A DNA stretch of 64,000 nt from an uncultured Methylococcales bacterium (lineage in GTDB: Bacteria > Pseudomonadota > Gammaproteobacteria > Methylococcales > Methylomonadaceae): positions 1 to 64,000 of the forward strand of contig CAIUVX010000196.1 in NCBI GenBank assembly GCA_903902705.1, given 5' to 3'. Shown here piece by piece: positions 1 to 64,000 of this stretch (within the stretch, counting starts at the first letter, position 1; every line of letters begins with the position of its first letter). A model generated the notes under the pieces. That model was not told where the DNA came from. It saw only the letters and a list, made by a program, of their open reading frames with translations, and did no database searches. The translations under genes and the position numbers were made by a program.

Positions 1-1
1 A

Positions 2-517
2 TTTGAAAATGTAGAAGATGTTATTGAAGATTTTAAACAAGCAATGGATAAGATACGGCGCATTAGGCGACTGGATGATAAGCATAATTTTACGCTGGTT
101 TGTAAAGATTTATCACAAGTCGCTAACTTTACCAAAATCGGCAATGATGCGTATCGGTTAATTAAAACCTTAACCCCTGGTCCTTTTACCTTTATTCTCG
201 ATGCCACTCGTGAAGTGCCGCGCAGTTTGCAACATCCTAAGAAAAAAACCATCGGTATACGAATTCCAGATCACCCTGTTACCCAATTATTGTTGCAAGA
301 ATTGGGCGAGGCTTTATTTAGTTCAACCTTAATGTTACCCGAAGAAACCGAAGCATTGACTGATCCTTATGAAATTCGCCAAAAGCTAGAACATGAGCTG
401 GATTTAGTGATCGACGCGGGAATTATTGACTTTGAACCCACCACCATTATTGAATTTTCCAGCACTGGCACAGAAATCATCAGGCAAGGCAAAGGTATTG
501 CTCCGATGTTAGATTAA
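2..517 (+). CDS. yciO: YciO/YrdC-family protein (Sua5-like), 5' truncated
   Basis: This is the C-terminal part of a YrdC/Sua5-fold protein of the YciO subgroup, relatives of the threonylcarbamoyl-AMP synthases that act on tRNA. YciO itself has no firmly settled role. The frame is open from the window edge, so the start lies outside. Visible family features are the run RIRRLDDKHNFTL, the core TPGPFTFIL, the KTIGIRIPDHP segment and the ending PTTIIEF. An internal ATG at 44 is unlikely to be the true start, because the motif-rich N-terminal half is missing. The few residues before position 44 do not clearly match the usual GYALGC region. The M50 protease gene follows after 20 bases, as in many proteobacteria. 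Confidence 0.85.
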   Translation, partial: FENVEDVIEDFKQAMDKIRRIRRLDDKHNFTLVCKDLSQVANFTKIGNDAYRLIKTLTPGPFTFILDATREVPRSLQHPKKKTIGIRIPDHPVTQLLLQELGEALFSSTLMLPEETEALTDPYEIRQKLEHELDLVIDAGIIDFEPTTIIEFSSTGTEIIRQGKGIAPMLD

Positions 518-537
518 CTTTACGAGGATAGCGCATC

Positions 538-1224
538 ATGACCGATAATCTAAGCTTATCAAACCTATTAGCCCTATTAGAGCATATTGCTTTATGGGCA
601 GTGCCTGTTATTTTCGCAATTACCGTCCATGAAGTCGCTCATGGCTGGGTAGCAAAAAAATACGGCGATAATACCGCCTCCATGCTGGGGCGGTTAACGC
701 TCAATCCGATTAAACACATTGATTTAGTTGGATCGATTATTGTGCCAGGCTTACTGTTAATTACAGGCACGGGTTTTATTTTTGGCTGGGCAAAACCTGT
801 ACCCGTTAACCCCAATAACTTTAAAAATCCACGCGCTGATATGGCAGTGGTTGCCTTAGCAGGGCCTGTATCCAATATAGTGATGGCAATTATTTGGGTA
901 TTAGTGGTGCGTATCGGCTTTGCCATCGGCACATCCTCTGAAATAACAGCATCCCTTTTAATTCACATGGGAGGTGCGGGTATCGGTATTAATCTAATGT
1001 TAGCCTTATTAAACTTACTACCCATTCCACCTTTAGATGGTAGTCGTATTTTAAGTTGGTTACTACCACGTCATTTATCACAGTATTACAATCAATTGGA
1101 AAGGCATGGCTTTATTATTTTATTAGCACTGCTATGGACAGGTTTGCTGGGTAAAATATTGGGCTACCCATTGTTCGCAGCTCAAGAATTATTTTTTTCC
1201 CTTGCTGGCACACCAAGTTACTAA
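538..1224 (+). CDS. Site-2 protease family (M50) membrane zinc protease
   Basis: This is an integral membrane metalloprotease of the M50/S2P class, predicted to cleave substrates within or near the membrane; the substrate is unknown. The zinc site HEVAH lies at residues 31-35 inside the first hydrophobic segment, and the second metal motif PPLDGSR (Asp about 167) lies in a later one. Several hydrophobic helices fill the 228 residues, a normal length for the short bacterial group without a PDZ domain. It starts 20 bases after yciO with an AGGAT ribosome site. In many genomes scpA follows closely; here a restriction island separates them. Confidence 0.9.
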   Translation: MTDNLSLSNLLALLEHIALWAVPVIFAITVHEVAHGWVAKKYGDNTASMLGRLTLNPIKHIDLVGSIIVPGLLLITGTGFIFGWAKPVPVNPNNFKNPRADMAVVALAGPVSNIVMAIIWVLVVRIGFAIGTSSEITASLLIHMGGAGIGINLMLALLNLLPIPPLDGSRILSWLLPRHLSQYYNQLERHGFIILLALLWTGLLGKILGYPLFAAQELFFSLAGTPSY

Positions 1225-1260
1225 TTAACCTGAGTTCGAGATAAGAAACTGAGTCTTGCC

Positions 1261-1337
1261 GTCATTGCGTCAGGGATGCCGCAATCCAGAGCCAAGGATG
1301 GCATAGCCAATCACATCCCTAATGACGTGTTTTATAT
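1261..1337. repeat. Dispersed REP-like repeat, copy 1
   Basis: The block has the layout GTCATT, GGATGC-CGCAATCCAG, CCAAGGATGG and then ACGTGTTTTATA. A related copy with the same order of blocks lies at 24523-24664. Such imperfect palindromic elements are common intergenic repeats in proteobacteria. It sits just after the M50 gene, in the 293-base gap before mod. Confidence 0.6.
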
Positions 1338-1390
1338 ATCCGAATTTATTACCGTTAACTTATGTACTTAATAAGTAATCGCTCAAAAGT

Positions 1391-1469
1391 CTTTTAACAG
1401 GAGTAAAACAGCTTTAGCTGTTTTCTAGCCAATAGCTAAAGCTATTGGACTCCAGCGAAATGTTAAAAA
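1391..1469. repeat. Nested palindromic element (two hairpins in an outer stem)
   Basis: Two perfect 20-base hairpins (1405-1424 and 1429-1448, each with 9-bp arms) stand side by side. They are enclosed by GGAGT (1400-1404) pairing with ACTCC (1449-1453), and further out by TTTTAACA (1392-1399) pairing with TGTTAAAA (1461-1468). The fold is a three-way junction of about 80 bases. It resembles a REP/MITE-type element at the edge of the restriction island. No transposase is adjacent. Confidence 0.6.
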
Positions 1470-1517
1470 AGATATGCTTACCTCTCTACCGCGTTAAATT
1501 TATAACCAGACAATCTA

Positions 1518-3071
1518 ATGATAGAAGAAAAAAGCCTTGATGTTTTCGCCGCTAAACTAGCGCAGTTACGCGAATTATTCCCCGAAGTATTAACCGAAGG
1601 AAAAATTGATTTTAAACGCCTAAGAGCGTTATTAGGCGATGAAGTCAGTTTTAATAAAGAACATTATGAACTTAGTTGGGCGGGTAAATCAGACGCACGC
1701 GCACAGATTCAACAAACCACCAGCGCGACTTTAATTCCTTCGGAATCCAAACTCATGAGTTTGGATTCCCCGCAAAGCGGCAATCTTTTTATCGAAGGCG
1801 AAAATTTAGAAGTGCTACACGTTTTGCAGCGGTCATATTTTGGCAAAATCAAAATGATCTATATAGACCCGCCTTATAACACAGGTAATGACAGTTTTGT
1901 TTATCCCGATGATTATAGCGAACGGCAGGATGAATATAAAAAACGCGCAGGTATTACCGATAACAACGGCTTTTTAAATAAACAGGATTGCTGGAAAAAG
2001 AATAATAAAGAAAACGGACAATTTCATTCCGTGTGGTTATCCATGATGTACCCGCGTTTATATCTGGCGCGTAATCTATTGCGTGAAGATGGGGTTATCT
2101 TTATATCCATTGATGATAATGAACAGGCGAATTTAAAATTATTATGTGATGAGATATTTGGGGCGGAGAATTTTGTAGGCACTATTTCATGGAAAAATAA
2201 ATATGGAGCAGGTGCAAAAACTAAAACTTTTATAGAAGTCCATGAGTATATTTTATGCTACTCAAAATCACCAATTTTTGATATTCAATCACAATTATCT
2301 GACGAACAAATATCAGAGTACGAAAAAAATAAAGACGATAAATATGCTCAACGTGGTGGATACATTACCCAACCTCTTATGACCAATAGTCTTGATGATA
2401 GAACAAGTCTCCAATATGAAATCCAATATTGTGGTGAAGTTATAAAACCAAGAAAACAATGGGTTTGGAGTCGAGATAGGCTTGAAGATGCCATTAGAAA
2501 TAATGAAGTAGTATTTAAAAAAAAGAATGATGGTAAATATAGCGTAAGAGCAAAAATTTATCTAAAAAATGAACAAGGCATGATAAGAAAAGGAAAGCCT
2601 CTTTCATCTATTAATGGCCCATTTAACCAGCAGGGCACACAAGACGTTGAGAAACTTCTTGGCGAAAAAATATTTAGTTTCCCCAAACCAGTATCTTTGT
2701 TATTGAGATTTTTTGAATTCACTGTGAATGGCGATGAAACAAAAGATGGTATTTACTTAGACTTCTTCTCAGGCAGCGGCACAACCGCCCACGCCGTCCT
2801 AGACCTAAACGAACAAGACGGAGGTAATCGCCAGTTTATTTGCGTTCAACTCCCAGAACACTTAGACGAAAACAGCGAAGCCTACAAAGCAGGTTACAAA
2901 ACCATTGCCGATATTTGCAAAGCCAGAATAAACAAAGTCATAGCAAAAATCCAAGCCGAACGCGATAACCAAAAACAAACCGATTTAATTCCCGAAACCC
3001 AAAAACAAATCTCGGCTTTAAAAGTTTCAAACTCGCCCCCAGCAATTTTAAACAATGGCGCGGTGATATAG
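1518..3071 (+). CDS. mod: Type III restriction-modification DNA methyltransferase (Mod), main fragment
   Basis: This is an adenine-specific DNA methyltransferase of a type III system, methylating the recognition site and giving the complex its specificity. DPPYNTG (motif IV) is near residue 117 and FSGSGTT (motif I, SAM binding) near residue 416, the order of the beta group. The region between them (about residues 200-380) would hold target recognition and is AT-rich with different codon use. The frame runs out at 3071 with a tail (SNSPPAILNNGAVI) unlike Mod proteins, whereas the -1 frame continues with FKLAPSNFKQWRGD, a typical Mod C-terminus. The break maps to the A5 tract at 3001-3005. Res follows downstream, with a GxxExxY gene between. 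Confidence 0.85.
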   Translation: MIEEKSLDVFAAKLAQLRELFPEVLTEGKIDFKRLRALLGDEVSFNKEHYELSWAGKSDARAQIQQTTSATLIPSESKLMSLDSPQSGNLFIEGENLEVLHVLQRSYFGKIKMIYIDPPYNTGNDSFVYPDDYSERQDEYKKRAGITDNNGFLNKQDCWKKNNKENGQFHSVWLSMMYPRLYLARNLLREDGVIFISIDDNEQANLKLLCDEIFGAENFVGTISWKNKYGAGAKTKTFIEVHEYILCYSKSPIFDIQSQLSDEQISEYEKNKDDKYAQRGGYITQPLMTNSLDDRTSLQYEIQYCGEVIKPRKQWVWSRDRLEDAIRNNEVVFKKKNDGKYSVRAKIYLKNEQGMIRKGKPLSSINGPFNQQGTQDVEKLLGEKIFSFPKPVSLLLRFFEFTVNGDETKDGIYLDFFSGSGTTAHAVLDLNEQDGGNRQFICVQLPEHLDENSEAYKAGYKTIADICKARINKVIAKIQAERDNQKQTDLIPETQKQISALKVSNSPPAILNNGAVI

Positions 3072-3412
3072 GCGAAACTGAATTATTAACACAACTGGAA
3101 TTATTCAAAGACAGCGAACAACCAGACAGCGAAAACTACGCCATGCTGATTGAATTATTATTAAAAGCAGGTTTTCCGTTAACCGCCCATATTGAAACAA
3201 AAAATATTGCAGGACAACAACTCTATAACGTAGAATCAGGAAAGATATTATTCTTTTTTGATGACTATAACGACAGCGTAAAAGACTTTATTTTTACCCT
3301 AAAACCTAATAGCGTTGTCTGTTTAAATAGAGTATTTAAAAATAACGATCAAGCATTAACAAACTTCCAACTCAGTTTAAAAGATGCAGGTATTGAATTA
3401 CAAATTATTTAA
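3005..3412 (+). pseudogene. mod: C-terminal remainder of Mod, separated by a frameshift
   Basis: Read from 3005 this frame gives TNLGFKSFKLAPSNFKQWRGD and then a conserved type III Mod tail ending GIELQII at 3412. Joined to the upstream frame it restores a protein of about 630 residues, the usual Mod length. One missing A in the A5 run at 3001-3005, or a -1 slip on AAA there, would connect the two. An internal ATG at 3143 opens an 89-residue stretch, but this has no separate start context. It could be a true mutation, a phase-variable tract or a sequencing error. Confidence 0.75.
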
Positions 3413-3417
3413 TTTTT

Positions 3418-3503
3418 TTGTCCACGAAAAGCACGAAAGACACGAAAAAATTTTAAACTTTTTTGTTGTTTTTTTTCGTGCTTTTCGTGTCTTTCGTGGA
3501 CAA
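3418..3503. repeat. Large hairpin repeat upstream of the GxxExxY gene
   Basis: The left arm begins TTGTCCACGAAAAGCACGAA (3418 on) and the right arm ends TTTCGTGTCTTTCGTGGACAA (to 3503). The arms are about 33 bases and pair imperfectly, because two short CACGAA-type units are swapped in order. A second copy is at 3913-3987. Together the two copies bracket the GxxExxY gene. Confidence 0.8.
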
Positions 3504-3523
3504 TATTTTAAAAAGGTATAAAA

Positions 3524-3904
3524 ATGAATAACGATATTTGGTATAGAAATGAATGCTATCAAATACAAGGTGCTGTATTTGAAGTATATCGGGAAATGGG
3601 CTGTGGTTTTCTGGAAGCAGTTTATCAAGAGTGCATGGCAAAAGAATTATTAAAAAGAAAAGTTCCCTTTGTTGAACAACAAGAATTAAAACTGTTCTAT
3701 AAAGGTGAGGCTTTGCAGAAAAAATATATTTCAGATTTTGTATGTTATGAATCTATTATTGTTGAGATCAAAGCACTTTCTGATACAACAGATACACATA
3801 AAGCACAAGTAATAAACTATTTAAAAGCAACAGGAATGCGACTGGGTTTATTAATAAATTTTGGATGTCATCCAAAAGCAACGGTTAAACGGATAGTATT
3901 ATAA
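3524..3904 (+). CDS. GxxExxY protein
   Basis: This 126-residue protein belongs to the GxxExxY family, named after the motif seen here as GFLEAVY (about residues 28-34). The family is predicted to have a PD-(D/E)XK nuclease-like fold; here KKYISDFVCY followed by IIVEIKAL gives the Asp and the ExK pair. Its biological role is not known. The gene has its own ribosome site (AAAAGG before ATG 3524) and is bracketed by two copies of a large hairpin repeat. It lies between mod and res, where no third gene is required, so it looks like an inserted cassette. Confidence 0.85.
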   Translation: MNNDIWYRNECYQIQGAVFEVYREMGCGFLEAVYQECMAKELLKRKVPFVEQQELKLFYKGEALQKKYISDFVCYESIIVEIKALSDTTDTHKAQVINYLKATGMRLGLLINFGCHPKATVKRIVL

Positions 3905-3912
3905 TATTTTTT

Positions 3913-3987
3913 TTGTCCACGAAAGATACGAAAAGCACGAAAATTTTTTATTTGTTTTTTCGTGCTTTTCGTGTCTTTCGTGGACAA
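3913..3987. repeat. Large hairpin repeat downstream of the GxxExxY gene
   Basis: The arms at 3913-3943 and 3955-3987 pair almost perfectly, with one G-T wobble and the core GTCCACGAAAG/CTTTCGTGGAC. It is the second copy of the element at 3418-3503. A reading frame could be opened at GTG 3962 inside the right arm, but the translated hairpin is not part of the Res family. Confidence 0.85.
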
Positions 3988-4030
3988 TATATTTTTTGTG
4001 GACAAAATAATATATAAACAAGGTAATATT

Positions 4031-6727
4031 GTGAAATTAGAATTTGATGGACACCAAGATTATCAATTAGATGCAATACAAGCGGTGATTGCTATTTTTG
4101 AAGGGCAGCCTTTAGCCAAGAGTAATTTTGAAGTGTCATTAAAAAGCGAAGTTTCTTCTTTGGCTTTTTCTGATAATGGCATTGCTAATCAACTGGTATT
4201 AACACCTGAATCCATATTAGCCAATATCCAAGCGATCCAAACAAAAAACGGATTGACTATTTCAAATAAGCTAGAAGAAAGCGGCGATATTCCTTTGAAC
4301 TTTACCATTGAAATGGAAACAGGAACGGGTAAAACTTACGTTTATTTACGCACCATTTATGAACTCAATAAACACTATGGTTTTTTAAAATTTGTTATTG
4401 TTGTGCCTAGTGTGGCAATTCGTGAAGGTGTGGTTAAAAATTTACAAATAACCCAAACCCATTTCCAAGGACTTTATAATAATACGCCCGTTAATGCGGT
4501 GATGTATGACAGCAAAAACTATTCAGCGTTGCGTAACTTTGCTACCTCTAACGCTATTCAAGTGTTAGTGATTAATATTGACAGTTTTGCTAGAGATTCT
4601 GCAATTATTAATCAAGTGCGTGAAACAGGTATTAAGCCGATTGAATATATTCAACATTCACGCCCGATAGTGATTATTGATGAACCGCAAAATATGGAAA
4701 CTGATATAAGAAAAGCGGCACTGACTAATCTTAATCCCTTATGTACCTTACGTTACAGTGCGACACATAAAAATCTATATAATTTACTGTATAGTTTGAA
4801 TCCCGTTCAAGCTTATGATAAAGGATTAGTTAAACAAATTGAAATTGATGGTATTACTAGCGATAACAATAACAGCGCGGCGTTTATCGCTTTTAAAAAG
4901 CTAATGGTAGGAAAACGTAAATTACAAGCCAAAGTATCTATTTATGTGAATGACAATAATGGCGTTAATTCAAAAGACATAACGCTAGATATTGGCAATG
5001 ATTTATTTCAAAAATCCAATGGTCGAGATTCTTATAAAGAGGGTTTTATTTTAAATTCGATTAATGCCGAGCAAGGAACAGTAGAATTTTCGGGTGGTTT
5101 AGTATTGCAAGAAGGCGAAACACAAGGCGGATTAAATGATGAAGTTTTAAAATTTCAAATTGAGCGCACTGTTGAAAGCCATTTTGAAAAAGTAGTTAAA
5201 TTAAAACCGCTAGGTATCAAGGTTTTATCGTTATTTTTTATCGATAGAGTTGCCAATTATCGTGACTACACGCTAGACAGTAATGCACAGCAAGGCAAGT
5301 TTGCGTTGTGGTTTGAAGCCGCCTTTACTAAAACGGCACAAAAGAAAGTCTATGCTGGATTAATTCCTTTTGCGGTGCATGAGGTTCATAACGGTTATTT
5401 TTCGTGCGAGAAAAAAACTGTGGGTAAGGATAAAAAAGAATTGTGGATTGATTCTAAAGAAAAAAATACTAAAGCGGATGAAGACACTTATAGCCTGATT
5501 ATGAAGGAAAAAGAACGGTTATTAAGTTTAAATGAACCGTTGCAATTTATTTTCTCGCACAGTGCGTTGCGTGAAGGCTGGGATAATCCGAATGTATTTC
5601 AAATCTGCACCTTAAATGAAACTAAAAGCGAATTAAAAAAACGCCAAGAAATTGGGCGCGGTTTACGTTTGCCTGTTAATGCGGCAGGGATTCGTATTAA
5701 AGATAAAGCGGTTAATATATTAACAGTGATTGCTAATGAAAGTTATGAGGATTTTTCCAAGGCGTTACAACGTGAAATTGAAAGCGAAACCAGCGTTGAT
5801 TTCTCTGGAAGAATTAAAAATAAGCGCGATAAAGGAACTGTTAAATTATCAAAAGAATTAACACTGGAAAACTACCCGTTATTGTTTGAGATTTGGGGAA
5901 AAATTAAACAGAAAACCCGCTATTCTGTTAATTATTCAACTGAAAATTTAATTAAAGCCGCTGCAAAAAACTTACAAGATTTTCAAAGTTTTCCATTGAC
6001 TAAAAAGCCTTCATTAGAATCACGAAAATTTTCATTACAGTTCAGTAATGAAGGTATTGATGGAACACTAAAAAATACTGCTAGAAAAGAAGTTGAGGAA
6101 TTTAATTATCCTATTCCAGATGTTTATGCTTATATTCAAAACCGCGTTAATGTCAGTAGAAATACTGTTTATGAAGTATTAAAACAATCTGGACGTTATA
6201 ATGAATTAGCGATTAATCCACAGTTATTTTTGGATAAAGTAGTCGTGGCAATTCGTAATACTTTAAATAGCCTGTTAGTTGATGGTATCGAGTATCATAA
6301 AATTAACGGTTCATTTTATGAAATGAGTTTGTTTGATGGTGAAGAAATAGAAACCTACTTAGATAATTTATTAGCGGTATCTAAAGATAAACAGGATAAA
6401 ACTCTATTTAATTATTATCCTGTCGATAGTGATATTGAACGAAAATTTGCGCGTGATTGTGAAGCGGAAGAGGCTATTAAATTTTTCTTTAAACTGCCAC
6501 ACGGTTTTAAAATACCAACACCTATAGGCAATTATGTTCCTGATTGGGCGATACTATTGGACAATGATAAACGACTTTATTTTGTAACTGAGACTAAGGG
6601 ATCATTAAACACACAAGATCGCAGAGTCAGTGAAAATATGAAAATTACTTATGCTGAAAAACATTTTGAGTTATTCAAATCGAATGCTGTTAGTTACAAA
6701 TTGGCAGTGACAACTAAGGATTTATAA
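4031..6727 (+). CDS. res: Type III restriction endonuclease subunit (Res)
   Basis: This is the ATP-dependent translocating and cleaving subunit that works with Mod. GTG 4031 is chosen as start: AAGG lies seven bases upstream and the product begins VKLEFDGHQDYQLDAIQAV, as Res proteins do. The longer frame from 3962 would translate a hairpin repeat. Seen are the Walker A motif ETGTGKT (about residue 97), the DExx-type box IIDEPQNM (about 215), the helicase C-terminal segment ending EIGRGLRLPV, and a C-terminal PD-(D/E)XK nuclease with VPDWAI (about 837) and ETKGS (about 854). It is about 898 residues and looks intact. Its TAA stop overlaps the scpA ATG by one base. Confidence 0.9.
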   Translation: MKLEFDGHQDYQLDAIQAVIAIFEGQPLAKSNFEVSLKSEVSSLAFSDNGIANQLVLTPESILANIQAIQTKNGLTISNKLEESGDIPLNFTIEMETGTGKTYVYLRTIYELNKHYGFLKFVIVVPSVAIREGVVKNLQITQTHFQGLYNNTPVNAVMYDSKNYSALRNFATSNAIQVLVINIDSFARDSAIINQVRETGIKPIEYIQHSRPIVIIDEPQNMETDIRKAALTNLNPLCTLRYSATHKNLYNLLYSLNPVQAYDKGLVKQIEIDGITSDNNNSAAFIAFKKLMVGKRKLQAKVSIYVNDNNGVNSKDITLDIGNDLFQKSNGRDSYKEGFILNSINAEQGTVEFSGGLVLQEGETQGGLNDEVLKFQIERTVESHFEKVVKLKPLGIKVLSLFFIDRVANYRDYTLDSNAQQGKFALWFEAAFTKTAQKKVYAGLIPFAVHEVHNGYFSCEKKTVGKDKKELWIDSKEKNTKADEDTYSLIMKEKERLLSLNEPLQFIFSHSALREGWDNPNVFQICTLNETKSELKKRQEIGRGLRLPVNAAGIRIKDKAVNILTVIANESYEDFSKALQREIESETSVDFSGRIKNKRDKGTVKLSKELTLENYPLLFEIWGKIKQKTRYSVNYSTENLIKAAAKNLQDFQSFPLTKKPSLESRKFSLQFSNEGIDGTLKNTARKEVEEFNYPIPDVYAYIQNRVNVSRNTVYEVLKQSGRYNELAINPQLFLDKVVVAIRNTLNSLLVDGIEYHKINGSFYEMSLFDGEEIETYLDNLLAVSKDKQDKTLFNYYPVDSDIERKFARDCEAEEAIKFFFKLPHGFKIPTPIGNYVPDWAILLDNDKRLYFVTETKGSLNTQDRRVSENMKITYAEKHFELFKSNAVSYKLAVTTKDL

Positions 6728-7512
6728 TGGATGCAATAGCTATACTTCCAACGCTGGCGACGGTCAACGGCGCATTAGTTCATACTCTGCCAGACGACTT
6801 GTATATTCCACCAGACGCGCTAGAAGTATTGCTGGATACCTTTGAAGGGCCATTAGATTTATTATTATATTTAATCAAACGGCAAAATCTCGACATTATC
6901 AATATTCCCATTGCCCAGATTACCCAGCAATATATCGCTTATATTCAACTGATGGGTGTATTGAATATCAATATGGCTGCCGAATATTTACTCATGGCGG
7001 CGTTATTGGCAGAAATAAAATCTCGAATGTTATTGCCTAGACAGCCAGACATTCAAGCTGAGGAAGAAGATCCACGCGCCACGCTGATTCGCCGATTGCA
7101 AGAATATGAGTGTATTAAAAATGTCGCTGAACAAATAGATGCCCTGCCCCGCATGGAACGTGAATTATTTTCTACCTTGGTTGATGTCTCTACGTTAAGC
7201 GTCGCTCAACCCTTGCCAGAACTGCCATTACAAGACTTATTATTGGCTTTTCAAGCGGTGTTAAAACGTGTCGATCAACACAGTCATCATCAAATTACCC
7301 AAGAACCGTTATCTGTCCGTGAACGTATGACCCATATTTTAGATACCCTTAACTCTGTTGATAGCTGTATTTTTTCACAACTTTTTCGACAAATAGAAGG
7401 ACGTGCGGGGGTGGTAGTGACTTTTTTGGCAATACTTGAATTGGGTAAAGAAGCCTTGATAGAAATTATCCAAATCGAACCCTACAGCGAATTACGCGTT
7501 AAAGCCATTTAA
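6727..7512 (+). CDS. scpA: Segregation and condensation protein A (ScpA kleisin)
   Basis: ScpA is the kleisin that bridges the SMC heads in the SMC-ScpAB condensin acting in chromosome segregation. The family hallmark FEGPLDLLLYLIKRQ is near residues 39-53, followed by NIPIAQITQQY and a winged-helix C-terminal end. At 261 residues it is of normal length. It starts one base inside the res stop codon (TAATG), with AAGGA six bases before ATG, so it may be translationally coupled to res. ScpB follows after four bases. It normally follows the M50 or yciO genes; here the restriction island has been placed directly before it. Confidence 0.93.
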   Translation: MDAIAILPTLATVNGALVHTLPDDLYIPPDALEVLLDTFEGPLDLLLYLIKRQNLDIINIPIAQITQQYIAYIQLMGVLNINMAAEYLLMAALLAEIKSRMLLPRQPDIQAEEEDPRATLIRRLQEYECIKNVAEQIDALPRMERELFSTLVDVSTLSVAQPLPELPLQDLLLAFQAVLKRVDQHSHHQITQEPLSVRERMTHILDTLNSVDSCIFSQLFRQIEGRAGVVVTFLAILELGKEALIEIIQIEPYSELRVKAI

Positions 7513-7516
7513 TAAC

Positions 7517-8098
7517 ATGGACATTAAACACATTGTTGAAGCTATTTTATTTGCTGCCCATCGTCCGATGAGTGTTAAACAAATACAACAGGTTTTTCCT
7601 GAGCTAGAACAGCCAGAGCTAACTGAGATACAGACAGCTATCGATGCCATCATCGACGACTATCGACCACACCCTATTGAATTAAAACTCATAGCAAGCG
7701 GTTATCGCTTTCAAGTCAAAGCTGAATTATCGCCTTGGGTTGCTCGTTTATTTGAAGAAAAACCACCAAAATATTCCCGCGCCCTGATGGAAACCCTCGC
7801 TATTATTGCCTATCGACAACCTGTCACCCGTGGTGATATAGAAGATATACGCGGAGTTAGCGTTAGTTCTAGTATTATACAAACCTTATTAGAGCGCGAA
7901 TGGATCAAAGTCATCGGACAAAAACCCGTTCCAGGTCGCCCCAGCCTATATGGCACAAGCAAACAATTCTTAGATTATTTCAATTTAAGCACTTTAACCG
8001 AACTACCGACCTTAGAAGAAATACACTCATTGAATGAGTCGATAGCTGATAATCCCACACCACAGGCAAGCCGTGAAAACCCCCAAACAACAACGTAA
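7517..8098 (+). CDS. scpB: Segregation and condensation protein B (ScpB)
   Basis: ScpB is the paired winged-helix partner of ScpA in the SMC condensin. The 193-residue product shows the opening IVEAILFAAHRPMS and the conserved central segments METLAIIAYRQPVTRGDIE and VPGRPSLYGTS. A polar tail follows. It starts four bases after scpA and its last 26 bases overlap the GTG-started rluB, so the three genes form one unit. Confidence 0.93.
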   Translation: MDIKHIVEAILFAAHRPMSVKQIQQVFPELEQPELTEIQTAIDAIIDDYRPHPIELKLIASGYRFQVKAELSPWVARLFEEKPPKYSRALMETLAIIAYRQPVTRGDIEDIRGVSVSSSIIQTLLEREWIKVIGQKPVPGRPSLYGTSKQFLDYFNLSTLTELPTLEEIHSLNESIADNPTPQASRENPQTTT

Positions 8099-8999
8099 AC
8101 AAAAATCCGTCCAACCACAAAACCCCAAACTCAACAAACCTGTAGCAGCCGCCACAGAAAAGCCCGCGCCCGCACCAAAAACCACCGCCCAGCCAATAAC
8201 AACAGCAGGCGAACGCATACAAAAAGTGTTAGCGCGTGGCGGTATTGCCTCACGCCGTGAAATTGAACGCTGGATAGACGAAGGGCGCGTCAAAGTCAAC
8301 GGCGCAGTAGTGACTCAAGGGGTAAGACTAAAAATAGGTGATTATTTACAAGTCAACGACCGTGTGGTGCATTGGGAAAAATTTGCCGAACAAGCGACCC
8401 GCGTATTGCTGTATCACAAAGCGATTGGTGAAGTCGTCACTCGCCAAGACCCCGAAGGTCGCCCTGTCATTTTTAAAAATTTACCGCCACTAGAAACTGC
8501 TCGCTGGATTGCCGTCGGTCGATTAGACATTAACACCTCTGGCTTATTATTAGTTACCAACAACGGCGAACTGGCAAATCGTTTAATGCACCCGTCCACC
8601 GAAGTCGAACGCGAATATGCGGTACGCATTCTCGGCAATGTCAGCGATCCTACCCTAGAAAAATTAAAAACAGGCGTAGCACTGGAAGACGGTATCGCAA
8701 AATTTGATGAAATCCATTTTGCGGGCGGCGAAGGCGCGAACAAATGGTATAACGTTATCGTCAGTGAAGGACGTAACCGATTAGTCAGACGTTTATGGGA
8801 ATCGCAAACTTTGACTGTCAGCCGATTAATACGCGTCCGTTATGGACCTATCGTATTACCTGAAGGCTTAAGAACCAGCCGTTTTTATGAACTCACCGAC
8901 AAAGAACTGGATTTATTGTTTGAATATGCGGGCATGGCGATAGAAAAACACACGCCCAGCAAAGCAGAACCAAAAAATCAGCAAGGGCGTAAACGGTAG
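8073..8999 (+). CDS. rluB: 23S rRNA pseudouridine synthase RluB
   Basis: This enzyme converts uridine 2605 (E. coli numbering) of 23S rRNA to pseudouridine. After a basic, Pro/Ala-rich N-terminal tail of about 45 residues, an S4 RNA-binding domain begins at ERIQKVLARGG. The catalytic motif GRLDINTSGLLLV puts the active Asp at about residue 152. The downstream segment EGRNRLVRRLWE is typical of RsuA-family enzymes. The GTG start at 8073 lies inside scpB. It is the last gene of its operon; a perfect 34-base palindrome lies 22 bases after the stop. Confidence 0.9.
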   Translation: MKTPKQQRKQKSVQPQNPKLNKPVAAATEKPAPAPKTTAQPITTAGERIQKVLARGGIASRREIERWIDEGRVKVNGAVVTQGVRLKIGDYLQVNDRVVHWEKFAEQATRVLLYHKAIGEVVTRQDPEGRPVIFKNLPPLETARWIAVGRLDINTSGLLLVTNNGELANRLMHPSTEVEREYAVRILGNVSDPTLEKLKTGVALEDGIAKFDEIHFAGGEGANKWYNVIVSEGRNRLVRRLWESQTLTVSRLIRVRYGPIVLPEGLRTSRFYELTDKELDLLFEYAGMAIEKHTPSKAEPKNQQGRKR

Positions 9000-9021
9000 T
9001 TATTTTATTATAGCGATATTA

Positions 9022-9055
9022 ATGACTGCCAGTCCTTTAAAGGACTGGCAGTCAT
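9022..9055. terminator. Perfect 34-base palindrome between convergent rluB and folK
   Basis: The arms ATGACTGCCAGTCCTTT and its exact complement abut with no spacer. The site lies between two converging genes and would act as a bidirectional transcription stop, although no clear T-run follows on either side. A dimeric protein site is the alternative reading. Confidence 0.6.
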
Positions 9056-9182
9056 ACTTAACAGATTTAATCCACTACCCACAAAGGGATTGATTAAAGT
9101 TATTGACAATACGCACCCAATAAAAGTGGTGATGAAAATTAAACCTGTATCATATTGGTAAACAGCACATCATGTCAGGCTG

Positions 9183-9656
9183 TTATAGCTTGCGTTGATT
9201 AAGATTAGTTTTATCGAATTTCTCCCAAAGCGCACTGTAGCTGATACCGCTGATAGGATGGGTTGCAGTAGGGTCAATTTCTGCTAATGGCTCAAGCACA
9301 AAGGCGTAGCGTTCAATTTCATCACGCGGTATTTGTAAGCGTCCATCGCTGATAATTAAATCACCATATAAAATCAAGTCTAAATCTAGCGTCCGAGCAG
9401 AGAACTTTTGACTGTCACGAGTGCGTCCATTATCTAATTCTATTTGCCGTAATTGTTTAGCGACACTTTTAACCTCTAAGTCAGAATCAAAGCCAACAAT
9501 TAGGTTATGAAAAGCATCACCCGAAAAACCGACTGCCTCAGATTCGTAAACACTGGAGATAGTCAACGCACCAAAGCTATGCTCTAACGCCAGCAAACTT
9601 GCTGCAATATGGGTTTCTTTGTCGATATTACTACCGATGCTGATATAGCCACGCAT
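9183..9656 (-). CDS. folK: 6-hydroxymethyl-7,8-dihydropterin pyrophosphokinase (FolK)
   Basis: FolK transfers pyrophosphate from ATP to 6-hydroxymethyl-dihydropterin in the folate (or other pterin) pathway. The 157-residue protein starts YISIGSNI and carries the signature RTLDLDLILYGD, with the metal-binding DLD, followed by IPRDEIERYAFVLEPLAEI. The length is normal. It lies three bases downstream of folB, so the two consecutive pathway steps are encoded as a pair. Confidence 0.95.
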   Translation of the reverse strand: MRGYISIGSNIDKETHIAASLLALEHSFGALTISSVYESEAVGFSGDAFHNLIVGFDSDLEVKSVAKQLRQIELDNGRTRDSQKFSARTLDLDLILYGDLIISDGRLQIPRDEIERYAFVLEPLAEIDPTATHPISGISYSALWEKFDKTNLNQRKL

Positions 9657-9659
9657 GAG

Positions 9660-10013
9660 TTATTTTTCACCTCGTTCAATGATAATGCCCACATCACTCG
9701 CGCCACGAATCGCGCCTTTTTTATTGAGGGTGATTTTTACCCACGGTACGTTAAATTCATGACGAATAATGTCGGCGATTTCTGAAATTAATTTTTCAAC
9801 TAGAAAAAATTGACTGTCTTCAACAAAAGAAATAATACGTTTGGAGAGTGTTTTATAATTTAGTGTGTATTGAATATCATCAGTTTCAGCGGCTTTTTGA
9901 ATATCAAACGCCATTTCAATGTCGAGAATTACTGTTTGCTTGGTTTCTCTTTCCCAATCGTAAATGCCGATGATAGTTTCTATTTGTAGCCCGCCTAAAA
10001 AAATGATGTCCAT
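9660..10013 (-). CDS. folB: Dihydroneopterin aldolase (FolB)
   Basis: FolB cleaves dihydroneopterin to 6-hydroxymethyl-dihydropterin and glycolaldehyde, the step before FolK. The product begins MDIIFLGGLQIETIIGIYDW, matching the family, so ATG at 10013 is chosen; a TTG four codons upstream (10025) is possible but has no better ribosome site. The end shows VKITLNKKGAIRGASDVGI, with the family's conserved Lys before GA. It is divergent from plsY. Confidence 0.93.
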   Translation of the reverse strand: MDIIFLGGLQIETIIGIYDWERETKQTVILDIEMAFDIQKAAETDDIQYTLNYKTLSKRIISFVEDSQFFLVEKLISEIADIIRHEFNVPWVKITLNKKGAIRGASDVGIIIERGEK

Positions 10014-10106
10014 AGTGTTTTCCAAGTTATGATGTGTAATTTTAAAATCCGCTAAGTATCAAGGAATCCTCCTTGGCTTACAAGTTCTGAATGAGAAGGT
10101 ACTCAA

Positions 10107-10679
10107 ATGATTGCATGGCTGTTTATTCCAGCGGCTTATTTAATAGGTTCAATTTCCTGCGCGATTATCGTTTGTCGCTTGATGGCTTTGCCAGACCCGC
10201 GTGAACAAGGTTCAGGCAATCCAGGCGCGACCAATGTGATGCGTTTTGGTGGTAAAAAAGCAGCAATTATTACGTTGCTGGGGGATTTAGTGAAGGGATT
10301 ATTGCCTGTTTATGCGGCGAAGTTGTTGAATGTTCCCGTGGAATTATTAGCCGTAACGGGCTTAGCAGCGTTTATCGGGCATCTTTACCCTGTGTTTTTC
10401 AGATTTGAAGGTGGTAAAGGCGTTGCTACCTCTATCGGGGTGTTGTTAGGATTCTCTTGGCTATTAGGGTTTGCTTTTATTGGCACTTGGCTGGCTGTTT
10501 ACAAGCTCGGTAAAATTTCTTCATTATCAGCCTTGGTGGCTTCGGTGTTGTCGCCGATTTATGCGTGGTTTATTGTCGGTGATGTAACCTTAGTGGGCGC
10601 GTCTTTAGTGATGATGGTGTTGCTAGTGTGGCGGCATAAAAGCAATATTCAAAAACTATTAGCAGGTGATGAGAGCTGA
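10107..10679 (+). CDS. plsY: Glycerol-3-phosphate acyltransferase PlsY
   Basis: PlsY is the inner-membrane enzyme that moves an acyl group from acyl-phosphate to glycerol-3-phosphate, the first step of phospholipid synthesis. The three PlsY motifs are visible: GSISCAI near the start, GSGNPGATNVMR, and the loop GHLYPVFFRFEGGKGVATS. Five or so membrane helices fit in 190 residues. It is divergent from folB, with AGAAGG before its ATG. Confidence 0.95.
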   Translation: MIAWLFIPAAYLIGSISCAIIVCRLMALPDPREQGSGNPGATNVMRFGGKKAAIITLLGDLVKGLLPVYAAKLLNVPVELLAVTGLAAFIGHLYPVFFRFEGGKGVATSIGVLLGFSWLLGFAFIGTWLAVYKLGKISSLSALVASVLSPIYAWFIVGDVTLVGASLVMMVLLVWRHKSNIQKLLAGDES

Positions 10680-10684
10680 TGAAA

Positions 10685-10714
10685 ACGGCGTACAAACCTA
10701 GGTTTATACGCCGT
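10685..10714. terminator. Hairpin after plsY
   Basis: ACGGCGTA pairs with TACGCCGT and encloses the inner palindrome AAACCTAGGTTT. It starts six bases after the plsY stop, the right place for an end-of-transcript hairpin; the T-run is weak. Confidence 0.55.
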
Positions 10715-10734
10715 GTTAAAACCATTCAAACAGC

Positions 10735-10758
10735 ATAACCTACCAAGAGGTAGGTTAT
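10735..10758 (-). terminator. Hairpin after the OmpA-type lipoprotein gene
   Basis: ATAACCTACC and GGTAGGTTAT form a perfect 10-bp stem with an AAGA loop, 11 bases beyond the 3' end of the minus-strand lipoprotein gene. No strong T-run follows. It probably ends transcription together with the plsY hairpin from the other side. Confidence 0.55.
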
Positions 10759-10769
10759 AACATTACCAT

Positions 10770-12041
10770 TTATTTATGGTGACGATGTTTAGAATGTTTG
10801 CCACCTAAAGATGGGGCACCATATTGCTGTCTCAACTCTTCAGTTGAAATAGCAGTGTGTTTGCATCCACCATTCAACTCCAGATCGACTCTACGGTTGT
10901 GAGCACTTCTAGGGTCTGCTTCGTCTGGACAATTCCAGCTATAGCCTTTAGGTGCTAACAGGCGTTTTTCAATTCCTGGGTATGTTTCAAGCAAATATTT
11001 ATAGATTGTTTCCGCACGTCCATTACCTAACGCAATGTTACGCGCTTCTTTACCTGTGTAATTGGTATGACCTTGTACTTCATACTGAGCATTAGGATTA
11101 GCTGCAATCTCTCTTACTTGGACTTCTAAATTGTGTTTTACATCCGCAGGATTGGTGTGATGTCCATTTACTGAAGATTTAACCAGCGTAGAATGTTCCA
11201 ATGTATATTCATCATTATCAAATTCCACATCAACATGAATCACAGCAACAGGCGCAGGATTGCAGGCAGCGTTATCAGGATCTGGACAAGCAGGTTTCAA
11301 GAAAATAGTTTTTACAAAAAGCCCCAGTTTTTCGGGAGTAGAAATGCTTTCAGCAGAAACCGCAAATCCACAACCTGCGATGCTAGACAGTTGGTTTAAA
11401 ACTGCTAAACCAGAAATTTCTTCTGGATTACCTGCCCAAACGCCATACACACACAGTCTGTCGCCGTATTGAGCTTTCATGGCTTGCATTTCTTTAGTGC
11501 CATAAGAGTCCAGATCATGACCATCACTAACAACTAAGACAGAAATTCTACCTGAAGTAGCCGCTAAATCAGCTGTTGAACCAACGATACCGTCATCTAA
11601 TGGAGAACCACCACTGGCGCACTCAAGTGAGTCAATACCAGAACTAAAAGCGGCTTTAGAATAAGTAGTAGGCTCTTGGTTTAATTTGGTAAAGCCATTG
11701 TCCAAACAAGGACCGAAACCGAAGCTACGAATGCTAGACATTACTGGCGATGGTAACTCAGGAATAGTTTGATTAATTCGACTTAAAACTTCTTTTTCAA
11801 CTGAAAACTTTGTTGGTGCAGGTTGTGCAGCATAACCTACGCTAAGATAATCATCTGTCATTGACGACGAGGAGTCATTGATGACAAAAAAGTTATCGGT
11901 TTTTTGTTTGTACTGCCCAGAAGTCAGTAATGGGTTTAAATCTTGAGCCTGAAATGGCTCAAAAACGGGAGTCGGTTGCGAAGCACAACCCGACATGAGT
12001 GCTGCCACAATAGCGGCAACGGTTATTAGTTTTTTGTGCAT
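10770..12041 (-). CDS. Lipoprotein with vWA-like and OmpA peptidoglycan-binding domains
   Basis: This is a predicted outer-membrane lipoprotein: the signal peptide ends in the lipobox LMSGC (Cys about residue 19). Residues 50-250 look like a von Willebrand A domain, with NDSSSSM as a MIDAS-type DxSxS and VLVVSDGHD later. Residues 270-395 form an OmpA C-terminal domain (EVQGHTNYTG, NIALGNGRAETIYKYLL, ending AHNRRVDLEL), which in this family binds peptidoglycan. A His-rich tail (KHSKHRHHK) closes the protein. It probably anchors the envelope to the wall while the vWA part binds a partner. The fusion is uncommon and the role unknown. It appears monocistronic, with phased direct repeats upstream. 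Confidence 0.75.
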   Translation of the reverse strand: MHKKLITVAAIVAALMSGCASQPTPVFEPFQAQDLNPLLTSGQYKQKTDNFFVINDSSSSMTDDYLSVGYAAQPAPTKFSVEKEVLSRINQTIPELPSPVMSSIRSFGFGPCLDNGFTKLNQEPTTYSKAAFSSGIDSLECASGGSPLDDGIVGSTADLAATSGRISVLVVSDGHDLDSYGTKEMQAMKAQYGDRLCVYGVWAGNPEEISGLAVLNQLSSIAGCGFAVSAESISTPEKLGLFVKTIFLKPACPDPDNAACNPAPVAVIHVDVEFDNDEYTLEHSTLVKSSVNGHHTNPADVKHNLEVQVREIAANPNAQYEVQGHTNYTGKEARNIALGNGRAETIYKYLLETYPGIEKRLLAPKGYSWNCPDEADPRSAHNRRVDLELNGGCKHTAISTEELRQQYGAPSLGGKHSKHRHHK

Positions 12042-12148
12042 AAGGAAATCTCCTGTGTTAATTGAGCTAATTCAAGATAAAGCAATAGACACGCTATAGC
12101 GATACCCATGAGCCGCATCGGATTTTAACATTAACTAAATTTGTTTGA

Positions 12149-12184
12149 GTAGTTAATTTGTCAATTTAAGTAGTTAATTTGTCA
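12149..12184 (-). promoter_or_regulatory. Phased 15-base direct repeats upstream of the lipoprotein gene
   Basis: GTAGTTAATTTGTCA occurs at 12149-12163 and again at 12170-12184, exactly 21 bases apart (two helical turns). The pair lies 108-143 bases upstream of the minus-strand lipoprotein start. This is the layout of a regulator binding site; no regulator can be named. Confidence 0.5.
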
Positions 12185-12383
12185 CAGTGAATAGATTAAT
12201 AGTCTATAAACCCTCTCAATACTCAGCTAATTACAGCATAATTTTTCGTTTTTAATCAGTACGAAAATGTCTGTGCTTACCGTCATAAAGCGAATCTTTT
12301 TTATGACACCCTCCTTCACTCTCCCTAAATTAACGTTTTGGGTAATTTTTTACATACAAAGATAATTTGAGTTGATAAGCGAT

Positions 12384-12424
12384 AAAAATACGAACAATTC
12401 CTATTTTTAAATATACAAATCCAT
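12384..12424 (+). promoter_or_regulatory. Conserved leader block upstream of the multicopper oxidase
   Basis: This 41-base AT-rich block differs at only three positions from the block at 15731-15771. Both lie about 480-500 bases before a start codon. Weaker similarity continues for some 200 bases (12510-12630 against 15855-15975), and a second short match (AGCTTCCA, then TTAT) lies at 12802 and 16131. The rest of the 860-base gap from 12042 holds no convincing gene; a small minus-strand frame at 12553-12810 has no family features. Confidence 0.65.
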
Positions 12425-12903
12425 TAGATAAAATAATTTATCTATATTTTGTATTTATTTCAGTAGCTTATAAATTATTTTTCCTGAAAAAAAAAACAAA
12501 AATCGTAAGATCTATCCATTGTTGCTATAGGGTATTGTTGCTAGAATTTAACTCAGTTCTTGATAAAAATATTCAAGATTAGTGGTGAAAATTCAAGTGA
12601 TTGAGTGATTTTTCGTGATGGATAACAAATACATCGATTGAAGTTTTTACTGTTAAAACCAGTTAAATATTCGGGTTGAACACAGATGATTGAGTTAAGG
12701 CTAAACCTATCGTAAGTTAGGGGCAGAAAGTTACGGATCCAAGATATTTGGAAAGCCGAACCACCGAGAGTGACTTCGTTAATGATCACAAAGGCTTTTA
12801 GAGCTTCCACTTATTCGATTTTGCACAGTAACAAGTTTTGCTGGCAAGAATAAGGTTTAGAAGTATCTAAAACAGATGCTAGTGACTAAATTAGGGGTGT
12901 GTC

Positions 12904-14877
12904 ATGATCAAAAAAATTATCAAACTAACCAACTTCAGCCAACAAGAGAAAGCTGTTGCGCGTTATATGAAAGAAGTCAACGATATTCAAGCAGCAGGAT
13001 TAACGCGGCGAGATTTGTTCAAAATGGGCTTGACCGCAGGCGTGGGTGGTTTGACAGCTATCGGTGGCGGGCGAAATTTTTTGCCTAATTTAGCGGAAGC
13101 TGCCAGCAGTTCAGGTACAACTACCATAATAAGCCCGCCCTGCAATAAGCCTTGGTCAGAGCCTCTTCCTATACCAAAAACCTGCGTGCCTGTCAGTGCT
13201 TGCAAAGGTCCAACACCCGAAAAAAGTACCTGCTTAGAAAAAGATCCTCGTTGGAATCCAGGTAAAGGTGATGTTAAGAATCCCGCTGCGTGGGATGATT
13301 TCACCGAAGCACGAGGCGAAGACCATCAACGCTGGGATGAATTAGGTGGTTTAGCGGCTTGTACACTATATGAATTGATGGCACAGGAAATAGACTGGAA
13401 CTTCTATTCCGCAGCAGAGTATCCCAATTTTAATTCTAAAGTTTGGACATACAAAGACATGAACCCTAATAGTAAGGGTGAATTTGCGACTGGCGTATTA
13501 CGATTCAAAGCACAGTATGGTTCACCTGTGTTGATGCGTATGTACAACGGCTTACCTAAAGACGGCAGAGATACCCAAGGCTTTGGTATCAACCAATGCT
13601 CTCCTCATCTTCATAATGCTCACAACCCATCAGAGTCCGATGGCGGTCCTATGCGCTTTTTTGATTCTGGCAAATGGTATGACTACTGGTATCCCAATAT
13701 TCGCGCTGGTTTTGCTAGCACCCATAAAGCGGGAACATCTCGTAATGGTTTGTGGTGTCCAGGTGATTGGCAAGAAACCCAAAGTACCCTGTGGTTTCAT
13801 GACCACCGCTTTGATTTTACTGCACAAAATGTCTATAAGGGTATGGCTTCTTTTTACACCCTGTTCAGCAAAGATATTAATCTTGATACTGATGATGAAA
13901 CAACAGGATTGGGATTGCCTAGCGGTGAATTCGATATACCTTTGTTATTTACCGACAAGGTGTTTGACCAAAATGGACAGATGTTCTACGACACCTTTAA
14001 TCTTGAAGGCATCATAGGCGACCAACAGACCGTTAACTTTAAGATTAAACCCTATTTGGATGTAAAACGTCGTAAATACCGCTTTCGTTTTCTGGATGCA
14101 GGTCCATCACGGTTTATTGAGCTGTCATTAAGCAACGGTGCAAAACTGACTCGTATTGCCAATTGCGGTAATTTATTACCCAAGGCGCAAATCGTGTCCA
14201 GTATTCGTTTAGGCGTGGCTGAACGTGCAGACGTTATTATCGATTTCAGTGCCTACGCACCAGGTACAGTGATTTATCTGGAAAACCGTCTTGAACAACT
14301 CAACGGTAAAGGGCCTACTGGCAAAATTTTACCCTCTAGTATTAAAACCCAATTACTAAAGTTTGTTGTTTCAGCTACTGCTGTTGTAGATACCAGCGCA
14401 CCATTATTACAACTACAAACGCAAACTATGGTACCGATGCCTCTCCGTACCGCTAATGTTGCCAAAAAGAAACGCAGTTTCAGCTTTGGTACCTCAAATG
14501 GAGCTTGGAATGTTAATGGTCAGTTCTTCAACCCCAGCGTTATCAGTGCCTATCCCGTAGAAGGGTCGGCAGAAGAATGGACGCTAACATCAGGTGGTGG
14601 CTGGGCGCATCCTGTGCATATCCATCATGAAGAGTTTCAAATTACTAACCGCAATGGCAGCACACCAGCCATCGACGATTTATCCAGAAAGGATGTCACG
14701 CGCATTGGTGATGCCGCTCAAGGCACAGCGGGAACAAGTAGCCTGACCTTCTATATGCAGTTCCGTGACTGGTATGGCGATTACCCCATGCACTGTCACA
14801 ACGTGGTGCATGAAGATCACGCCATGATGATTCGATTTAGAATCGTACCCCCAACCGACCCTAACGCTGGAAAGTAA
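12904..14877 (+). CDS. Tat-exported multicopper oxidase
   Basis: This periplasmic or secreted multicopper oxidase couples four one-electron substrate oxidations to reduction of O2 to water. A twin-arginine signal (TRRDLFKMGLTAGVGG, about residues 34-49) sits inside an unusually long N-terminus. All four copper motifs are present: HLHNAH (235), WFHDHR (about 298), HPVHIH (569) and HCHNVVHEDHAMM (630), the last giving the type 1 Cys with its axial Met. At 657 residues it is complete. The substrate cannot be read from sequence: metal ions such as Mn or Cu, or phenolics, are possible. An SCO-like copper protein follows after 13 bases, and a long leader related to that of the PKD protein gene lies upstream. 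Confidence 0.88.
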   Translation: MIKKIIKLTNFSQQEKAVARYMKEVNDIQAAGLTRRDLFKMGLTAGVGGLTAIGGGRNFLPNLAEAASSSGTTTIISPPCNKPWSEPLPIPKTCVPVSACKGPTPEKSTCLEKDPRWNPGKGDVKNPAAWDDFTEARGEDHQRWDELGGLAACTLYELMAQEIDWNFYSAAEYPNFNSKVWTYKDMNPNSKGEFATGVLRFKAQYGSPVLMRMYNGLPKDGRDTQGFGINQCSPHLHNAHNPSESDGGPMRFFDSGKWYDYWYPNIRAGFASTHKAGTSRNGLWCPGDWQETQSTLWFHDHRFDFTAQNVYKGMASFYTLFSKDINLDTDDETTGLGLPSGEFDIPLLFTDKVFDQNGQMFYDTFNLEGIIGDQQTVNFKIKPYLDVKRRKYRFRFLDAGPSRFIELSLSNGAKLTRIANCGNLLPKAQIVSSIRLGVAERADVIIDFSAYAPGTVIYLENRLEQLNGKGPTGKILPSSIKTQLLKFVVSATAVVDTSAPLLQLQTQTMVPMPLRTANVAKKKRSFSFGTSNGAWNVNGQFFNPSVISAYPVEGSAEEWTLTSGGGWAHPVHIHHEEFQITNRNGSTPAIDDLSRKDVTRIGDAAQGTAGTSSLTFYMQFRDWYGDYPMHCHNVVHEDHAMMIRFRIVPPTDPNAGK

Positions 14878-14890
14878 CGAGGATAGTGCC

Positions 14891-15547
14891 ATGAATAAAA
14901 GAGACTTTATCAAAAAAATGACAGGGGCGGCGTTGAGTCTTGCTGCGTTAGCGGCTTTACCAGAGGTCTTTGCCAGTCCGCATCGTGCTACTCCCAAAAA
15001 AGCTGATCATACCACGCGTAGCAAAAGAGATTTTCCAAACGTTCCTTTGCTCACCCATGAAGGCAAAGTCGTGCATTTTTATGACGATTTAATCAAAGAC
15101 AAGACTGTGATGATTAACTTCATGTATGTCCGTTGTGGCGATATTTGCCCAGGTATGACTGCTAATCTGAAACAAGTGCAAAAAGAACTGGGCGACAGAG
15201 TGGGAAAAGACATCTTTATGTATTCCATTTCCATAGAGCCAGAACACGATACCCCAGCAATGCTTAAAGCATACTCTGAACTATTCCAAGTCAAACCAGG
15301 CTGGACATTTCTGACGGGTAAAAAAGCCGATATTGAACTGCTACGCAAAAGCTTGGGTTTCGCCAACTCCGATCCAGCGATTGATAAAGACAAAACCCAG
15401 CACACAGGGGTCGTTAAGTTTGGTATTGAATCCCTAGAACGATGGGGTATGAGTCCTGCGTTAGGTGATCCTAAATATATCGCTGAATACCTGCGTTGGA
15501 TGGAACCCAATGGCAGTAGACCAAAATTGTCGGAAATGATGGGGTAA
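14891..15547 (+). CDS. SCO1/SenC-family copper chaperone-like protein
   Basis: This is a thioredoxin-fold exported protein of the SCO family, which delivers copper or manages thiols during assembly of copper enzymes. The signal region begins NKRDFIKKMTGAALSLAAL, a Lys-Arg variant of a Tat signal. The copper site CGDICP (CxxxC, about residues 82-86) and the downstream His in KTQHTG are both present, so copper binding is plausible. It follows the multicopper oxidase by 13 bases with the ribosome site ACGAGGA, so it probably helps to mature that oxidase. It is 218 residues long. Confidence 0.88.
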   Translation: MNKRDFIKKMTGAALSLAALAALPEVFASPHRATPKKADHTTRSKRDFPNVPLLTHEGKVVHFYDDLIKDKTVMINFMYVRCGDICPGMTANLKQVQKELGDRVGKDIFMYSISIEPEHDTPAMLKAYSELFQVKPGWTFLTGKKADIELLRKSLGFANSDPAIDKDKTQHTGVVKFGIESLERWGMSPALGDPKYIAEYLRWMEPNGSRPKLSEMMG

Positions 15548-15730
15548 AGCGGCAAACCAATACTGCTTTACGGAACTTTTACGGTGAAGCGAAGCAGTAT
15601 TGCTGTTAGAAAAATGAAAATTACAAGACTGGAATGACTTCTGATTCCATTTATTTTGGTCACTTCAAAACTTATCAATGTAAATATTTCACACCAATTA
15701 ACGTAACTGTTTTACATAAAAAAGAACAAG

Positions 15731-15771
15731 AAAAATACGAATAATTTCTATTTTTAAATATACATATCCAT
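15731..15771 (+). promoter_or_regulatory. Conserved leader block upstream of the secreted PKD protein
   Basis: This 41-base block matches 12384-12424 at 38 positions and lies at a similar distance from its gene. The 727-base gap 15548-16274 otherwise holds no credible gene; a minus-strand 62-codon frame (15795-15983) falls inside the conserved leader and has no family features. The pairing suggests that the oxidase and PKD-protein genes share regulation. Confidence 0.65.
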
Positions 15772-16274
15772 CAAAAAAACTAATGTACATTTTTTTACTT
15801 ATCTTTCAATAAGTTAAAAACATTGCTCCCGTCAAAAAAAAACCAAAAACAAACGATCGTTCTATTGTCGCTATATCGCATTATTGCTAGACTATAAATC
15901 AATTGCTGAGGGATACACTCAGGATTTTGGAAAAATAGTCGTTGTAATTCATCATTTTTTTCGTCCTGTATACCCAACAACAATTAGTAAATAGTCACAA
16001 GCCATAGTAGTAAATGGCTAAATCTCTTTAATCTGTAAACTCAAGTGTTAACGGAATAAAATGAGGGAATAGCGACCGCTTTCGTTTCCCTGTCATGACA
16101 AGAATTTTGTTTACCAGTGCTCAAAGGAAGAGCTTCCATTTATAGAGAAAATTATTGAAACGGAAATCAATCATCGATCAGGGTTAAGTTATTTTTCATC
16201 AATTCAGATTCGTTTGAACTGTTGGAATAGGGAAAGAACCCTAGCTAATTTACCTTCATATCAGGAGAACTGAA

Positions 16275-18650
16275 ATGAAAACAACACCAAACAAAAGTCT
16301 TAAAAGAGGAATGCTAGCAGCAACCCTCAGTATCTTGCTCAGTCCAGCCCTTGTTATGGCTGTGCAACCGCAAACAACCCCCGCGCAGTTTGACATTACT
16401 GGTCCGATAGAAAAATTTACCCTAGATACCTGTACTCCACCGCCCTCGGCTTTGCACGCCCAATCTTCTTATGCGGCTGTAGCGACAGGCAAGGTTTTAA
16501 CCTGTACTGCAACCATCGTGCTCAACGGGCAATCCATCACCCTACCCGCGAATACGGTCATTACCTATCCTGCGACTTTTCTGACCCCTTACGAATCGTT
16601 TGCCTATAATCCGCTGTGCAAAGGTGCTGTTAACTCTACCTCCTGTACTGAAACTGGATTAGCTATTCAGGACACCAACCGTCTGCCTGACAATTTAAAG
16701 CCTGCGCACTATGAGGCGAGCATCAAGGGAAATGTTATATATGATGCTGCTGGTTCTCCTCAGCGTATAGCTGGTTTAGTCAGTATTACTCAAGAAGACT
16801 TGAATAATGGTGAAGGCTTTATCAACTTTATCGACTATGCCACAGGTGAAATCCGTGTGGGTGGCGATATTGGCGTATTAAACGGTGCCCGTCTAAAGAT
16901 AAACGACCCCTTTGGTCGTTTTGGTCGAGTGAATGGTCCGTATGGCGACAGTGGCGCGGATACTCAGGATGTCCGCTTTGCAGTGGATGACGGCAACCCT
17001 ACGATTACAGCGGAAACAGGTTATCCGTTGTGTATTCCTCGCACGGTAGCAGTTGACCCATTGTGTCCCGAAACCAACCGACCAACTACTGGTGCAAACA
17101 TAGTAGGAACTGCCGTACCTGCACACATGGGAGCTTTTTCTATGCCGCCTGCGCCTGGCGTGGTGAATCCTAACTATGGATTGCCTGCTGGTTTTCCAGC
17201 CACCGTCGGTGGAACCGATCCAAGACAACAAGCACCGCTTGAAGTGGGTGATTATATTATTTATGCAGGCACTCAGGCTGTCGATAATAACGGTCCTAAC
17301 GGCAGCAAATCCACCTATGTTTCCGCCCATACCATCACTGCCAATCTGGGCATTTACACCACGCCAGGTACAGACCCTGCTTATGTGACTCAGGAAGTTT
17401 CGATTGTCGGCGTGGGTGTTACCAATGGTAATGCCGCCCCTGCTGAAGGCAGGGAGCTGTTCAAAATCGTCGGCTTTACCACCGATGTAGCGCGTCCTAT
17501 TGATACGGGTATGGTGCAGGTGGATCCTTGTGATGGCACCGAAGGCTTTCGTAATATCACAACGCAGTTCGCTAACGGTTCCGCCCTCGACCCAACTGGC
17601 AAAGCACTCGCCAACGTGCCGCTGGGACGGTTTCGTACCACATTCCTGAAAGGGACGGCGTTAGCCACACCAATGCGTCCTGCTGCCAAAGAGATCAGAG
17701 TTCAGATTCAGGGTTCGCTATACCCCGTTGTTGCTAATGGACTGACATCAGGTCAGTACCAAGCACCCGTCAGTGAATACATCTTTGCTGAAAACCTCGG
17801 TTTTGGCGGCTTGCCTATCGTTCCGAATAATCTTGAGGATTTCCCCTTTCTGTCTCTTGGACACGGTCCTTGGGATCTGTTTGACCCCTATCTAGGTACC
17901 AGCAAAGATGTAAATGCGGTACACCAAGTGGGTAATTCACCCATCCAAGGTCAGCTCGCTCCTTGGCCTGGCGCACCGACTCCACCCGCTGTCAGCTGTT
18001 CACTTGGTGCTGATGGAAAACCGTTGTCTGCGCCACCGATCATAGTGGCTCCTGACCAGATTGTGGCATCCCAAGCCGCTGTCAGTTTGAATGCAACTGC
18101 CAGCACACAGGGAACACCATCGACCCCAGCACACACCTTAAGCTATAGCTGGACTCAAAATGGTCTCCCTAATGTGATGCCAGTAGGTACGCCTATTGTA
18201 AATACATCAACCCTCAACTTTACTGCACCCACAGTAAATCCTGGAGCAGCACCTGTCATTCTCTCGTTTAATTTAACGGTCACTGACGATGTTACTGCCA
18301 GAGTAAGTAATAAGACAGTGACAGTCACGGTAACCCCAGCCGCCAGTCTCGATACCTTGCAAATACCAGTAGCTCCGACCTACCGAACAAAAGACGGTAG
18401 CTGGGGTCTGACAGTTAATTGCATTGCTAATTGCAATACTGCGGGTACCGTGACCTTCGTAGCCAAAAATACCGCTGGCACAATCGTACAAACTAGCACA
18501 ACCATGACCCATGTGGTAGGTAGTACACAATGGACTTACACAGGCAGGAATGTTATTACGCCAACACCAACAGTCGGTAATCTAAATGTGACTGCAACCT
18601 CCAGTAAAGGGGGAACTATTTCTGCGGCAGTAGCGGTACGGATCAATTAA
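16275..18650 (+). CDS. Large secreted protein with PKD/Ig-like C-terminal domains
   Basis: I do not recognise the N-terminal two-thirds. A Sec signal peptide (SLKRGMLAATLSILLSPALV, cleavage near AVMA-type residues 30-32) precedes about 530 residues rich in Gly, Pro, Thr and Asn with paired cysteines (for example LCKG/SCTE and LCIP/LCPE). Residues 580-690 look like a PKD-type beta domain (LSYSWTQNG, LSFNLTVTDDV), and the last 90 residues form another beta-sandwich-like module. It lies downstream of the oxidase and SCO genes with a related leader, so it may be an extracellular partner, scaffold or substrate of the oxidase. AGGAG precedes the ATG. It is 791 residues. Confidence 0.6.
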   Translation: MKTTPNKSLKRGMLAATLSILLSPALVMAVQPQTTPAQFDITGPIEKFTLDTCTPPPSALHAQSSYAAVATGKVLTCTATIVLNGQSITLPANTVITYPATFLTPYESFAYNPLCKGAVNSTSCTETGLAIQDTNRLPDNLKPAHYEASIKGNVIYDAAGSPQRIAGLVSITQEDLNNGEGFINFIDYATGEIRVGGDIGVLNGARLKINDPFGRFGRVNGPYGDSGADTQDVRFAVDDGNPTITAETGYPLCIPRTVAVDPLCPETNRPTTGANIVGTAVPAHMGAFSMPPAPGVVNPNYGLPAGFPATVGGTDPRQQAPLEVGDYIIYAGTQAVDNNGPNGSKSTYVSAHTITANLGIYTTPGTDPAYVTQEVSIVGVGVTNGNAAPAEGRELFKIVGFTTDVARPIDTGMVQVDPCDGTEGFRNITTQFANGSALDPTGKALANVPLGRFRTTFLKGTALATPMRPAAKEIRVQIQGSLYPVVANGLTSGQYQAPVSEYIFAENLGFGGLPIVPNNLEDFPFLSLGHGPWDLFDPYLGTSKDVNAVHQVGNSPIQGQLAPWPGAPTPPAVSCSLGADGKPLSAPPIIVAPDQIVASQAAVSLNATASTQGTPSTPAHTLSYSWTQNGLPNVMPVGTPIVNTSTLNFTAPTVNPGAAPVILSFNLTVTDDVTARVSNKTVTVTVTPAASLDTLQIPVAPTYRTKDGSWGLTVNCIANCNTAGTVTFVAKNTAGTIVQTSTTMTHVVGSTQWTYTGRNVITPTPTVGNLNVTATSSKGGTISAAVAVRIN

Positions 18651-18693
18651 TATATTAAGAATGTTCAAGCTTTAGTAGCCGAAGTGCCGAAGC

Positions 18694-18717
18694 GCGACGG
18701 GGTATTCACCCCGTCGC
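18694..18717 (+). terminator. GC-rich hairpin after the PKD protein gene
   Basis: GCGACGGGG and CCCCGTCGC form a 9-bp stem with a six-base loop, 43 bases beyond the stop codon. Two weaker hairpins follow at 18732-18749 (GACGTT/AACGTC) and 18771-18790 (GGCGGGTT/AACCCGCC). Confidence 0.5.
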
Positions 18718-18836
18718 AACGTTTTTATCGTGACGTTGTGCTGAACGTCGTAGCAAAATGCAAACATTGAGGCGGGTTGAATAACCCGCCCCGCGATGGT
18801 ACAAGTAGAAATATCTACCTCAGTCTCATCATCAGA

Positions 18837-18876
18837 AAGGGAACAGGATTAAATCCTGCTCCCTTTTCTTTTTTAA
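18837..18876 (+). terminator. Rho-independent terminator
   Basis: AAGGGA-CAGGAT pairs with ATCCTG-TCCCTT, with one mismatch, and is followed directly by a T-rich tract (TTCTTTTTT). It ends the oxidase/PKD locus. The remaining bases to 19134 contain only degenerate copies of the palindromic repeats seen elsewhere in the window. Confidence 0.8.
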
Positions 18877-19134
18877 GCTGACTGAATCCAAATTAAGCAT
18901 TATTATACCCCTCCTAATTCCCCGAATTTAGCTATCAATCGGTGGAGGTGTTGAAGCTTACGCTGTCGAGAACGTTCTTTGACAAGCTCAAAACAGGCAG
19001 AGCTGTTTTTCGAACGTCAACAGTGGGCTTCCAGAATCTAGGTGTCTATTCAGGATAGGCTTATTTTTAAAAAACTCCATGAGAGTTGACAGGGCAGCTC
19101 TGGTCAAGTCGATTCCAATTACGATGCGATAGAA

Positions 19135-19674
19135 TTATGCGTCTATTAATTGAAGCCTTTTGGTTACGACACGAATCAATTCATCGACACTTTCCACCAC
19201 CGTGGTATATTCAAAGCCGCGCAATTTCTCAGTGGCTTCTAAATCAATTCTGCGTGGATAGACCATCACTTTACCACTGGGTGCGGTGGTTTCCATTTCA
19301 GGGGCAATATCACAGGGATAAACGATGCTGGGGACGCGGCACTTCCCTGCCTGTGCATATAAATTAGTTACCAAGGAATCGGCAATGCCTAGCACGCATT
19401 TTGCCATAGTATTGGACGTAGTCGGAGCCATCACAAAAGTATGATAATAACCTTTGTAAAAATGACCAACAGGCGGTGCGGAGGCGGCTTTATCACGATA
19501 CACAGGCATGACAGCACGAACGTCAGTCAAATCAACACCGTACATTTTCAATACCTCTTCACCTGCTTGACTGATGTATAAATCCACCGCATTCAGCGTC
19601 AACATAAAATCCAAGCATTCTTTTATATAATGACCTGAGCCAGTAATTGCCCAAGCTAATCGCGGTTTATCCAT
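19135..19674 (-). CDS. UbiX-like flavoprotein, probable dihydromethanopterin reductase (AfpA/DmrB type)
   Basis: This flavin-binding protein has the UbiX/Dfp fold: ITGSGHY near the start (phosphate-binding loop) and VMAPTTSNTMAKCVLGIADSL in the middle. In methylotrophs, close relatives called AfpA or DmrB are part of tetrahydromethanopterin synthesis and reduce dihydromethanopterin. The Cys-containing segment CRVPSIVYPCDIAPEMET could bind an iron-sulfur cluster, as in the archaeal flavoproteins. The neighbour across a divergent gap is a dihydropteroate synthase, another pterin enzyme, which supports this reading. A plain flavin prenyltransferase is less likely. It has 179 residues. Confidence 0.6.
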   Translation of the reverse strand: MDKPRLAWAITGSGHYIKECLDFMLTLNAVDLYISQAGEEVLKMYGVDLTDVRAVMPVYRDKAASAPPVGHFYKGYYHTFVMAPTTSNTMAKCVLGIADSLVTNLYAQAGKCRVPSIVYPCDIAPEMETTAPSGKVMVYPRRIDLEATEKLRGFEYTTVVESVDELIRVVTKRLQLIDA

Positions 19675-19750
19675 TACACTATATCAATTTCAAACAATTG
19701 GGCATTATAACCCGAATCCAAAGCACAAAAGTCACACAGGAGTTCTATTC

Positions 19751-20575
19751 ATGTACGCAAACACCAACAAACCACGAATTATGGGGGTTTTAAATGTCAC
19801 ACCCGATAGTTTTTCTGATGGTGGTCATCATTATAGGAATGTCGATTCGGCTGTTCAGCGGGCGCAATATATGATGTTGCAAAATGTAGATATTATTGAT
19901 GTAGGCGGTGAATCAACTCGCCCTGGGTCTGATCCTGTTCCTGCATTGGAGCAAATTCGTCGTATTGTTCCTGTGATTCAAGCCATTAGAGAGCAAGACG
20001 ATGTATTGATTAGTGTTGATACGTCGGATAGCAATGTTGCAGAAGCGGCAATAGAAGCGGGAGCAAATATGATTAATGATGTGTCGGGCGGATTAAATGA
20101 TGCACGCATTTTAACCGTAGCTGCCACAGAAAATGTACCGATTGTGTTAATGCACAGCAAGGGTTCACCAAAAACCATGCAGATTAATCCTTATTATGAG
20201 AATGTGGTACAGGAGGTTATTGAGGCATTACAACAACGTGTTAATGCCGCATTAGACGCAGGTGTAAAACGCGAGCATATCATTTTAGATGTGGGTATCG
20301 GTTTTGGTAAGCGCAAACAAGATAATTTGGACTTGTTAGCACATTTAGCTGATGTTGTCGCTTTAGGTTTTCCCGTGTTACTTGGCACAAGTCGTAAGCG
20401 TTTTATGGGCGATATTTGTAATGTCATTGAACCTTCTGAATTAGTCACCGCAACGGTGGTTACTACTGCGTTAGGTGTTATGGCAGGAGTGTCAATATTT
20501 CGTGTCCATGATATTAAAGAAAATCGCCAAGCCGTTGATGTGGCATGGGCTATTAAACAAAGCCACGGTGTTTAA
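19751..20575 (+). CDS. folP: Dihydropteroate synthase
   Basis: It joins a pterin pyrophosphate to an aryl amine (p-aminobenzoate in folate synthesis). The TIM-barrel signatures are present: MGVLNVTPDSFSDGG at the start, DVGGESTRPGSDPV (about residues 57-70), and later DVGIGFGKRKQDN and GTSRKRFMGD. The length of 274 residues is normal. Because the divergent neighbour looks like a methanopterin reductase, it could be the paralogue that serves tetrahydromethanopterin rather than folate; sequence alone does not decide. The RnfB-like gene follows after nine bases. Confidence 0.9.
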   Translation: MYANTNKPRIMGVLNVTPDSFSDGGHHYRNVDSAVQRAQYMMLQNVDIIDVGGESTRPGSDPVPALEQIRRIVPVIQAIREQDDVLISVDTSDSNVAEAAIEAGANMINDVSGGLNDARILTVAATENVPIVLMHSKGSPKTMQINPYYENVVQEVIEALQQRVNAALDAGVKREHIILDVGIGFGKRKQDNLDLLAHLADVVALGFPVLLGTSRKRFMGDICNVIEPSELVTATVVTTALGVMAGVSIFRVHDIKENRQAVDVAWAIKQSHGV

Positions 20576-20584
20576 GGTACTATT

Positions 20585-21136
20585 GTGATTGAAAAAATAA
20601 ATGCGTTGTTGCCGCAGACGCAATGTGGACAATGTGGTTTTAATGGTTGCCGACCTTATGCGGAAGCGATTGCCGCAGGGCTTGCTGATATTAATCAATG
20701 CCCACCTAGCGGTGATGAAGGAATTGCTGAATTGGCTTTATTATTAGGCGTAGAAGCCAAACCGTTAAATCCCCAGTTTGGCGAGCATAAACCCAAAAGC
20801 GTTGCTTTTATTATTGAGCAAGACTGTATCGGCTGTGTTAAATGCTTGGTAGTTTGCCCAGTCGATGCCATTTTAGGGGCGGCAAAATGGATGCACACCG
20901 TGATTGCGGCTGAATGTACAGGCTGTGAATTGTGTATTGCCCCCTGCCCTGTCGATTGTATTGTCATGCGGGTTTTGCCTAATCAAGACATTTCCAAAGT
21001 AGAAAAACTTGCTCATGCACAACACGCAAAACAGCGTTATGACGCACGTTGTACGCGCCAAACCCAAGAAGCAATGGAAAAAGCCGAGCGAGTAAAAAAA
21101 CAAAAAGCCGCGTTGCTCAAAATGAAATCTGTCTAA
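20585..21136 (+). CDS. RnfB-like ferredoxin protein
   Basis: This soluble iron-sulfur protein is related to RnfB. An N-terminal Fe-S domain (CGQCGFNGC, about residues 15-23, with CPP at about 40) precedes two 4Fe-4S ferredoxin motifs ([16 protein letters not shown] and [16 protein letters not shown]). The membrane anchor and the rest of the rnfACDGE set are absent, so it probably works as a free electron carrier, perhaps for the nearby flavoprotein or for the Fe-S enzyme Nth. The start is GTG, with AAGG upstream. The C-terminal tail is Lys-rich. The stop overlaps the nth ATG by one base. Confidence 0.8.
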
Positions 21137-21765
21137 TGAATAAACAACACTGCCTCGCACTTTTTGACCGTTTGGCACTAGCGATACCAGAACCAAAAAC
21201 TGAATTGCAATACACCAGTCATTTTGAATTATTGATTGCAGTGGTGTTATCGGCACAAGCGACTGATAAAAGCGTCAATAAAGCAACGGCTAAGCTGTTT
21301 CCGATTGCCAATACCCCAGAAGCGATACTCGCTTTAGGGATTGATGATTTAAAAGATTTTATCAAAACCATTGGCTTGTTTAATAGTAAAGCTAAACACA
21401 TTATTAGCCTGTGCCAACAGCTACTGAGTCATCATGCTGGGCAAGTGCCGACTACGCGTAAAGAGCTGGAAGCACTAGCAGGTGTCGGTAGAAAAACCGC
21501 TAATGTCATGCTCAATACCGCGTTCGGTGAAGCTACCATTGCCGTTGATACTCATATTTTTAGAGTGTCAAACCGCACAGGTCTTGCCAAAGGTAAAACG
21601 GTTTTAGAAGTAGAGCGGGGCTTAATGAAATGCGTCCCTAAACAGCATCAACAAGACGCGCATCACTTGTTAATTCTACATGGTCGTTATACCTGTATTG
21701 CCAGAAAACCATTGTGCGAACACTGTGTTATTGCCGATTTATGTGAGTTTAAAAAAACAAGGTAG
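21136..21765 (+). CDS. nth: Endonuclease III
   Basis: Nth is a DNA glycosylase/AP lyase that removes oxidised pyrimidines. ATG 21136 ([13 protein letters not shown]) is chosen because it overlaps the upstream stop as TAATG and fits the family length of 209 residues; a longer frame from 21049 would overlap the ferredoxin gene. The helix-hairpin-helix LAGVGRKTANVML carries the catalytic Lys, AVDTHIFRVSNR holds the Asp, and the C-terminal 4Fe-4S site is C-x6-C-x2-C-x5-C (CIARKPLCEHCVIADLC). It is often next to rnfB-type genes. Confidence 0.95.
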   Translation: MNKQHCLALFDRLALAIPEPKTELQYTSHFELLIAVVLSAQATDKSVNKATAKLFPIANTPEAILALGIDDLKDFIKTIGLFNSKAKHIISLCQQLLSHHAGQVPTTRKELEALAGVGRKTANVMLNTAFGEATIAVDTHIFRVSNRTGLAKGKTVLEVERGLMKCVPKQHQQDAHHLLILHGRYTCIARKPLCEHCVIADLCEFKKTR

Positions 21766-21941
21766 TGTGTAGACGGCTATTTTTGCAAAAATCAACAATA
21801 TTCATCTTATCTTAAGAGCTGGTTTGTTATGATAGTCAGTATTCGGTATGCTTGGCTTGAAATATCGAGTTGTTTTTCAGTTTTCCTAGCTGAAAGCAAA
21901 TTATAAGATAGCATTTTTAATCAACACTCAGGATATTCAAC

Positions 21942-22280
21942 ATGAAAAAAATCAATAAATCCCCCTTAGCTGCGGCAATGGGCGTTGCTTTTATGTCAAC
22001 ATTTGCAGTAACAGCAGCAAATGCAGAAGCCAATCCATTTGGCATCAGCGAATTATCACAAGGCTATATGCAGGTTGCTGAGGCTGATAAAGCCGCAGAA
22101 ATGAAGTGTGGCGCAAACATGAAAATGGATGACAACGCTGCTAAACCAAAACTACCTGAAGGTGCGTGTGCGGGCGCAAAACACATTGAAGGTGTCGTTC
22201 ATCCTGATGCCAAAGCGACAGAAGACAAATCAAGCACGAAAACACCAGAAGCTCAACCTGAAACTAAAGACGTTAAATAG
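21942..22280 (+). CDS. HvfA/bufferin-type metallophore precursor 1
   Basis: This small exported precursor of a ribosomally made, MNIO-modified metallophore has a signal peptide (PLAAAMGVAFMSTFAVTAA, cleavage near ANA-EA). Residues 33-47 (NPFGISELSQGYMQV) are shared with the next gene and could be the maturase recognition part. The core has two cysteines in MKCG and EGACAG contexts, as in HvfA-like peptides whose Cys-Gly units become copper-binding oxazolone or thiooxazole groups. The tail is Lys/Glu/Thr-rich. It is 112 residues, with AGGA eight bases before ATG. A short hairpin (21875-21895) lies in the upstream region. Confidence 0.75.
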   Translation: MKKINKSPLAAAMGVAFMSTFAVTAANAEANPFGISELSQGYMQVAEADKAAEMKCGANMKMDDNAAKPKLPEGACAGAKHIEGVVHPDAKATEDKSSTKTPEAQPETKDVK

Positions 22281-22288
22281 GAATCATA

Positions 22289-22768
22289 ATGAAGAAAATT
22301 AATAAAACCCCCTTAGCTGCGGCAATGGGCGTTGCTTTTATGTCAACATTTGCAGTAACAGCAGCAAATGCAGAAGCCAATCCATTCGGTATGACTGAGC
22401 TATCACAAGGTTATATGCAAGTTGCAGAAGCAGAAATGAAATGTGGCGCGAACATGAAAATGGATGATGCCCACGCCAAAATGCCTGAAGCTGCTTGTGC
22501 AGGTAAAAAAGCCGATGATGCAAAACCTGCTGATACTACAGCGACTGATACCAAAGCTCCAGAAGCCTCATGTGGCAACATGATGGAAGATGGCAAAATG
22601 AAAAAAGGTATGGAAGCGTCTTGCGGCGAAATGATGAAAGGCAAAGAAGGCGCGTGCGGCATGATGTCATCTGGTGATACCATGAAAATGCCAGAAAATA
22701 AAGCCACAAAGTTAGTAAACAAACCAACAGGAACTAAAGTAGTACCCTACGTTCCCGCTGCTAAATAA
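22289..22768 (+). CDS. HvfA/bufferin-type metallophore precursor 2, Cys/Met-rich
   Basis: This is the second precursor, eight bases after the first. Its signal peptide and first 15 mature residues are nearly identical to those of precursor 1, even at DNA level. The core is larger, with five cysteines: MKCG, AACAG, ASCGN, ASCGE and GACGM. Each lies near Met and Glu (EASCGNMM, EASCGEMM, EGACGMM), a spacing close to the EGKCG repeats of HvfA. Met-rich stretches suggest copper binding in the periplasm. It is 159 residues. The MNIO maturase follows after 132 bases that contain two hairpins. Confidence 0.8.
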   Translation: MKKINKTPLAAAMGVAFMSTFAVTAANAEANPFGMTELSQGYMQVAEAEMKCGANMKMDDAHAKMPEAACAGKKADDAKPADTTATDTKAPEASCGNMMEDGKMKKGMEASCGEMMKGKEGACGMMSSGDTMKMPENKATKLVNKPTGTKVVPYVPAAK

Positions 22769-22784
22769 GCGTTTTATGTCGTAA

Positions 22785-22811
22785 ATTGGGTTAGCCTCAA
22801 GCGTACCCAAT
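22785..22811 (+). terminator. Hairpin between precursor and maturase genes
   Basis: ATTGGGT pairs with ACCCAAT around a 13-base loop and is followed by ATTTTTACG. It starts 17 bases after the precursor 2 stop. It may act as a partial terminator, giving more precursor than maturase transcript. Confidence 0.5.
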
Positions 22812-22825
22812 ATTTTTACGATTGT

Positions 22826-22865
22826 GTTGGGTTACGCTGTTCGATAAGCTCACAGCTAACCCAAC
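22826..22865. repeat. GTTGGGTTA/TAACCCAAC hairpin repeat
   Basis: Nine-base arms plus an inner GCTGT/ACAGC stem form a strong hairpin just before the maturase gene. The same arms occur at 56346-56374, so this is a dispersed repeat family. Confidence 0.6.
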
Positions 22866-22900
22866 CCACTTTCTCTCTCATTACACTAATAGGTGTTCTC

Positions 22901-23752
22901 ATGGACACAATCCAAAATCTTGTTCATGGTGCTGGTTTAGGCTTACGGCGCAGTTTTCTAAGTGAAATTATTGTCAATCCACCTGAAACCGTTGGTTTTT
23001 ACGAAGTTGCCCCCGAAAATTGGATGACTATCGGTGGCAAATATGGCAAACAGTTTCGTGCAATGACTGAACGCTTTGATTTTATTGCCCACGGCTTATC
23101 GTTATCCATCGGCAGCACCGACCCATTAGATGAAACCTTCGTGCGCAATATTAAACAATTCATGCGTGAACACGGCATAAAATTTTACAGCGAGCATTTA
23201 AGCTATTGCAGTAAAAACGGGCATTTATATGACCTTATGCCTATACCATTTACTAGCGACGCAGTTCATCACGTTGCCGCTAGAATTCGGCGCGTACAAG
23301 ACATATTAGAGCAAAAAATCGCCATAGAAAATGCCTCCTACTACGCGGCTATGGGACAAGAAATGAGTGAAATCGACTTTTTTAATGCCGTAATTGAAGA
23401 AGCCGATTGTGATGTGCTTATCGACATCAACAATATTTATGTCAATAGCGTCAATCACGGTTATGATGCTGACGCTTTTTTAACAGCCATGCCTGCACAC
23501 CGTATCGCTTACGCCCATATTGCGGGACATTATATGGAAGCCGAAGATTTTTTAGTCGATACCCACGGCGCAGATATTATTGATCCCGTATGGAAATTAC
23601 TAGGCAAAGCCTACCAACTACACGGGGTATTCCCCACTTTATTAGAACGTGATTTCAACATTCCAGCCTTATCAGAACTTATTAAAGAAGTACAAACCAT
23701 CAGCCAGATTCAACACACATGGAAAAATCAACATGAAAAACAATCTGCTTAG
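22901..23752 (+). CDS. MNIO-family (DUF692) RiPP maturase, HvfB/BufB-like
   Basis: This multinuclear non-heme iron oxidase, in described relatives, uses O2 to convert precursor cysteines into copper-binding heterocycles. The TIM-barrel shows the expected iron ligands: HGLSLSIG, FYSEHLSYC, IENASYY, DINNIYVNSVNHG, YAHIAGHY, DTHGADI and LLERDF. The length of 283 residues is typical. Position between two Cys-rich precursors and a DUF2063 partner makes the assignment firm. Its last 20 bases overlap the partner gene. Confidence 0.92.
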   Translation: MDTIQNLVHGAGLGLRRSFLSEIIVNPPETVGFYEVAPENWMTIGGKYGKQFRAMTERFDFIAHGLSLSIGSTDPLDETFVRNIKQFMREHGIKFYSEHLSYCSKNGHLYDLMPIPFTSDAVHHVAARIRRVQDILEQKIAIENASYYAAMGQEMSEIDFFNAVIEEADCDVLIDINNIYVNSVNHGYDADAFLTAMPAHRIAYAHIAGHYMEAEDFLVDTHGADIIDPVWKLLGKAYQLHGVFPTLLERDFNIPALSELIKEVQTISQIQHTWKNQHEKQSA

Positions 23753-24482
23753 TTTTGACAGCAAACAACGTGAATTTGTCGCCTATATTCGCGACCCTGA
23801 AAATAATCCCGCCCCTGCTGATGCTCCACAGCAGCGGGTAGCAATGTATCGAGAACTTTTTTTCAATAACATCAATGGTTTTCTTACCAGTAACTTTCCC
23901 GTATTACGCACACTGCTCAATGATAAACAATGGTTTGAATTAGTTCAGGATTTTTTTGCTAATCATGTCAGTAAAACGCCCTATTTTGCCGAAATACCCG
24001 AAGAATTTTTAGCTTTTTTAGAAAATGAACGTAACAATGCCCGTGATTATCCATTTATACTGGAACTGGCGCATTATGAATGGGTAGAAATGGCAGTTGC
24101 CATCTCCAAAGAAGAGCTAGTCATTAATCAGACAGAGCTACAATTAGACTCTCGGATACAATTATCGCCGCTCGTATGGCTGTTAGTTTATCAATACCCC
24201 GTCCATAAAATATCGCCTGATTTTCTGCCTGACGTGTTACCCCTGCACCCCACTTGCCTGATTGTGTACCGTGATGACCACGATGAAGTACATTTTATGG
24301 AAATCACTCCGCTAACTTACCGCTTATTAGCGATGATTCAAGAACAAGAAAATATACGCGTCACCGATTGCTTACAACGAATGACCCAAGAAACCCAGCA
24401 TCCTAATCCCGAACTAATTAAAACCGCTGGCTTACAAATACTGACCGAATTAGCTGAGAAAATGATTGTTACCTTAATGTAG
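23733..24482 (+). CDS. DUF2063 maturase partner, HvfC/BufC-like
   Basis: This partner protein brings the precursor to the MNIO enzyme in HvfABC/BufABC systems. ATG 23733 (MKNNLLSFDSKQREFVAYIR) is chosen; the open frame reaches back to 23649 inside the maturase, but the family begins at the QREF segment. The N-terminal DUF2063 helices (RVAMYRELFFNNINGFLTSN, FPVLRTLL) are followed by a second domain ending in a helix-rich stretch. It is 249 residues. No DoxX-like fourth gene (HvfD) follows; the next 308 bases hold only repeats. Confidence 0.88.
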   Translation: MKNNLLSFDSKQREFVAYIRDPENNPAPADAPQQRVAMYRELFFNNINGFLTSNFPVLRTLLNDKQWFELVQDFFANHVSKTPYFAEIPEEFLAFLENERNNARDYPFILELAHYEWVEMAVAISKEELVINQTELQLDSRIQLSPLVWLLVYQYPVHKISPDFLPDVLPLHPTCLIVYRDDHDEVHFMEITPLTYRLLAMIQEQENIRVTDCLQRMTQETQHPNPELIKTAGLQILTELAEKMIVTLM

Positions 24483-24522
24483 GACGCGTAATCTACACCT
24501 ACACATTCACTGCCGTTGTATC

Positions 24523-24664
24523 GTCATTCCAGCATGGATGCTGGAATCCAGTGCCAAGGATGGTATTACATTAATCAGAACCCTCGCTACGCTCTCCCTG
24601 TGACTGGATTCGCTTCGCGGTCTACGGCTCTGGCATCCCTGCCAGAATAACGTGTTTTATACAT
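24523..24664. repeat. Dispersed REP-like repeat, copy 2
   Basis: GTCATTCCAGCATGGATGCTGGAATCCAG-type palindrome, then CCAAGGATGG, an inner GACTGGATTCGCTTCGCGG segment, and ACGTGTTTTATA. It matches the block order at 1261-1337, with extra sequence in the middle. It fills most of the 308-base gap between the RiPP locus and the first sensor kinase. Confidence 0.6.
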
Positions 24665-24817
24665 ACGACAAATTACGATAAACTTACCTACTATCAGTTT
24701 TTAAACTAAAACTCAATTTACTAGCCTTAATGATGACCTGTAATGCACAAGAATGATTAGAAAAAAGCTACCCTCCCCCTCGCGTATATTGTGCCTGATG
24801 ATAATAGAAAAAAAGTT

Positions 24818-27800
24818 ATGAAAAACTTACTGTCTACGCTATTGCTTGGTTTTTTATTAATCATCAGTCCAAGTTATGGCGACGAAAAACCACTGATCGT
24901 TGGTAGTGAACAAGATTATCCACCGTTTGCCTTAGGTTTAACTGATGACACTGCCAGTGGTTTTACCGTCGAATTATGGCACAAAGTGGCAGAACAGAGT
25001 CATCTCAGCTCGATAGTTCGAGTAATGCCCTTTCATAAAGTGTTACAAGATTTTAAAGCAGGAAAAATAGACGTACTCATTAATTTAGCTCAATCAGATG
25101 AACGTCGGCAGTTTGTCGATTTCACCGTGCCTCATGTCATTATTCATGGAGCTATTTTCGTGTGCAACGATGAAAACAGCATTCACTCTGAAGCCGATTT
25201 AAACGATAAACGTATTATCGTTCTGAATGCCGATTTAGCTCATGATTATGCCGTCGCTAAGGGTTGGGAAAAACAACTGGTGCTAGTGGATACCTCTGAA
25301 GCAGGTTTTGAATTACTGGCTTCAGGTCAATACGACGCGCTGTTGTTGAGTAAATTATCAGGGCAGCAAACGCTACAAAAATTAGAGTTAACCCAGATTA
25401 TTAAAACGTTGCCTATTGAAGTAGGTTTTACCCAAAAATTTTCCTTTGCCGTGCATAAGGGGAATGCGGAATTATTGGCTAAAATTAACGAGGGTTTGGC
25501 ATTAACCAAGAGCAACGGCGTTTATGATGAACTGTATAACAAATGGTTTGGCGTTTATGAAGAAAAGGCATTGCTACCGTTACTGCTGATTTATCTCAAA
25601 CCCATTGCCATCGCTTTTCTGCTCATTATGGCTATTAGTTTTTATCAAAATAACCTTGAATACAAAAAATATGTACAGCGACTAAAAAACCATAAAGCCA
25701 GATTAGAAGCTGAAGCATTGGCAGATATTGCCGTGCGTAAAGGACTTCAAGTGGAGCTTCAAACGACACTAGCACGCATGAAAATGGCGATTACTGCGTT
25801 AAATGCAGGTATTTGGGTCTGGCGTTTCGACACCAACGAACTCATTTGGGATGATCGGATGCTCACACTTTACAATGTGTCAGAAAGTCTCCGAAAAACT
25901 CATTTTTACTACGATTTCTGGGTCTCCCGCCTTCATTGCGATGATAGAGAAAGAGCGATATCGTTAATCTTGGGCTGTGTTGCTGGCAGGAATTCATTTG
26001 ACACAGAATTTCGAGTGGTGCTTGATAATGGCGATATTCGCCATATTAATGCGGCGGCGGTACTGGAACGTGATGAAAATAACCAACCAGTACAAATGGT
26101 GGGGATCAATCTCGACATCACCGACCGTAAAGCCATCGAAACGCAAATTGTCGAACTCAACGCTTCTCTGGAAAAACAGGTGGAAATACGCACCTCAGAA
26201 CTCAACTTAGCATTGGAAGTCGCTAACACTGCCAATGCTGCCAAAACGGATTTTTTGGCGAATATGAGTCACGAAATTAGAACACCGATGAATGCCGTTA
26301 TCGGCTTGGCTTACCTAATACAAAAACAAGAGCTTAGCTTTGTTGTGCGCGACATGGTTAATAAAATTGACGACGCATCGCGTTCTCTACTGAATGTTAT
26401 TAATGAATGTCTGGATTTTTCAAAAATTGAGGCAAATCTTTTAGAAATAGAATACGTCCCTTTCCGTCTTTCCGATATGTTGGGCAATCTAGCCAGCATA
26501 ATGACTACTCTTGTTGGTGTAAAGCCCATTGAAGTCTGTATTGCGCCTGCGCCGAAAGGTGCGGATTATCTGTATGGCGACCCTATTCGCTTAGAGCAGG
26601 TATTGGTTAATCTGATTAGCAATGCTATCAAATTCACAGAAAAAGGCGAAGTCATTGTTAAAGTTCTCGTTATCGAGGTGGTAAATGATAAAATCTCTTT
26701 ACGTTTCTCAGTGCAGGATACAGGTTGTGGTATTTCGCCAGACAAGTACGAAAGCATTTTCCTACCTTTTACTCAAGCCGATAATTCAACCACTCGCATT
26801 TATGGTGGTACAGGATTGGGGCTTACCATTAGCCGCCGCTTGGTCGATTTAATGGATGGTGATTTACAAGTCAACAGCGAAGTTGGTGCGGGTTCTGACT
26901 TTTTCTTTGACTTGATACTAACCGCGAGCAACATAAGAAATCAGACACCGTCTCCCTTACCTGCCCAAAACATTCTGATTGTTGAAGATAATGCCGTAGC
27001 GCGTAGGCTACTTGAAGCCACTGTGATTAGCCTTGGCTGGAATGCTTATGTGCTGGACTCGGATGAAAAAGCATTACAGGTATTTACTGAAAAGGTGGGA
27101 GATTATTTTAACTGTTTGCTATTGGATTATGATATGCCTGACATCAATAGCACTCAGGTCATGACTCAGATTCAACAACAGTTTGGTAAAGAACGCTGCC
27201 TGATTATTCTCATGGTGAACAACAGTGATAGAGAGATTCTATTAACGCAATCTTCTGACAATAATCTTTTTGATGCTATTATCTCCAAACCAGTCACTGG
27301 TTTATCGTTAACTAATGCGATAGTGGAAGCCAAAATTAGACGCGGTGAATTAAAGCCTATCGTTAACCAGTCTCTGACTAATCAACAACTAACAGGATTA
27401 AATTTGCTGGTGGTTGATGACAGTGAGATTAATCGAGACGTTGCGCGGCAAATTCTTACGGGTGAAGGAGCGACTATCGAGGTTGCAGAGAATGGAATTG
27501 ATGCCCTTAATCAGCTGATGGCTAGACCAGACTACTTTCATGTCGTGCTGATGGACGTGCAGATGCCCGTTATGGATGGCTACACCGCGACTCAACAAAT
27601 TCGCTCTTTGCCTGAACTACAACACTTACCCATCATTGCACTGACGGCAGGCGCATTCAAAAGTCAGCGCATTGCTGCACTTGAAGCAGGAATGAATGAT
27701 TTTATTCCCAAGCCCTTTGAAGTCGATGAGTTAGTGGAATGCGTTAAACGACTCGCTCAACGTCCCGCCGTATTGGAATTATGCGGTGGTGGGTGTCCGC

Positions 27801-28456
27801 AGTTAGTGGAGTGCATAAAACGACTCGCTCAACGAGATACACCCGCAAAAGTTATTCCACAGACACTGCTACTCGCTAATGAGGCGATTCCCTTAATCGA
27901 TGTAGATAATGGGTTAAAAAAATGGCAGGACTTAAAGCTTTATAAAAAGAACTTACAACTATTTTTAGTGCAACAAGAGCAAACTCACGAAGTCCTTCAT
28001 AAAAAATTATTAAGTGACGATAAAACAGCGGCACTGGCAATCACCCATAAACTGTTGGGTGCAGCGGGTGCTTTGTCGCTAAAACGTATTGTTCACTTTG
28101 TCAGAGAACTTGATGAGACTATTCATGAACAGGGTAATATTGAGACAGCATTCCTCGGTTTTACCACCGTTTTGTCACAAACACTTGATGCAATCAACGT
28201 TTACCTGAACAGTGAAATACAGCAGCAAAGCACGCAAGCAACGGTTGAGGTTAGCAATATTTTGATTATCAAAGAACTGGAACGGCTGATTACCCTGCTG
28301 GACACTGATGATATCGATCTTATCGAATCTCAGCTTTCCATACTAGAGGGCATACTACCCAAAGCAGCATTTAACAAATTAATCACTGCTGTTGATAATT
28401 TCGATTTTCGCGGTGCAGAAACTATCGCCACTACCTTACTCACTGAATTTTTTTAA
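24818..28456 (+). CDS. Hybrid sensor histidine kinase with periplasmic substrate-binding (SBP3) sensor
   Basis: This membrane sensor kinase probably detects a small ligand through a bacterial solute-binding domain (residues about 25-240; signal peptide LLSTLLLGFLLIISPSYG). A membrane helix follows (about 255-277), then a PAS domain (about 320-440), HisKA with SHEIRTP (His 485), an ATPase domain (GGTGLGLTISRRL), a first receiver (ILIVEDNAV, LLLDYDMPD), a second receiver with Asp 913 (VLMDVQMPVMDG) and an Hpt domain with His 1077 (THKLLGAAGAL). ATG 24818 starts the signal peptide; a GTG at 24791 is possible. A small tandem duplication (LVECVKRLAQR / LVECIKRLAQR) lies between the second receiver and the Hpt domain. 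It heads the signalling array. Confidence 0.88.
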   Translation: MKNLLSTLLLGFLLIISPSYGDEKPLIVGSEQDYPPFALGLTDDTASGFTVELWHKVAEQSHLSSIVRVMPFHKVLQDFKAGKIDVLINLAQSDERRQFVDFTVPHVIIHGAIFVCNDENSIHSEADLNDKRIIVLNADLAHDYAVAKGWEKQLVLVDTSEAGFELLASGQYDALLLSKLSGQQTLQKLELTQIIKTLPIEVGFTQKFSFAVHKGNAELLAKINEGLALTKSNGVYDELYNKWFGVYEEKALLPLLLIYLKPIAIAFLLIMAISFYQNNLEYKKYVQRLKNHKARLEAEALADIAVRKGLQVELQTTLARMKMAITALNAGIWVWRFDTNELIWDDRMLTLYNVSESLRKTHFYYDFWVSRLHCDDRERAISLILGCVAGRNSFDTEFRVVLDNGDIRHINAAAVLERDENNQPVQMVGINLDITDRKAIETQIVELNASLEKQVEIRTSELNLALEVANTANAAKTDFLANMSHEIRTPMNAVIGLAYLIQKQELSFVVRDMVNKIDDASRSLLNVINECLDFSKIEANLLEIEYVPFRLSDMLGNLASIMTTLVGVKPIEVCIAPAPKGADYLYGDPIRLEQVLVNLISNAIKFTEKGEVIVKVLVIEVVNDKISLRFSVQDTGCGISPDKYESIFLPFTQADNSTTRIYGGTGLGLTISRRLVDLMDGDLQVNSEVGAGSDFFFDLILTASNIRNQTPSPLPAQNILIVEDNAVARRLLEATVISLGWNAYVLDSDEKALQVFTEKVGDYFNCLLLDYDMPDINSTQVMTQIQQQFGKERCLIILMVNNSDREILLTQSSDNNLFDAIISKPVTGLSLTNAIVEAKIRRGELKPIVNQSLTNQQLTGLNLLVVDDSEINRDVARQILTGEGATIEVAENGIDALNQLMARPDYFHVVLMDVQMPVMDGYTATQQIRSLPELQHLPIIALTAGAFKSQRIAALEAGMNDFIPKPFEVDELVECVKRLAQRPAVLELCGGGCPQLVECIKRLAQRDTPAKVIPQTLLLANEAIPLIDVDNGLKKWQDLKLYKKNLQLFLVQQEQTHEVLHKKLLSDDKTAALAITHKLLGAAGALSLKRIVHFVRELDETIHEQGNIETAFLGFTTVLSQTLDAINVYLNSEIQQQSTQATVEVSNILIIKELERLITLLDTDDIDLIESQLSILEGILPKAAFNKLITAVDNFDFRGAETIATTLLTEFF

Positions 28457-28475
28457 TCCTTCAAAGGTATAAACT

Positions 28476-29519
28476 ATGTCACACAACACCATACTGTGTG
28501 TTGATGATGAGCCTATTAATTTGGGTTTATTACGCAACATCTTACAAAAAGACTATAAATTACTGTTTGCCTGTTCGGGTATTGAAGCCTTGAAAGCGGC
28601 AATAAAACATAATCCTTCGTTGATTTTACTCGATGTAGAGATGCCTAATATGAATGGCTTTGAGCTTATTAGCATTCTTAAATCCGATTCAAGAACAGAA
28701 CATATCCCCATCATTTTTGTGACCTCCTACATTGAGGAAGAGTATGAAAAAACGGGCTTTGAGTTAGGCTGCGTTGACTATATCAACAAGCCTATTTCTC
28801 CAGGTATTGTCCTTGCTCGTGTACGGGCGCATTTGTCCTTAGTAAAAGTCACTCAACTTGAAGCCAGCTATCGAGATGCTATTTATATGCTGGGTGAAGC
28901 GGGGCATTATAACGATAGCGATACGGGCTTACACATCTGGCGAGTGGGGGCATACAGCCATTTGTTGGCAAAGGCTATCGGATGGAGTGAAGATCGGGCA
29001 GCGTTAATGGAAATAGCTGCCCCCATGCACGATACAGGAAAAATTGGCATACCCTGTATAATCCTACAAAAACCAGACCGACTCAACGCAGAAGAATCAC
29101 TCATCATGCAGCAACATTCGCGTATTGGTTATAACATTTTAAGTAAGAGTGACGCGCCCTTATTTCAACTAGCCGCAGAGATTGCACTCAATCATCATGA
29201 AAAATGGGATGGTAGTGGCTATCCTAATGGTCTTGCTGGAGAAGCGATACCAAAATCAGCCCGTATCGTTGCCATTGCCGATGTCTTTGACGCACTGTCT
29301 ATGGCTCGTCCTTATAAAGAGGCGTGGTCAACAGAGTCTATTTTGTTTTCAATACAAGAGGCGGCTGGAAGTCATTTCGACAAAAGATTGGTCGCTGTTT
29401 TTATGGCAATCATGCCGCAAATTCTGGAAATCAAGGCTGAATGGGATAACCGTTCAGTAGAGGACGGCTTTGCAGTGCATAACTACTCACAATGTGAGGA
29501 TATAGCTAACGCACAATAA
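28476..29519 (+). CDS. REC-HD-GYP response regulator 1 (c-di-GMP phosphodiesterase)
   Basis: A receiver domain (Asp 53 in LLDVEMPNMNG) is joined to an HD-GYP domain that in this family hydrolyses cyclic di-GMP. The catalytic HD is HDTGKIG (185-186) and the signature is HHEKWDGSGYP (GYP at 248-250). All key residues are present, so the enzyme should be active when phosphorylated, probably by the kinase 19 bases upstream. It is 347 residues. The last codons run into the first copy of the palindromic repeat. Confidence 0.92.
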   Translation: MSHNTILCVDDEPINLGLLRNILQKDYKLLFACSGIEALKAAIKHNPSLILLDVEMPNMNGFELISILKSDSRTEHIPIIFVTSYIEEEYEKTGFELGCVDYINKPISPGIVLARVRAHLSLVKVTQLEASYRDAIYMLGEAGHYNDSDTGLHIWRVGAYSHLLAKAIGWSEDRAALMEIAAPMHDTGKIGIPCIILQKPDRLNAEESLIMQQHSRIGYNILSKSDAPLFQLAAEIALNHHEKWDGSGYPNGLAGEAIPKSARIVAIADVFDALSMARPYKEAWSTESILFSIQEAAGSHFDKRLVAVFMAIMPQILEIKAEWDNRSVEDGFAVHNYSQCEDIANAQ

Positions 29520-29527
29520 AATGATAA

Positions 29528-29584
29528 CGTTCGTGGTGAGCTTGTCGAACCACATTCACACTTCGACAGGCTCAGTGCGAACGG
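29528..29584. repeat. Palindromic repeat R1 of the signalling array
   Basis: CGTTCG, TGAGC and GTCGAA on the left pair with TTCGAC, GCTCA and CGAACG on the right, around a CCACATTCA centre. GCACAATAAAATGAT precedes it. Copies R2 (30704-30766) and R3 (36287-36361, inverted) share the same blocks. Confidence 0.75.
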
Positions 29585-29676
29585 TTTTGTAATCATTTTA
29601 TTAGCAGTTAGCTCTAGTGTATTAAATCCGTGATTTTTGCTTTTAACTCTATAAAGGAACATAAAAGGAACAAACG

Positions 29677-30687
29677 ATGCAAAAAGAGACCATTCTGTGT
29701 GTTGATGATGATCCTATTCAGCTGGGTTTGTTACGCAACACCTTACAAAACGACTACACATTAGTGTTTGCACATACTGGTGCTGAGGCAGTGGCAGCGG
29801 CACTAAAACATAAGCCTGCGTTAATTTTACTCGATGTACAGATGCCTGATATGAACGGCTTTGAAGTTAGCCACAAACTTAGAATCAATCTAAAAACAGC
29901 GCATATTCCCATTATTTTTGTGACATCCTTAGTTGATGAAATGTATGAGAACAGAGGCTTTGATTTAGGATGCGTTGACTATATTACCAAGCCTATTTTC
30001 CCGCGTATTCTCCTCGCTCGTGTGCGAACGCATTTATCTTTATCGCAGGCTTCTCGACTGGAGGCAAGTTATCGAGAGACCATTTGTATGCTGAATATCA
30101 TTGGAACTTACCATGAAAACAACATGGGTAAACACATTTGGCGAGTGGCGGCATACAGCCATTTATTGGCACAGACGATTGGATGGGACGAAAATCAGGC
30201 AACCTTGATGGAAATGGCAGCTACGATGCACGACATAGGGAAGATAGGCGTATCCGATATAATTATACAAAAGCCAGATAAATTGACCGACGAAGAATGG
30301 GTTATCATGAAACAACATTCGCGTATTGGTTATGATATTTTAAGTAAGATTAGCACACCCCTATTTCAACTAGCCGCAGAAATTGCACTCAATCATCATG
30401 AAAGATGGGATGGATGGGGCTATCCTGATGGTCTTGTTGGCGAAGAGATACCCGAATCAGCCCGCATCGTTGCCATTGCCGATGTCTTTGACACGCTGTC
30501 TATGCCCCTGTCTTATAAAAAAGCGTGGCCGATGGAGTCTATTTTGTTGACAATACAAGAGTCGGCTGGAAGTCAGTTCGACAAAAAACTGGTCACTGCT
30601 TTCATGGATATTCTGCCGCAAATTCTGGAACTCAAAACTAAATGTGATAGTCACCCACTACCTGAAATTTTTATGCCCTATCGCTAA
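29677..30687 (+). CDS. REC-HD-GYP response regulator 2 (c-di-GMP phosphodiesterase)
   Basis: This is a close paralogue of the preceding regulator. The receiver Asp is residue 53 (LLDVQMPDMNG). The HD-GYP domain has HDIGKIGV and HHERWDGWGYP, so the catalytic residues are intact. It is 336 residues. Repeats R1 and R2 flank it in direct orientation, which suggests that it arose by duplication of a module. AAAGGAAC precedes the ATG. Confidence 0.92.
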   Translation: MQKETILCVDDDPIQLGLLRNTLQNDYTLVFAHTGAEAVAAALKHKPALILLDVQMPDMNGFEVSHKLRINLKTAHIPIIFVTSLVDEMYENRGFDLGCVDYITKPIFPRILLARVRTHLSLSQASRLEASYRETICMLNIIGTYHENNMGKHIWRVAAYSHLLAQTIGWDENQATLMEMAATMHDIGKIGVSDIIIQKPDKLTDEEWVIMKQHSRIGYDILSKISTPLFQLAAEIALNHHERWDGWGYPDGLVGEEIPESARIVAIADVFDTLSMPLSYKKAWPMESILLTIQESAGSQFDKKLVTAFMDILPQILELKTKCDSHPLPEIFMPYR

Positions 30688-30703
30688 AGCACAATAAAAT
30701 GAT

Positions 30704-30766
30704 ACAGCTGTGAGCTGGTCGAACAGTCGAACCACATTCACGCTTCGACAGGCTCAGCGCGAACGG
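30704..30766. repeat. Palindromic repeat R2 of the signalling array
   Basis: Same blocks as R1, with an extra GAACAGTC insertion; CTAAAGCACAATAAAATGAT lies upstream. The inverted copy R3 contains both the palindrome and this flank. Confidence 0.75.
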
Positions 30767-30788
30767 TTTTGTAATCACAAATACTGCC

Positions 30789-30836
30789 CCAGCTATAACT
30801 ATGGGCAGTGAGCCAGCTATAACTGTGGGCAGTGAG
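30789..30836 (+). repeat. 24-base tandem repeat upstream of the CHASE kinase
   Basis: Two 24-base units (starting CCAGCTATAACT, ending GGGCAGTGAG) with one difference, followed by a partial third unit. It lies 60 bases before the kinase start, in the likely promoter or leader. Confidence 0.75.
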
Positions 30837-30897
30837 CCATCTATGCTGTAATAACGATAATTTTGCTTACTTTAATTTACTTAATGGATTCTATTTT

Positions 30898-33800
30898 ATG
30901 CCTCAATGCCTCAAAGCACTTTTTGTAAACCGTCCGCTGAAAATCGCGGTGGCGTTATTGATGGTGGGAGTGCTAATTGCCTATTTAGCCGCACAGCAAC
31001 AACGCATAAATAACCAAGTGCTGTTACAGGAATTATTTGAAGAGCAGGCAAAAATAGTGGTTGATTCTATTATTGCCCATATCAACACCTATAACCACGC
31101 ACTACTGGGTATACGCGGACTGGTTGTGGCGCATGGCGATGACAGTATTACCCGCAAAGCGTTTCAAACCTATGTCATGTCACGAAATTTAGATATGGAA
31201 TATAGCGGTGCGCGGGGTTTTGGATTTATTAGAAAAGTGGCGCGGGCAGATGAGGAAAATTTTCTGACTAAAGCGCGTAAAGATGGTATGCCCGATTTTG
31301 CTATTAAGGATTTCTCCCCTCATGAGGGTGATCACTATATTATTCAGTACGTTGAACCCATTAATCGTAATCGAGCGGCTCTCGGCTTAGATATTGGCTC
31401 TGAAGAAATGCGGCGCACTGCGGCGATACAGGCAATGCGAGACGGTACGACAACCATAACCGCGCCTATTACTCTGATTCAAGCCTCTGGATTATCATTG
31501 CGGTCATTTTTGATACTGTTGCCTGTGTATCATTTAACGATGCCGCTTGATACCGCAGAGCTGCGCGAAGCCGCGACCTTTGGTTGGACGTATGCCCCGA
31601 TTGTGATTGATGATGTGCTACACAGCGACATTGCTAATGAGCAAATTGCTTTTCAAGTCGCCGACGTGACTCTTGATAAACAGACAAAGTTATTTTACTC
31701 AAGTGCCATATTTTGGGAAACGGCTAACGCGAAGAATAGCACTGAAATTACTCGCGTTATCTTTGGGCGGCAGTGGCAGTTTAACTTACGCCCCCTGCCA
31801 CAATTCTATCAATATTACCCGCAATTATCGCCACTGTGGATAGCCAGTTTTATTAGCTTTTTCGCGTTTATTTTATCGGTGTTCGTTTACTTGTATTTGA
31901 CTTATCACCAGCGTAAAGCGAAGGATTTAATCGAACAAGTGCGACTCGCGGCAATTGTTGAAAGTGCCAATGATGCCATTATCAGCTTTGATTTGGAGGG
32001 GGTTGTTACCAGTTGGAACAATGCCGCCGACAGGCTGTTTGATTACTCGCCTACGGAAGCCATCGGAAAAAAAGTCTATGACTTGATTACTCCCGATGAA
32101 TTTCTCCCAGAAATCGAGCCTTTTTTGCGCACAATGAGGCGCGGAGAGTTTGTTGGTCGTAGCAATACGATTCGCAAAACGCGTGCGGGGAAAATGATTG
32201 ATGTCGCGGTGTCGTACTCACTGATTTACGACAACAAGGGTACTATCATCGGTGTAGCAAATACCCTCGTCGATATTACCGAGCAAAAACGCAGTGAAGA
32301 TCTGTTTCGATTAACCATCGAAGCCATTCCCGATGCCATCATCACGGTCAACCATGAAAACATCATAACCTTGTTGAATCAAAAGGCAGTTGACTTATTT
32401 GGTTATAAAAGGTCGGAATTGTTAGGTCAAAACATCAGTTTTTTGATGCCAAATCACTATCGACAACAGTATTTCATAGCAGATCAGCATTATGACACAC
32501 CCTTAAAGAATCTCTCGTTCTGGTCTGGTGAACAAAACTTGTCTGTATTGCATAAGGATGGTACTGAAGTCCCCATCGAAATTCAGTTAAGTCCGATTCA
32601 GACCGCCACCGAACAGTTCACGTTAACAACCATTATCGATATTAGAACTCGCAAAAACCTTGAAACAGAGGTTCAAACCACACTGGCACGGATGAAAATG
32701 GCGATTACTGCCTTGAATGTGGGTATTTGGGTGTGGCGTTTGGCTGACAATACTCTCTTGTGGGATGAACAAATGTTCACGCTGTATGATGCCCCTGAAA
32801 GTCTGAAAAAAACCGAGTTATACTACGACTTCTGGTCATCCCGCCTTCATGCTGACGATAGAGAACAGACTGAGTCTTTAATCATGAATGCTGTTGAGGG
32901 TAAAAAATCATACAATACAGAATTCCGCATTGTGCTTGATAATGGTAAAATTCGCCATATTCACGCAGCGGCAATACTTGAACGGGATACAGCAGGCACA
33001 CCAATACAAATGGTGGGGATCAATCAAGACATCACTATTATCAAAACCGTCGCTCAAAAAATTAAGCAACTCGATGAACGACGCACTACTGAGTTACAAA
33101 CACTCAACGCCTCATTAGAACAACAGGTAATCACTCGTACCACTGAACTAAGCTTAGCAATGGACATCGCTAAACAGGCTAATACGGCTAAAACGAATTT
33201 TTTGGCTAATATGACTCATGAGATAAGAACCCCGATGAATGCCATTATCGGCTTGGCTTATTTGTTACAAAAGGAGTCGCTTAGCCCCGATGTGCGTGAC
33301 ATGGTTAAGAAAATTGATGGTGCTGGGCGTTCTCTGCTCGGTATCATTAATGAATGTCTGGATTTTTCAAAAATTGAGGCAAATCTTTTAGAAATAGAAA
33401 CAGTGACTTTTTGCTTGCCTGAGTTGTTAAATAATGTGGCTAATATAATGACCACGCTGGTTGCTAAAAAACCTATTAATGCACAAATTTTACCTCTGCC
33501 AAAAGATCTTGATTATGTGATCGGAGACCCAGTTCGCTTGGAGCAGGTGTTGCTTAATCTGATTAGCAACGCCGTCAAGTTTACCGAAAAAGGCGAAATA
33601 ATCGTTGAAGTTCGCGTTATCGACTCGGTATCAACAGGCGATCACATTTATCTTCACTTCTCAGTGCGAGACACAGGTATCGGTATTGCACTAGACAAAC
33701 AGGAGAGCATTTTTCATCCGTTCATTCAAGCTGATAATTCAACCAATCGCCTTTATGGTGGCACGGGATTGGGGCTGAGTATCTGTCGTAACTTAGTGCA

Positions 33801-35142
33801 ACTAATGGGCGGAACATTACAACTCAAGAGTGAAATTGGCGTGGGCAGTGAGTTTTCCTTTGAATTAATACTGGCAGTGATGAGCAAGTCTAACGACAAT
33901 TCACCGTCTATTTCGTTTAATCAGAGCGCGTTGATTGTTGGCAATGATGCTCCCACGAGTAGGATTTCTCAATCAATACTGCAAGATCTTGGCTGGAGTT
34001 CCACAGCGGTGGACTCTGTTGAAAACGCATTACTGGCGATGACTAAAGAAAAGGATCATTTTGACTTTCTACTGTTGGATTGGCAGCTACTTGAAGGTGA
34101 TAGTATTAAGTTAGTGACTAACATTCAAGAGCAGTTATGTAAGGAACACAGCTCAATTATTATCATGAGTCCTAATTATGATGAGGGTCATAGCCTATTA
34201 AAGCAGTTTAGTCGGCTTACTGGTGGCGTTGTTTCCAAACCTGTGACCCATTTATCGTTGTTTAATGCGATATTGGAAACCAAGAAAAAGCGAGGTGAAC
34301 GAGATAAACAGCTCTTGAATGGCGAACGGCTAGCGGGATTAAATTTGCTGGTAGTTGATGACAGTGAGATTAATCGAAACGTTGCCTATCAAATTCTCAC
34401 TGGCGAAAAAGCTAACGTTGAATGTACAGAGAATGGTCGTGATGCGATTGCATTGCTTATAGCAAAACCAAGCTACTTTCATGCGGTACTGATGGACGTA
34501 CAGATGCCTATTATGGACGGCTACGCGGCTACTCGAAAAATCCGTACTCTACCTGAGCTAAATGGCTTACCTATTATTGCACTGACGGCTGGGGCATTCA
34601 AAACGTATCGCACGGCGGCACTTGAAGCAGGAATGGATGATTTTATTGCCAAGCCCTTTGACGTGGATGAGCTAGTCGCCTGTGTTGAACGCCACGTTTG
34701 CCATAGTATTCAAAGCAAACAAGACCACATCCTGCCAACTTTACAGAGTCCCACGATAGCAATTGATACTATACCCTTGATTGACATAGAACAGGGTTTA
34801 AAAAAATGGCGGGATGTTACACTTTACAAAGAATTTTTACGCCTATTTTTGCAACAACATGAGCAAGATGCCGAATGTTTTCATGATAAACTACTCGACG
34901 GTAATCCTGTAGCGGCAAAGGCGATTACCCATAAATTGTTGAGTGCGGCGGGTGCGCTGTCGCTGAAACGCATCACCCATCTGGTCAAAGAGATTGAAGA
35001 TGCTTTTAGTAATGAAGGGGATGTCAACACCTTAAGTAGTCGCTTCGCAGCCCTGTTATCGGAAACAATTGATGCTATCAATGTTTACCTTGATGCTGAA
35101 ACAGCGATGGAAACCAAGCAAACAAAAATTGAGAATGACTGA
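30898..35142 (+). CDS. Hybrid sensor histidine kinase with CHASE sensor and PAS domains
   Basis: This membrane kinase has a periplasmic CHASE domain (about residues 45-270, between helices at 13-33 and 311-338). Two classic PAS domains follow (IVESANDAIISF; IEAIPDAIITV), then a third PAS-like segment closely similar to that of the upstream kinase, HisKA (His 774 in THEIRTP), an ATPase domain (GGTGLGLSICRNL), a receiver that lacks the acidic pair (LIVGNDAP), a second receiver with Asp 1200 (LMDVQMPIMDG) and Hpt with His 1345. ATG 30898 is preferred over GTG 30832, which would translate the tandem repeat. The C-terminal half is a paralogue of the first kinase. Length is about 1414 residues. Confidence 0.88.
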   Translation: MPQCLKALFVNRPLKIAVALLMVGVLIAYLAAQQQRINNQVLLQELFEEQAKIVVDSIIAHINTYNHALLGIRGLVVAHGDDSITRKAFQTYVMSRNLDMEYSGARGFGFIRKVARADEENFLTKARKDGMPDFAIKDFSPHEGDHYIIQYVEPINRNRAALGLDIGSEEMRRTAAIQAMRDGTTTITAPITLIQASGLSLRSFLILLPVYHLTMPLDTAELREAATFGWTYAPIVIDDVLHSDIANEQIAFQVADVTLDKQTKLFYSSAIFWETANAKNSTEITRVIFGRQWQFNLRPLPQFYQYYPQLSPLWIASFISFFAFILSVFVYLYLTYHQRKAKDLIEQVRLAAIVESANDAIISFDLEGVVTSWNNAADRLFDYSPTEAIGKKVYDLITPDEFLPEIEPFLRTMRRGEFVGRSNTIRKTRAGKMIDVAVSYSLIYDNKGTIIGVANTLVDITEQKRSEDLFRLTIEAIPDAIITVNHENIITLLNQKAVDLFGYKRSELLGQNISFLMPNHYRQQYFIADQHYDTPLKNLSFWSGEQNLSVLHKDGTEVPIEIQLSPIQTATEQFTLTTIIDIRTRKNLETEVQTTLARMKMAITALNVGIWVWRLADNTLLWDEQMFTLYDAPESLKKTELYYDFWSSRLHADDREQTESLIMNAVEGKKSYNTEFRIVLDNGKIRHIHAAAILERDTAGTPIQMVGINQDITIIKTVAQKIKQLDERRTTELQTLNASLEQQVITRTTELSLAMDIAKQANTAKTNFLANMTHEIRTPMNAIIGLAYLLQKESLSPDVRDMVKKIDGAGRSLLGIINECLDFSKIEANLLEIETVTFCLPELLNNVANIMTTLVAKKPINAQILPLPKDLDYVIGDPVRLEQVLLNLISNAVKFTEKGEIIVEVRVIDSVSTGDHIYLHFSVRDTGIGIALDKQESIFHPFIQADNSTNRLYGGTGLGLSICRNLVQLMGGTLQLKSEIGVGSEFSFELILAVMSKSNDNSPSISFNQSALIVGNDAPTSRISQSILQDLGWSSTAVDSVENALLAMTKEKDHFDFLLLDWQLLEGDSIKLVTNIQEQLCKEHSSIIIMSPNYDEGHSLLKQFSRLTGGVVSKPVTHLSLFNAILETKKKRGERDKQLLNGERLAGLNLLVVDDSEINRNVAYQILTGEKANVECTENGRDAIALLIAKPSYFHAVLMDVQMPIMDGYAATRKIRTLPELNGLPIIALTAGAFKTYRTAALEAGMDDFIAKPFDVDELVACVERHVCHSIQSKQDHILPTLQSPTIAIDTIPLIDIEQGLKKWRDVTLYKEFLRLFLQQHEQDAECFHDKLLDGNPVAAKAITHKLLSAAGALSLKRITHLVKEIEDAFSNEGDVNTLSSRFAALLSETIDAINVYLDAETAMETKQTKIEND

Positions 35143-35260
35143 AATAAGTATGTATGTATTAATCGGTAATGGGTTAAATCTTTGGTAAAGTTAGAGCTAA
35201 CTCACGATTTTATAACCCCCAGTCTTCTAGCTATCGAACCAATTACTCAAAGAATAAAAT

Positions 35261-36259
35261 ATGTTATATAACCACCCAATATTATGTGTTGATGATGATC
35301 CTATTAATCTTGCTTTGTTACGAAATACCCTGCAAGAAAAATACCCATTAATTTTTGCCAGTAATGGGGCTGAGGCATTAACAATGGCAGCTAGTCAATT
35401 GCCTATTTTGATTTTACTCGATGTGCAGATGCCCGATATGACTGGATTTGAAGTTGCACAGCAACTTAAATTGAATCCCGAAACAAAACATATCCCCATT
35501 ATTTTTGTGACCTCCTTACTCGAAGAAGGCGACGAGCAAGCGGGGTTTGATGCAGGCGGGGTTGATTACATTACCAAACCTATTTCCCCCAACATTGTCC
35601 GCGCTCGTGTGAAGACACATTTATCTTTGGTGCGTGCGTCTCGACTGGATGCCGTCTGCCAAGATGCTATTCATATGCTAGGGGAAGCGGGGCATTATAA
35701 CGATAGCGATACAGGTCAACACATCTGGCGAATGGCGGCATACAGTCGTTCTCTAGCTCTTGCGGCGGGCTGGAATGATGACCGTGCAAGACTGTTACAA
35801 ATGGCAGCACCCATGCACGACACAGGGAAGATTGGCATACCCGATGCAATTCTACAAAAGCCAGATAAATTGACCGCCGAAGAATGGATTATCATGAAAC
35901 AACATTCGCATATTGGTTATACTATTTTAAGTAACAGTCGCGAACCCTTATTTCAACTAGCTGCCGAAATTGCACTTAATCATCATGAAAAATGGGATGG
36001 CAGTGGTTATCCGAATGGTCTTGCGGGGGAAGCGATACCCGAATCAGCCCGCATCGTTGCCATTGCCGATGTATTTGACGCACTGTCTATGCGTCGCCCT
36101 TACAAAGAACCGTGGCCAATAGAACGCATTTTGCTGACACTGCATGAGATGGCTGGTGTTCACTTGGATAAAAGATTGGTGGCTGTTTTTATGTACATCC
36201 TGCCTGAGATTCTGAAAATTAAGGCTGAATGGGATAGCCGACCTGAGGTAATGTTATAA
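35261..36259 (+). CDS. REC-HD-GYP response regulator 3 (c-di-GMP phosphodiesterase)
   Basis: This is the third paralogue, with receiver Asp 54 (LLDVQMPDMTG) and an HD-GYP domain with HDTGKIGIP and HHEKWDGSGYP. All catalytic residues are present. It follows the CHASE kinase by 118 bases and is the likely output of that kinase. It is 332 residues. Inverted repeat R3 follows 28 bases after the stop. Confidence 0.92.
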   Translation: MLYNHPILCVDDDPINLALLRNTLQEKYPLIFASNGAEALTMAASQLPILILLDVQMPDMTGFEVAQQLKLNPETKHIPIIFVTSLLEEGDEQAGFDAGGVDYITKPISPNIVRARVKTHLSLVRASRLDAVCQDAIHMLGEAGHYNDSDTGQHIWRMAAYSRSLALAAGWNDDRARLLQMAAPMHDTGKIGIPDAILQKPDKLTAEEWIIMKQHSHIGYTILSNSREPLFQLAAEIALNHHEKWDGSGYPNGLAGEAIPESARIVAIADVFDALSMRRPYKEPWPIERILLTLHEMAGVHLDKRLVAVFMYILPEILKIKAEWDSRPEVML

Positions 36260-36286
36260 CTAAAGCAGTTTAAACTGATTAAAAAA

Positions 36287-36361
36287 CCGTTCGCACTGAG
36301 CTTGTCGAAGTTTGAATGTGGTTCGACTGTTCGACCAGCTCACAGCTCACCACGAACGGCA
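36287..36361. repeat. Palindromic repeat R3, inverted
   Basis: The reverse complement of R2, including the flank (ATCATTTTATTGTGCTTTAGC at its right). R2 and R3 therefore bracket the CHASE kinase and third HD-GYP gene as inverted repeats. Confidence 0.75.
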
Positions 36362-36421
36362 TCATTTTATTGTGCTTTAGCTATAGCGATAAATAATCTC
36401 TAGTCGATAGCAGATAAACTC

Positions 36422-36453
36422 AAAAAAAAGCCCGACTAAGTCGGGCTTTTTTT
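36422..36453. terminator. Bidirectional Rho-independent terminator after ftsZ
   Basis: GCCCGAC-TAA-GTCGGGC is flanked by a run of A on one side and seven T on the other, so it works for both strands. It ends the dcw transcript on the minus strand, 9 bases past ftsZ, and probably the signalling array on the plus strand. Confidence 0.92.
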
Positions 36454-36462
36454 GATAGGAAA

Positions 36463-37620
36463 CTAATCGGCTTGTCGTCTTAAAAACGCGGGAATATCCA
36501 GATAACCTAAATCGCCGCCTGTCGGTTGCTGAGATAAGGTACGTCCTTCTCTATTTTCTTGGCGGTTTTGCCGTGATACGGTAGGTTTATCAAATTCATC
36601 GTAATTCACCGCACCTGAGTTGGCTTGAGTCATTGATTTAACGGTGGCTTTGACTTGTACAGGTGGTAATCCCATGCCTGTTGCAACCACGGTGACTTTA
36701 ATTTCATCACCTGAACTTGAGTCAATCGCGGTACCGATTTTGATGATAGCATCTTCAGAAGCGAATTCATGGACGATATTACCGACTTCACTAAACTCTG
36801 CCATGCTCATGTTGGCGGCAGAAATATTGACTAGAATACCTCGCGCACCTTGCAGATTGATGTCCTCTAATAATGGGCAGGCAATGGCTTTTTCAGCCGC
36901 TTCGCGGGCGCGATTTTCGCCTGATGCTGCGCCTGTTCCCATAATCGCCGCACCCATACCCGACATCACGGTTCTGACATCGGCAAAGTCTACGTTAATC
37001 ATACCAGGATGAACAATCAGTTCAGTGATACCTTGTACGGCATCAAGTAATACGTCATTCGCCGCTTTAAACGCATCCGATAAAGAAACGTTATTGCCTA
37101 GCACGGGGAGTAGTTTTTGATTGGGAATGGTGATTAAGGAATCAACATATTTTTCCAACTCAACTATGCCACGCTCAGCAACGCCTTGTTTCTTTTTACC
37201 TTCAAATAGAAACGGCTTAGTGACTACAGCCACCGTTAATATGCCCATTTCTTTGGCGATGGAAGCGATAACAGGAATTGCACCTGTGCCTGTACCACCG
37301 CCCATACCTGCGGTTAGAAATACCATGTCCGCGCCTTGTAGCACTTCTTTGATACGCTCTTTATTTTCTTCGGCGGCTTGTCGTCCAATTTCTGGATTGG
37401 TACCCGCGCCTAAACCTTTGGTCAATTCGACCCCAAGTTGAATAATTGTGCCTATGCTCAATTTTCTTAATGCCTGTGCATCTGTATTTGCACAGATAAA
37501 TTCAACGCCATCAATGTTACTGTCAATCATGTGATTAACGGCATTACCGCCGCCGCCACCTACACCAATAACCTTGATGACGGCAGTCTCGCTGTAAGTG
37601 TCTACTAATTCATATTTCAT
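36463..37620 (-). CDS. ftsZ: Cell division protein FtsZ
   Basis: FtsZ is the tubulin-like GTPase that forms the division ring. The GTP site GGGTGTGA and the early GVGGGGGNAVNHM are intact, and the C-terminal peptide YLDIPAFLRRQ binds FtsA and other partners. ATG 37620 (MKYELVDTY) is chosen: AAGGGG lies seven bases upstream, and an upstream TTG would translate that site. It is 385 residues, the last gene of the dcw cluster. Here lpxC, which often comes next, is absent. Confidence 0.97.
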   Translation of the reverse strand: MKYELVDTYSETAVIKVIGVGGGGGNAVNHMIDSNIDGVEFICANTDAQALRKLSIGTIIQLGVELTKGLGAGTNPEIGRQAAEENKERIKEVLQGADMVFLTAGMGGGTGTGAIPVIASIAKEMGILTVAVVTKPFLFEGKKKQGVAERGIVELEKYVDSLITIPNQKLLPVLGNNVSLSDAFKAANDVLLDAVQGITELIVHPGMINVDFADVRTVMSGMGAAIMGTGAASGENRAREAAEKAIACPLLEDINLQGARGILVNISAANMSMAEFSEVGNIVHEFASEDAIIKIGTAIDSSSGDEIKVTVVATGMGLPPVQVKATVKSMTQANSGAVNYDEFDKPTVSRQNRQENREGRTLSQQPTGGDLGYLDIPAFLRRQAD

Positions 37621-37656
37621 TTTACTGCCCCTTAATCTGTACAATGCAAAGCTATT

Positions 37657-38883
37657 TTAAAAATTACCATTAAACCAATTCTTTATTTTTGCGAACCATC
37701 CTGAACCTTCGGCATCAGTACTGCCCGCCAAGTTTTGATGGTCTTTTCCATATATTAGCAAGCCAACGCCCGTAGAGTGAATTGGATTTTTCACTACTTC
37801 GGTTAATCCCGTGACGTTTTGTGGCCCGCCCATTCTGACTGGCACATGAAAAATCTCTTCTGCCAAATCAATAAGTCCCATGACTTTTGAGCTACCACCC
37901 GTCAAAACCACACCTCCTGCAATCATGTCTTCAAAACCACTGCGGCGTAGCTCAGCTTGTACTAATAGTAGCAGTTCTTCGTAACGTGGCTCTACAATTT
38001 CTGCCAAATTTTGCGCTGAAATTTTACGCGGTAATTTATCGCCAATACTGGGTACTTCAATAGTCCCATCAACATCGGCTAACTGTGTTAACGCACACGC
38101 GTATTTACGTTTAATTTCTTCGGCATTGACTGTCGGTGTTCGTAGTGCCACAGCAATGTCGTTAGTGACTTGATCGCCTGCGACAGGAATAACCGCCGTA
38201 TGTTTAATCGCACCATCGGCATAGACAGCAATATCGGTAGTTCCACCACCTATGTCAATTAAACACACACCTAATTCTTTTTCATCTTCGGTCAACACTG
38301 CATTGCAGGAAGCCAGTTGCTCTAAAACTAAATCTTCGACTTCTAAACCGCAACGGCGAATACATTTAATAATATTCTGTGAGGCACTAACACTGCCTGT
38401 GACCATGTGAACTTTGGCTTCTAAGCGTATTCCTGACATACCGATGGGTTCTTTTATTCCACCTTGTAAGTCAATAACAAATTCTTGCGGCAGAATATGT
38501 AAAATCTTTTGATCGGCTGGAATTGCCACGGCACGCGCCGAATCTATCACTCTGTCTATGTCGTATTGGGTTACTTCTTTGTCTTTAATTGCTACGATAC
38601 CATGCGAATTAAGACTTTTAATGTGGCTACCTGCAATACCCGCAAACACTGATTTAATTTGACAGCCTGCCATTAATTCAGCTTCTTCAATGGCTCGTTG
38701 TATAGATTGCACGGTTGATTCCAAATTAACCACCACGCCTTTTTTAAGACCGCGTGAGGGTGCAGAGCCTATGCCTATTATTTCAAGACTACCATCACTG
38801 GCAAGTTCACCGACAATAGCAGCAACTTTGGATGTACCAATATCCAGACCCACTATTAAATTACGCTCTGTTTTTTTTGCCAT
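37657..38883 (-). CDS. ftsA: Cell division protein FtsA
   Basis: FtsA is the actin-like protein that tethers FtsZ to the membrane and recruits later division proteins. The phosphate loops GLDIGTSKVAAIVG and LIDIGGGTTDIAVY and the adenosine motif VLTGGSSKV are visible. The C-terminal WFAKIKNWFNGNF is an amphipathic membrane-targeting helix. It is 408 residues. It lies between ftsQ (5-base gap) and ftsZ (36-base gap). Confidence 0.97.
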   Translation of the reverse strand: MAKKTERNLIVGLDIGTSKVAAIVGELASDGSLEIIGIGSAPSRGLKKGVVVNLESTVQSIQRAIEEAELMAGCQIKSVFAGIAGSHIKSLNSHGIVAIKDKEVTQYDIDRVIDSARAVAIPADQKILHILPQEFVIDLQGGIKEPIGMSGIRLEAKVHMVTGSVSASQNIIKCIRRCGLEVEDLVLEQLASCNAVLTEDEKELGVCLIDIGGGTTDIAVYADGAIKHTAVIPVAGDQVTNDIAVALRTPTVNAEEIKRKYACALTQLADVDGTIEVPSIGDKLPRKISAQNLAEIVEPRYEELLLLVQAELRRSGFEDMIAGGVVLTGGSSKVMGLIDLAEEIFHVPVRMGGPQNVTGLTEVVKNPIHSTGVGLLIYGKDHQNLAGSTDAEGSGWFAKIKNWFNGNF

Positions 38884-38888
38884 TTTCT

Positions 38889-39641
38889 CTACTCTGTAGT
38901 GCTTTTTTGTGTGCCAGTTGCAATCGCTTTCCAGTCAAACTCAGGTGTTCCAGCTTTCCATGAAACTGCATAGCCATTAGGATACCTTAAGTCAACGATT
39001 TCCATCGCATCAATCTGTTCTTGTTGTAATACGGTCAAGGTTTTTAAAAACCGCTGTAATTTTTCTAACTGATTATTACGCCCCAATAATATTTCCAAAC
39101 CATTGGCTAATTTTAGCTTCCATGCCCAACGATTATTGATAGTAAACTCAACCATCTCAAAAGATTGATCTGCTAAAGCAGTTTTAACGCCTTTCATAAT
39201 TTCCAACACTTTTACTTGCTGCTGGTCTGGACCTGTTAGTATCATTAAATCTTCAAAAGGTTCGATACTCTTAGGGGTAAACACTATTCCTTTTTCACTA
39301 ATCAGGCTTTTTTCTCCCCAACGGACAAACGGCTTTCTTTCTCGTACTTTTATATCAATCGCATTAGGCCACACTCGTTTGACTGTTGCCGATTCTACCC
39401 ACGGCAATAACGAAATAGCCGCGTGAATGACTTGTACATCGGCATCAAAAAAACCTGTTTTTACTAAAGGTTGCAATGCTGTTTCTACTTCGTCTTTGCC
39501 TAAATAGCGAAACACGCCTTCTGTTCTCACATATTTAATAGGTAGTGCTGTGACTAATCGATCATGAATAGACTCTAACCCATATTTTGAAATCAGCCCT
39601 GCACACAGTAACGCTACAAGTAAAAATTTTGCAGCCGCCAT
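38889..39641 (-). CDS. ftsQ: Cell division protein FtsQ
   Basis: FtsQ is a bitopic membrane protein that links early and late divisome parts through FtsB and FtsL. One N-terminal membrane helix (LLVALLCAGLISKY) is followed by a POTRA domain (VRTEGVFRYLGKDEVETAL) and the FtsQ beta domain (WKLKLANGLEILLGR; EIVDLRYPNGYAVSW). The length of 250 residues is normal. Confidence 0.93.
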   Translation of the reverse strand: MAAAKFLLVALLCAGLISKYGLESIHDRLVTALPIKYVRTEGVFRYLGKDEVETALQPLVKTGFFDADVQVIHAAISLLPWVESATVKRVWPNAIDIKVRERKPFVRWGEKSLISEKGIVFTPKSIEPFEDLMILTGPDQQQVKVLEIMKGVKTALADQSFEMVEFTINNRWAWKLKLANGLEILLGRNNQLEKLQRFLKTLTVLQQEQIDAMEIVDLRYPNGYAVSWKAGTPEFDWKAIATGTQKSTTE

Positions 39642-39647
39642 TGCTCC

Positions 39648-40568
39648 TTACCCTAAACTGGTTGCCAAAATTCGCCACACCAATGTTTCAAAATCAATAC
39701 CTGCTTGTTTAGCCGCCATCGGTACTAAACTATGGTCGGTCATACCAGGAACGGTATTGACTTCAATCAATTGTGATTGACCTGCCGCATCAATAAATAC
39801 GTCCACTCTTGCCCAACCTTTTATACCAATTATCTCACAAGCTGTGACAGCGTGTGTTTGTAACTCTTGCTCTTGCTGCTCGTCCAACCCACAAGGGCAA
39901 TGGTATTGTGTGGTAGTCGCCTGATATTTAGCGTCATAATCATAAAAACTATTGGGTGTTTCTAAACGAATAACAGGTAATGCCTCGCCATTCAATACGC
40001 CAACAGTATACTCTTTACCCGTTACCCACGCTTCTGCATAGACATCACAATCATAATCAGCGGCGATTTGCAAAGCTTTTGCTAACTCATCACGGCTATT
40101 CGCCTTACTCATGCCAATGCTAGAGCCTTCTTGTGCTGGTTTAACAATAACAGGAAACCCCAGTTTTTCAATACAGGCATTTAAATCTGCTTCATTTTTT
40201 AATAAAAACCACTGAGGCGTAACCAAACCGTAGCCTTGCCAACACAATTTTGTTCTTAATTTGTCCATTGCTAATGCTGATGCCAGCACGCCACTACCCG
40301 TGTAAGGAATACCTAAAACCTCTAGTACACCTTGCAATACACCATCTTCGCCGCCGCGTCCATGTATGATATTAAAGACCCTATCGATTCTGATACCTAC
40401 CAAAGCATCGATTAAACTGCCTTGTACATCAACCGCAATCACATCAACACCTTGTTGTTTTAAGGCTTGATAAACTGCCGTGCCACTACGCAAAGAAATT
40501 TCTCTTTCTGCCGCTGTGCCACCCATCACTACTGCGACCCGTCCAAACTGTTCTGGATTTTTATTCAT
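39648..40568 (-). CDS. ddl: D-alanine--D-alanine ligase
   Basis: Ddl makes the D-Ala-D-Ala dipeptide for peptidoglycan with ATP. It shows GGTAAEREISLRSG near the start, the GRGGEDG loop, the ATP-grasp core VIVKPAQEGSSIGMSK, and the C-terminal metal site IEVNTVPGMTDHSL. It is 306 residues, the DdlB type normally embedded between murB/murC and ftsQ, as here. Confidence 0.96.
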   Translation of the reverse strand: MNKNPEQFGRVAVVMGGTAAEREISLRSGTAVYQALKQQGVDVIAVDVQGSLIDALVGIRIDRVFNIIHGRGGEDGVLQGVLEVLGIPYTGSGVLASALAMDKLRTKLCWQGYGLVTPQWFLLKNEADLNACIEKLGFPVIVKPAQEGSSIGMSKANSRDELAKALQIAADYDCDVYAEAWVTGKEYTVGVLNGEALPVIRLETPNSFYDYDAKYQATTTQYHCPCGLDEQQEQELQTHAVTACEIIGIKGWARVDVFIDAAGQSQLIEVNTVPGMTDHSLVPMAAKQAGIDFETLVWRILATSLG

Positions 40569-40572
40569 TTAT

Positions 40573-41448
40573 TTATTCCTCTGCCACACCGACCATACAT
40601 ACCTCTGTGCGTAACATTACACCGTGTTGCTCATTAACTTTGGCTTGTACATAGCTAATGAGTGTTTCAATATTCGCGGCAGTTGCCTTGCCTGTATTGA
40701 CAATAAAATTAGCGTGTTTTTCTGATACACAGGCACCACCGATGCAGTAACCTTTTAAGCCTGATTGTTCTATTAACCGCGCAGCAAAATCACCCTCTGG
40801 ATTTTTAAAAACTGAACCACAACTCGGTTGATTAGTTGGTTGAGTTTGGGCGCGTTTTTCCAATAAGCCTTTAATTTTTTGTTGACTGGTGGTGGTATCA
40901 CCTTCAGGCAGTTGTAATAAAGCACTTAAAAACCACTCGCCGTCCTCACCTTTTACAGAACGATAACTAACGGTAAAATCTTGCGACGAGCGAATTATCA
41001 CTTCACCTCGTGCCGTTAGCATATCGACTTGATTAACCAACGTCCATGTTTCTCCGCCAAATGCACCTGCATTCATTTTTAACGCGCCACCCATCGTGCC
41101 TGGAATGCCTGCCAAAAATTCCGCGCCCACCAAACCTTGTTCAGCACAAAACCGCGCAACATGAGCGCAAGGTACGCCTGCTTCCACATAAACCGCACCC
41201 TCGTCAGTACGGCGCATGGCTTTTAATCGTCCTTTAGTATTGATAACTGTACCGCGTATGCCGCCGTCTCTAATCAATAAATTACTGCCTAACCCCATCC
41301 AAAAAACGGGTTCGTTAGCAGGCAATTGCGCAACAAACTCAATCAAATCCGCACGATCTAATGGCATATATAAACGATCTGCACAGCCACCGACTCGCCA
41401 ACTGGTATATTTTGCCAGTTTTTCATTCGTTAATAAGCGTCCCTTCAT
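40573..41448 (-). CDS. murB: UDP-N-acetylenolpyruvoylglucosamine reductase (MurB)
   Basis: MurB is the flavoenzyme that reduces the enolpyruvyl group to give UDP-MurNAc. It begins with the typical [15 protein letters not shown] and has the FAD motif [30 protein letters not shown] and the catalytic Ser in [10 protein letters not shown]. At 291 residues it is the compact type. Its ATG overlaps the murC stop by four bases (ATGA). Confidence 0.96.
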
Positions 41449-42884
41449 GTATTCGATAATGCCTCTGCCAACGTGAATGGTAACTGGCTAGCAATCTGCC
41501 CAACATTACCCGCCCCCATGGTTAAAATCACATCATCGGCTTTTACCACACTCGCTAAAATACTGGGTAAATCTTGCCAGTTTTCCAAAAATATTGGATC
41601 AACATGACCACGCAAGCGAATCGCACGACTTAATGCACGTCCATCTGCGCCTGCAATCGGTGTTTCTCCTGCCGAATAAACTTCCATTAAAATCAACACC
41701 GCAACGCCTGATAAAACGTGGGCAAAGTCTTCAAATAAATCGCGGGTACGCGTGTAACGGTGCGGTTGAAACACAATGACTGAGCGTCTATCAGGCCATG
41801 CTTGTTTTAACGCTTCCAATGTTGCAGCAATCTCACGCGGATGATGCCCATAATCATCAACTAAGGTGAGTTTACCATCACCAATAGCCACATCACCTTG
41901 TAACTGAAAACGCCGACCAACGCCTTTAAACGCACCTAGGCTTTTGATGATTGCACTGTCTGCAACTGACAACCGACTGGCTACAGCAATCGCCGCCAAT
42001 GAATTGAGCATATTATGCCAACCAGGCATATTGAGCGTTACTCGCAATGGCGGATAATCACCTTTGCGTAATACAGTAAAATGAGTGTGCAAGCCTTGCT
42101 GTTGAATATCGATAGCCCGCACATCGGCATCTTCATGAACACCATAAGTAATCACAGGTTTAGACAGTTGCGACAAAATATCCTGCACACCTTGATCATC
42201 GATACATAACACCGCTAGCCCATAAAAAGGTAAATGGTGCAAAAATTCAATAAAAGTATCTTTTAGGCGTTGATAACTACCTTGATAGGTCTCCATGTGA
42301 TCTTGGTCGATATTGGTGACGATTGCGACCATTGGCTGCAAGTATAAAAATGACGCATCACTTTCATCTGCCTCAGCTACTAGATAATTTCCTAAACCCA
42401 ATTTGGCATTAGTTCCCGCGCTGTTTAAACGCCCACCAATCACAAAAGTGGGATCAAGTCCGCCCTCTGCCAAAATACTGGCAGTTAAACTGGTGGTGGT
42501 GGTTTTACCGTGTGTGCCTGCAACTGCGATACCAAACCGAAAGCGCATGAGTTCAGCTAGCATTTCAGCGCGTGGAATCACGGGAATACGTTGATGATAC
42601 GCTTCATCAATTTCTGCATTAGTTCGATCTATTGCCGTTGAAGCAACCACTAAATCGACTTGGTTGATGTTTTCGCGTTTGTGTCCTATGGCGATACGAA
42701 TCCCTAGCTCAGCCAAGTGTTGCGTAACAGCACTTTCTTTAATATCTGACCCTGAAACAATGTAACCTAAGTTACATAATACTTCGGCAATACCGCTCAT
42801 GCCTGTGCCGCCGATACCGACAAAATGAATGCGGTCAATATTACCCAATTTTTGTACCATCATTTTCACTTGTGAGGCATTCAT
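41445..42884 (-). CDS. murC: UDP-N-acetylmuramate--L-alanine ligase (MurC)
   Basis: MurC adds L-Ala to UDP-MurNAc. The Rossmann start is [16 protein letters not shown] and the ATP loop is [21 protein letters not shown] is the usual C-terminal domain motif. ATG 42884 is chosen: GGAGG lies seven bases upstream and the start overlaps the murG stop as ATGA. An upstream TTG (42905) would translate the ribosome site. It is 479 residues. Confidence 0.96.
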
Positions 42885-43939
42885 AACTTTGCCTCCGCTA
42901 CACAATAACTGGCAACTACTTCTGTTGCATCCAAACGTGCAAGTTGCTTGGCGGCTAGTCCTATAGTTTTTGCGTGTTTAAGCAGCGTGGTTATTTGTTT
43001 TGCTAGATTTTCTGCATTCAAGTCTTTTTGCATCAGTAATATGCCTGCGTTTGCATCGGTTAAGTAGTTGGCATTCGCCGTTTGATGATCGTCAATTGCA
43101 TTGGGTAACGGGACAAAAATGGCTGGAATGCCCACGGCAGCAACTTCACTAACTGTCATTGCCCCAGCACGACAAATTAGTATATCTGCCCATTGATATG
43201 CCACAACCATATCATTAATAAAGGCAGGGGTATGTGCATTAATACCTAATTCTTGGTAACGCTTGGCAACCTGCGCTTGCATCGCCATACCTGTTTGATG
43301 CCTGATTTGCACAGAGGGGAAATCAAGTAGACTCAGAGCTTCAGGCACAACTTCATTGAGTATTTGCGCACCTTGACTGCCACCGATAACCAAGATTTTT
43401 ATGCCCTGCCCTAGCAATTTTTCCTCATCAAGCTGCTCTAAAAAAGCTTTTCTTAGCGGGTTCCCTGTACAGATCGCCTTGGTTGATTTTTTAAAACTGA
43501 GAGGAAATGCCTCTAACACTTGATTGGCAAAACGCGCCAGTAACCGATTGGTTGTGCCAACCACTCGATTTTGTTCGTGTATTACTAAAGGAATACCCAA
43601 TAATTTTGCCATTAAGCCGCCAGGACCTGCAACAAAACCACCCATGCCTAACACTACATTGGGTTTTCGTTGTCGCAAAAATATCGCTGCTTGAAAACAG
43701 GCTTTACATAATCCAAACACAGCGGTTATTTTCGATAACACGCTTTTACCGCGTATACCTGCAACAGATAAGTAGTCAATCGCAATGCCACACTCAGGAA
43801 TAACTCGACTTTCCAGCCCTTTTTGTGTTCCTAACCAGCTTACTTGCCAACCTTTTTCTATCAGTAATTGCGCAACTGCTAATGCGGGAAAAATATGACC
43901 GCCTGTACCACCTGCCATAATCACGATACGCTTAACCAT
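42881..43939 (-). CDS. murG: UDP-GlcNAc transferase MurG
   Basis: MurG adds GlcNAc to lipid I to make lipid II at the inner face of the membrane. The glycosyltransferase shows [14 protein letters not shown] (N-terminal glycine loop), GGSQGAQ, and the donor-site segment [16 protein letters not shown]. It is 352 residues. It overlaps ftsW by eight bases and murC by four. Confidence 0.96.
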
Positions 43940-45113
43940 GTGAAACTCTCATGCCTTTACCCTTATGTAACGGATTAGTATTCAGTTCGACAATTTCGCT
44001 ATGAACACGAAATAGTAAGGCAACTGCGCAACACATAATCATCATACTACCGCCGCCATAACTCATTAATGGCAATGTTAAACCTTTGGTAGGCAATAGC
44101 CCCATATTAACACCCATATTGACGAAGGATTGAAAACCAAACCATATTCCTAAACCATAAGCGACAAATGCCCAAAAGCGTTGTCCTGCTTGCTCTGCTG
44201 CCGCACCTATCGCAAAAATTCGCCAGACCAGTAATGCAAATAAGCCAATCACCGTGATTACACCCAATAATCCCAGTTCTTCAGCAATCACAGAAAAGAT
44301 AAAATCGGTATGCGCTTCGGGCAAATAAAATAATTTTTGTACCCCGCTACCTAAACCCACACCCCACCATTCACCGCGTCCAAAGGAAATCAGTGCCTGC
44401 GTAAGTTGAAAACCTGTGTCTAAAGGATCAGCCCAAGGATCCATAAAGCTAGTCACACGCTTAAGGCGATACGGTGAAAAATACACCAATAACATCACCA
44501 ACACTGCAACTGAACCCAATAAAACAATAAACTGCCCTATTTTCGCGCCTGCTAAAAACATAATGCCCATAGCGATCATTAAAATCACCACGGATGAACC
44601 AAAATCAGGTTCGAGTAACAGCAAAACACACGCCAGCGAAAACAATATTAATGGGTTAAATAAACCAAACGCTGATTCTTGTACCGACTGTTGATGACGA
44701 GTGACATAACCCGCCATATAAATAACTGAAAAAAACTTAATTACTTCGGACACTTGTATGCGTAAGCCACCTACCGATAGCCAACGGGTACTGCCATTAA
44801 CTTTAATACCCAATCCTGGCACTAACACAACGATCAATAGCAATAGTCCTATGATAAACAGCACTAAGCCACTTTTTTCCCAAACTCGCATCGGTGTTGC
44901 GGCAATCAAAACACCTAACACTAAGCCAAAACCCATGTGCATTAATTGTCGAGTCGGAAAATAAAACGCATCACCTGTAAGTTTTACCCCCAAATGCAGT
45001 GAAGCAGAAGCAACCATTACAAAACCAATCAGTACTAAACTCAAACAGGTCAGCACTAGTACGGTGTCAAAATGAAATCGTCCATCCAATGAAGTTTTAA
45101 TTCGCTTGTGCAT
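43932..45113 (-). CDS. ftsW: Septal peptidoglycan polymerase FtsW
   Basis: FtsW is the SEDS-family glycosyltransferase that polymerises septal peptidoglycan together with FtsI. About ten membrane helices are visible. The family segments VNGSTRWLSVGGLRIQVSE, LEPDFGSSVVI, TGFQLTQALISFGRG and MSYGGGSMM are all intact. It is 393 residues. Its ATG overlaps the murD stop by one base. Confidence 0.96.
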   Translation of the reverse strand: MHKRIKTSLDGRFHFDTVLVLTCLSLVLIGFVMVASASLHLGVKLTGDAFYFPTRQLMHMGFGLVLGVLIAATPMRVWEKSGLVLFIIGLLLLIVVLVPGLGIKVNGSTRWLSVGGLRIQVSEVIKFFSVIYMAGYVTRHQQSVQESAFGLFNPLILFSLACVLLLLEPDFGSSVVILMIAMGIMFLAGAKIGQFIVLLGSVAVLVMLLVYFSPYRLKRVTSFMDPWADPLDTGFQLTQALISFGRGEWWGVGLGSGVQKLFYLPEAHTDFIFSVIAEELGLLGVITVIGLFALLVWRIFAIGAAAEQAGQRFWAFVAYGLGIWFGFQSFVNMGVNMGLLPTKGLTLPLMSYGGGSMMIMCCAVALLFRVHSEIVELNTNPLHKGKGMRVSHG

Positions 45114-46477
45114 TAGCTTAATGCCAATACCGCTAGGGCAAATTGATTGCCTCGGTCTTGATAGTTTTTATATTGATCCAGACTCGCACACGCAGGCGAT
45201 AGCAATACACTATCACCATCACTGGCAAGACTTGCCGCTATTTGTACAGCTTGCACCATATTTTCAGCACGATGCACAGGGACACAGCCAGCTATTGCTT
45301 GTTCTATCAAGTCTGCATCTTTACCCATAAGGACAACACTTTTGGTTTTTTCTTTAATAGCAGGGGTTAATTCAGCCATGTCCGCGCCTTTGGCATCGCC
45401 ACCTGCAATTAAAATAACTTTACGGTTATAGCCTTCTAAGGCGGCAACACACGCGCCAATATTGGTTGCCTTGGAATCATTAACCCAAGTAATACCGTTT
45501 AAATGTGCCACTTTCTGCATTCTATGATTTAAGCCTCTAAAGGTTTTCAATGCTGAACACATAGCGGGAATATCCAAACCGACTGCTACGCCCAATGCCA
45601 ACGCAGCCAAGGCATTAGCGGCATTGTGTCTACCTTCTAGCGGTAATTCATGCAATGGCATCAATGGGCTTGTTTCGTACATCAAATATTCAGTTTCGCC
45701 TTGATAAGCCAGATAAAAATCTGCTTTGTCTTTAATAGAGAAACTGACTATTTGTCGTCCTGCTTCCTGCATAGCCTTGACTAAAGTATCGTCGGCATTG
45801 ATGACAATTACACCATCACCATGATAAATACTCTGTTTTTCTTTGGCATAGTCCGCTAAATCGGCGTGTCGATCCAGATGATCTGCACTGATATTCAGCA
45901 CGGTTGCCGCCGCTGCATTCAATACCGAGGTGCGTTCTAACTGAAAACTGGACAGCTCCAATACATACAACTCTGCGTCGTCTTCTAATAAATCCAAGGC
46001 GGGTTTGCCAAGATTTCCACCAATAGCAACACGTTTACCAGCGGCGGCTGCCATATCGCCTAACATAGTAGTCACGGTGCTTTTACCGTTAGAACCTGTA
46101 ATAGCGATAATAGGTGCAGTAACAGAACAGGCAAATAAATCTATATCGCTGATTATTGTTGCACCATTAGCAAGTGCTTTGACAATCGATTTTTCGTGCA
46201 GCGACACACCTGGACTAACAATTAGATGCGTCGCAACCTTAAAAGCCGCCTCATCAAAACCGCCAGTAAAAACGGGAATATCGGGCGTTTGTTGGAAAAA
46301 CTCATCCATAGGCGGATTATCACGACTATCAATAATCGCAAATACAAGCCCCAGTTTATGCAAAAAACGCGCAACTGAAACACCCGTAATACCTAAACCC
46401 ACTACCAATAGTTTGGAATTTTGTGCATCTAAAGCAAAATGCTTTTTTAATGCGTCGAGAATTATTGACTTGTCCAT
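45113..46477 (-). CDS. murD: UDP-N-acetylmuramoylalanine--D-glutamate ligase (MurD)
   Basis: MurD adds D-Glu to UDP-MurNAc-L-Ala. The ATP loop is ITGSNGKSTVTTML, the central motif LNISADHLDRH is present, and the C-terminal domain begins WVNDSKATNIGA. The N-terminal segment VVGLGITGVSVARFL binds the UDP substrate. It is 454 residues. Mixed spacing and overlaps place it inside the same transcript as mraY and ftsW. Confidence 0.96.
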   Translation of the reverse strand: MDKSIILDALKKHFALDAQNSKLLVVGLGITGVSVARFLHKLGLVFAIIDSRDNPPMDEFFQQTPDIPVFTGGFDEAAFKVATHLIVSPGVSLHEKSIVKALANGATIISDIDLFACSVTAPIIAITGSNGKSTVTTMLGDMAAAAGKRVAIGGNLGKPALDLLEDDAELYVLELSSFQLERTSVLNAAAATVLNISADHLDRHADLADYAKEKQSIYHGDGVIVINADDTLVKAMQEAGRQIVSFSIKDKADFYLAYQGETEYLMYETSPLMPLHELPLEGRHNAANALAALALGVAVGLDIPAMCSALKTFRGLNHRMQKVAHLNGITWVNDSKATNIGACVAALEGYNRKVILIAGGDAKGADMAELTPAIKEKTKSVVLMGKDADLIEQAIAGCVPVHRAENMVQAVQIAASLASDGDSVLLSPACASLDQYKNYQDRGNQFALAVLALS

Positions 46478-46480
46478 TTA

Positions 46481-47563
46481 TTATCTCAACTTGAGGGTTG
46501 CTAAACCAATCAACACTAAAATAACGGTGATAATCCAAAAACGCACAATCACACGCGGTTCTGGCCAACCTTTTAATTCAAAATGATGATGAATGGGTGC
46601 CATACGAAATACCCGTTTGCCCGTTAATTTAAACGAGGCAACTTGTATGATAACTGACAGTGTCTCCATGACAAACACTCCCCCCATAATCATTAACACG
46701 ATTTCCTGTCTAACTAACACTGCCAATACACCCAAAGCAGCACCTAACGCTAACGCGCCGACATCACCCATGAAAACCATCGCTGGATAGGCGTTAAACC
46801 ATAAGAAACCTAATCCAGCACCCACTAACGCGGAGCAAAATACGATAAGTTCACCCGCGTTCGGTAAATAGGGAATCGCTAGGTATTCTGAAAAAGTAAC
46901 ATGACCTGATAAGTAGGCAAAAACTCCTAACCCAGCAGCGACCATTGTGGTTGGCATAATTGCCAGTCCATCCAACCCGTCAGTTAAATTGACCGCATTA
47001 CTGGTGCCGACAATGACAAAATAAGTAAAAACGATGTATGTCCAGCCCATGTTGAGCATCACATCTTTGAAAAATGGAATGATAAATTGGGTTTCTGCGG
47101 GCAGTACCGCCGTTTTATACAGGAAAATTGCCGCACCTAAACCAATCACCGACTGCCAAAAATATTTTGCTTTCGCCGATAAGCCGTCACTGTTGCGCTT
47201 GACGACTTTTCGATAATCATCAATAAAACCGACCACACCGTAACCCATCGTCACCAACAAAATCACCCAAATATAGCGATTGCTTAAATCTGCCCATAAC
47301 AAGGTACTAATAGCAATAGCCACCAAGATTAATGTGCCGCCCATCGTCGGTGTACCCGATTTTTCATAATGGCTTTGTGGACCTAATTCACGAATGCTTT
47401 GCCCAATTTTATTGCTACTTAACTTTCTAATCATCACAGGACCAATAATAAAAGCAATGGTTAATGACGTTAATGCGCCAAGAATGGCGCGAAAAGTCAG
47501 ATAGTGAAAGACTCGAAAACTACTATCAAAGCTCATTAAATATTCTGAAAAATACAGTAACAT
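46481..47563 (-). CDS. mraY: Phospho-MurNAc-pentapeptide transferase MraY
   Basis: MraY moves phospho-MurNAc-pentapeptide to undecaprenyl phosphate, giving lipid I. Ten membrane helices fit the 360 residues. Conserved segments are [30 protein letters not shown] (Asp pair), [13 protein letters not shown] and the loop [12 protein letters not shown] (three His). It opens as MLLYFSEYL, the usual start. Confidence 0.97.
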
Positions 47564-47566
47564 CGT

Positions 47567-48928
47567 TTACATCCTAAAATTATCAATCAAAGCGGCAGCT
47601 ACATTTTCCATACGCCGCGCTCGTGAGCCTTTGATTAAAAGAGTTTCATCCCCTTTAAGTTCTTTTCTTAACGCGGCTATCAACTCATCTTGTGAGTCAA
47701 AAAAACTCGCGCCTTCACCATAAGTTTGTACGGTATAACTGGCATCATCACCTATTGCCAGTAATCGTTGCACACCACTGGCTTTTATCAACTCGCCTAT
47801 TTCGGTGTGTATTTTTACACTGTCTTCGCCTAATTCACCAAACGCTCCTAAAATTAGCCAAGGTTTAGTCGAACAATCGACTAACACAGTTAAACCCGCT
47901 TTGAGTGATGCAGCATTGGCGTTATAACTATCGTCGATAACAATATTACCTAAGCGACTGACTAACGGTTGTAAACGTCCAGTGACAGGCTTTACGCTTT
48001 CTAAGCCCTGTTTAATTTGCTCAAAGCTGACACCTAAAGCAATACACGCCGCTGCCGCTGCCAAGGCATTTACAACATTATGTTGACCTGCAAGCTTAAG
48101 ATTTATGCTAATAACCGTTTGTGCATAAAACAAGCTGAAACTGGTTATAAAGGCATTATCTTGAATGCTTGTATGAATAGCACTGGCTGTCACATCGGCG
48201 TAAGCATTCAACCCAAAGGAGATTATTTTTTTATTGCCAGCAATGCCCTGCCAATAATCAAAATAATCATCGTCCCTATTTAAAATCGCCACGCCATCGG
48301 TTTTAAGCGTTTCAATAATTTCGCCTTTTGCTTGCGCTACACCCTCGACACTAACAAAGCCTGCAATATGTGCCGCGCCTGCATTGGTAATGACTGCAAC
48401 ATCGGCGGCGGCATAAGTGCTACTGTATTCAATTTCTTTTGGGTGATTAGCACCCATTTCAATCACCGCATAACGGTGTTGCTCATCCAGTTGCAATAAA
48501 GTTAACGGTACGCCTATGTCATTATTCAAATTGCCTAGGGTAAATAATACTTGGTGATTAACGGCCAAAATTGCCGCTATCATTTCTTTAACTGTCGTTT
48601 TACCGTTACTGCCTGTTACTCCGACCACAGAAACTGCTAGTTTTTTTCGCCACGCGCCAGCCAATTGCGCCAAGGCAAGGGAAGTATTCTCGACCACGAT
48701 ATGCGGCAAACTGGTATTAGCACCTTTATGTACGATAGCCGCGATCGCGCCTGCTTGCTGTGCAAGATCAACAAAATCATTGCCGTCAAAGTTTTTGCCT
48801 TTAATGGCGATATACAATTGCTTAGGCTTGATAGCACGAGTATCAATACTCACCGAAGAAAAACTGACATCTTCGCCAATCAATGTGCCTTGTACTATTT
48901 TTGCGCACTCACTTAGCGTCATTTCCAT
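47567..48928 (-). CDS. murF: UDP-MurNAc-tripeptide--D-alanyl-D-alanine ligase (MurF)
   Basis: MurF adds the D-Ala-D-Ala made by Ddl to the UDP-MurNAc tripeptide. The ATP loop VTGSNGKTTVKEM, EMGANHPKEI and VIDDSYNANAASL are diagnostic. It is 453 residues. The first base of its ATG is the last base of the murE stop codon. Confidence 0.96.
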   Translation of the reverse strand: MEMTLSECAKIVQGTLIGEDVSFSSVSIDTRAIKPKQLYIAIKGKNFDGNDFVDLAQQAGAIAAIVHKGANTSLPHIVVENTSLALAQLAGAWRKKLAVSVVGVTGSNGKTTVKEMIAAILAVNHQVLFTLGNLNNDIGVPLTLLQLDEQHRYAVIEMGANHPKEIEYSSTYAAADVAVITNAGAAHIAGFVSVEGVAQAKGEIIETLKTDGVAILNRDDDYFDYWQGIAGNKKIISFGLNAYADVTASAIHTSIQDNAFITSFSLFYAQTVISINLKLAGQHNVVNALAAAAACIALGVSFEQIKQGLESVKPVTGRLQPLVSRLGNIVIDDSYNANAASLKAGLTVLVDCSTKPWLILGAFGELGEDSVKIHTEIGELIKASGVQRLLAIGDDASYTVQTYGEGASFFDSQDELIAALRKELKGDETLLIKGSRARRMENVAAALIDNFRM

Positions 48929-50424
48929 TATTTAGCTCTCATACTTAGTGCATTTCGTACACAATCACTGTCACTAAAGGGAATGCTCTGCCCATTAATT
49001 TCTTGATAATCTTCATGACCTTTACCCGCAATCACAATGCAATCGCCTGCTTTTGCTCTGCTAATCGCGCTGTGTATCGCTTGTTCTCGGTTTTGTATGA
49101 CTTCAATTTTATCAGGGGTTTTACAGCCTGCCAAAACAGCATTAACAATATCCAAGCCATTTTCAAAACGTGGATTATCATCAGTCACAACAATCTTATC
49201 TGCCCATTGTTCAGCACACGCTCCCATTTGCGGACGTTTACCCATATCCCGATTACCGCCACAACCAAATACTACCCATAAATCCTGTTGGCAATGTTTT
49301 CTAGCACTGCTTAACACCTTGTCCAGTGCATCTGGCGTATGAGCATAATCAACAAAAATTAATGGCTGATCGTCACCGCCAAATTGCTGCATACGCCCTG
49401 CTACGGGTTGTAGCTTTGCCAGTTTTTTTGTCGCCTCGCTTAATGAAGCTCCCAACGCCAATATCACCGCCAACACACACAACACATTCTCAACATTAAA
49501 ATCACCATAAAGCGGAATCGTCACATTGTGAGTTTCAGTTTGCCAACACACGTCAAATTCAATGCCGTCTAGCTTATTGATAATATTTTTTGCCCTAATT
49601 TGTTCATGCACTTGCATCGCCTTCGATGAATCCTTAGCATGAGTGATGCCCCATACTCGCACGGTATCAGGAACTGCTGCCAAAATTTGTTCGCTATAGG
49701 CATCATCTAAATTAACAACCACAAACGCTAAATCGGGTGTTTGCAATAATGTCAGTTTAGCTTGTAGATAACTTTGCATCGAACCGTGATAATCTAAATG
49801 ATCGCGGCTAATATTGGTAAACACAGCACCTTTAAAACGAACGCCATTCACCCTACCCTGCTCCAAACCATGCGATGAGACTTCCATCGCCACTGTTTTT
49901 TTGCCAGTGGTTAACAGTTGTACAAATATACTTTGTATCGCCAACGCATCAGGGGTAGTGTTCAAGGTTTTATGCAGATTACCCCATTCACCCCAACCTA
50001 AGGTACCGATAATGCCGCAATCCTCCAGCATTTGACTTAAAAACTGACTGCATGAGGTTTTTCCATTGGTGCCAGTAATGCCAATCACCGTCATTAATGA
50101 AGACGGATCGCCGTAAAATCGAGCGGCAATATCACCTAACACTAAGCCTAGATTGTCTATGGCAATCATCGGCACAGTACTCTGTGAATTTTCGGATAAT
50201 TCCTTGCCACCACCTTCTGGATCAAAAATAATTGCACTCGCACCTTGGCTAATCGCTTGTTTGGCATAACTTAAGCCATGTTGCTTAGAACCTGCTAGAG
50301 CAATAAAAGCATTGCCAGCAACAACAGCACGGCTATTCAAACTTAATCCTGTAATGTCATTAACCGCGTGTAAATCGGTAGTCGAAGATAAAGCAAAACC
50401 TGCTAATAACTCTGATAATTTCAT
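48928..50424 (-). CDS. murE: UDP-MurNAc-L-Ala-D-Glu--meso-diaminopimelate ligase (MurE)
   Basis: MurE adds the third residue to the stem peptide. The ATP loop is GITGTNGKTSCSQFL, SSHGLEQGRVNGV holds the carbamylated-Lys region neighbours, and DDNPRFENG near the end corresponds to the DNPR motif that selects meso-diaminopimelate, as expected in a Gram-negative. It is 498 residues. It follows ftsI by ten bases. Confidence 0.96.
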   Translation of the reverse strand: MKLSELLAGFALSSTTDLHAVNDITGLSLNSRAVVAGNAFIALAGSKQHGLSYAKQAISQGASAIIFDPEGGGKELSENSQSTVPMIAIDNLGLVLGDIAARFYGDPSSLMTVIGITGTNGKTSCSQFLSQMLEDCGIIGTLGWGEWGNLHKTLNTTPDALAIQSIFVQLLTTGKKTVAMEVSSHGLEQGRVNGVRFKGAVFTNISRDHLDYHGSMQSYLQAKLTLLQTPDLAFVVVNLDDAYSEQILAAVPDTVRVWGITHAKDSSKAMQVHEQIRAKNIINKLDGIEFDVCWQTETHNVTIPLYGDFNVENVLCVLAVILALGASLSEATKKLAKLQPVAGRMQQFGGDDQPLIFVDYAHTPDALDKVLSSARKHCQQDLWVVFGCGGNRDMGKRPQMGACAEQWADKIVVTDDNPRFENGLDIVNAVLAGCKTPDKIEVIQNREQAIHSAISRAKAGDCIVIAGKGHEDYQEINGQSIPFSDSDCVRNALSMRAK

Positions 50425-50434
50425 AAAGACTGTT

Positions 50435-52273
50435 TTATTGTGTTTGCCGCGTTAGCAAAATAGGCATGGTTTCTTCTTGGTCGGGTGCAACATTCAGTAA
50501 ACGTAACGCACCTGTCATCACCTTAGAAAACACAGGAGCTGACACCAGACCACCATAATATTGACCTGCGGACGGTTCATCAATCATCACGACAATAATC
50601 AAACGCGGGTTAGAGGCAGGAGCCATGCCTGCAAATACCGCAAAATAACTATTACTGCTATAACCATGACTACCGCTAGATTTTTTTACTGTGCCTGTTT
50701 TACCCGCAACCGTATAACCATCCACTCTGGCTTCATAGGCTGTACCGTCTTTCATAATCACATTTTCTAACATTTCTCGAATAGTCTTGGCGGTTTTAGC
50801 GGAAAATACCCGCTGTGGTTTGTCATCTTCGTCACGCTTAAGTAAGCTAACTGAGTGTAAAATACCATCATCTGCTAAAGCGGTATAAGATCTCGCCAAC
50901 TGCACAGCTGAAACACTCAAACCATAACCAAAGGACATGGTTGCACGGTCAAAATCATGCCATTTTTTATAATCCAATAAACGTCCACTGGCTTCGCCTT
51001 TAAGTCCTGCTTCTGCTGAACTGCCAAAACCTAGTTTTTTATAAACACTCCAAAAATATTTAGGCGGCATTTTTAACGCCATTTGAGTCACACCAATATT
51101 GCTGGATTTTTTTAAAACGTGCATTAAATCCAACGCGCCGTAGTTGTGTACATCCTTGACCACATTTTTGCCAACTTGATAACTACCGTTGGTATAAAAA
51201 ACCGTGTTAGGGCTAACATAACCGCCATCTAACGCCGCCGCTGCCACAAAAGGTTTAACGGTCGAACCAGGTTCAAATATATCGGTTAATGCTCTATTCC
51301 TATACAAGCTTTCTTTTAAATCTTTTCGACTGTTGGGATTAAACGTAGGCTGATTGACCGCTGCCAAAATTTCACCATTCTTAGCATCCATCACCACTAA
51401 GCTGGCTGATTTAGCGTGGTTAGCGTTCACTGCTACCTGTAATTCTCTATACGCCAAATATTGAATACGTTGATCGATACTTAACTCAATATTTTTTCCA
51501 GACACGGGTTCTTTAATGTTTTCAACGTCATCAATAATTTGCCGCAATCCATCTCTAATGACTCGTTTACTACCCGATGATCCTTTTAATAGCTGTTCAT
51601 AACCTGCTTCGATGCCTTCTTGTCCGACATCATCGAGGTCAGTAAAACCCACTAAATGTGCCGTCACACCGCCTGTTGGATAAAAGCGTTTAAATTCCCG
51701 ATCAAAATAAACGCCAATTAGCTTTAAGGCTTTAACCTGCTCACTAATATCTGGATTTATCTGTCGTGCTATGTAAGCAAACTGTTTGTGTGTGTCATCC
51801 TTAATCATATCCAGCACCTTATCCTTAGGCAAGCCAAGCAATTTCTCCATAAGAGCGATTTTCAGCAATTTTTGCTTTTTATAATCGCTCAACACACTGG
51901 CTTTTTGGGCATCGGTCAATGCTACGCCTGGCTGACTATCTCTGAGTGCTTTCTCCAATTGCTTAAGCTGATTTTTGTCATCCATATTAATCTCGCGTGG
52001 ATTGATGGAGATAGACACAACAGGAGTACTAATCGCTAATGGCGCACCGCTTCTGTCTTTAATCATCCCTCGGTATGCAGATATCGGTTCATCATCAACC
52101 AGCCGCATATCACCTTGATCTTTGAGAAATTGCTTATTAAATACCTGCAAATCGACAGCTCGACCTACTAATACTGCCATGCAAGTCATCATAAAAAAAA
52201 TGAGAATTTTTCGCCTACCCGAAAAATCCCTTATCGGTTTTTTGACCTCGTTGTTGCCTCGAAAATCCAACAT
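50435..52273 (-). CDS. ftsI: Septal peptidoglycan transpeptidase FtsI (PBP3)
   Basis: FtsI is the class B penicillin-binding protein that cross-links septal peptidoglycan with FtsW. After a short cytoplasmic stretch there is one membrane helix (ILIFFMMTCMAVLVGRAVDL), a pedestal domain, and the transpeptidase motifs SxxK (GSTVKPF), SSNIG and KTGT. It is 612 residues. Its ATG directly follows the ftsL stop. Confidence 0.96.
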   Translation of the reverse strand: MLDFRGNNEVKKPIRDFSGRRKILIFFMMTCMAVLVGRAVDLQVFNKQFLKDQGDMRLVDDEPISAYRGMIKDRSGAPLAISTPVVSISINPREINMDDKNQLKQLEKALRDSQPGVALTDAQKASVLSDYKKQKLLKIALMEKLLGLPKDKVLDMIKDDTHKQFAYIARQINPDISEQVKALKLIGVYFDREFKRFYPTGGVTAHLVGFTDLDDVGQEGIEAGYEQLLKGSSGSKRVIRDGLRQIIDDVENIKEPVSGKNIELSIDQRIQYLAYRELQVAVNANHAKSASLVVMDAKNGEILAAVNQPTFNPNSRKDLKESLYRNRALTDIFEPGSTVKPFVAAAALDGGYVSPNTVFYTNGSYQVGKNVVKDVHNYGALDLMHVLKKSSNIGVTQMALKMPPKYFWSVYKKLGFGSSAEAGLKGEASGRLLDYKKWHDFDRATMSFGYGLSVSAVQLARSYTALADDGILHSVSLLKRDEDDKPQRVFSAKTAKTIREMLENVIMKDGTAYEARVDGYTVAGKTGTVKKSSGSHGYSSNSYFAVFAGMAPASNPRLIIVVMIDEPSAGQYYGGLVSAPVFSKVMTGALRLLNVAPDQEETMPILLTRQTQ

Positions 52274-52540
52274 TTACGGCTTTATATAAATAATTTTTTC
52301 GTGTAACGGCAAGACCAGTTTCAATTTCTCGCGGGCAACCAACTCAACTCGATTTTGCTCTGAGAATGTCGTCACTTCCAATTGCGTTTGTCCCCACTCA
52401 ACTTCACGCTGATCCAATTCCCTTTCTTGTTTTTGAATTTCGATAAAAATCAGTCGTGAATGGTATTTGCTATAAATAACAGCCAAGGCACTAAAAATAA
52501 GCACGGTGGTCAATACCCCCAATAGCCGATGAATTATCAT
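52274..52540 (-). CDS. ftsL: Cell division protein FtsL
   Basis: This small bitopic protein forms a complex with FtsB and FtsQ. It has one membrane helix (LLGVLTTVLIFSALAVIYS) followed by a coiled coil (IEIQKQERELDQREVEWGQ). At 88 residues it fits the family. It overlaps rsmH by four bases and abuts ftsI. Identification relies on position and topology as much as on sequence. Confidence 0.9.
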   Translation of the reverse strand: MIIHRLLGVLTTVLIFSALAVIYSKYHSRLIFIEIQKQERELDQREVEWGQTQLEVTTFSEQNRVELVAREKLKLVLPLHEKIIYIKP

Positions 52541-53466
52541 ACAAGTCTCTCTGCAACACGCATCACCGCACTGCGTGATCTAGGGTTTTCATTGACCTCT
52601 AGTTGTTCAGCACTTAAAGCTTTACCAATTTTTTTTAATGACCCTTTAGCCATATCTACTTCTTTAATAGGCAGTCTACTAGGATTGTATTTAGCCCCTG
52701 ATTCATCCTTAATGAAGCGTTTGACAATTCGATCTTCCAATGAATGAAATGAAATAACGACCAATCGACCCTCAGGCTTTAACACACGAACAGACTGTTG
52801 CAACACAGTTTTTAATTCATCCAACTCGCGATTAATTTCAATGCGAATGGCTTGAAACGTGCGCGTTGCAGGATGTTTGTGTTTTTCTCTGGTATGAATA
52901 GTCTGGGCAATCAAGTCAGCTAATTGTCGAGTCGTGCTTATCGGAATGATTGCTCTTGTTTCAACAATAGCTTTAGCAATACGGCGGGCGAATTTCTCTT
53001 CGCCATACTCAAATAAAATCTTAACCAAGTATTTTTCATCAACATTAGCTAGCCATTGTTCGGCCGAAACCCCTGATAATCCATCCATGCGCATATCCAA
53101 AGGACCATCACGCAAAAAGCTAAAACCTCTTTCTGGATTATCAAGTTGCGGCGAAGACACGCCCAAATCAATTAAAATACCATCGATTTTGCCTAACAGT
53201 CCTTCGTTTGCAATGGTATTTTCCAACTCAGAAAAACACGCATGAATTAATTTAAAACGTTCATCTTTTTGCAATGTTTGGGCATAATCTGAATTTATGG
53301 CATCCCAATCACGGTCAAAAGCCAGTAATCGCCCTTGTTCACCCAATAAATTTAAAATTCCTAAGCTATGTCCACCACGCCCAAAAGTACAATCCAGATA
53401 AATGCCGTCTTTTTTAATTGCCAACTGTTGCAGTGCTTCTGCAAACATAACGGGTAAATGCTCCAT
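52537..53466 (-). CDS. rsmH: 16S rRNA (cytosine1402-N4)-methyltransferase RsmH
   Basis: RsmH methylates C1402 of 16S rRNA. The SAM motif is LDCTFGRGGHSLGIL, and FHSLEDRIVKRF and PRSRSAVMRVAERL close the protein. ATG 53466 (MEHLPVMFAEAL) is chosen: GGGAG lies eight bases before it, whereas the upstream TTG (53484) would overlap the mraZ remnant stop. It is 309 residues. It is the first intact gene of the dcw transcript. Confidence 0.96.
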   Translation of the reverse strand: MEHLPVMFAEALQQLAIKKDGIYLDCTFGRGGHSLGILNLLGEQGRLLAFDRDWDAINSDYAQTLQKDERFKLIHACFSELENTIANEGLLGKIDGILIDLGVSSPQLDNPERGFSFLRDGPLDMRMDGLSGVSAEQWLANVDEKYLVKILFEYGEEKFARRIAKAIVETRAIIPISTTRQLADLIAQTIHTREKHKHPATRTFQAIRIEINRELDELKTVLQQSVRVLKPEGRLVVISFHSLEDRIVKRFIKDESGAKYNPSRLPIKEVDMAKGSLKKIGKALSAEQLEVNENPRSRSAVMRVAERLV

Positions 53467-53480
53467 TAACAAATCTCCCG

Positions 53481-53948
53481 TCAAAAAGATAAAGTGGTTA
53501 ATTCTTCAAAACCATCATTGTCATCGTTATTTAGCCATTCATTTTCTTTGGCGAGCCATGCCTGCTCATTCCACAGTTCAAATTTATTAAGCTGACCAAC
53601 TAACATACAATATTTATCCATCCGTGCAAAGTTCCTGTGTTTTCGGGTAATAACAAACGACCTTGTCCATCCATTTCACATTCAGAGGCACTGCCGATGA
53701 CAAATCGTTTTAACTTACCTGCCATTTTATTTAAAGTGAGCAATTGGCTGATAGTTTGCTCACGTTTTTCCCATTTTGGGTAGTGGATAAAGCCATAAAT
53801 AACTTTTTTCATCCGCACAACGATCATTCACTGCAACAGTAACAATAAGCTGTCCTTCAGCACAGTTGCGCAGCATTTCGCGCTAACGCGTTGGAATCGC
53901 CAATCGACTTTTATCATCCAAATTAATTGAGCTGATACCACGAAACAA
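53481..53948 (-). pseudogene. mraZ: Broken mraZ (transcriptional regulator and nucleoid protein)
   Basis: Piecewise translation recovers nearly all of MraZ. The opening FRGISSINLDDKSRLAIPTR is followed by an in-frame TAG at 53885-53883 (codon 22, where the family has Tyr). REMLRNCAEGQLIVTV follows in the same frame, then a six-residue insertion (ADEKSY). An extra A in the tract near 53774-53777 shifts the frame, which continues as RFVIGSASECEMDGQGRLLL, and one missing base near 53640 shifts it again to MLVGQLNKFELWNEQAWL. The start codon is TTG, preceded by GGGGTGA. At least four lesions make this a pseudogene. A 75-codon frame at 53600-53827 is only its middle piece. Confidence 0.88.
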
Positions 53949-53955
53949 AAAATCA

Positions 53956-53995
53956 CCCCAATAAAAACCACTTTACACTACTTTGCACCACTCAC
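53956..53995 (-). promoter_or_regulatory. MraZ-type operator: GTGG boxes at 10-base spacing
   Basis: On the minus strand GTGG/GTAG cores lie at 53991, 53981 and 53971 with exact 10-base spacing (units GTGGTGCAAA, GTAGTGTAAA, GTGGTTTTTA), then TGGGG near 53956-53960. MraZ is known to bind repeated TGGG/GTGG boxes between the dcw promoter and its own gene. Two boxes are imperfect. Confidence 0.65.
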
Positions 53996-54000
53996 TAGGC

Positions 54001-54029
54001 ACTATAAATTCCAAACCCTGCATAGTCAA
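54001..54029 (-). promoter_or_regulatory. Sigma-70 promoter of the dcw cluster
   Basis: On the minus strand TTGACT (54029-54024) and TATAGT (54006-54001) are separated by 17 bases, a near-consensus promoter. The start point would fall in the GTGG boxes just downstream. The remaining intergenic bases to 54365 hold one hairpin and no gene. Confidence 0.8.
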
Positions 54030-54148
54030 GAATGATTTCACTTATATTCCTGCCTTTTTGACCATGACTTACCTGTCACTTATCGATAAATTAAAGCACA
54101 ACCACATAACATCAATAAGGTATGTAAGCTTATTAAGGTAAACCCTCC

Positions 54149-54177
54149 AGCTTAGCTGTTTACTTTATAGCTAAGCT
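54149..54177. repeat. AGCTTAGCT/AGCTAAGCT hairpin
   Basis: Nine-base complementary arms with an 11-base loop lie between the dcw promoter and the dehydrogenase gene. The element is flanked by GGTAA and TTAACC, which could extend the stem imperfectly. Its role is unknown. Confidence 0.5.
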
Positions 54178-54365
54178 CTTAACCATCAATAAATCGACAG
54201 TTATTATTTAATTAGTTACAGATAATAACTCTTAATCCCTTTGAAATATGTTGATATAGAGTAGATTTTTAAACACTAACGCCAAACAGAGCTTAAAAAT
54301 AAAGTAAAATGAACAGTTTTGTAAAATCCAACTTCGTCAATTTCAAATAGACATCAAAGGCAGAC

Positions 54366-55475
54366 ATGAAAAGTTATAAAATCGCAGTATTAGCGGGTGA
54401 TGGTATTGGTCCTGAAATCACTCAGGAAGCCCTTAAAGTGCTTAAAGTCGTTGAAGAACGCAACGATGTTAAATTTGAATTAATGCCCGCTGCGTTTGGT
54501 GCGTGTGCGTATTTTGAATTTGGCGATGCGTTTCCACAATCCACCATTGATATTTGCGATGCCGCCGATGCCATTTTGAAAGGTCCAATTGGTTTAAGTC
54601 ATGAAGAATCCAAACAAATTCCCATCGACAAACAACCCGAACGTGGCGCGTTATTGCCTATGCGTCGCCGTTACAACACTTACGCTAATTTTAGACCCGT
54701 GTCTTTACCGAAAGCTCTCGCGCATTTCTCGCCATTAAAAGCTGAAATTATCGGTGAAGGCATTGATATTATTATGGTCAGAGAATTAGTTGGTGGCTTG
54801 TACTTTGGTAACAAAGAAATGGGTATCAATGAACAAGGCTTGCGTTATGTCAAAGAAACGCTGGAATATGACGAGTTACAAATCAGCCGCATTCTGCACC
54901 AAGCCTTTAAACTGGCACAAAAACGTAAAAAAACCCTGCACAATATTCACAAAAGCAACGTGTTAAAATCCAGCGTTTTATGGAATGAAATCTTAGACGA
55001 AGTGGCAAAAGAATACCCCGATGTCACCGTCTATCATCAATTAGTCGATTCAGCCGCCACTAACTTATGCCTAAAACCCACGCAATTTGATGTCATGGTC
55101 ATGGAAAATATGTTCGGCGATATTTTAAGCGACCAAGGTGGTGGTATTTTAGGCTCATTAGGCTTAATGCCTTCTGCCTGTATCGGCGATGAAAAAGCTT
55201 ATTACGAACCCTCACACGGCTCTGCTCCTGACATTGCGGGCAAAAATATTGCCAATCCCTACTCCATGATAGGCTCAGTTGCCATGATGCTGGAAAACAG
55301 TTTTGGTATGGAAGCAGAGGCCAAAAACATCTGGGCAGCCATGCAAGCAGTGTTCGCCGATGGCTATTCAACCGCTGATTTATCGAAAGCCGACAGCGGA
55401 GTTAAGATGATTAGCACCAGTGAATTTGGCGACAAAGTCGTTGAGAAATTGAGAGCGATGCCGAAAGTGGCTTGA
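54366..55475 (+). CDS. Isocitrate/isopropylmalate dehydrogenase family protein (LeuB-like)
   Basis: This NAD(P)-dependent beta-decarboxylating dehydrogenase shows LAGDGIGPEI at the start, YANFRPV with the substrate Arg, DIIMVRELVGGLYFG, the Lys and Asp region HKSNVLKSS / VYHQLVDSA, MFGDILSDQGGG (metal Asp) and EPSHGSAPDIAGKNIANP (NAD loop). At 369 residues it fits the LeuB size. The segment after GPIG (SHEESKQIPIDKQPERGAL) differs from typical LeuB, so the substrate may be 3-isopropylmalate or a related acid. No leuA/C/D neighbours are present. Confidence 0.85.
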   Translation: MKSYKIAVLAGDGIGPEITQEALKVLKVVEERNDVKFELMPAAFGACAYFEFGDAFPQSTIDICDAADAILKGPIGLSHEESKQIPIDKQPERGALLPMRRRYNTYANFRPVSLPKALAHFSPLKAEIIGEGIDIIMVRELVGGLYFGNKEMGINEQGLRYVKETLEYDELQISRILHQAFKLAQKRKKTLHNIHKSNVLKSSVLWNEILDEVAKEYPDVTVYHQLVDSAATNLCLKPTQFDVMVMENMFGDILSDQGGGILGSLGLMPSACIGDEKAYYEPSHGSAPDIAGKNIANPYSMIGSVAMMLENSFGMEAEAKNIWAAMQAVFADGYSTADLSKADSGVKMISTSEFGDKVVEKLRAMPKVA

Positions 55476-55495
55476 TTGAATCGCTAACAAAATAG

Positions 55496-55521
55496 GATGG
55501 GCTGACGTAAGGAAGCCCATC
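55496..55521 (+). terminator. Hairpin after the LeuB-like gene
   Basis: GATGGGCT pairs with AGCCCATC around a ten-base loop, 20 bases past the stop. No T-run follows; the right arm recurs a few bases later as GATGGGCT. The evidence is modest. Confidence 0.4.
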
Positions 55522-55575
55522 TGTCGCGATTGATGGGCTTCGTACCTCAACCCATTCTATGCACTTAAAATTACT

Positions 55576-56331
55576 ATGCAAACTCAATTTTTCGATAATC
55601 CAGAAGCCATTCTCTTTACTTTAGCTCGACTTTTTGCATCCGAAGGAGCAACACGAGAAGTTGCGGTACTAACTTACTCTACCCCTGAACTTATACAGAT
55701 TTACTATGATAATTTAGATGGTGGCACAGCATACTACACACTCTACCTCAATGTATCCTTAAGCCTTTATCCTCAGTTACAAGATGGGATGGGACTTATC
55801 GAGCAAGCTATTTGTGATAAAGCACAAGTTTTTCTTGTAAAGTTTCACGATTGTCTTAATGAAGTAAAAATCGTACCCGCCACCACGGAAGACGAGCAAT
55901 GGCGTGAAAAAGCTGCCGCTTGGCTAGCAGGAAAAGTTACCAATCAAGGACGTGTTCGCTCTGATAATGTTGCTCCTCTTACCGAAAATGGTCTGTTGTT
56001 TCGCTCTTGGGCTGAAATTTACCTCTATCGTGCTTTGAAGGAACTTGGAGTATCGTTTGCACCGCTACCTGTTTTCGTGCGTGGCGGAGATAGTTATCGC
56101 CGTATTGAACCTGATTTTTTTATTATACATAACGGCATAGCTATGGTTGTCGAAGTAGATGGAGACACCGTACATCAAGAAACACCAGCAGAAGCACATG
56201 ATAGAACTGCTATGCTTCAACATGAAGGTGTTCATATTGAGCGCGTTCCAGCCAGCAAATGTGATTCGGCTGAAAAGGCAAAGATAGCTGCACAGAGAAT
56301 TATGACTACTATCGATAAATATGCTAAATAA
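55576..56331 (+). CDS. Hypothetical protein with PD-(D/E)XK-like C-terminal domain
   Basis: I cannot name this 251-residue protein. The N-terminal half (to about residue 130) has no motif I recognise. The C-terminal half looks like a Vsr/DUF559-type nuclease fold: SWAEIYLYRALKELG supplies a helical Glu, RRIEPDFFI supplies Pro-Asp, and MVVEVDGD supplies the E-x-D strand, followed by a helix HDRTAMLQHEG and the end strand HIERVPAS. A DNA-related role is a guess. It stands alone, next to a transposon relic and a hairpin repeat. Confidence 0.5.
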   Translation: MQTQFFDNPEAILFTLARLFASEGATREVAVLTYSTPELIQIYYDNLDGGTAYYTLYLNVSLSLYPQLQDGMGLIEQAICDKAQVFLVKFHDCLNEVKIVPATTEDEQWREKAAAWLAGKVTNQGRVRSDNVAPLTENGLLFRSWAEIYLYRALKELGVSFAPLPVFVRGGDSYRRIEPDFFIIHNGIAMVVEVDGDTVHQETPAEAHDRTAMLQHEGVHIERVPASKCDSAEKAKIAAQRIMTTIDKYAK

Positions 56332-56345
56332 CCATTAAGCATTAT

Positions 56346-56374
56346 GTTGGGTTACGGCTATCGCCTAACCCAAC
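56346..56374. repeat. GTTGGGTTA/TAACCCAAC hairpin repeat, second copy
   Basis: Arms identical to those at 22826-22865, with a different, GC-rich loop. It lies 14 bases after the preceding gene and may serve as its terminator. Confidence 0.6.
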
Positions 56375-56617
56375 CTACAAACCAAATACCATCCTAAACA
56401 GAATATTAAAATGTACACACTCTGTATGACTATATTGCGCTAATTAATCTGCATAAATAATCCACTTTATTACACTTTCAATTCTGAACACGATGAACGT
56501 CGACTTGCAGTGTGCAGAACTGGATAGGGCAAGCGGCGACCATCTACTGCCTGATTATCTCGCCAATCAACACGCCCTCATCAACGCCGATGTCGCACAC
56601 AAGATGAAAGCGGGCTG

Positions 56618-57148
56618 CGGGTGAATGGCAAACTTCACTGGCTGCACGTTGCCGCCACCCACGTTCACTACAGTGTGCATGAAAAACGCAGCACGCAGGC
56701 AATGAATGCGGCTGGCAATCCGCTATTGTGAACAACTCACAGGCGAGGACTGGGCGATTGCCCTGTGTGAAGGCAAAACTGCACTGCCTACCGAAACCAT
56801 CACCGACTTACTGCGTCGTTATGACCAAAAAATCGCCATTGGAATCACCTCCTTTCCAATACGTCCTCACGAATCAGGACACAAAGGGCGTACACCGCCA
56901 CCAACCTACTCATTCGACTGCGTGATTTTAAAACCGAAGTCTGGCGATTCCTCATCGATTGGCGTATCCCTTTCGATAACAACTCCGCCGAACGCCTAGT
57001 GCGTCCTGTGAAAGTCAAACTTAAAGTCACTGGTGGTTTTCGAGCCATTGGTGGCTCTGAGGCTTTTTGCATCATCCGCCCCTTATGGGAAATCCGTAAA
57101 CTGAATCATCTCAATCCGTTTGATTTGCTTCAATTTGGATGGGGCTGA
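56618..57148 (+). pseudogene. IS66-family transposase remnant
   Basis: Fragments of an IS66 transposase are read in different frames. LHWLHVAATHVHYSVHEKRS with NAAG follows from 56618 up to a stop at 56729; a middle piece contains YCEQLTGEDWAIA; and the end reads IPFDNNSAERLVRPVKVKLK, FRAIGGSEAF to a stop at 57146-57148. DNNxAER with RPVK is the C-terminal hallmark of the family. Frameshifts and lost N-terminal parts make it inactive. Clear insertion-sequence ends were not found. It fills the gap between the hypothetical gene and lipB. Confidence 0.8.
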
Positions 57149-57282
57149 GTAGTTACAAATTTTATAGGAACGTGTCCTGTTTAGTGTAGCCACATCAGTA
57201 TTTTGCCAGTATTTCAATGGGCTATTTTTTGTCATGTACAGAGGTTAGCTATATACAAAATATTGATAATGTTCAATGCGTT

Positions 57283-57900
57283 TTAGGTCAACTGTGTGTT
57301 GATAACGTGACTCATGAAGGCGGCAAGTTCTGGGGTGCTGATGGTTATACCTAAATCGGCTAATTGAGTGACTTGTAGGTTTTTATAGCCACAGGGATTA
57401 ATATAATTGAATGGTGTTAAATCCATATTATTATTGAAACTTAAGCCGTGATAACTGCATGAGTTTTTGATACGAATGCCAATCGAACCAATTTTTTTAC
57501 CCTGCACATAAACACCTGGTGCATCGGCTTTGGCAATAGCTTCGATACCGTAAAAGGCGAGGGTGTCAATCATGGTTTGTTCTAATAAACTGACTAATTG
57601 GCGGATATTAATATTGAGGCGTTTAATATCCAGCAAGGTGTAAATAATCACTTGTCCGTGTCCGTGGTAAGTGACTTGTCCACCTCGGTCGCAATGAATG
57701 ACGGGAATATCGCCTGTATTGAGTAAGTGTTCACGCTTGCCGTTTAAGCCGAGGGTATAAACCGCTGGATGTTCGACTATCCACAATTCATCGGGCGTGT
57801 CGGCAGTGCGTTGTAGGGTGAAGTCTTGCATGGCTTGCCAGACGGTTGTGTAGTCTTGCAAGCCTAGGTCACGAGTGATGATGGCGCGTAAAGTACGCAT
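57283..57900 (-). CDS. lipB: Octanoyltransferase LipB
   Basis: LipB moves octanoyl from acyl carrier protein to lipoyl domains, the first step of lipoic acid synthesis. The signature [15 protein letters not shown] (usually PGQ; His replaces Pro), [11 protein letters not shown] with the catalytic Lys, and [14 protein letters not shown] with the catalytic Cys are present. It is 205 residues. The ATG lies inside a copy of a short palindromic repeat. LipA, its partner enzyme, is not beside it. Confidence 0.95.
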
Positions 57901-57909
57901 TGCGTACCC
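57893..57909. repeat. GTACGC-GCGTAC repeat over the lipB start
   Basis: On the minus strand GGGTACGCAATGCGTAC contains the lipB ATG. It matches 63877-63893 (GGGTACGCAGTGCGTAC) in 16 of 17 positions. Confidence 0.55.
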
Positions 57910-58176
57910 TTACAACGACATTAAAACGTGGGGATGATCGGTTAAATCTTGATAAATGGCATCGAGCTGTTTTTTGCTAGTGGCTTCGATAATGACAGTC
58001 ACGGAAATAAAATTGCCGTCTTTGCTATGACGAGTTTTTATCGCGGCTTCGTCAACTTCTAGCACATGGCGACGCACAATTTCTGTCACCACCACAGGCA
58101 ATTCAACGTCTGCTTTTCCCATTGCTTTAATGGGAAATTCACAAGGGAATTCAAAAAGAGTTTCTTCTTCACTCAT
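57910..58176 (-). CDS. ybeD: DUF493 family protein YbeD
   Basis: This is a small ferredoxin-like-fold protein of unknown exact role, usually coded between dacA and lipB. Residues FEFPCEFPIKAMGKA and VTVIIEATSKKQLDAIYQDL are characteristic. ATG 58176 (MSEEETLFEFP) is chosen: it overlaps the aminotransferase stop as ATGA and gives 88 residues, the family length. Confidence 0.9.
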   Translation of the reverse strand: MSEEETLFEFPCEFPIKAMGKADVELPVVVTEIVRRHVLEVDEAAIKTRHSKDGNFISVTVIIEATSKKQLDAIYQDLTDHPHVLMSL

Positions 58177-59018
58177 AACAGCGATTGTTTGTAGGCTTGA
58201 AAAATACTGTTTACCTTGTGCCAAACTGCACCAACCTTACCATCGGCTACGCGTTGACCGTCTAATTCAACAACAGGAATAATTTCGCGTGTTGAGCTAG
58301 TGACCCAAATTTCAGTCGCGGTTTTTAACGCATCTAAAGAAATGCTATCTTCACGGTGTGGAATATTATTTTTTTCAGCAAGCTCTAAAATCACATCACG
58401 CGTGATACCCGCTAGAATACTATTGGACTTGGGTGGCGTGACTAATTCGCCATTAATAACGGCAAATACATTACTCGCCGCGCCTTCGGTGACAAACCCA
58501 TCACGATTAACTAAAATCGCTTCGGCGCACTCTTGTTCTACTGCTTGTTGGCGTAGCAGAATATTAGCCAGCAAATTAATGGATTTAATATTGCAAAACT
58601 GCCAGCGACTTTCATCGAGGGTGATAGCTTTTACGCCTGTTTCAAGTCCTGCAAAAGGGAGAATATCAGAACACATCGCAAAAATAGTGGGCTGGATATT
58701 TTCTGGAAACGCATGATCTCTTTTCGGTGCAACACCGCGTGTAATCTGCAAATAGATGTATTGATTTTTGCTAACATCCATCAAAGGTTTAAAAATCTCT
58801 AGCCATTGCTCGGCACTGTAAGGATTAACCATGCAAATCCCTTCCAGACTGGCGATAAGTCTATCTAAATGGGCTTGAAAATGAAATAAATTGCCAAAAT
58901 AACAGGGAATGACTTCATAAATACCATCACCAAATAAAAATCCGCGATCCATGACCGATATTTGTGCTTGGTCTAACGGCAAGTATTGACCATTTAAATA
59001 GACTATTTTATTTTTCAT
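58173..59018 (-). CDS. dat: D-amino acid aminotransferase (class IV PLP enzyme)
   Basis: This PLP enzyme interconverts D-alanine and D-glutamate with their keto acids, supplying D-Glu and D-Ala for the wall. It shows VMDRGFLFGDGIYEV, a conserved ITRGVAPKRDH, the PLP Lys in CNIKSINLLANI, and EGAASNVFAV with the PLP-phosphate site. It is 281 residues. Placement between dacA and ybeD is the usual arrangement. A branched-chain aminotransferase of the same fold is less likely in this context. Confidence 0.88.
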   Translation of the reverse strand: MKNKIVYLNGQYLPLDQAQISVMDRGFLFGDGIYEVIPCYFGNLFHFQAHLDRLIASLEGICMVNPYSAEQWLEIFKPLMDVSKNQYIYLQITRGVAPKRDHAFPENIQPTIFAMCSDILPFAGLETGVKAITLDESRWQFCNIKSINLLANILLRQQAVEQECAEAILVNRDGFVTEGAASNVFAVINGELVTPPKSNSILAGITRDVILELAEKNNIPHREDSISLDALKTATEIWVTSSTREIIPVVELDGQRVADGKVGAVWHKVNSIFQAYKQSLL

Positions 59019-60174
59019 CAGATTTCCCCATCATCATCATAATACTGTCGTAGGCACGGTAAAAAACATTGCCTTTCTCTACCGACTTTAAGGCGATTAA
59101 GTCTTTTTGCGAGACTATTTCACCTTTAAGCTCAACATTCACCGAACCGTACTTATCGCCTTCTTTAACAGGGGCAGTAATTTTTTTATCGACCACAATC
59201 GTGGCTTTTAGATCATCGTAATGACGACGGGGAATAGTGGCATAAAGGTCTTCCGCTAAACCTAGAGGTATTGTGTTGTCCGCACCTTTCCATAATTTTG
59301 CATCTTTTAACGATTTTTTACCTTCATACAGACGATGCGATTCAAAAAACCGAAAGCCGTAGTTTAATAATTTTTGGTTTTCATCAGCACGCGCCTTGGA
59401 ACTTTTTGTTCCCATCACCACCGAAATCAAGCGCATTCCTTCGCGTAACGAAGAGGCGACTAAACAATAACCTGCATCATCGGTAAATCCAGTTTTAACG
59501 CCATCAACCGATTCATCACGACCTAGCAATAAATTACGGTTATGCTGAACGATTTTGTTGAAGGTAAATTCTTTTTGTGAAAACCATGGATAGTATTCGG
59601 GAAACTCTTTGATTAATGCACTGGTGAGCGTGGTTAAATCACGCGCGGTGGTGTAGTGATTTTCAATAGGTAGCCCATCACTGTTTTGAAAATGGGTGTT
59701 TTTCATGCCCAGTTGCGCAGCTTGTTGATTCATCATATCGGCAAATGTACTTTCTTGGGTGGCGATATGCTCAGCTAAGGCAATGCTGGCATCATTACCT
59801 GATTGAATAATGATGCCTTTTAATAGCTCTTCAACTTTAACTTGCTGTTTGACCTCAAGAAACATACGCGAACCAGAGGCATCACGCGCTCGTTGGCTGA
59901 TAGTCGCTAGGTCTGTGAGATGTAAATGCCCTTTACTGATTTCTTTTAACGCCACATAAACCGTCATAATCTTGGTTAGACTTGCGGGAGCGAGCTTAGT
60001 ATCGGCATTGTTTTCTGCTAATACTTTGCCAGTGTGGAAATCTTGTAGAATGTAAGCACTCGCCGCGATAGTTGGCGCGGCGGGTGTTAAGGATTCAGCG
60101 GTTTCTGCATTTGCCTGAAAGGCGACAGTGGATAAAAAAAATAAAAACGGGATAAAACTCTTAAAAAGTGTCAT
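59008..60174 (-). CDS. dacA: D-alanyl-D-alanine carboxypeptidase (PBP5/6 family)
   Basis: This periplasmic carboxypeptidase trims the terminal D-Ala from stem peptides. It has a signal peptide (FIPFLFFLSTVAFQANA), the SxxK motif PASLTK, SGN in IIQSGNDAS, KTG in VDGVKTGFTDDAG, a beta-rich second domain and a C-terminal amphipathic anchor (VFYRAYDSIMMMM). ATG 60174 is preferred over the upstream TTG (60192), because the signal peptide begins there. It is 388 residues. It overlaps dat by 11 bases. Confidence 0.93.
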   Translation of the reverse strand: MTLFKSFIPFLFFLSTVAFQANAETAESLTPAAPTIAASAYILQDFHTGKVLAENNADTKLAPASLTKIMTVYVALKEISKGHLHLTDLATISQRARDASGSRMFLEVKQQVKVEELLKGIIIQSGNDASIALAEHIATQESTFADMMNQQAAQLGMKNTHFQNSDGLPIENHYTTARDLTTLTSALIKEFPEYYPWFSQKEFTFNKIVQHNRNLLLGRDESVDGVKTGFTDDAGYCLVASSLREGMRLISVVMGTKSSKARADENQKLLNYGFRFFESHRLYEGKKSLKDAKLWKGADNTIPLGLAEDLYATIPRRHYDDLKATIVVDKKITAPVKEGDKYGSVNVELKGEIVSQKDLIALKSVEKGNVFYRAYDSIMMMMGKSDEK

Positions 60175-60254
60175 TTCTAGTTGTGGACTCAATAAAACAT
60201 GGCGTTATTGTATCATGCGTGTTTTATGTTTGTTGGCTTGCCTGTCGATAAAAA

Positions 60255-60770
60255 TTAATTCATAGCCAGAGGCGTGATTTTTATTTGTCCAGAACCGCCT
60301 TCAATACCCAGTTTTTCTGCCGCAGCGGAAGAAAGATCTAGCATCTTATTGCTATGAAAAGGACCTCTATCATTAATGCGAACAACCACGCTACGATTAT
60401 TGCGTAAATTGGTGACTTCAACATAAGACCGCAACGGCAACGTTTTGTGTGCAGCGGTTAACGCGTACATATCATAAGGCTCACCACTAGCGGTTTTTCT
60501 ACCATGAAGCCGTTCACTGTATAAAGAAGCACTGCCTGAATGAGAGTCGCTTGATGCCACATCATCATCAAATCTGTGTCTATGGTTTGTTAACGCGTAA
60601 TGCGTGGTGTGTGAGTGTTTTGAATGGCTTTTTGAAGAAGAACTGGTTTTATGTGCTGTGGCTGGATGCTTAGAATGACTACTAATCGAGTGGTGTTTAG
60701 CCGCCTCAGCCGTTGAGACAGAACTACATAAAACAATCGTTGAAATTGCTAACTTGACTTTATTTTTCAT
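60255..60770 (-). CDS. rlpA: RlpA-like septal ring lytic transglycosylase family protein
   Basis: This exported double-psi beta-barrel protein acts on denuded peptidoglycan strands in related species. After a signal peptide ([16 protein letters not shown]) comes a His/Ser-rich linker, then the barrel: [42 protein letters not shown] and [12 protein letters not shown] with the catalytic Asp/Glu region. No SPOR domain is present and no lipobox is seen, so it is a short form of 171 residues. It heads the dacA-dat-ybeD-lipB set. Confidence 0.88.
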
Positions 60771-61080
60771 GGTAAAACCTCTGTTTATTTAAAATCGCTC
60801 GTCAATAACTGGTTGTCAGTTATTTCGTACAAAGCCTTGTGGTTATCTAAAAATGACAATCATCCACAGTGCTTTATCTTGTTATAGTCCTTTTAAAGGC
60901 AGTGGTTTTTACCCTCAACCTGAGTTAATTCTAACGTAGCAAGTCTTAAACTAGCCTTAATGGCAACTTTTTTGGTATTATTTAACTAATTTAGGGTGTT
61001 ACTGATCACAGAAATCATAAAAATGAATACTCGCTAATCGCTGGACTTTCAAGACCTTGCTCACTATGATGCTAACTGTG

Positions 61081-61096
61081 CCGTCTGTGTAGACGG
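61081..61096 (+). promoter_or_regulatory. Small hairpin in the bcp leader
   Basis: CCGTCT-GTGT-AGACGG lies 25 bases before the bcp ATG, just upstream of the ribosome site TGGAGG. The rest of the 351-base gap 60771-61121 shows AT-rich promoter-like sequence for both divergent genes and no further gene. Confidence 0.4.
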
Positions 61097-61121
61097 ATTC
61101 ACCAACAAACTGGAGGCTTTT

Positions 61122-61586
61122 ATGTTAGAAAAACAACACACTGCACCGCTGTTTACCTCACCAAATCAAAATGATGTACCGATTAGCTTGTCAGATTACG
61201 CGGGTAAAAAAAATGTCGTTCTCTATTTTTATCCCAAAGACGATACCCCTGGTTGCACTATTGAAGCCAACCAATTTACCCAGTACGCCGAACAATTTGT
61301 CCAGTTAGATACGGTTATTATCGGAGTCAGCAAAGATTCTTGCGCCAGTCACCGTGAATTCATCAACAAATATGGCTTAAAACTGGAGTTATTAGCCGAC
61401 ACCAGTGGCGAACTGTGTGAATTGTATAATGTATGGCGAGAGCGCGAAAAAGAAGGTGTTAAAAGCATGGCGGTCTTACGCTCTACCTTTATCATTGACA
61501 AACAAGGCGTGTTAGCAGATGTGGAATATGGTGTAGTCCCTGACGGTCATGCGTTGGCGGTGTTGGAAAAAGTAAAAAAATTGTAA
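61122..61586 (+). CDS. bcp: Thioredoxin-dependent peroxiredoxin (Bcp/PrxQ)
   Basis: It reduces hydrogen peroxide and organic peroxides. The peroxidatic site is PKDDTPGCTIEA (Cys 45). Many PrxQ proteins have the resolving Cys five residues later, but here that position is Asn 50. Cys 74 (SKDSCASHREF) is a candidate in a later helix; another Cys lies in GELCELYN. So this is either the variant PrxQ type or a one-Cys enzyme. It is 154 residues, with GGAGG before ATG. Confidence 0.92.
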   Translation: MLEKQHTAPLFTSPNQNDVPISLSDYAGKKNVVLYFYPKDDTPGCTIEANQFTQYAEQFVQLDTVIIGVSKDSCASHREFINKYGLKLELLADTSGELCELYNVWREREKEGVKSMAVLRSTFIIDKQGVLADVEYGVVPDGHALAVLEKVKKL

Positions 61587-61684
61587 TGTAAGTTCATCAC
61601 GTCTGAACGTGTTTAGCCATGTAGGGCGGAATAAGCCTGTTTGAGCGAAAGCAAAAATAGGCATTTCCGACAAAATGCGGAGTT

Positions 61685-61726
61685 GTCAGAAACATCCACC
61701 CCACGCTACGCTTGGATGTTTCTGAC
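61685..61726. terminator. Hairpin between convergent bcp and rnd
   Basis: GTCAGAAACATCCA pairs perfectly with TGGATGTTTCTGAC around a 14-base loop. It lies midway between two converging genes and probably stops both transcripts. No T-run is present. Confidence 0.55.
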
Positions 61727-61771
61727 CTACTAAACCAGATTGGATTGCCAAAAAGCAACAAATCAACCTAC

Positions 61772-62929
61772 TTAACTATTAGCAATAATCGACAAGCGAT
61801 CTGCCTCAATCCCCAGTAATAACTCACCTTTTAACAAGCCGACTAATTCACGTCCTGCCATAGCGTATCGCCAGCCGTGGAGTAATGGGCATTCCTCATC
61901 ACCGTTAAATAACAAGGCTTCTAGGTCTTTGCGTGAGGCGAGAATAGTGGGGTTTAATTCATTTTCTTCCGCTCTTATTCGGACCAAAGCCGTTAGAATG
62001 TCCAATATCGCCTCTTGTTGCTGAGTCTTTTTAGCAGGGCGGTCTTTAATCGTTAGTGCGATGGGGGGGCGATTTTTAGCGACGGTTATTAATTGACACA
62101 ATTCTTTGCCATAACGCTGCACTGCGCGTTCATTGATGCCGCGTACTGCCGCTAAATCAGTGACCGTTTCAGGTTGAAGTTTGGCTATATCAAACAGTAA
62201 TTCATCACGCAATAGCCAATTTTTCGGTCTATCTTCAGCTTGAGCCGTTTTTTCACGCCACTCGGCGACGGTTTGAATAATGGATAATTGTCTGCCCGTG
62301 AGTTTATTTTGCCCTTTAATGCGTAGCCACGCTTTTTCTGGCTGCACTTGGTAATGAGCAGGATTGCTCAGTTCAGCAAAGTCTTGTGTTAACCAATCAA
62401 TACGCCCTAGTTCCGTCAATTTCTGGGTCATGATTTGATATATCTGACAAAGATAAATTACGTCATCAGCAGCATAGTCGATTTCATCGTTGCTTAAGGG
62501 GCGTTTACTCCAATCAGCACGGGTATGGGCTTTGCTTAAATTAATATTTAAAAAACTAGAAACCAACATGGCATAACCAGGATTATCCTGAAAACCTAAT
62601 AGCGGAGCGGCGATTTGAGTATCAAAAATAGGCTCTGGTAATTTGCCTATGATTTGGAAAAAAATTTCTAAATCTTGGCGGCAAGAGTGAAACACTTTGA
62701 CGATAGCAGGGTTGTAAATCGCATCAAATAGCGTGTTTAAATCGGGCAAAGCAATTGGATCAACACAAGCAACCCAATCAAGCGTAGCAATTTGTAATAA
62801 ACAAAACTTAGGATAATAGGTTTTTTCGCGCAAAAACTCGGTGTCTAAAGCTATCCAAGACGCTTGTTGTATTTGTTCGCACAGTTTAGGTAATTGGTCG
62901 GGATGGTTAATGTATTGAATGGGAGTCAT
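61772..62929 (-). CDS. rnd: Ribonuclease D
   Basis: RNase D is a 3'-5' exoribonuclease that trims tRNA and other small RNA precursors. The DEDD exonuclease motifs are visible: WIALDTEFLREKTYYP (DxE), KVFHSCRQDLEIF (Asp) and DEIDYAADDVIYLCQIY (Tyr and Asp of the DEDDy type). HRDC domains follow, including NWLLRDELLFDIAKLQP. It is 385 residues. It is separate from ttcA by a 102-base gap with hairpins. Confidence 0.94.
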   Translation of the reverse strand: MTPIQYINHPDQLPKLCEQIQQASWIALDTEFLREKTYYPKFCLLQIATLDWVACVDPIALPDLNTLFDAIYNPAIVKVFHSCRQDLEIFFQIIGKLPEPIFDTQIAAPLLGFQDNPGYAMLVSSFLNINLSKAHTRADWSKRPLSNDEIDYAADDVIYLCQIYQIMTQKLTELGRIDWLTQDFAELSNPAHYQVQPEKAWLRIKGQNKLTGRQLSIIQTVAEWREKTAQAEDRPKNWLLRDELLFDIAKLQPETVTDLAAVRGINERAVQRYGKELCQLITVAKNRPPIALTIKDRPAKKTQQQEAILDILTALVRIRAEENELNPTILASRKDLEALLFNGDEECPLLHGWRYAMAGRELVGLLKGELLLGIEADRLSIIANS

Positions 62930-63012
62930 AGCGTTCCTTGTGCTGATTAAAATTTGGTAGGGGCGCGTTGCACACGCCCGTCATACAATTTCCAAATAGG
63001 CAGTTATTATAA

Positions 63013-63031
63013 GGGCGGATGCAATCCGCCC
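63013..63031 (-). terminator. Hairpin after ttcA
   Basis: GGGCGGAT-GCA-ATCCGCCC directly abuts the ttcA stop codon on the minus strand and is followed by TTATAATAA. A related GC-rich segment (GGGGCGCGTTGCACACGCCC) lies at 62961-62982, so this may also be a dispersed repeat. Confidence 0.55.
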
Positions 63032-63865
63032 CTACGCTAATATCTCTAAACCCGCTGATTCTGAGTCAAACTCTTGTTCACGTCCTAGCATCAAGCCCGT
63101 AAAATCAAACAGTTTTGTATCCGCTAATTGCGAAGGAGCGACATTTTGTAAACTGGTGAAAATAGTTTCTAAGCGACCAGGGAATTGTTTATCCCACGTT
63201 TTCAACATCACTTTCATGGCTTGACGTTGCAAGTTTTCTTGTGAGCCGCACAAATTACAGGGAATAATCGGGAAATCTTTAAACGCGGCAAAGCGTTCAA
63301 TGTCTTTTTCGCGGGTATATGCCAGCGGTCTGATGATGATATTTTTCTTATCATCACTCAATAATTTAGGCGGCATCGCCTTGAGCTTGCCACCGTAAAA
63401 AATATTCAGAAAGAACGTTTCTAGTATGTCATCACGGTGATGACCTAAAGCAATTTTAGTCACGCCATTGGCTTCGGCATAACCATACAACGTACCGCGC
63501 CGTAACCGTGAACACAGCCCGCAAGTGGTTTGCCCTTCGGGAATTACACGCTTCACCACGCTGTAAGTATCTTTTTCGATAATATGATACGGAACACCCA
63601 GCGAGTGCAAATATTCAGGCAGAACGTGTTCAGGAAAATTAGGCTGCTTCTGGTCTAAGTTGACAGCAATGAGTTCAAAATCCACAGGCGCGGTTTTTTG
63701 TAAATTCATCAACACATCAAGCATGGTAAACGAATCTTTACCGCCTGATAAACACACCATGATTTTGTCGCCATCTTCTATCATGTTGTAATCGGCAATC
63801 GCATCACCGACCGTGTGACGTAAACGTTTTTGGAGTTTGTTAAATTGGTAACGAGTTTTTTGCAT
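63032..63865 (-). CDS. ttcA: tRNA 2-thiocytidine biosynthesis protein TtcA
   Basis: TtcA thiolates cytidine 32 of certain tRNAs with an iron-sulfur cluster. The PP-loop [12 protein letters not shown] binds ATP, and the two CxxC pairs CGLCSRLRR and [11 protein letters not shown] hold the cluster. [14 protein letters not shown] is the family segment. It is 277 residues, with an ordinary length and a start at 63865. Confidence 0.95.
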
Positions 63866-63876
63866 GAGGATTAGTA

Positions 63877-63893
63877 GGGTACGCAGTGCGTAC
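63877..63893. repeat. GTACGC-GCGTAC repeat upstream of ttcA
   Basis: GGGTACGCAGTGCGTAC is a 6-bp palindrome with a three-base centre, 11 bases upstream of the ttcA start. It is the second copy of the element that covers the lipB start. The remaining bases to 64000 show no gene. Confidence 0.55.
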
Positions 63894-64000
63894 TAATGTT
63901 AGTAAACTGTGTGATGTGACTAAAAGTATAACTTATAAAAACGCGTGATGATTTTCATAATCACCAATAAAAACCCCCAGTGTTTCGACTAATCTAGCCA

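Follow-up and report, generated by a model that had tools for sequence, protein, structure and literature searches.

The window, a 64,000-nucleotide stretch of contig CAIUVX010000196.1 from an uncultured Methylococcales bacterium, holds a multicopper oxidase operon followed by the gene of a large secreted protein. Each is preceded by a long leader region, and the two regions begin with closely matching blocks. That these blocks are the upstream ends of two copies of one promoter module of ~180 bp is well supported. The features of the locus are as follows:

12384-12560, + strand: promoter module copy 1, oxidase operon (model R1 match 12381-12565, 113.6 bits; alignments)
12397-12420, + strand: box A copy 1, a 24-bp dyad, ATTCCTATTTTTAAATATACAAAT, centre 12408/12409 (best dyad of the module alignment)
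12458-12470, + strand: box B copy 1, TTTCAGTAGCTTA, with a weakly IHF-like core (module alignment, pattern scoring)
12501-12520, + strand: box D copy 1, 20 bp, centre GA/TC, ~-43 from the predicted start, weakly lux-box-like
12519-12547, + strand: predicted sigma-70 type core promoter copy 1, TTGTTG-17-TAGAAT, extended -10, start ~12554 (sequence reading, column conservation)
12690-12768, + strand: c-di-GMP-I riboswitch aptamer in leader 1 (RF01051, 53.1 bits, gathering 35, full length 1-87/87)
12904-14877, + strand: twin-arginine type multicopper oxidase (PF07731, 2.8e-13; sequence)
14891-15547, + strand: SCO1/SenC family protein in the oxidase operon (PF02630, 1.5e-18)
15731-15905, + strand: promoter module copy 2, large secreted protein (model R1 match 15733-15909, 116.8 bits)
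15744-15767, + strand: box A copy 2 (module alignments)
15804-15816, + strand: box B copy 2, TTTCAATAAGTTA (module alignment)
15847-15866, + strand: box D copy 2 (module alignment)
15865-15893, + strand: predicted core promoter copy 2, TTGTCG-17-TAGACT, start ~15900 (sequence reading, column conservation)
15900-16274, + strand: 5' leader 2, ~375 nt, matching no known RNA family (no credible match up to E 10; folding z -1.4)
16275-18650, + strand: 791-aa secreted protein of no known family (no Pfam match)

The matching blocks (12384-12424 and 15731-15771) are identical at 38 of 41 positions, as the preliminary description had observed, and among 500 dinucleotide-shuffled pairs of both leaders the best ungapped match of this length was 29. 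Without gaps the similarity extends over 66 bases at 82% identity; because it continues with gaps to ~12560 and ~15905 in the pairwise alignment, the earlier estimate of a weaker similarity over about 200 bases is correct. Two other features of that description look like coincidence. The second short match nearer to the genes (AGAGCTTCCAYTTAT) is found as exact GAGCTTCC in 2 of 18 leaders, the window's own two, being absent from the 16 other leaders compared and from the G006 orthologues of both window leaders. Likewise, the similar distances from block to ATG (480 and 504) do not reflect a rule: from module start to ATG, the copies range from ~290 to 731 nt.

Read from its upstream end, the module consists of box A (~-145), box B (~-97), an A-tract, box D (~-43), a weak -35 and an extended -10. 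Box A is paired at 7.5 of 10 positions in the module alignment, against a mean over centres of 2.9 (sd 0.95). Boxes A and B are 47-50 nt apart in 25 of 26 copies, and box B lies 83-87 nt from the -10 in 23 of 26. The copy of Crenothrix sp. D3 has 37 and 74 nt, each gap being one helical turn shorter; among the spacing outliers, L091 gives 77 nt and the -10 of L092 is unreliably placed (41 nt). The predicted core promoters of the two window copies were not among the promoters returned by a consensus scan of the two leaders. The IHF site consensus is WATCAANNNNTTR, as generally given; box B scores 7.8 of 9 against it, a value that 9 of 500 shuffled patterns also reach. A lux box is a 20-bp dyad with CT-N12-AG, and that of V. 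fischeri lies at -42.5. Compared with the latter, box D (consensus AAATGTATGATCGTTCCATT, without CT-N12-AG) scores a mean of 10.15 of 20, a value reached by 9 of 500 letter-shuffled patterns. Neither likeness, to the lux box or to the IHF site, is more than suggestive. A sigma-54 promoter carries GG-N10-GC at -24/-12, and a sigma-54 enhancer promoter was rejected on its misfit to that spacing in an alignment by eye.

Model R1 gives nine strong copies of the module in the host genome (77-124 bits), nine copies in G006, four in G004 and one each in G005 and G007. Copies above 40 bits occur in 7 of 151 genomes of the family, and in a second genus 3 of 23 genomes have the module; the carriers are relatives from two genera of one methanotroph family. 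Matches below 40 bits were left out (one in G002, one in G006 and two in the host genome, with G135, G084 and G146 added by the family scan). The preliminary description had named loss of the blocks in relatives as evidence against shared control, and we find the blocks kept there. A search with the two-box pattern gave twelve stretches, nine of them from the host's genus. Three matches, two in Clostridia and one in Vibrio, were taken as chance in AT-rich DNA, given that the module model scores the Clostridia loci at 13-15 bits and does not match the Vibrio locus.

Multicopper oxidases lie downstream of five of the nine strong host copies, and the module appears to define a regulon of secreted oxidases. 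One of the five, on contig C139, is by sequence a homologue of the manganese oxidase MnxG, at 1323 bits where the NF041487 equivalog cut-off is 3100. A paralogue of the 791-aa protein, on contig C19, likewise has a module; AlphaFold2 with 3 sequences gave the 791-aa protein a mean pLDDT of 30, and the model was not used. In two genomes, Crenothrix D3 and one of the second genus, curli genes follow the module. The gene behind the copy on contig C66 looks less like a secreted oxidase than like a transporter permease, which counts against the explanation that we favour below.

The riboswitch in leader 1 was absent from the preliminary description. The same aptamer scores 53.5 bits against RF03167, below the gathering threshold of 59. 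A covariance-model search of leader 2 returned no c-di-GMP riboswitch match up to E 10; over the whole set, three of the nine module copies carry a riboswitch. We infer that the transcripts bearing it respond to c-di-GMP, which may switch them either on or off. An attenuator was considered for leader 1 and set aside, as a terminator-like site was not found there.

A candidate activator is encoded close to several of the modules. It is a LuxR-type protein with an autoinducer-binding domain (ABD, PF03472) and a GerE domain (PF00196), both above cut-off in three orthologues. Strong orthologues (E < 1e-100) are present in 5 of 151 family genomes, and all five have the module (Fisher 3e-8, a value that ignores kinship); weaker matches, in five of ten genomes in the family search and five of eight in the second genus, were left out. 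In the second genus LuxR was found in just those three of the 23 genomes that have the module, among them G183, which was not used in finding the link. The gene stands beside a module or on its contig; the distance is less than 650 bp in G007, G145, G124 and G183. The orthologue of Crenothrix D3 lies at L049:408-1289, and that of the host on contig C45. Two arrangements count against LuxR as the activator: in the host and G006 the gene is not adjacent to a module but stands at a distance of 9-10 kb from two oxidase units under module control, and in G124 and G183 the last ~30 bp of the LuxR gene fall within the module. LuxI-type matches (PF00765) were found in five of ten genomes, and the two tested were both exosortase-type acyltransferases (TIGR03694, exosort_acyl, above cut-off); as no cognate LuxI emerged, the regulator is probably a solo. 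The invariant ligand-pocket residues are W57, Y61, D70, P71, W85 and G113 in TraR numbering. Most are kept in the five proteins compared by eye, with T at the P71 equivalent in all five and C at W57 in Crenothrix D3. The activator of the module is likely this LuxR solo.

The explanation that we favour, and consider probable, is that one promoter module requiring an activator is present in two copies, each block being the distal operator end of its copy; the activator would be a LuxR solo, with c-di-GMP as a further gate. The solo would sense a small molecule, either a diffusible ligand like an acyl-homoserine lactone or some other compound, bind one dyad (box D stands where such a site classically lies) and recruit RNA polymerase. 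Box B might bend or hold the DNA, whereby a protein at box A could also touch the promoter. Transcripts of the leader 1 type would be gated additionally by c-di-GMP after initiation, and leader 2 would not. Alternatively, the same module could answer to another activator, such as a two-component response regulator or a CsgD-like protein, with LuxR a target or passenger of the locus. We think this unlikely, though by no means negligible: the strongest dyad, box A, lies far upstream and is unlike lux boxes, a second LuxR-like gene follows the module in G124 and G183, and two module-bearing genomes, G004 (88% complete) and G005 (74% complete), yielded no LuxR orthologue. Against it, LuxR tracks the module in two genera, and both are missing from the genus members G001-G003, apart from one weak module match in G002.

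A repeat or mobile promoter-bearing element that spread without regulatory meaning would account for many similar copies within one genome. It sits poorly with their placement, however: the copies stand before genes and are oriented towards them, they occupy orthologous places in the host and G006 with boxes conserved and intervening stretches diverged, and they are enriched at multicopper oxidases (four of eight PF07731 genes). We hold it to be very improbable. The preliminary description had offered shared control in two forms, and while the common operator and promoter stood, the structured leader RNA did not. Long leaders, one with a riboswitch, could have suggested such an RNA or a new riboswitch common to both transcripts. 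Yet the block lies upstream of the conserved -35/-10 and the predicted start, and below the promoter the leaders align without homology to each other. With no consensus pair found by RNAalifold in the module, and unremarkable folding of the block (z -1.3, not clearly better than shuffles), we reject this reading as scarcely credible. Finally, a recent duplication of one leader, confined to the operon pair, would fit two copies 3.3 kb apart; it is refuted by the other copies and has practically no chance of being right, as strong copies lie on six contigs beyond the window's own and the two window copies have separate counterparts in G006, with 86% identity between leader 1 and its orthologue there.

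The LuxR solo model recalls several known systems. As in LuxR quorum-sensing promoters, an ABD-GerE gene lies beside its presumed target and a GATC-centred dyad at ~-43; unlike in those, no LuxI was found, box D lacks CT-N12-AG, a far-upstream dyad and box B are added, and the TraR P71 equivalent is T. CsgD control of curli also joins a GerE-domain regulator to curli genes, whereas here the regulator has an autoinducer-binding rather than a receiver domain and the regulon reaches metal oxidases. The leader 1 aptamer is a full-length c-di-GMP-I (GEMM) riboswitch (RF01051) above gathering, here present in some copies only and joined to the common promoter of a regulon, ahead of multicopper oxidases. 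In Pseudomonas, the regulation of Mn(II) oxidases involves two-component control of mnxG/mcoA, and FleQ; PMC9765421 treats c-di-GMP and mop genes in P. resinovorans. Genes of Mn-oxidase families are linked to c-di-GMP in both cases, in Pseudomonas through proteins (a PilZ protein, FleQ), and here, we suggest, through mRNA riboswitches and a suspected LuxR solo activator.

Sheaths encrusted with iron and manganese are a long-known trait of Crenothrix. PMC11930936, which lists a 1902 study of C. manganifera among its references, calls the regulatory mechanisms of Mn biomineralization unknown in its abstract of 2025. Our literature search found no paper linking the promoter module, the candidate regulator and the riboswitches. 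In this methane-eating Crenothrix relative, a common module precedes secreted copper enzymes and a manganese-oxidase homologue; in several relatives the gene of a LuxR-type regulator, a type known from cell-to-cell signalling, lies next to it, and some copies add an RNA sensor of c-di-GMP, a biofilm signal. Tentatively, and as a possibility somewhat short of an even chance, we propose that Crenothrix-like methanotrophs have a regulon governed by two signals. In it, a LuxR solo with its diffusible ligand would switch on the module before secreted multicopper oxidases, the MnxG homologue among them, as well as before a MauG-type enzyme and secreted proteins of unknown kind. On the transcripts with a riboswitch, c-di-GMP would be a further condition, and metal oxidation or encrustation would thereby be limited to dense sessile filaments. 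Control of curli could be ancestral, the oxidase regulon having been recruited from it. Module, candidate regulator and riboswitches together would offer handles on the genes of this programme, on its gating signals and on targets for mutation.

The two blocks singled out in the preliminary description, at 12384-12424 and 15731-15771, are identical at 38 of 41 positions, against 29 for the best of 500 shuffled leaders, and that observation is thereby confirmed. The similarity spans about 12384-12560 and 15731-15905 and ends there, the leaders differing further downstream. Block 1 precedes a twin-arginine type multicopper oxidase gene followed by that of an SCO1 protein, and block 2 the gene of a secreted protein of 791 aa that matches no Pfam family. 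Searching the oxidase leader (leader 1) against the host genome and 60 relatives returned two classes of matches, namely the upstream ~180 bases, hereafter the module, and a separate riboswitch stretch downstream. A profile built from the module located 21 copies among the fetched loci, 20 of which went into a sequence-only model (R1). Nine strong R1 copies lie in the host genome.

Module copies in the host genome, with location and downstream genes
Copy 1, window: oxidase-SCO1 operon
Copy 2, window: 791-aa protein
Copy 3, contig C45: 883-aa multicopper oxidase and SCO1-cytochrome c
Copy 4, contig C45: small protein and 1657-aa multicopper oxidase
Copy 5, contig C19: paralogue of the 791-aa protein and MauG-type enzyme
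Copy 6, contig C63: two secreted proteins, each ~800 aa
Copy 7, contig C34: 606-aa multicopper oxidase
Copy 8, contig C139: 1770-aa MnxG homologue (1323 bits against an equivalog cut-off of 3100)
Copy 9, contig C66: permease-like gene

Among the relatives, named by identical DNA, the Lac Pavin MAG (G006) has nine strong copies, NSP1-2 (G004) four, and the Baikal MAG (G005) and Crenothrix sp. D3 (G007) one each. R1 matches at E <= 0.001 occur in six of the eight genus genomes, the match in G002 being weak. Of 151 family genomes, R1 matched 11, seven of them over 40 bits, two of the seven belonging to another genus. A two-box pattern scan of the GTDB collection returned 12 stretches, nine from the host's genus; the remaining three do not hold the complete module and were rejected as copies. 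Multicopper oxidases are found at five of the nine host copies, and the module at four of the eight host PF07731 genes (from 11 matches: one fragment, two genes matched twice), an enrichment of p ~1e-9 to 6e-8 assuming 3000-3600 genes. The sole strong copy in Crenothrix D3 lies upstream of curli genes with CsgE, and in G145, from another genus, the module likewise precedes curli-like genes.

The preliminary description proposed shared control through either an operator and promoter or a structured leader RNA. In the aligned copies, box A (CTATTTTTAAATATAC) comes first, and some copies have it as the perfect palindrome GTATATTTAAATATAC. Box B (TTTCAATNNNTTA) and an A-tract follow, then box D, centred on GATC, and a conserved CCATTGTTGC with a -35-like TTGTTG; the extended -10, TTGCTAGACT, stands at a spacing of 17 bp. 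The strongest dyads have their centres in two of the boxes: in box A 7.5 of 10 positions pair and in box D 5.4, the mean over all centres being 2.9; box D is centred ~43 bp upstream of the predicted start. Boxes A and B lie 47-50 nt apart in 25 of 26 copies, and B precedes the -10 by 83-87 nt in 23 of 26. In Crenothrix D3 the values are 37 and 74, roughly one helical turn less in either case, a pattern expected of proteins bound on one DNA face and not of RNA. RNAalifold predicted zero pairs in the module alignment. The operator-promoter half of the proposal is thus supported by a multi-copy module with its own predicted core promoter, and the RNA half is not supported. A consensus promoter scan listed neither core promoter of the window because of the weak -35, which fits an activator-dependent promoter without proving it. 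Compared with the lux box of V. fischeri and the IHF consensus, box D appears similar to the former and box B to the latter, likenesses that are suggestive only.

A candidate activator is the divergent neighbour of the module in D3, a LuxR-type protein that combines a GerE domain with an autoinducer-binding one. Its best homologues in the host and G006 (65% identity) are each encoded on a contig that also holds, at a distance of 9-10 kb, two module-driven oxidase units. A five-orthologue profile found strong orthologues in five of the 151 genomes (G000, the host; G006; G007; G124; G145), all five of which carry the module; the next homologue in the 151 genomes scored 3.6e-34. In a later test on a second genus, the module occurred in three of 23 genomes and LuxR in the same three, including G183, which played no part in finding the link. 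Fisher p values for co-occurrence, uncorrected for kinship, are 3e-8 and, in the second genus, 6e-4. Counting against the link, LuxR was not found in G004 and G005, module-bearing genomes that are both incomplete. The search for a LuxI gave none; of the PF00765 matches, the two tested are exosortase-type acyltransferases.

Where the LuxR gene ends (F-Y-F-stop; L133:4401-4420, minus strand, and L109:1651-1680), its sequence resembles the left half of box A, and in G124 and G183 this 3' end forms part of the module. This could be what remains of an earlier luxR-module layout, or a coincidence. In two second-genus genomes (L109:227-1306; L159:1-330) the module lies upstream of a second GerE-like regulator gene, which itself sits directly downstream of the LuxR gene; a regulatory cascade is possible.

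Leader 1 also contains a full c-di-GMP-I aptamer (12690-12768), 135 nt upstream of the ATG; leader 2, upstream of the 791-aa protein gene, matched zero known RNA families. Of the five host aptamers, two are not preceded by the module and three lie downstream of a copy of it, at the oxidase operon, the C45 883-aa oxidase and the C139 MnxG homologue; four of the nine module leaders of G006 contain an aptamer. The 1483-aa oxidase leader carries an aptamer in G006 that is missing from its host counterpart, and another G006 leader (L040) shows fragments only. On these distributions, gain or loss of the riboswitch layer is independent of the module. Downstream of the leader 1 aptamer there is no terminator-like site, so control of translation, of either sign, seems likelier. 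Other c-di-GMP-I riboswitches of the host's genus and of G008 stand upstream of surface or secreted proteins of very large size and lack a module (L034, L035, L045, L047, L052, L056, L063).

Other features of the window
10770-12041, minus strand: OmpA-domain lipoprotein adjoining the oxidase operon; by eye, its N-terminal part resembles a von Willebrand type domain (DSSSSM)
12144-12185: 21-base repeat (TTTRAGTAGTTAATTTGTCAM) in two tandem copies between this OmpA-family gene and the module, possibly the gene's operator
21942-24482: a tandem pair of small secreted proteins (MKKINKxPLAAAMGVAFMSTFAVTAANAEANPFG), then two genes resembling DUF692-type and DUF2063-type proteins; presumably akin to a bufferin cluster

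The observation of two blocks thus expands into a regulon. Most likely, a ligand-sensing LuxR solo would activate the common promoter, and riboswitch-bearing promoters would additionally be tuned by c-di-GMP. Two Pseudomonas papers, respectively, tie c-di-GMP to Mn oxidation via proteins (PMC9765421) and describe P. putida Mn-oxidase promoters active in subpopulations (PMC11930936). Our literature searches found no paper on such a promoter module; its parts (promoter, LuxR solo, GEMM riboswitch) are of known kinds, in a combination not met in the literature searched. Such a programme would give sessile filaments extracellular copper oxidases, which may deposit metal oxides.

Follow-up and report, generated by a model that had tools for sequence, protein, structure and literature searches.

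A divergent HvfABC-type operon with tandem precursors in a Methylococcaceae genus

Methane oxidation is limited by copper handling, and the main enzyme of methanotrophs needs copper; to our knowledge, work on copper peptides in these bacteria has mostly concerned methanobactin. A 64,000-nt window (the whole stretch of DNA analyzed here) from an uncultured Methylococcales bacterium contains, at 21942-24482, four co-directional genes on the + strand encoding two small exported Cys-containing proteins (A1 and A2), an MNIO (DUF692) enzyme, and a DUF2063 partner (Table 1). This arrangement raises the questions of which known family the cassette belongs to and whether a single maturase would serve two different precursors. 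Our main reading, to which we assign a probability of roughly 0.8, is that of an HvfABC-type (Buf_EGKCG/captophorin) RiPP operon acting in copper buffering, the precursor of which was tandemly duplicated in one Methylococcaceae genus.

Table 1 Features of the cassette and their coordinates in the window.
Feature	Coordinates	Strand	Description
Precursor A1	21942..22280	+	112 aa; signal peptide and leader NPFGISELSQGYMQVAE, followed by one Cys in EMKCG and one in EGACA; L032 and L034 have orthologues
Precursor A2	22289..22768	+	159 aa; signal peptide and leader as in A1; five Cys; Met-rich spacers
A2-MNIO gap	22769..22900	+	strong stem-loops (MFE z -4.2), then ribosome-site segment AGGTGTTCTC
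MNIO (DUF692), HvfB family	22901..23752	+	283 aa; NF003818, PF05114, and PDB 3BWW matches
HvfC partner (DUF2063 and NGO1945 C-terminal domain)	23733..24482	+	249 aa; NF050145, PF09836, PF22106, and PDB 3DEE matches
Identical 79-nt stretch, signal-peptide region	21961..22039 (A1) = 22308-22386 (A2)	+	

The preliminary description had recognized an MNIO and DUF2063 cassette, and both proteins indeed exceed the curated cut-offs of their families: the MNIO scores 440 bits against the HvfB model NF003818 (cut-off 360), as well as 350 bits against PF05114, and the partner scores 302.8 bits against the HvfC model NF050145 (cut-off 142), as well as matching PF09836 and PF22106. Their nearest solved relatives by sequence are PDB 3BWW (E 2e-72) and PDB 3DEE (E 2e-11), respectively, both of which the captophorin paper assigns to the captophorin class (PMC13097082). 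For HvfC we took the ATG at 23733 as the start, overlapping the MNIO stop by 20 nt; the open reading frame as listed starts at a GTG further upstream, and the profile alignment begins at residue 12 of the reading from ATG 23733. No second MNIO was found in the genome, and the cassette shows no evident copper-regulator gene. The operon is genuine, correctly read, and of a known and widely described kind.

The MNIO displays the motifs Arg16-Arg17 (GLGLRRSF), DINN, VDTHG, and ERDF (LLERDFN). In FonB, Arg15, Arg16, and Phe250 shape the selectivity for Lys-Cys substrates and Asp249 is the proposed catalytic base, the Phe of Lys-Cys enzymes being replaced by Asp in Cys-Lys enzymes (PMC13097082). The window MNIO keeps Arg-Arg and Asp-Phe at the Lys-Cys-type places, with the Phe kept in 76 of 78 relatives. 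VDTHG and DINN would correspond to the site-3 iron ligands of HvfB (PMC13419390), a match at the level of motifs, without explicit structural alignment. The Phe also bears on the idea that the product is a bufferin of the Buf1 (DUF2282) or Buf2 type. Such systems have the MNIO/DUF2063 core in common with the window, and the enzyme reaches 266.6 bits with the BufB model, but this score is below the cut-off of 310, Phe and not Asp follows the catalytic Asp, and neither the precursors nor the genome contain a DUF2282 (PF10048) match, all of which makes a bufferin extremely unlikely. Buf1 membership was rejected for want of PF10048, and Buf2 membership on the BufB score and on the Cys content of the precursors (2 and 5 vs 6 or 12 conserved Cys).

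A DoxX-like fourth gene had been reported missing, and none is present beside the cassette. The sole DoxX of the genome is encoded on another contig beside genes that read as encoding a pirin-like protein and a regulator of the LysR type, and was therefore rejected as a split fourth gene. Among relatives, inspection of clustered ORFs (by eye, not by profile) showed nothing DoxX-like immediately after the partner gene, and the idea of a conserved downstream partner gene was dropped, the neighbors being variable. The characterized fon cluster also lacks DoxX (PMC13097082), and this absence is ordinary in Methylococcaceae. Downstream of hvfC, the intergenic region 24520-24660 contains an inverted repeat (CATTCCAGCATGGATGCTGGAATCCAG) that looks like another dispersed repeat, and 24791-29519 encodes a large hybrid sensor kinase, the N-terminal domain of which is solute-binding-like, and after it a response regulator containing an HD-GYP-like domain (both named by eye).

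The gap between A2 and the MNIO gene (22769-22900) folds with a z of -4.2, and stem-loops of different sequence, commonly GGAGGGCATGA/TCATGCCCTCC and without a T-run, are found at the same place in most Methylococcaceae relatives. In 29 of 61 gaps, none of the 30 shuffles equals the best stem; in the window itself there is only a tie. Part of the window copy (22825-22869) belongs to a dispersed intergenic repeat of the GTTGGGTTACGC type that occurs six more times in the genome, and the ribosome-site segment AGGTGTTCTC recurs in relatives. The stem-loops could plausibly keep precursor output above enzyme output; searches for sigma-70 promoters and Rfam families gave no useful match. At seven loci, mostly of Methylomonas (L069, L073, L080, L088, L107, L110, and L111), precursor and MNIO genes are separated by ~ 600 nt, and in the four of these gaps that were read out (L069, L088, L110, and L111) a DedA-like membrane protein, named by eye, is encoded.

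The Cys counts given in the preliminary description, two for A1 (positions 56 and 76) and five for A2 (positions 52, 70, 95, 112, and 123), are correct. All seven residues fit the pattern E-x-[KAS]-C-[GA], those of A2 being set in EMKCG, EAACA, EASCG, EASCG, and EGACG; the probability of finding Glu at -3 of every A2 Cys by chance, calculated from the Glu content of A2 itself, is ~ 4e-6. The E-x-x-C-G setting said to prevail accounts for five of the seven, the remaining two being E-x-x-C-A. Many Met residues had also been noted, which is true of A2 (16 in the mature part) but less so of A1 (4). Both proteins look disordered. None of the seven Cys lies in EGKCG, the mark of the strict EGKCG subgroup; because the captophorin class includes other 5-mers (PMC13097082), this bars the precursors from the strict subgroup only.

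Are these proteins then a separate precursor type? Neither A1 nor A2 gave a meaningful match to Pfam or NCBIfam models, and the comparison with HvfA profiles that had been proposed earlier left both unmatched at E 1, but succeeded for their homologues: the 27 aligned members include 16 with a match to NF050188 and 15 with one to NF050137, these models being NCBIfam HvfA families, with a best E of 1.2e-13. A clear homologue occupies the precursor place in nearly all relatives with intact upstream sequence, and a family profile derived from the alignment found precursors in 85 of 274 class genomes. At the 29 distant loci examined, the precursors are EGKCG-type or close to it; their leader, where printed, mostly resembles NPFxMxELSSGYM, and the motif NPF..(E/D)L..GY is common to A1, A2, and the class-wide EGKCG-type precursors shown. 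Glu is found at -3 in 779 of the 901 Cys of relatives, and Gly or Ala at +1 in 875. In the Methylococcaceae set, the commonest settings are EGACG (162), EGKCG (102), EGSCG (89), and EGACA (87), counts in which some genomes appear twice since named and unnamed collections overlap; they indicate that the relaxed motif is a trait of the whole family, not of the window genome alone. The original impression of sequences close to, and not identical with, HvfA EGKCG repeats thus holds. By leader homology and EGKCG-carrying orthologues, A1 and A2 are divergent HvfA-family members rather than a separate type, and the locus belongs, as judged from sequence, to the known HvfA / Buf_EGKCG / captophorin family, within which it forms a divergent branch in Methylococcaceae.

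The oxazolin operon HvfABC of Haemophilus influenzae (PMC13419390) is similar in its HvfB and HvfC families, matched above curated cut-offs, and in its exported precursor with E-x-x-C-G units, whereas in the window there are two precursors and not one, EGKCG does not occur in its exact form, and the spacers are Met-rich. The fontiphorin cluster fonABC of the captophorins (PMC13097082) is an equally minimal precursor-MNIO-DUF2063 cassette without DoxX, with the same Arg-Arg and Asp-Phe active-site residues, but FonA is a single precursor with EGKCG repeats. Signal peptide, A-B-C order, and DUF2063 partner are also those of the Buf_EGKCG/oxazolin group (PMC12452194), E-x-[KAS]-C-[GA] taking the place of EGKCG in the window. 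The bulbicupramide cluster mmrABC of Microbulbifer (PMC12538549) is likewise a lineage-conserved A-B-C cluster with a conserved leader and a variable Cys number; it differs by its EGKCG cassettes and single precursor. Methanobactin MbnABC, the copper-binding product of which is known from methanotrophs, has the MNIO superfamily in common with the window, but membership was rejected: the MbnB model gives 52 bits, far below its cut-off of 325, the partner is HvfC instead of MbnC, and the precursor has a signal peptide for export. The machinery as such was known before, the duplicated, divergent peptides alone being particular to the genus.

For homologous systems, a 4-Da loss per Cys, 5-thiooxazole formation, Cu(I) binding, and a DUF2063 partner have been described (PMC13097082, PMC12538549, PMC13419390). 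By analogy, we infer the chemistry, the copper binding, and the processing of both precursors by one maturase. HvfC would recognize the leader NPFGxxELSQGYMQVAE common to A1 and A2, HvfB would act in the cytoplasm, oxidizing the x-Cys pair of each E-x-[KAS]-C-[GA] unit to a 5-thiooxazole, Sec would export the modified, signal-peptide-bearing proteins, and the products would bind Cu(I) in the periplasm, resulting in copper buffering. A2, with five sites, would be the main carrier and A1, with two, a short carrier. Ala was accepted by FonBC at position 3 and also at position 5 (PMC13097082), and both variations are seen in the A1/A2 motifs.

The identical 79-nt stretch in their signal-peptide regions marks A1 and A2 as duplicates; they are 68% identical in the family alignment. 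The idea of a separate third precursor gene at another site was rejected, the genome search having returned just these two, as was strong gene conversion between the leaders, for which the informative sites are too few (two join the paralogues of one genome and three join orthologues). The two sites of A1 are 20 residues apart, without adjacency, and the protein lacks the repeat-rich C-terminus kept by most other family members. Given that FonBC was inactive on a one-repeat substrate and required two repeats side by side (PMC13097082), the maturase may act poorly on A1. A2 could then be the sole true metallophore and A1, with one of its two separated Cys in EGACA, a shortened duplicate with little or no modification, acting at most as a maturase competitor or regulator, or as a plain exported thiol/Met protein. 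However, A1 is under constraint: it is 95% identical to its orthologue in L032, with a dN/dS of 0.12 (0.07 for the MNIO and 0.20 for A2 against the same locus) and both Cys kept, and its copy in L034 and L037 has four Cys. This conservation suggests that A1 is probably functional, and we consider a sole A2 metallophore somewhat improbable. It also renders the earlier proposal of two metallophores with different copper capacity compatible with the evidence. A more ambitious version, in which the duplicates of this genus, served by one maturase, have diverged into a store of high capacity (A2) and a carrier of low capacity (A1), and in which the cassette handles copper in the periplasm of nearly all gammaproteobacterial methanotrophs, is unlikely.

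The window genome belongs to the Methylococcaceae and to the genus that contains Crenothrix sp. D3; by MNIO identity, its close loci are those of a LacPavin MAG (95%) and of Crenothrix sp. D3 (87%). Tandem precursors are present at four loci of the genus (the window, L032, L034, and L037; L003 in G070 and L005 in G048 are apparently L032 and L034 again) and absent from L033 (Crenothrix D3) and L036, with L041 outside the comparison as it lies at a contig end. They also occur at two of 29 sampled distant loci, L122 and L127, which are unrelated, and such genes are not new, having been reported in bufferin clusters (PMC12452194). On the maturase-gene tree, the tandem loci need two changes, either a single ancestral duplication followed by loss or duplication on two occasions. 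In both subgroups, the A2 copies have the shortened VAEAEMKCG junction and the KVxPYVPAAK end, which would favor one duplication with later loss. In L036, a close relative, a Cys-free Ala/Pro-rich exported protein of 102 aa is encoded between the precursor and MNIO genes, at -407 to -83 nt relative to the latter.

HvfB-type enzymes are near-universal in Methylococcaceae. An MNIO match at E 1e-40 or better was found in 116 of 121 genomes of the family, the best match being at least 67% identical in all but one of the 116, and HvfB exceeded its model cut-off in 93 of 274 sampled class genomes; as these two thresholds differ, the enrichment is strong, not exact. The lineage-specific details, i.e. 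the duplicated precursors, the relaxed motif, and this near-universality, are modest. The pMMO of this family needs copper, and the prevalence of the cassette could also reflect a product for copper acquisition or delivery, methanobactin-like and serving methane oxidation, rather than for protection from excess copper; lake copper scarcity is a studied condition for methanotrophs (PMC6423226). Yet excess metal and oxidative stress are the described inducers of captophorin pathways (PMC13097082), the cassette has no neighboring transporter gene, and the assembly of the window genome (G000, 99.8% complete) contains no match to pmoA (PF02461) or to the sMMO type (PF02332), so that an acquisition role appears quite improbable. 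PF02461 is present in four of eight genomes of the genus, and G000 could have an assembly gap or be a non-methanotrophic member.

With copper buffering as the preferred reading, a near-universal HvfABC-type system in Methylococcaceae would, if true, represent a second copper peptide in methanotrophs beside methanobactin. The tandem precursors would provide a natural test of the relaxation of maturase specificity, since one enzyme pair meets two substrates that differ in the number and spacing of their sites.
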